Translations under genes and position numbers: made by a program
Source: Betaproteobacteria bacterium
Lineage (GTDB): Bacteria > Pseudomonadota > Gammaproteobacteria > Burkholderiales > SG8-41
Assembly (NCBI GenBank): GCA_025363575.1
Contig: JANYDM010000147.1
Location: forward strand, 1 to 6,592
Direction: 5' to 3'
DNA: 6,592 nucleotides
Shown here: positions 1 through 6,592 of the stretch, one piece after another
Position numbering within the stretch: the stretch's first letter is position 1
How the letters are laid out: the number at the start of each line of letters is the position of its first letter
Notes under the pieces: generated by a model
Told to the model about the DNA's origin: nothing
The model's database searches: none
Seen by the model: the letters and a program-made list of their open reading frames with translations, nothing else

Positions 1-588
1 GATATGAGAGAGACCGATGCCCGCGTCGACCGCCCGCAGCAGGAAGGGCCCGAATGCCGTTGCGCCGCTTTGGCAGACGAGTGCGATATGACCGGTCAGG
101 CCGCCCAAGGTGCGCGATGAGGCGGTCGCCCAGATGTTGTCCCGTACATTGGCAAGGCCCAGGCAATTGGGGCCGGTGGTGCGCAAGCCGGATTCTTTTG
201 CGTAAGTGCCGATCTCTTTTTGCAAATTCAATCGCGCGACAATGCCGCGTTCGGCGAAGCCCGCTGAAATGACAATGGCCGAGCCCGCTTTCCTGGCCAC
301 GCACTCCTTCATTACCGGCAGCACCTTGTCGTACGGAACGACGATGCCCACCAGGTCCGGCGCCTCGGGAAGCGCCGCGATGCTGCGGTAGCATTTTATT
401 TCGCTGATCTCGTCATAGTTCGGGTTGACGGGATAAATCTTGACGCGGTCCTTGCATTTGAGGACAGCGTTCAGCAGCCGGCCGCCATAGCCGCCTTTGG
501 GCGACGCGCCGACCACCGCGATCGAGCGCGGGTTGAGCATCTTGTGGATGGATCGCATCTGGTCGTCGGTCCACATTTCCATAGGCAT
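1..588 (-). CDS. acetate-CoA ligase-type (NDP-forming acyl-CoA synthetase) protein, N-terminal part
   Basis: Partial gene: 196 codons are visible and it continues past the left edge. Members of this family make an acyl-CoA from an organic acid and CoA, or the reverse, coupled to ADP/ATP through a phosphohistidine. Residues about 15-110 form the CoA-binding Rossmann domain, opening with SIAVVGASPKGGYGG (residues 22-36). Next come the family signatures SAGFAERG (108-115) and GPNCLGLAN (139-147), and the start of the succinyl-CoA-ligase-like flavodoxin domain with VCQSGATAFG (171-180). Cys172 stands where many relatives have Ser. The catalytic His and the ATP-grasp part, if present, lie outside the window, so it cannot be told whether this is a full two-part enzyme or an alpha-only protein. 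The start at 588 is supported by AGGAAAG at 602-596, 7 nt upstream; a second in-frame ATG is at 582. Substrate unknown. Confidence 0.88.
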   Translation of the reverse strand, partial: MPMEMWTDDQMRSIHKMLNPRSIAVVGASPKGGYGGRLLNAVLKCKDRVKIYPVNPNYDEISEIKCYRSIAALPEAPDLVGIVVPYDKVLPVMKECVARKAGSAIVISAGFAERGIVARLNLQKEIGTYAKESGLRTTGPNCLGLANVRDNIWATASSRTLGGLTGHIALVCQSGATAFGPFLLRAVDAGIGLSHI

Positions 589-636
589 GGCGAGTCTTTC
601 CTGATGAATTGCGCGAGCTGGGCGGGATGGTCTTGC

Positions 637-664
637 GCCGGGCGCTGAAGACGCCGGCTTTTTT
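637..664 (+). terminator. terminator-like hairpin with T tract, plus-strand orientation
   Basis: GCCGGGCG (637-644) pairs with CGCCGGC (652-658) around a 7-nt loop, with one bulged G, and is followed by TTTTTT (659-664) on the plus strand. This has the form of a Rho-independent terminator for plus-strand transcription, yet no plus-strand gene lies upstream of it in the window. On the minus strand the same DNA falls in the 5' leader of the acyl-CoA synthetase gene, where it would be a leader hairpin without a following U tract. It may stop antisense transcription or may be a structured leader; the sequence does not decide. Confidence 0.4.
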
Positions 665-667
665 GTG

Positions 668-676
668 AATATAGCA
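668..676 (-). promoter_or_regulatory. candidate extended -10 promoter of the acyl-CoA synthetase gene
   Basis: On the minus strand the sequence reads TGCTATATT, an extended -10 box (TGnTATATT, five of six matches to TATAAT). No convincing -35 hexamer lies at the right spacing, which is tolerable for an extended -10. It would start transcription near 661 and leave a leader of about 73 nt before the ATG at 588. It sits just downstream of the terminator of the BON gene, so the synthetase gene would have its own promoter. Inference from motif match only. Confidence 0.35.
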
Positions 677-693
677 TTTTGCCGCGCGCAAAG

Positions 694-723
694 AAAAAGG
701 ACGGCCGCAGCCGTCCTTTTTTT
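694..723 (-). terminator. Rho-independent terminator of the BON-domain gene
   Basis: A perfect inverted repeat, AAAAAGGACGGC (694-705) and GCCGTCCTTTTT (710-721), encloses a 4-nt loop. The GC core is 7 bp and is flanked by A and T runs, so the structure could work in both directions. On the minus strand it lies 54 nt after the stop codon of the BON-domain gene and ahead of the acyl-CoA synthetase gene. Its likely job is to end BON transcription and insulate the next minus-strand gene. Confidence 0.85.
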
Positions 724-776
724 CAATCGCTCTTGCGCGAGGCGTGTTCAGCCCGCGCCGGTTTTTGCAGCGTCGC

Positions 777-1469
777 TTACTTGACGGTGATCTCGTTGTT
801 GACCGATTTCACGCCTTTGACATCGCGCGCGAGGTCGGCTGCGTGCGACGACTCGTCGGCGCTGCCCGCCATGCCGGAGAGCTGAACGACGCCGTCGACC
901 GTCTTGATGTGGATATTGCGGGCTTTGACTTCCTTGTCTTTGACGAACGTGGCTTTCACTTTGCTGGTGATCCACGAGTCACTGACCGGCTGGTCGGAGC
1001 GACGCGAGTCGGCGACGCGATCATCCGAGCGGCGCGTGGCCACGCGCTCTTTGCGTGGCGGGTCACCTGCCGCAGTTGCATCCGACGGCGCGACTTCGAT
1101 ATTGTTCTTCACCGTTTTTACGCCCTTGACCTGGCGCGCCAGCGAGACGGCGCGCTTGCCGTTGGCCCTGTTCTTCGCGGTGCCGAACAGCTCGACATCG
1201 CCGTTCAGCGTCTTGATTTCGATGTTGTCGAGGCGCACTTGCTTGTCGCCGAGGAGCTTGCCCTTGATTTTCGTGGTGATCATCGAGTCGTCGATCGGGT
1301 GGGCCGAACGCTGCGACGCGACTTCATGGCGGTCTTTGGGCATTGTTGTGCTGGCGGTTTCATTGGCGCTGGCCGGCACGGCCGATGTATTCGCGGTTTC
1401 GGCGGCATAGACGGCAACTGGCAGTAACGTACTGAGCAGTGCGGCTGCGATAGTCAGCTTGATATTCAT
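777..1469 (-). CDS. exported protein with two BON domains (OsmY-like)
   Basis: A 230-residue protein. It begins with a signal peptide: Lys4, a hydrophobic stretch at residues 5-20 and a likely signal peptidase I site after AVYA (19-22), so it should act in the periplasm. A Ser/Thr/Ala-rich linker (23-55) leads to BON domain 1 (about 59-126) and BON domain 2 (about 162-229), separated by a charged Arg/Asp/Ser linker. Each BON copy has the pattern of a helix starting ITxK(I/V)K, a strand IxIKT(L/V)(N/D)GxVxL, and a closing VKGVK(T/S)VxN. In E. coli OsmY and relatives, BON repeats are linked to osmotic and envelope stress and probably bind membrane lipid. AGAGGAAGG at 1483-1475 lies 5 nt before the ATG. 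The leader at 1484-1506 is AT-rich against the GC-rich surroundings, so the promoter probably lies there, but no clean -35/-10 pair is visible. A strong terminator follows. It appears monocistronic. Confidence 0.9.
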   Translation of the reverse strand: MNIKLTIAAALLSTLLPVAVYAAETANTSAVPASANETASTTMPKDRHEVASQRSAHPIDDSMITTKIKGKLLGDKQVRLDNIEIKTLNGDVELFGTAKNRANGKRAVSLARQVKGVKTVKNNIEVAPSDATAAGDPPRKERVATRRSDDRVADSRRSDQPVSDSWITSKVKATFVKDKEVKARNIHIKTVDGVVQLSGMAGSADESSHAADLARDVKGVKSVNNEITVK

Positions 1470-1545
1470 GATGGCCTTCCTCTATAAATAGATAAATGGT
1501 TTATGCTTGACGCAGTAACGGCCGCAATTCTCGGCCACCCACCGG

Positions 1546-1573
1546 TTGCCGTCTGTACGGTAGCAAACATATT
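1546..1573 (+). promoter_or_regulatory. candidate sigma-70-type promoter of the TAXI gene
   Basis: TTGCCG (1546-1551) and CATATT (1568-1573) are separated by 16 nt, each matching four of six consensus bases. They lie in the spacer between the divergent BON and TAXI genes. Transcription would begin near 1580 and leave a leader of about 65 nt. Motif match only. Confidence 0.3.
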
Positions 1574-1630
1574 GAAATGACATAGTGCGGGCGGCGGCGG
1601 CGCTGCCGGTCAATGCGCCGGACGGAATTC

Positions 1631-1637
1631 AAGGAGG
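1631..1637 (+). promoter_or_regulatory. ribosome binding site that fixes the TAXI gene start
   Basis: AAGGAGG, a near-perfect Shine-Dalgarno sequence, sits 7 nt before the ATG at 1645. The same frame has an earlier ATG at 1585, but that one has no comparable site and would add 20 residues that do not look like family sequence. Confidence 0.85.
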
Positions 1638-1644
1638 CAGGACG

Positions 1645-3021
1645 ATGACGCAAAGTGACGCAGCACCCGCCAAACGCAAAATAGGCGCATTTGGCTATGC
1701 GATGGAGATCCCGCGCGTGTCCTGGCGCGATCTGGCATTCGCATTCGGGCCTTTGGTTGCCCTGGCGCTGCTCGCTATCTTTGTCGCCTCTTACTTCGTG
1801 CGTCCGGCGCCGCCCGACACCATCGTGATTTCGACCGGCATCAAGGGCAGCGCTTACGCGAACGCCGCGGAGCAATACAAAAAAATCCTCGCGCGCAACG
1901 GCGTGACGCTCCTGATCATGCCGTCGGACGGCGCGCTCGATAATCTGCACCGGCTGCGCGATTCCAACGTCAAAGTCGATGTAGCGTTTGTGCAGGGCGG
2001 GCTGCTGGTGGATGGCGACGCCGGCGGGCTCGTGTCCCTCGGCAGCGTCTTCTATCAGCCGCTGGCGGTTTTTTACCGCAGTGCCAGGCCGATCGAGCGT
2101 TTGTCCGAATTCAAAGGCAAGCGGCTGGCGATCGGCCGCGACGGCAGCGGCACGCATTTTCTGAATATGCAGCTTCTTAAAGCGAACGACATCGACGCCA
2201 AACCGCCGACGCGCCTGCTGACTCTGGGCGGCGAGGAGGCGGAGCGCGCGCTGCTCGCGCACCAGATCGACGCCGCTCTGCTGCTGGGAGACGCGGCCTC
2301 GCCGGCGACCATGCGCAGGCTCGTGCATACGCCCGGCATCCGCCTGATGGATTTCAAGCAGGCTGACGCCTATTCGCGCCGTTATCGCTTTTTATCCAAG
2401 CTCGAATTGCCGATGGGGTCGATCGACTTTGCCAAGAATATTCCCGCCGCGCCGCTGGCCATGATCGCGCCGACGGTCGAGCTTGTCGCGCGGCCGGACT
2501 TGCATCCCGCACTGTCGGACCTCTTGATCGAAGCCGCGCGCGAAACCCACGGCCAGGCGTCGCTGCTGCAGCGCGCGGGCGAGTTTCCGGCGCCGCTCGA
2601 GCACGAGTACCCGATCAGCGACGATGCGACGCGCTATTACAAGTCGGGCAAGGGTTTCTGGTACCGCTATCTGCCGTTCTGGCTCGCGAGCCTGTTCGAC
2701 CGCACGATGGTCGTGCTCGTGCCCATCGTCGTGCTGCTCATCCCCGCGCTGAAACTGGTACCGGCGCTCTATCGCTGGCGCATCCGCATGCGCATTTACA
2801 AGCGTTATGGCGAACTGATGGCACTCGAGCGCGAGATCCTCGCGGACCCGACACCGGAGAAGCAGGCGGAACTCGGCAAGCGGCTCGACTCCATCGAAGA
2901 GCGTGTCAACACCAATAAGATGCCTCTCCCGTTCGCCGACCAGTTTTACGTGCTGCGCGAGCACATCAATTTCGTGCGGCGGCGGCTCGCTGCAGCCGCC
3001 AGCGGCGAGGCGGCGGGTTAA
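1645..3021 (+). CDS. TAXI-family (TRAP-associated extracytoplasmic immunogenic) solute-binding protein, membrane-anchored
   Basis: A 458-residue protein. After a short cytoplasmic head, a membrane segment (about 32-52) anchors it. Residues about 58-330 form the periplasmic TAXI binding domain, opening with IVISTGIKGSAYANAAEQY, followed by DVAFVQGG (112-119), a GSVFYQPLAVFYR strand (133-145) and KGKRLAIGRDGSGT (157-170). A second membrane segment (about 354-376) leads to a charged, probably helical cytoplasmic tail (about 378-450) with heptad-like stretches. Classical TAXI proteins are soluble periplasmic receptors of about 320 residues that feed a TRAP carboxylate transporter. This longer version with two anchors and a tail is a known variant in proteobacteria, and its job is less clear. 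No DctQ/DctM-type membrane subunit is present here. The following CoA-transferase gene starts 54 nt later on the same strand, so they may be cotranscribed, which would suggest an organic-acid ligand. The ligand cannot be inferred from sequence. Confidence 0.85.
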   Translation: MTQSDAAPAKRKIGAFGYAMEIPRVSWRDLAFAFGPLVALALLAIFVASYFVRPAPPDTIVISTGIKGSAYANAAEQYKKILARNGVTLLIMPSDGALDNLHRLRDSNVKVDVAFVQGGLLVDGDAGGLVSLGSVFYQPLAVFYRSARPIERLSEFKGKRLAIGRDGSGTHFLNMQLLKANDIDAKPPTRLLTLGGEEAERALLAHQIDAALLLGDAASPATMRRLVHTPGIRLMDFKQADAYSRRYRFLSKLELPMGSIDFAKNIPAAPLAMIAPTVELVARPDLHPALSDLLIEAARETHGQASLLQRAGEFPAPLEHEYPISDDATRYYKSGKGFWYRYLPFWLASLFDRTMVVLVPIVVLLIPALKLVPALYRWRIRMRIYKRYGELMALEREILADPTPEKQAELGKRLDSIEERVNTNKMPLPFADQFYVLREHINFVRRRLAAAASGEAAG

Positions 3022-3075
3022 ACGCGTAATGATTTGTGAGAAACTCGCGGTCTCGCCATTAACCGCAGGTTTTCC

Positions 3076-4281
3076 ATGCAACTGCCGCTCGAAGACATCA
3101 AGGTACTCGACCTCACTCACGCCCTCGCTGGCCCGTTCTGCTCGACCATGCTCGCCGACTTTGGCGCGCAGCTGATCAAGATAGAGCCGCCGGGCGAGGG
3201 CGATCTCGCGCGCGGCTGGGGCGTGCCGATCGCGGGCGGCGAGTCATCGTACTTCGTGAGCCTGCACCGCAACAAGCGCGGCATCGTGCTCGATATGAAG
3301 AAGCCCGAGGGCAGGGAGCTTTTCTTCAAGCTCGTCGAGAAAAGCGATGTGGTGATAGAAAACTACCGCGTCGGCGCGCTGAAGCGGCTGGGCATCGACT
3401 ACGCCGAGGCGAAGAAGCGCAACGCCGGCATCATCTATTGCTCAATCTCCGGTTTCGGCCAGGACGGCCCGTATCGCGACCGCGCTGCGCTCGATCTCAT
3501 CCTGCAGTCCGAAAGCGGCATGGTCAGCGTGACGGGCGAGCAGGGCAGCAGCGGCACGCGCGCCGGCGTCTCGATCGCCGATATGACGGCGGGCCTGTAT
3601 GCCGCGTACGCCGTGATGCTGGCGTTGCGCACGAAGGAGAAAACCGGCGAGGGACAGGAGATCGACATCTCGATGCTCGAAGGCCAGCTCGCGCTGCTGA
3701 GCACGATGATCAGCGCCTATTGCGCGGACGGCAAAGTTCCGCGGCCCACCGGCAACACCTACGCCGCGCTGGTGCCGTATCAGACTTTCCACACGAAGTC
3801 GCGCGACCTCGCGATCGCGATCGCCGGCGACAAGCTATGGAAGAAATTGTGCCCGACGCTCGGCCGGCCGGATCTCACCGATGACGCGCGATTCAGCAAG
3901 GCGCTCGAGCGCAACAAGAACCGCACGGTGCTGCTGCCCATGCTGCAGGAAATATTCCTGACCAGGCCTTACGAAGAATGGGAACCGCTGCTGCTCGCCA
4001 ACGATATTCCAGTCGGCGCCATCAACACCCTCGCGCAAGTCGTCGAGCATCCGCAGGTCAAGGCGCGCCAGGCGCTGGTCGAAGTGGAGCATCCGCGCGC
4101 GGGCAAGGTGCGGGTCGTGCGCTCGCCGGTGCGCATGTCGAAAGCGCCGTTTGCCGTGCGTTCGCCGGCGCCCATGCTTGGCCAGCATACGGTCGAGGTG
4201 CTGCGCGACGTGCTGGGTATAAACGCTGCCGATATCGCAGCGCTTGAAAAGGCCGGCGTGCTGGGAACTAAAACGCGCTGA
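3076..4281 (+). CDS. CaiB/BaiF family (family III) CoA-transferase
   Basis: Complete at 401 residues, the usual length for the family. Family III enzymes move CoA between carboxylic acids through an aspartyl-CoA intermediate in the cytoplasm. Visible hallmarks are KVLDLTHALAGPFCSTMLADFGA near the N terminus (interlocked-dimer CoA-binding part), IKIEPPGEGD (34-43), HRNKRGIVLDMKKPEG (64-79), SISGFGQDGPY (123-133) and VSIADMTAG (165-173). Asp169 in the last motif aligns with the catalytic aspartate of formyl-CoA transferase. The C-terminal part carries NDIPVGAINTLAQV and HPQVKAR (325-331), also typical. The start at 3076 is the only one that keeps the full N-terminal motif; its ribosome site is weak (AGG, 3067-3069). 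The TAXI gene ends 54 nt upstream, and the minus-strand selenoprotein-like gene converges with its 3' end. Donor and acceptor acids are unknown; a racemase role is less likely but not excluded. Confidence 0.93.
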   Translation: MQLPLEDIKVLDLTHALAGPFCSTMLADFGAQLIKIEPPGEGDLARGWGVPIAGGESSYFVSLHRNKRGIVLDMKKPEGRELFFKLVEKSDVVIENYRVGALKRLGIDYAEAKKRNAGIIYCSISGFGQDGPYRDRAALDLILQSESGMVSVTGEQGSSGTRAGVSIADMTAGLYAAYAVMLALRTKEKTGEGQEIDISMLEGQLALLSTMISAYCADGKVPRPTGNTYAALVPYQTFHTKSRDLAIAIAGDKLWKKLCPTLGRPDLTDDARFSKALERNKNRTVLLPMLQEIFLTRPYEEWEPLLLANDIPVGAINTLAQVVEHPQVKARQALVEVEHPRAGKVRVVRSPVRMSKAPFAVRSPAPMLGQHTVEVLRDVLGINAADIAALEKAGVLGTKTR

Positions 4282-4287
4282 CACGCA

Positions 4288-4317
4288 CGTTCGTACTTCT
4301 AACCATCAGCACGAACG
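4288..4317. repeat. inverted repeat between convergent genes
   Basis: CGTTCGT (4288-4294) and ACGAACG (4311-4317) are perfect complements separated by 16 nt, in the 43-nt space between the convergent stop codons at 4281 and 4325. It has no T tract, so it could be a weak bidirectional terminator or chance. Confidence 0.3.
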
Positions 4318-4324
4318 AGGGTGA

Positions 4325-5101
4325 TTATTCCCAGAGCCGCTCGGGCAGCGGCAGCCCTTTCAGGTCTTCCGGCGTGAGCGGCTTGTCCGGCTTGACGTCC
4401 ATCCGTTCAAGCGTTGCGACCAGTTGCCGGCAATGCTGTGCCGAGTGCCAGGTCACGCGCTCGAACACCTTGTGCGCGACGGTGTCGCCGTAATACGTCT
4501 TGAGCACGGGCGTCAGCTTGCGGTCTTCGGCCGACAATCCCGCCCACCATGTTTCGAAGCGTTTCCATACGCTCGCGCCGTAGCGCGCGACATCGTCGCC
4601 TGTCTGCATGGAATCCGGCGGCTCATTGTCGGCGATCTTGACCGAATATTCGGCGCCGTCCCACGTTTCGAGAAACGATTCGCCGATGCGGAACACGTGA
4701 TAGCACAGCGTCCTGATCAGCCGTTCGCGGTGCGGGATGACGCGCTCGCGAAAGCGGTCGGCGGGAAATTGCCGCGCGTAGCGCTGCGCCGCCTCGAACA
4801 CCATGCCGTATTTCTTGTAGAGCTGCTCGGGCGAGAGGCGGTCGGCGCCGGGCATCGGCAGGCCCGCCAGTTTGGCGAACGGGTCGAGCATCTGGCCCAT
4901 CGCGTACTGGTCGCCCTTGGCGAGCACGGGCACTTTGCGCAGCCCGAATTTATTGAGCAGGAGTTCGCGGCCGCCGGCGTCGTTAAGGACGTCGACCACC
5001 ACCATGTCTACACCGTTTTTCGAAAGAAACTCTTTCGTTCGGAGGCAGCTACTTCATCCCGGCTGGGTGAAGTACATGTACTTGTCGGGGGACATTTCCA
5101 T
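4325..5101 (-). CDS. predicted selenoprotein: glutaredoxin-DinB-like fusion with a UxxC active site (in-frame TGA = Sec16)
   Basis: The full frame from ATG 5101 to TAA 4327-4325 is 258 residues if the single in-frame TGA (5056-5054) is read as selenocysteine. Residues 7-81 are a glutaredoxin/thioredoxin fold: YMYFTQPG, then U16-S-S-C19, then LRTKEFLSKNGVDM, a VVVDVL strand (34-39) and the cis-proline motif KVPV (56-59). Residues about 91-235 resemble the DinB/YfiT four-helix metal-binding bundle, with His135 in CYHVFRIGESF and an HxxxH pair (His219, His223) in WHSAQHCRQL as the likely metal triad. Expected role: cytoplasmic thiol/selenol redox chemistry, possibly thiol-dependent transfer or detoxification; the substrate is unknown. 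AAGGAG at 5114-5109 lies 7 nt before ATG 5101. The alternative start at 5005 (Met33) has no such site and would delete the active site. A weak -10-like TAAACT lies at 5133-5128. Except for the TGA the frame is intact, which argues against decay. The alternative is a Cys TGC to TGA mutation or a read error. Confidence 0.82.
5013..5042 (-). promoter_or_regulatory. candidate bacterial SECIS element
   Basis: On the minus strand, CGAAAGA (5037-5031), loop GTT (5030-5028) and TCTTTCG (5027-5021) form a perfect 7-bp hairpin inside the coding sequence. Its first base is the 17th after the TGA, and the apical loop begins 23 nt after the TGA. A lower 3-bp stem, CCG (5042-5040) with CGG (5015-5013), is separated from it by an AA/AAAAA internal loop. 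Bacterial SECIS elements lie directly downstream of the UGA, with a short apical loop containing G among its first bases; the E. coli fdhF loop carries the GU contacted by SelB. Here the loop starts with GU. The bulged U of fdhF is not evident, but consensus is loose among bacteria. Confidence 0.68.
5054..5056 (-). other. in-frame TGA, predicted selenocysteine codon
   Basis: Codon 16 of the glutaredoxin-DinB frame is TGA, three codons before TGC (Cys19). In ordinary glutaredoxins this place holds the nucleophilic Cys of CxxC, and Sec replaces that Cys in known redox selenoproteins. Coding sequence with glutaredoxin character reads straight through on both sides. Trp is encoded by TGG throughout the neighbouring genes, and the CaiB gene ends at a TGA, so a recoded genetic code is unlikely. 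Confidence 0.8.
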
Positions 5102-5108
5102 AGTCGAT

Positions 5109-5114
5109 CTCCTT
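5109..5114 (-). promoter_or_regulatory. ribosome binding site upstream of the TGA-containing frame
   Basis: AAGGAG on the minus strand, 7 nt before ATG 5101. It is the only strong Shine-Dalgarno sequence near this gene and it places translation initiation 45 nt before the TGA, so ribosomes must meet the TGA to make the rest of the protein. Confidence 0.85.
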
Positions 5115-5169
5115 GTTGCGAGCCCGAAGTTTAGCGCGATTTGAACGGTCGCGCAGGCGGTCCGTCCCG

Positions 5170-5214
5170 CTCACTCCGCGAGGGTCTGCGCGGTTAGTCC
5201 AACTCACTCCGCGA
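5170..5214. repeat. 12-nt direct repeat
   Basis: CTCACTCCGCGA occurs at 5170-5181 and again at 5203-5214, 33 nt apart. The second copy spans the stop codon of the Bug-like remnant (its last Ala-Glu codons plus TGA on the minus strand). The first copy may be a short local duplication from decay of that gene. Confidence 0.5.
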
Positions 5215-5335
5215 CGATGTTGCGATCGGCGACGATTTTCTTCCACTGCGCGAGCTCGTCCTTCATGCGCACGGTAAACGCCGCCGGCGCCATCGCGAGC
5301 GGCAGCATGCCGTCGGGGTCGAACAGCGTCTTTTC
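5204..5335 (-). pseudogene. C-terminal remnant resembling a Bug/TctC-type solute-binding protein
   Basis: The minus frame ending at TGA 5206-5204 encodes about 43 residues with the look of a Bug (tripartite tricarboxylate receptor) C terminus: a P-AAF turn, then MKDELAQWKKIVADRNI and a final VAE. In the family this end is typically a helix with a Trp near its middle followed by a short strand. Upstream the frame stays open to beyond 5500 but stops looking like protein of this family, and no second Bug domain is found in the other frames. No start or ribosome site supports a small gene; an ATG at 5371 would give 55 residues. It is therefore probably a leftover from a deletion or rearrangement. 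It accounts for about a third of the spacer at 5115-5514; the rest of that spacer holds no recognised gene. Family assignment rests on pattern memory and is uncertain. Confidence 0.45.
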
Positions 5336-5448
5336 CGTGCACATGACCGAAGGCGGCGTGTAAGCCACCATGGCCGCACAACGCAAATACAAGGACAGCC
5401 ACGGGCCGCTGCTGGAAATCGAAATACCCGACTGACCGCCGGCGGCGC

Positions 5449-5468
5449 CCGGCGCCAATCCGCGCCGG
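5449..5468. repeat. GC-rich inverted repeat upstream of the second CoA-transferase
   Basis: CCGGCGC (5449-5455) and GCGCCGG (5462-5468) form a perfect 7-bp stem with a 6-nt loop, CAATCC. There is no T tract on either side. It sits just before the possible -10 box at 5481 and could be an operator or a mark of the junction with the decayed gene; chance is possible in GC-rich DNA. Confidence 0.35.
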
Positions 5469-5480
5469 GTCAAAGAGCGG

Positions 5481-5486
5481 TAAGAT
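5481..5486 (+). promoter_or_regulatory. candidate -10 box of the second CoA-transferase gene
   Basis: TAAGAT matches four of six bases of TATAAT and lies 28 nt before the ATG at 5515, a suitable distance for a short leader. No clear -35 is visible at 16-18 nt upstream. Weak evidence. Confidence 0.25.
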
Positions 5487-5514
5487 TCGTCCTTTGCTCG
5501 TTGAGAGAATCTGC

Positions 5515-6592
5515 ATGGACCAGCCCGCCGCCGCACCCGCTACGCAAACCCTGCCGCTTTCCCGCATCACCGTGCTCGACCTGACACTCGCGCGCGCTGG
5601 CCCCACCTGCGTGCGCCATCTCGCCGACTGGGGCGCAACCATCATCCGCATAGAACCGGCTGAGACTACCGGCGAAGACCTCTCCGGCAAGCGCGAAGGC
5701 TTCGACTTTCAGAACCTGCATCGCAACAAGAAGATGGTGCAGCTGAATCTGAAATCACCCGAGGGCCACGCGGCCTTCATGAAGCTCGTCGAAAAAGCCG
5801 ACGTGATCATCGAGAACATGCGCGCCGAAGTGAAGCACCGGCTCAAGGTGTCGTACGACGACGTGAAGACAATCAATCCGCGCATCGTCTACGGCAGCAT
5901 CAGCGGCTTCGGCCAGAGCGGCCCCTACGGCAAGCGCGCCGGCGTCGATCAGATCGTGCAGGGCATGGGCGGCCTGATGTCGATCACCGGCCTGCCGGGC
6001 CAGGGCCCCGTACGCGTCGGCATCGCCATTGCCGATCTGACGGCCGGCAATCTGCTCGCGTTCGGAGTGATGACCGCTCTATACGAACGCGAGACGACAG
6101 GCGTCGGCCGCTGGGTGCACACGAGCCTGCTCGAAGCACAGGTGTTCATGCTCGACTTCCAGGCTTCGCGCTATTTGATGTCGGGCGAAGTCGCGGGACA
6201 GGCCGGCAACGACCACCCGACCGGCGTGCCGACGGGCGTGTTTCCCGCGAGCGACGGGCTGTTCAATATCGCGGCGGCATCGGCGCGCGTGTTCGCGCGC
6301 TGCTGCGACGCACTCGGCAAGCCCGAATGGAAAGACCGCGAAGACTGGAACACCGGGGCCAAGCGCGGCAAGGCGCGCAAGGAGATCAACAGCGCGATCG
6401 CCGAAATCACCAAGCACAAGCCGACGCAGCACTGGGTCGAGTTGTTCGAGGCGAACGGCGTGCCGTGCGGCCCGATCAATACCATCGACAAGGTATTTGC
6501 CGATCCGCAAGTGAAGCATCTGGGCATTGCCTCGCCGGTGAAGAGCGAAAGGCTGGGCAACATCAATCTCGTCGGCTCGCCGCTCAATCTCA
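5515..6592 (+). CDS. CaiB/BaiF family (family III) CoA-transferase, C terminus cut by the window edge
   Basis: 359 codons are visible and the frame is open at the right edge; family members are about 380-410 residues, so little is missing. It shows the family plan: ITVLDLTLARAGPTCVRHL (18-36), IIRIEPAETTGEDL (43-56), HRNKKMVQLNLKSPEG (69-84), SISGFGQSGPYGKRAGVDQI (128-147) and IAIADLTAGN (170-179). Asp174 is the predicted catalytic aspartate that forms the acyl-CoA anhydride intermediate. The loop GNDHPTGVPTGVF (231-243) and NGVPCGPINTIDKVFADPQV (314-333) fit the large and linker domains. GAGAG (5503-5507) lies 7 nt before the ATG. It is clearly a distant paralogue of the CoA-transferase at 3076-4281, not a recent duplicate, so the two probably differ in substrate. 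Substrates are unknown. Confidence 0.92.
   Translation, partial: MDQPAAAPATQTLPLSRITVLDLTLARAGPTCVRHLADWGATIIRIEPAETTGEDLSGKREGFDFQNLHRNKKMVQLNLKSPEGHAAFMKLVEKADVIIENMRAEVKHRLKVSYDDVKTINPRIVYGSISGFGQSGPYGKRAGVDQIVQGMGGLMSITGLPGQGPVRVGIAIADLTAGNLLAFGVMTALYERETTGVGRWVHTSLLEAQVFMLDFQASRYLMSGEVAGQAGNDHPTGVPTGVFPASDGLFNIAAASARVFARCCDALGKPEWKDREDWNTGAKRGKARKEINSAIAEITKHKPTQHWVELFEANGVPCGPINTIDKVFADPQVKHLGIASPVKSERLGNINLVGSPLNL

Follow-up and report, generated by a model that had tools for sequence, protein, structure and literature searches.

A predicted selenoprotein joining a glutaredoxin domain to a DinB domain, with a TGA active-site codon and a SECIS-like hairpin

The minus strand of the window, by which we mean the whole 6,592-nucleotide stretch of DNA analysed here, carries a gene that runs from an ATG at 5101-5099 to a TAA at 4327-4325 and contains a single in-frame TGA. 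We propose that this TGA encodes selenocysteine (Sec) in a protein that combines a glutaredoxin domain with a DinB domain. The gene and its parts are the following:

4325 to 5101, minus strand: predicted selenoprotein gene with glutaredoxin and DinB domains, 258 codons plus TAA, with TGA as codon 16
5109 to 5114, minus strand: Shine-Dalgarno-like AAGGAG, 7 nt upstream of the ATG, read off the sequence
5054 to 5056, minus strand: in-frame TGA, the predicted Sec codon (residue 16, forming UxxC with Cys19); TGA in 16 of the 16 loci that cover it
5021 to 5037, minus strand: SECIS-like hairpin with a 7-bp stem (CGAAAGA / TCTTTCG) and a GTT triloop at 5030-5028, from cross-gene tests and an exact pattern search
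4907 to 5077, minus strand: glutaredoxin domain, residues 9-65 (Pfam PF00462; the structure model matches 3zit and 7c10)
4421 to 4837, minus strand: DinB-type four-helix domain, residues 89-227 (Pfam DinB_2 PF12867)
4697 to 4699, minus strand: codon of His135, a predicted metal ligand, His in 106 of 106 aligned proteins
4445 to 4447, minus strand: codon of His219, a predicted metal ligand (HxxxH), His in 106 of 106
4433 to 4435, minus strand: codon of His223, a predicted metal ligand (HxxxH), His in 106 of 106
5003 to 5005, minus strand: ATG of Met33, the start in the standard annotation (226 aa); 17 of 18 close and 0 of 31 other TGA genes have an ATG here

When the TGA is read as one residue, the frame gives 258 residues with zero further stops, and the TGA takes the place of the first residue of a CxxC motif (TQPG-U-SSC-LRTKEFL). 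The product in the standard annotation begins at Met33 and lacks the active site; we infer that this start is an annotation artefact. A sequence-only reading of this DNA had placed AAGGAG at 5114-5109 ahead of a glutaredoxin frame with TGA at 5056-5054, on the first redox Cys position, and had given 242 otherwise stop-free codons after the TGA and a standard call of 226 aa from 5005 without an active site. The sequence itself, its translation and the Pfam PF00462 match bear out all of these points; the product size of "28 kDa" needs correction, the computed mass being 29.7 kDa for the Cys form. Directly upstream of the gene, the minus strand of the window holds an open frame (5204-5350) whose translation closes with what looks like the C-terminal part of a TctC-type solute receptor. 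One related locus (L003) has a TctC gene upstream of the Sec gene, and the frame in the window is possibly a decayed gene.

Both domains were recognized by Pfam, Glutaredoxin PF00462 clearly (E 4.4e-12, 46.5 bits vs a cut-off of 22.9) and DinB_2 PF12867 by a narrow margin (25.8 bits vs 24.8), and the structure model, which is a confident one (pLDDT 93.3, pTM 0.89), contains a glutaredoxin fold and a DinB fold. The closest solved relative by sequence profile is 7c10 (E 2e-11), titled 'Dithiol cGrx1', which we take to be the Cys form of a natural Sec glutaredoxin of Clostridium oremlandii. Pro58 is present in all 106 proteins that we aligned, and V57-P58, presumably the cis-Pro motif of glutaredoxins, is invariant in alignment A2. 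The His triad (135, 219, 223) is kept in 106/106, in Sec and Cys forms alike; the model and these conserved residues together give a DinB four-helix fold bearing a His triad. Between the TGA and Met33, Lys23, Glu24, Phe25 and Leu26 are kept in at least 105 of the 106 proteins. Since a motif around residues 15-21 was required for a protein to enter this alignment, the conservation of Gly15, Ser18, Cys19 and Leu20 is partly due to selection. A comparison of the Sec and Cys forms among the 106 for Sec-specific residues brought out only Pro161, and we therefore claim no partner residue for Sec. The C-terminal tail, GLPxPxxxW (residues 249-257, window 4331-4357), is nearly invariant, with Leu250, Pro251 and Pro253 in 106/106.

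A protein search with the window gene gave 1198 matches, and the best 120 of them are all 223-228 aa long and start near the equivalent of Met33, after the TGA; among 207 fetched proteins, the only Cys in the close clade is that of the window's own read-through copy. Because the entries in the protein collection begin after the TGA, we examined the DNA of homologues instead. One scan of a species-genome collection yielded 17 loci, of which one (L016) ends before codon 16; the other 16 all have TGA at this codon, Cys19 and no other in-frame stop. In a sample of 300 genomes from the order of one relative (G004), 28 contain a homologue. Of these, 22 carry one or more TGA copies; the remaining 6 possess only uninterrupted copies, whose active-site codon is TGC or TGT. 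The 22 genomes carry 37 TGA copies, each with TGA as its single stop. Among 398 genomes from the phylum, matches were found only in G004 itself and in G447 (TGA, 35% identity), and TGA paralogues reach down to about 30% identity. The sequence-only reading had argued that the TGA is no random nonsense mutation and had proposed to look among homologues for Cys and for recurring TGA, with TGC in close relatives counting against Sec. The 16/16 loci and the 37 copies uphold the argument; Cys homologues exist (58 Cys rows in our tree), the TGA recurs across many genomes, and TGC was looked for in close relatives and did not appear.

A very divergent TGA copy, L101 (G155:C122:4546-5271; 30% identity), reads U-F-S-C and has the same hairpin string; it falls outside our motif expression and is counted only in the 300-genome scan and the pattern search. 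Its genome, G155, carries four TGA copies in total. A fragment lacking the N-terminus (G306:C51) was dropped before counting. Some database records are odd in themselves. P0123 (310 aa) starts with the family's post-TGA stretch and continues as a transporter-type sequence (PF03176), probably from a chimeric contig, and the records of L001 and L017 are titled Bordetella parapertussis with isolate names that resemble environmental MAGs; this taxon label is probably wrong.

From 106 proteins, 48 with Sec and 58 with Cys and all passing the motif requirement around residues 15-21, we built a tree by a quick method, with the trait column masked and the incomplete L015 left out. In this tree, which has several long branches and whose details are unsure, 47 of the 48 Sec rows form one clade (SH-aLRT 94) and L088 lies among Cys rows, giving at least two changes. 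Since the TGA genes form nearly one clade, the copies do not represent many independent gains, and the Sec form appears to be an old subfamily that has stayed stable rather than the outcome of many recent gains. L088, from genome G447, has a different post-TGA stretch and stands outside the main Sec clade, which may mean that it gained Sec independently or uses another hairpin.

A SECIS-like hairpin with a G in its apical loop lies just downstream of the TGA, spanning nt 17-33 after it with a GUU loop at nt 24-26. Rfam gave no SECIS or other credible match, either for the whole window at the gathering threshold or for 4950-5110 at a relaxed threshold, and the folding of the window hairpin is unremarkable against dinucleotide shuffles (z -0.5 to -0.7). 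Because these z-scores are weak, we used synonymous-recoding and cross-gene tests. In the 18 distinct close TGA genes of the synonymous-site test (window included), codons +6 to +11 (ACG AAA GAG TTT CTT TCG) are identical in 18/18, a pairwise codon identity of 1.00 vs 0.26-0.51 expected, and the best of 187 nine-codon windows starts at +4 (0.47 vs a mean of 0.11, sd 0.09). A perfect stem of at least 7 bp is present in 18/18 close and 31/31 other TGA genes (in L088 via a different stem); the longest stem is 7-8 bp in all 49 TGA genes vs 4-6 bp in 6 Cys genes, and 7 bp is reached by 2.0% of synonymous recodings of the close genes and 3.4% of those of the other TGA genes. The hairpin string, with at most one A-to-G change, is kept in 30 of the 31 other TGA genes (34.7-54.5% protein identity), the exception being L088 (G447), and is absent at the DNA level from the 6 Cys genes. 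The stem is near-invariant, its only variation being an A-U to G-U change seen in 3 genes, and because it hardly varies we dropped the covariation argument.

The exact pattern TGA-N6-TGY-N7-CGAARGAGTTTCTTTCG, searched with the reversed pattern as control, gave 44 matches in 28 of 399 genomes, and the control gave 0. Within the 300 order genomes it has 37 matches, which hit all 22 TGA genomes and none of the 278 others. In all 17 locus genomes the SelD gene likewise has an in-frame TGA with a hairpin behind it; the triloop of that hairpin occupies nt 21-23 (GUU in 16, GGU in 1). With a predicted SECIS conserved nearly letter for letter, its recognition by SelB becomes testable.

Sec machinery was counted in the genomes of relatives, namely the 17 genomes behind the loci and the 300-genome order sample. 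In the locus genomes, tRNA-Sec scores over the cut-off in 17/17, selD is present in 17/17, each with its own TGA, selA in 16/17 (none in G016) and selB over the cut-off in 15/17; the other two, G004 and G016, have selB fragments on tRNA-Sec or selA contigs. The four sel genes that the sequence-only reading had suggested looking for (selA, selB, tRNA-Sec and selD) are therefore found in the genomes of close relatives. In the 300 genomes, where the tRNA-Sec search used stricter filters and lost some weak matches, tRNA-Sec occurs in 21 of 22 TGA genomes vs 67 of 278 others (Fisher p = 1.7e-11); these others divide into 3 of 6 among the Cys-only genomes and 64 of 272 where no homologue exists. Since half of the Cys-only genomes (3/6) have tRNA-Sec, possession of Sec machinery does not force the TGA form. 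One assembly, G068, carries a TGA copy, yet neither tRNA-Sec (under the strict filters) nor selB was found in it, and its SelD is without TGA; here the contig may be a contaminant, the assembly incomplete or the copy dead. G447, the genome of L088, has a SelD without TGA and has selB. Duplicated machinery genes were also seen: two selB genes in G195, and two tRNA-Sec genes each in G116 and G280.

Of the 22 TGA genomes, 17 have a TGA copy that shares a contig with tRNA-Sec and is no more than 20 kb away from it; in 13 the distance is no more than 8 kb. Two more genomes have a TGA copy beside another sel gene, G004 (selA and a selB fragment) and G195 (selB); where a Cys-only genome encodes tRNA-Sec (3 genomes), that gene and the Cys gene lie on different contigs. 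G013 carries, on one strand, mnmA, a Sec glutaredoxin-DinB paralogue, one gene, selA, selB, one gene and tRNA-Sec (L092 1783-9932). The position of this paralogue, taken together with the 17/22 linkage, hints at involvement in the metabolism of selenium or of thio-tRNA. In G004, G007, G008, G013 and G155, which have both kinds of copy, the window-type gene is not the sel-linked one. A search for a fixed gene neighbourhood across the 17 loci, which include short ones, brought up class III CoA-transferase homologues as the only recurring neighbours (7/17), with 24-29% identity to that of the window; these neighbours suggest no substrate. In L004, an 862-aa protein with two tandem class III CoA-transferase domains (3375-5960) ends about 40 bases upstream of the Sec gene on the same strand.

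Several other readings of the TGA have to be set against decoding as Sec. Cys homologues of the same architecture exist, as would be expected if nonsense mutation or faulty sequencing had put the TGA into a conventional Cys glutaredoxin, making the gene a young pseudogene or a misread contig. We rejected this, as its probability becomes practically negligible once the same TGA is seen in 16/16 covering loci and in paralogues down to about 30% identity, with no close relative found to have TGC, and with the rest of the frame intact and the synonymous sites after the TGA frozen. The TGA may also be a true stop, closing a 15-residue leader ahead of a separate 226-aa DinB protein that starts at Met33, with the hairpin serving as an attenuator or re-initiation device. 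This is the standard annotation in 120/120 of the best 120 of 1198 matches, and it suits the ATG at codon 33 in 17/18 close genes. However, 31/31 other TGA genes have no ATG there and yet keep both TGA and hairpin, and four residues between the TGA and Met33 (Lys23, Glu24, Phe25 and Leu26) are conserved in at least 105 of the 106 aligned proteins; the 6 Cys genes lack the hairpin, and tRNA-Sec tracks the TGA. We regard the true stop as highly improbable.

Any read-through would likewise yield the full-length protein, so the codon could in principle be read as another amino acid, by an alternative code or by near-cognate read-through as Trp or Cys. TGA, however, is a normal stop in these organisms, because, among 48 complete distinct TGA genes of the family itself, 14 also have TGA as their terminator; moreover, the TGA form goes with tRNA-Sec (21/22 vs 67/278), and the hairpin is placed like that of SelD. 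Decoding as another amino acid is, in our judgement, extremely improbable. The Sec interpretation of the sequence-only reading is supported, and from the comparative sequence evidence we hold with great confidence that the TGA would be decoded as Sec. We also consider it highly probable that the explanation holds as a whole, namely that Sec is inserted by way of the predicted SECIS hairpin into a two-domain glutaredoxin-DinB protein.

For the predicted selenoprotein we propose a possible mechanism. SelB would bind the predicted hairpin and bring Sec-tRNA to codon 16. In the protein, the substrate reduced by Sec16, with Cys19 as the resolving thiol, would be a glutathione mixed disulfide or some other oxidised compound of sulfur or selenium. 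The DinB domain, whose predicted metal site consists of His135, His219 and His223, would bind or activate glutathione or a glutathione conjugate; S-transfer and reduction would then be coupled within one chain. The enzyme is probably a glutathione-linked redox/S-transferase. We put forward the coupled catalytic role itself only tentatively, on the strength of fold and conserved residues. The protein may instead be a selenoprotein whose DinB part is a mere scaffold, acting as an ordinary glutaredoxin or peroxidase with no coupled S-transfer; many selenoproteins of thioredoxin-like fold are expected, according to a 2026 review, to have redox functions (PMC13188914), and we give this possibility serious weight, if somewhat short of even chances. 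Against a mere scaffold, the His triad in 106/106 proteins suggests an active metal site, and all eight bacillithiol transferases of the DinB superfamily from B. subtilis, which share three conserved His, are reported to lose activity with EDTA (PMC5815605). An extension of the coupled mechanism is that Sec16 and the DinB metal site form a selenol-dependent thiol (or selenium) transferase and that the sel-linked paralogues handle glutathione-bound selenium for Sec synthesis. We think this unlikely; if it were true, the Sec machinery would contribute to the production of its own selenium carrier, and a whole selenoenzyme family would have been hidden by annotation.

Sec glutaredoxins with UxxC are established (PMC9312934, PMC13188914), and ten are mentioned for a Sargasso Sea set (PMC1088965). 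These known Sec glutaredoxins (PF00462) likewise have UxxC at the same place in the glutaredoxin fold; in the tables consulted they are listed as plain glutaredoxins, whereas the window protein has DinB fused behind. Some of the Sargasso Sea proteins might belong to the glutaredoxin-DinB family. The 2026 table of prokaryotic selenoproteins (PMC13188914) has a plain 'Glutaredoxin PF00462' entry and no glutaredoxin-DinB entry, and 'DinB' occurs 0 times in the main text. In NCBIfam, no model scored over its cut-off for the window protein, the glutaredoxin models included. Both results agree with the statement of the sequence-only reading that it could not place a Sec glutaredoxin-DinB protein among described families. 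A full-text literature search, with preprints and most subscription journals outside its coverage, returned nothing with the whole words 'DinB' and 'selenoprotein', and none of the papers with 'DinB' and 'selenocysteine' was, by title and opening of the abstract, on such a protein.

The UXX-star selenoproteins (NF041212, NF041114, NF041211 and NF047338) and the HUGP/GUXX-star fusion (NF045501) are likewise small (seleno)protein domains of glutaredoxin type, and one of these occurs as a fusion. They differ in that no DinB partner is named for them, and the window protein scores below the cut-offs (27.0 bits vs 66 for NF041212, 11.2 vs 325 for NF045501). From the other side, structural matches to the DinB / S-transferase-like superfamily (BstA-H, mycothiol-dependent maleylpyruvate isomerase, EgtB/OvsA) cover essentially the DinB part, at 8-15% identity. 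We know of no member of this superfamily with a Sec glutaredoxin domain. A further comparison is with the Cys-form glutaredoxin-DinB proteins (e.g. P0126, P0131 and P0144, found among the best 120 of 379 matches of a second protein search), which have the same two Pfam domains, a QPGCSSCLRTKEF active site and the same His triad; they differ in having Cys for the TGA and, in the 6 Cys genes examined as DNA, in lacking the hairpin. Natural Sec and Cys forms of one enzyme are on offer. SelD of the same genomes is an unrelated enzyme; its in-frame TGA and triloop hairpin at nearly the same distance make it an internal positive control.

According to a 2006 survey (PMC1794560), Alpha- and Betaproteobacteria and Pseudomonadales that decode Sec have a single selenoprotein, the formate dehydrogenase FdhA. 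We found FdhA with TGA in only 8 of the 17 locus genomes, whose assemblies may be incomplete; glutaredoxin-DinB is in 17/17 by selection, with its TGA seen in 16. The closest members of the glutaredoxin-DinB family (the best 120 of 1198 matches) stand in the protein collection without their active site. We read the family as a new two-domain selenoprotein family, in which the decoding is known and the domains are known, whereas neither their combination nor the family was found described; it adds to the bacterial selenoproteome a two-domain family with TGA copies in 22 of 300 genomes of G004's order.
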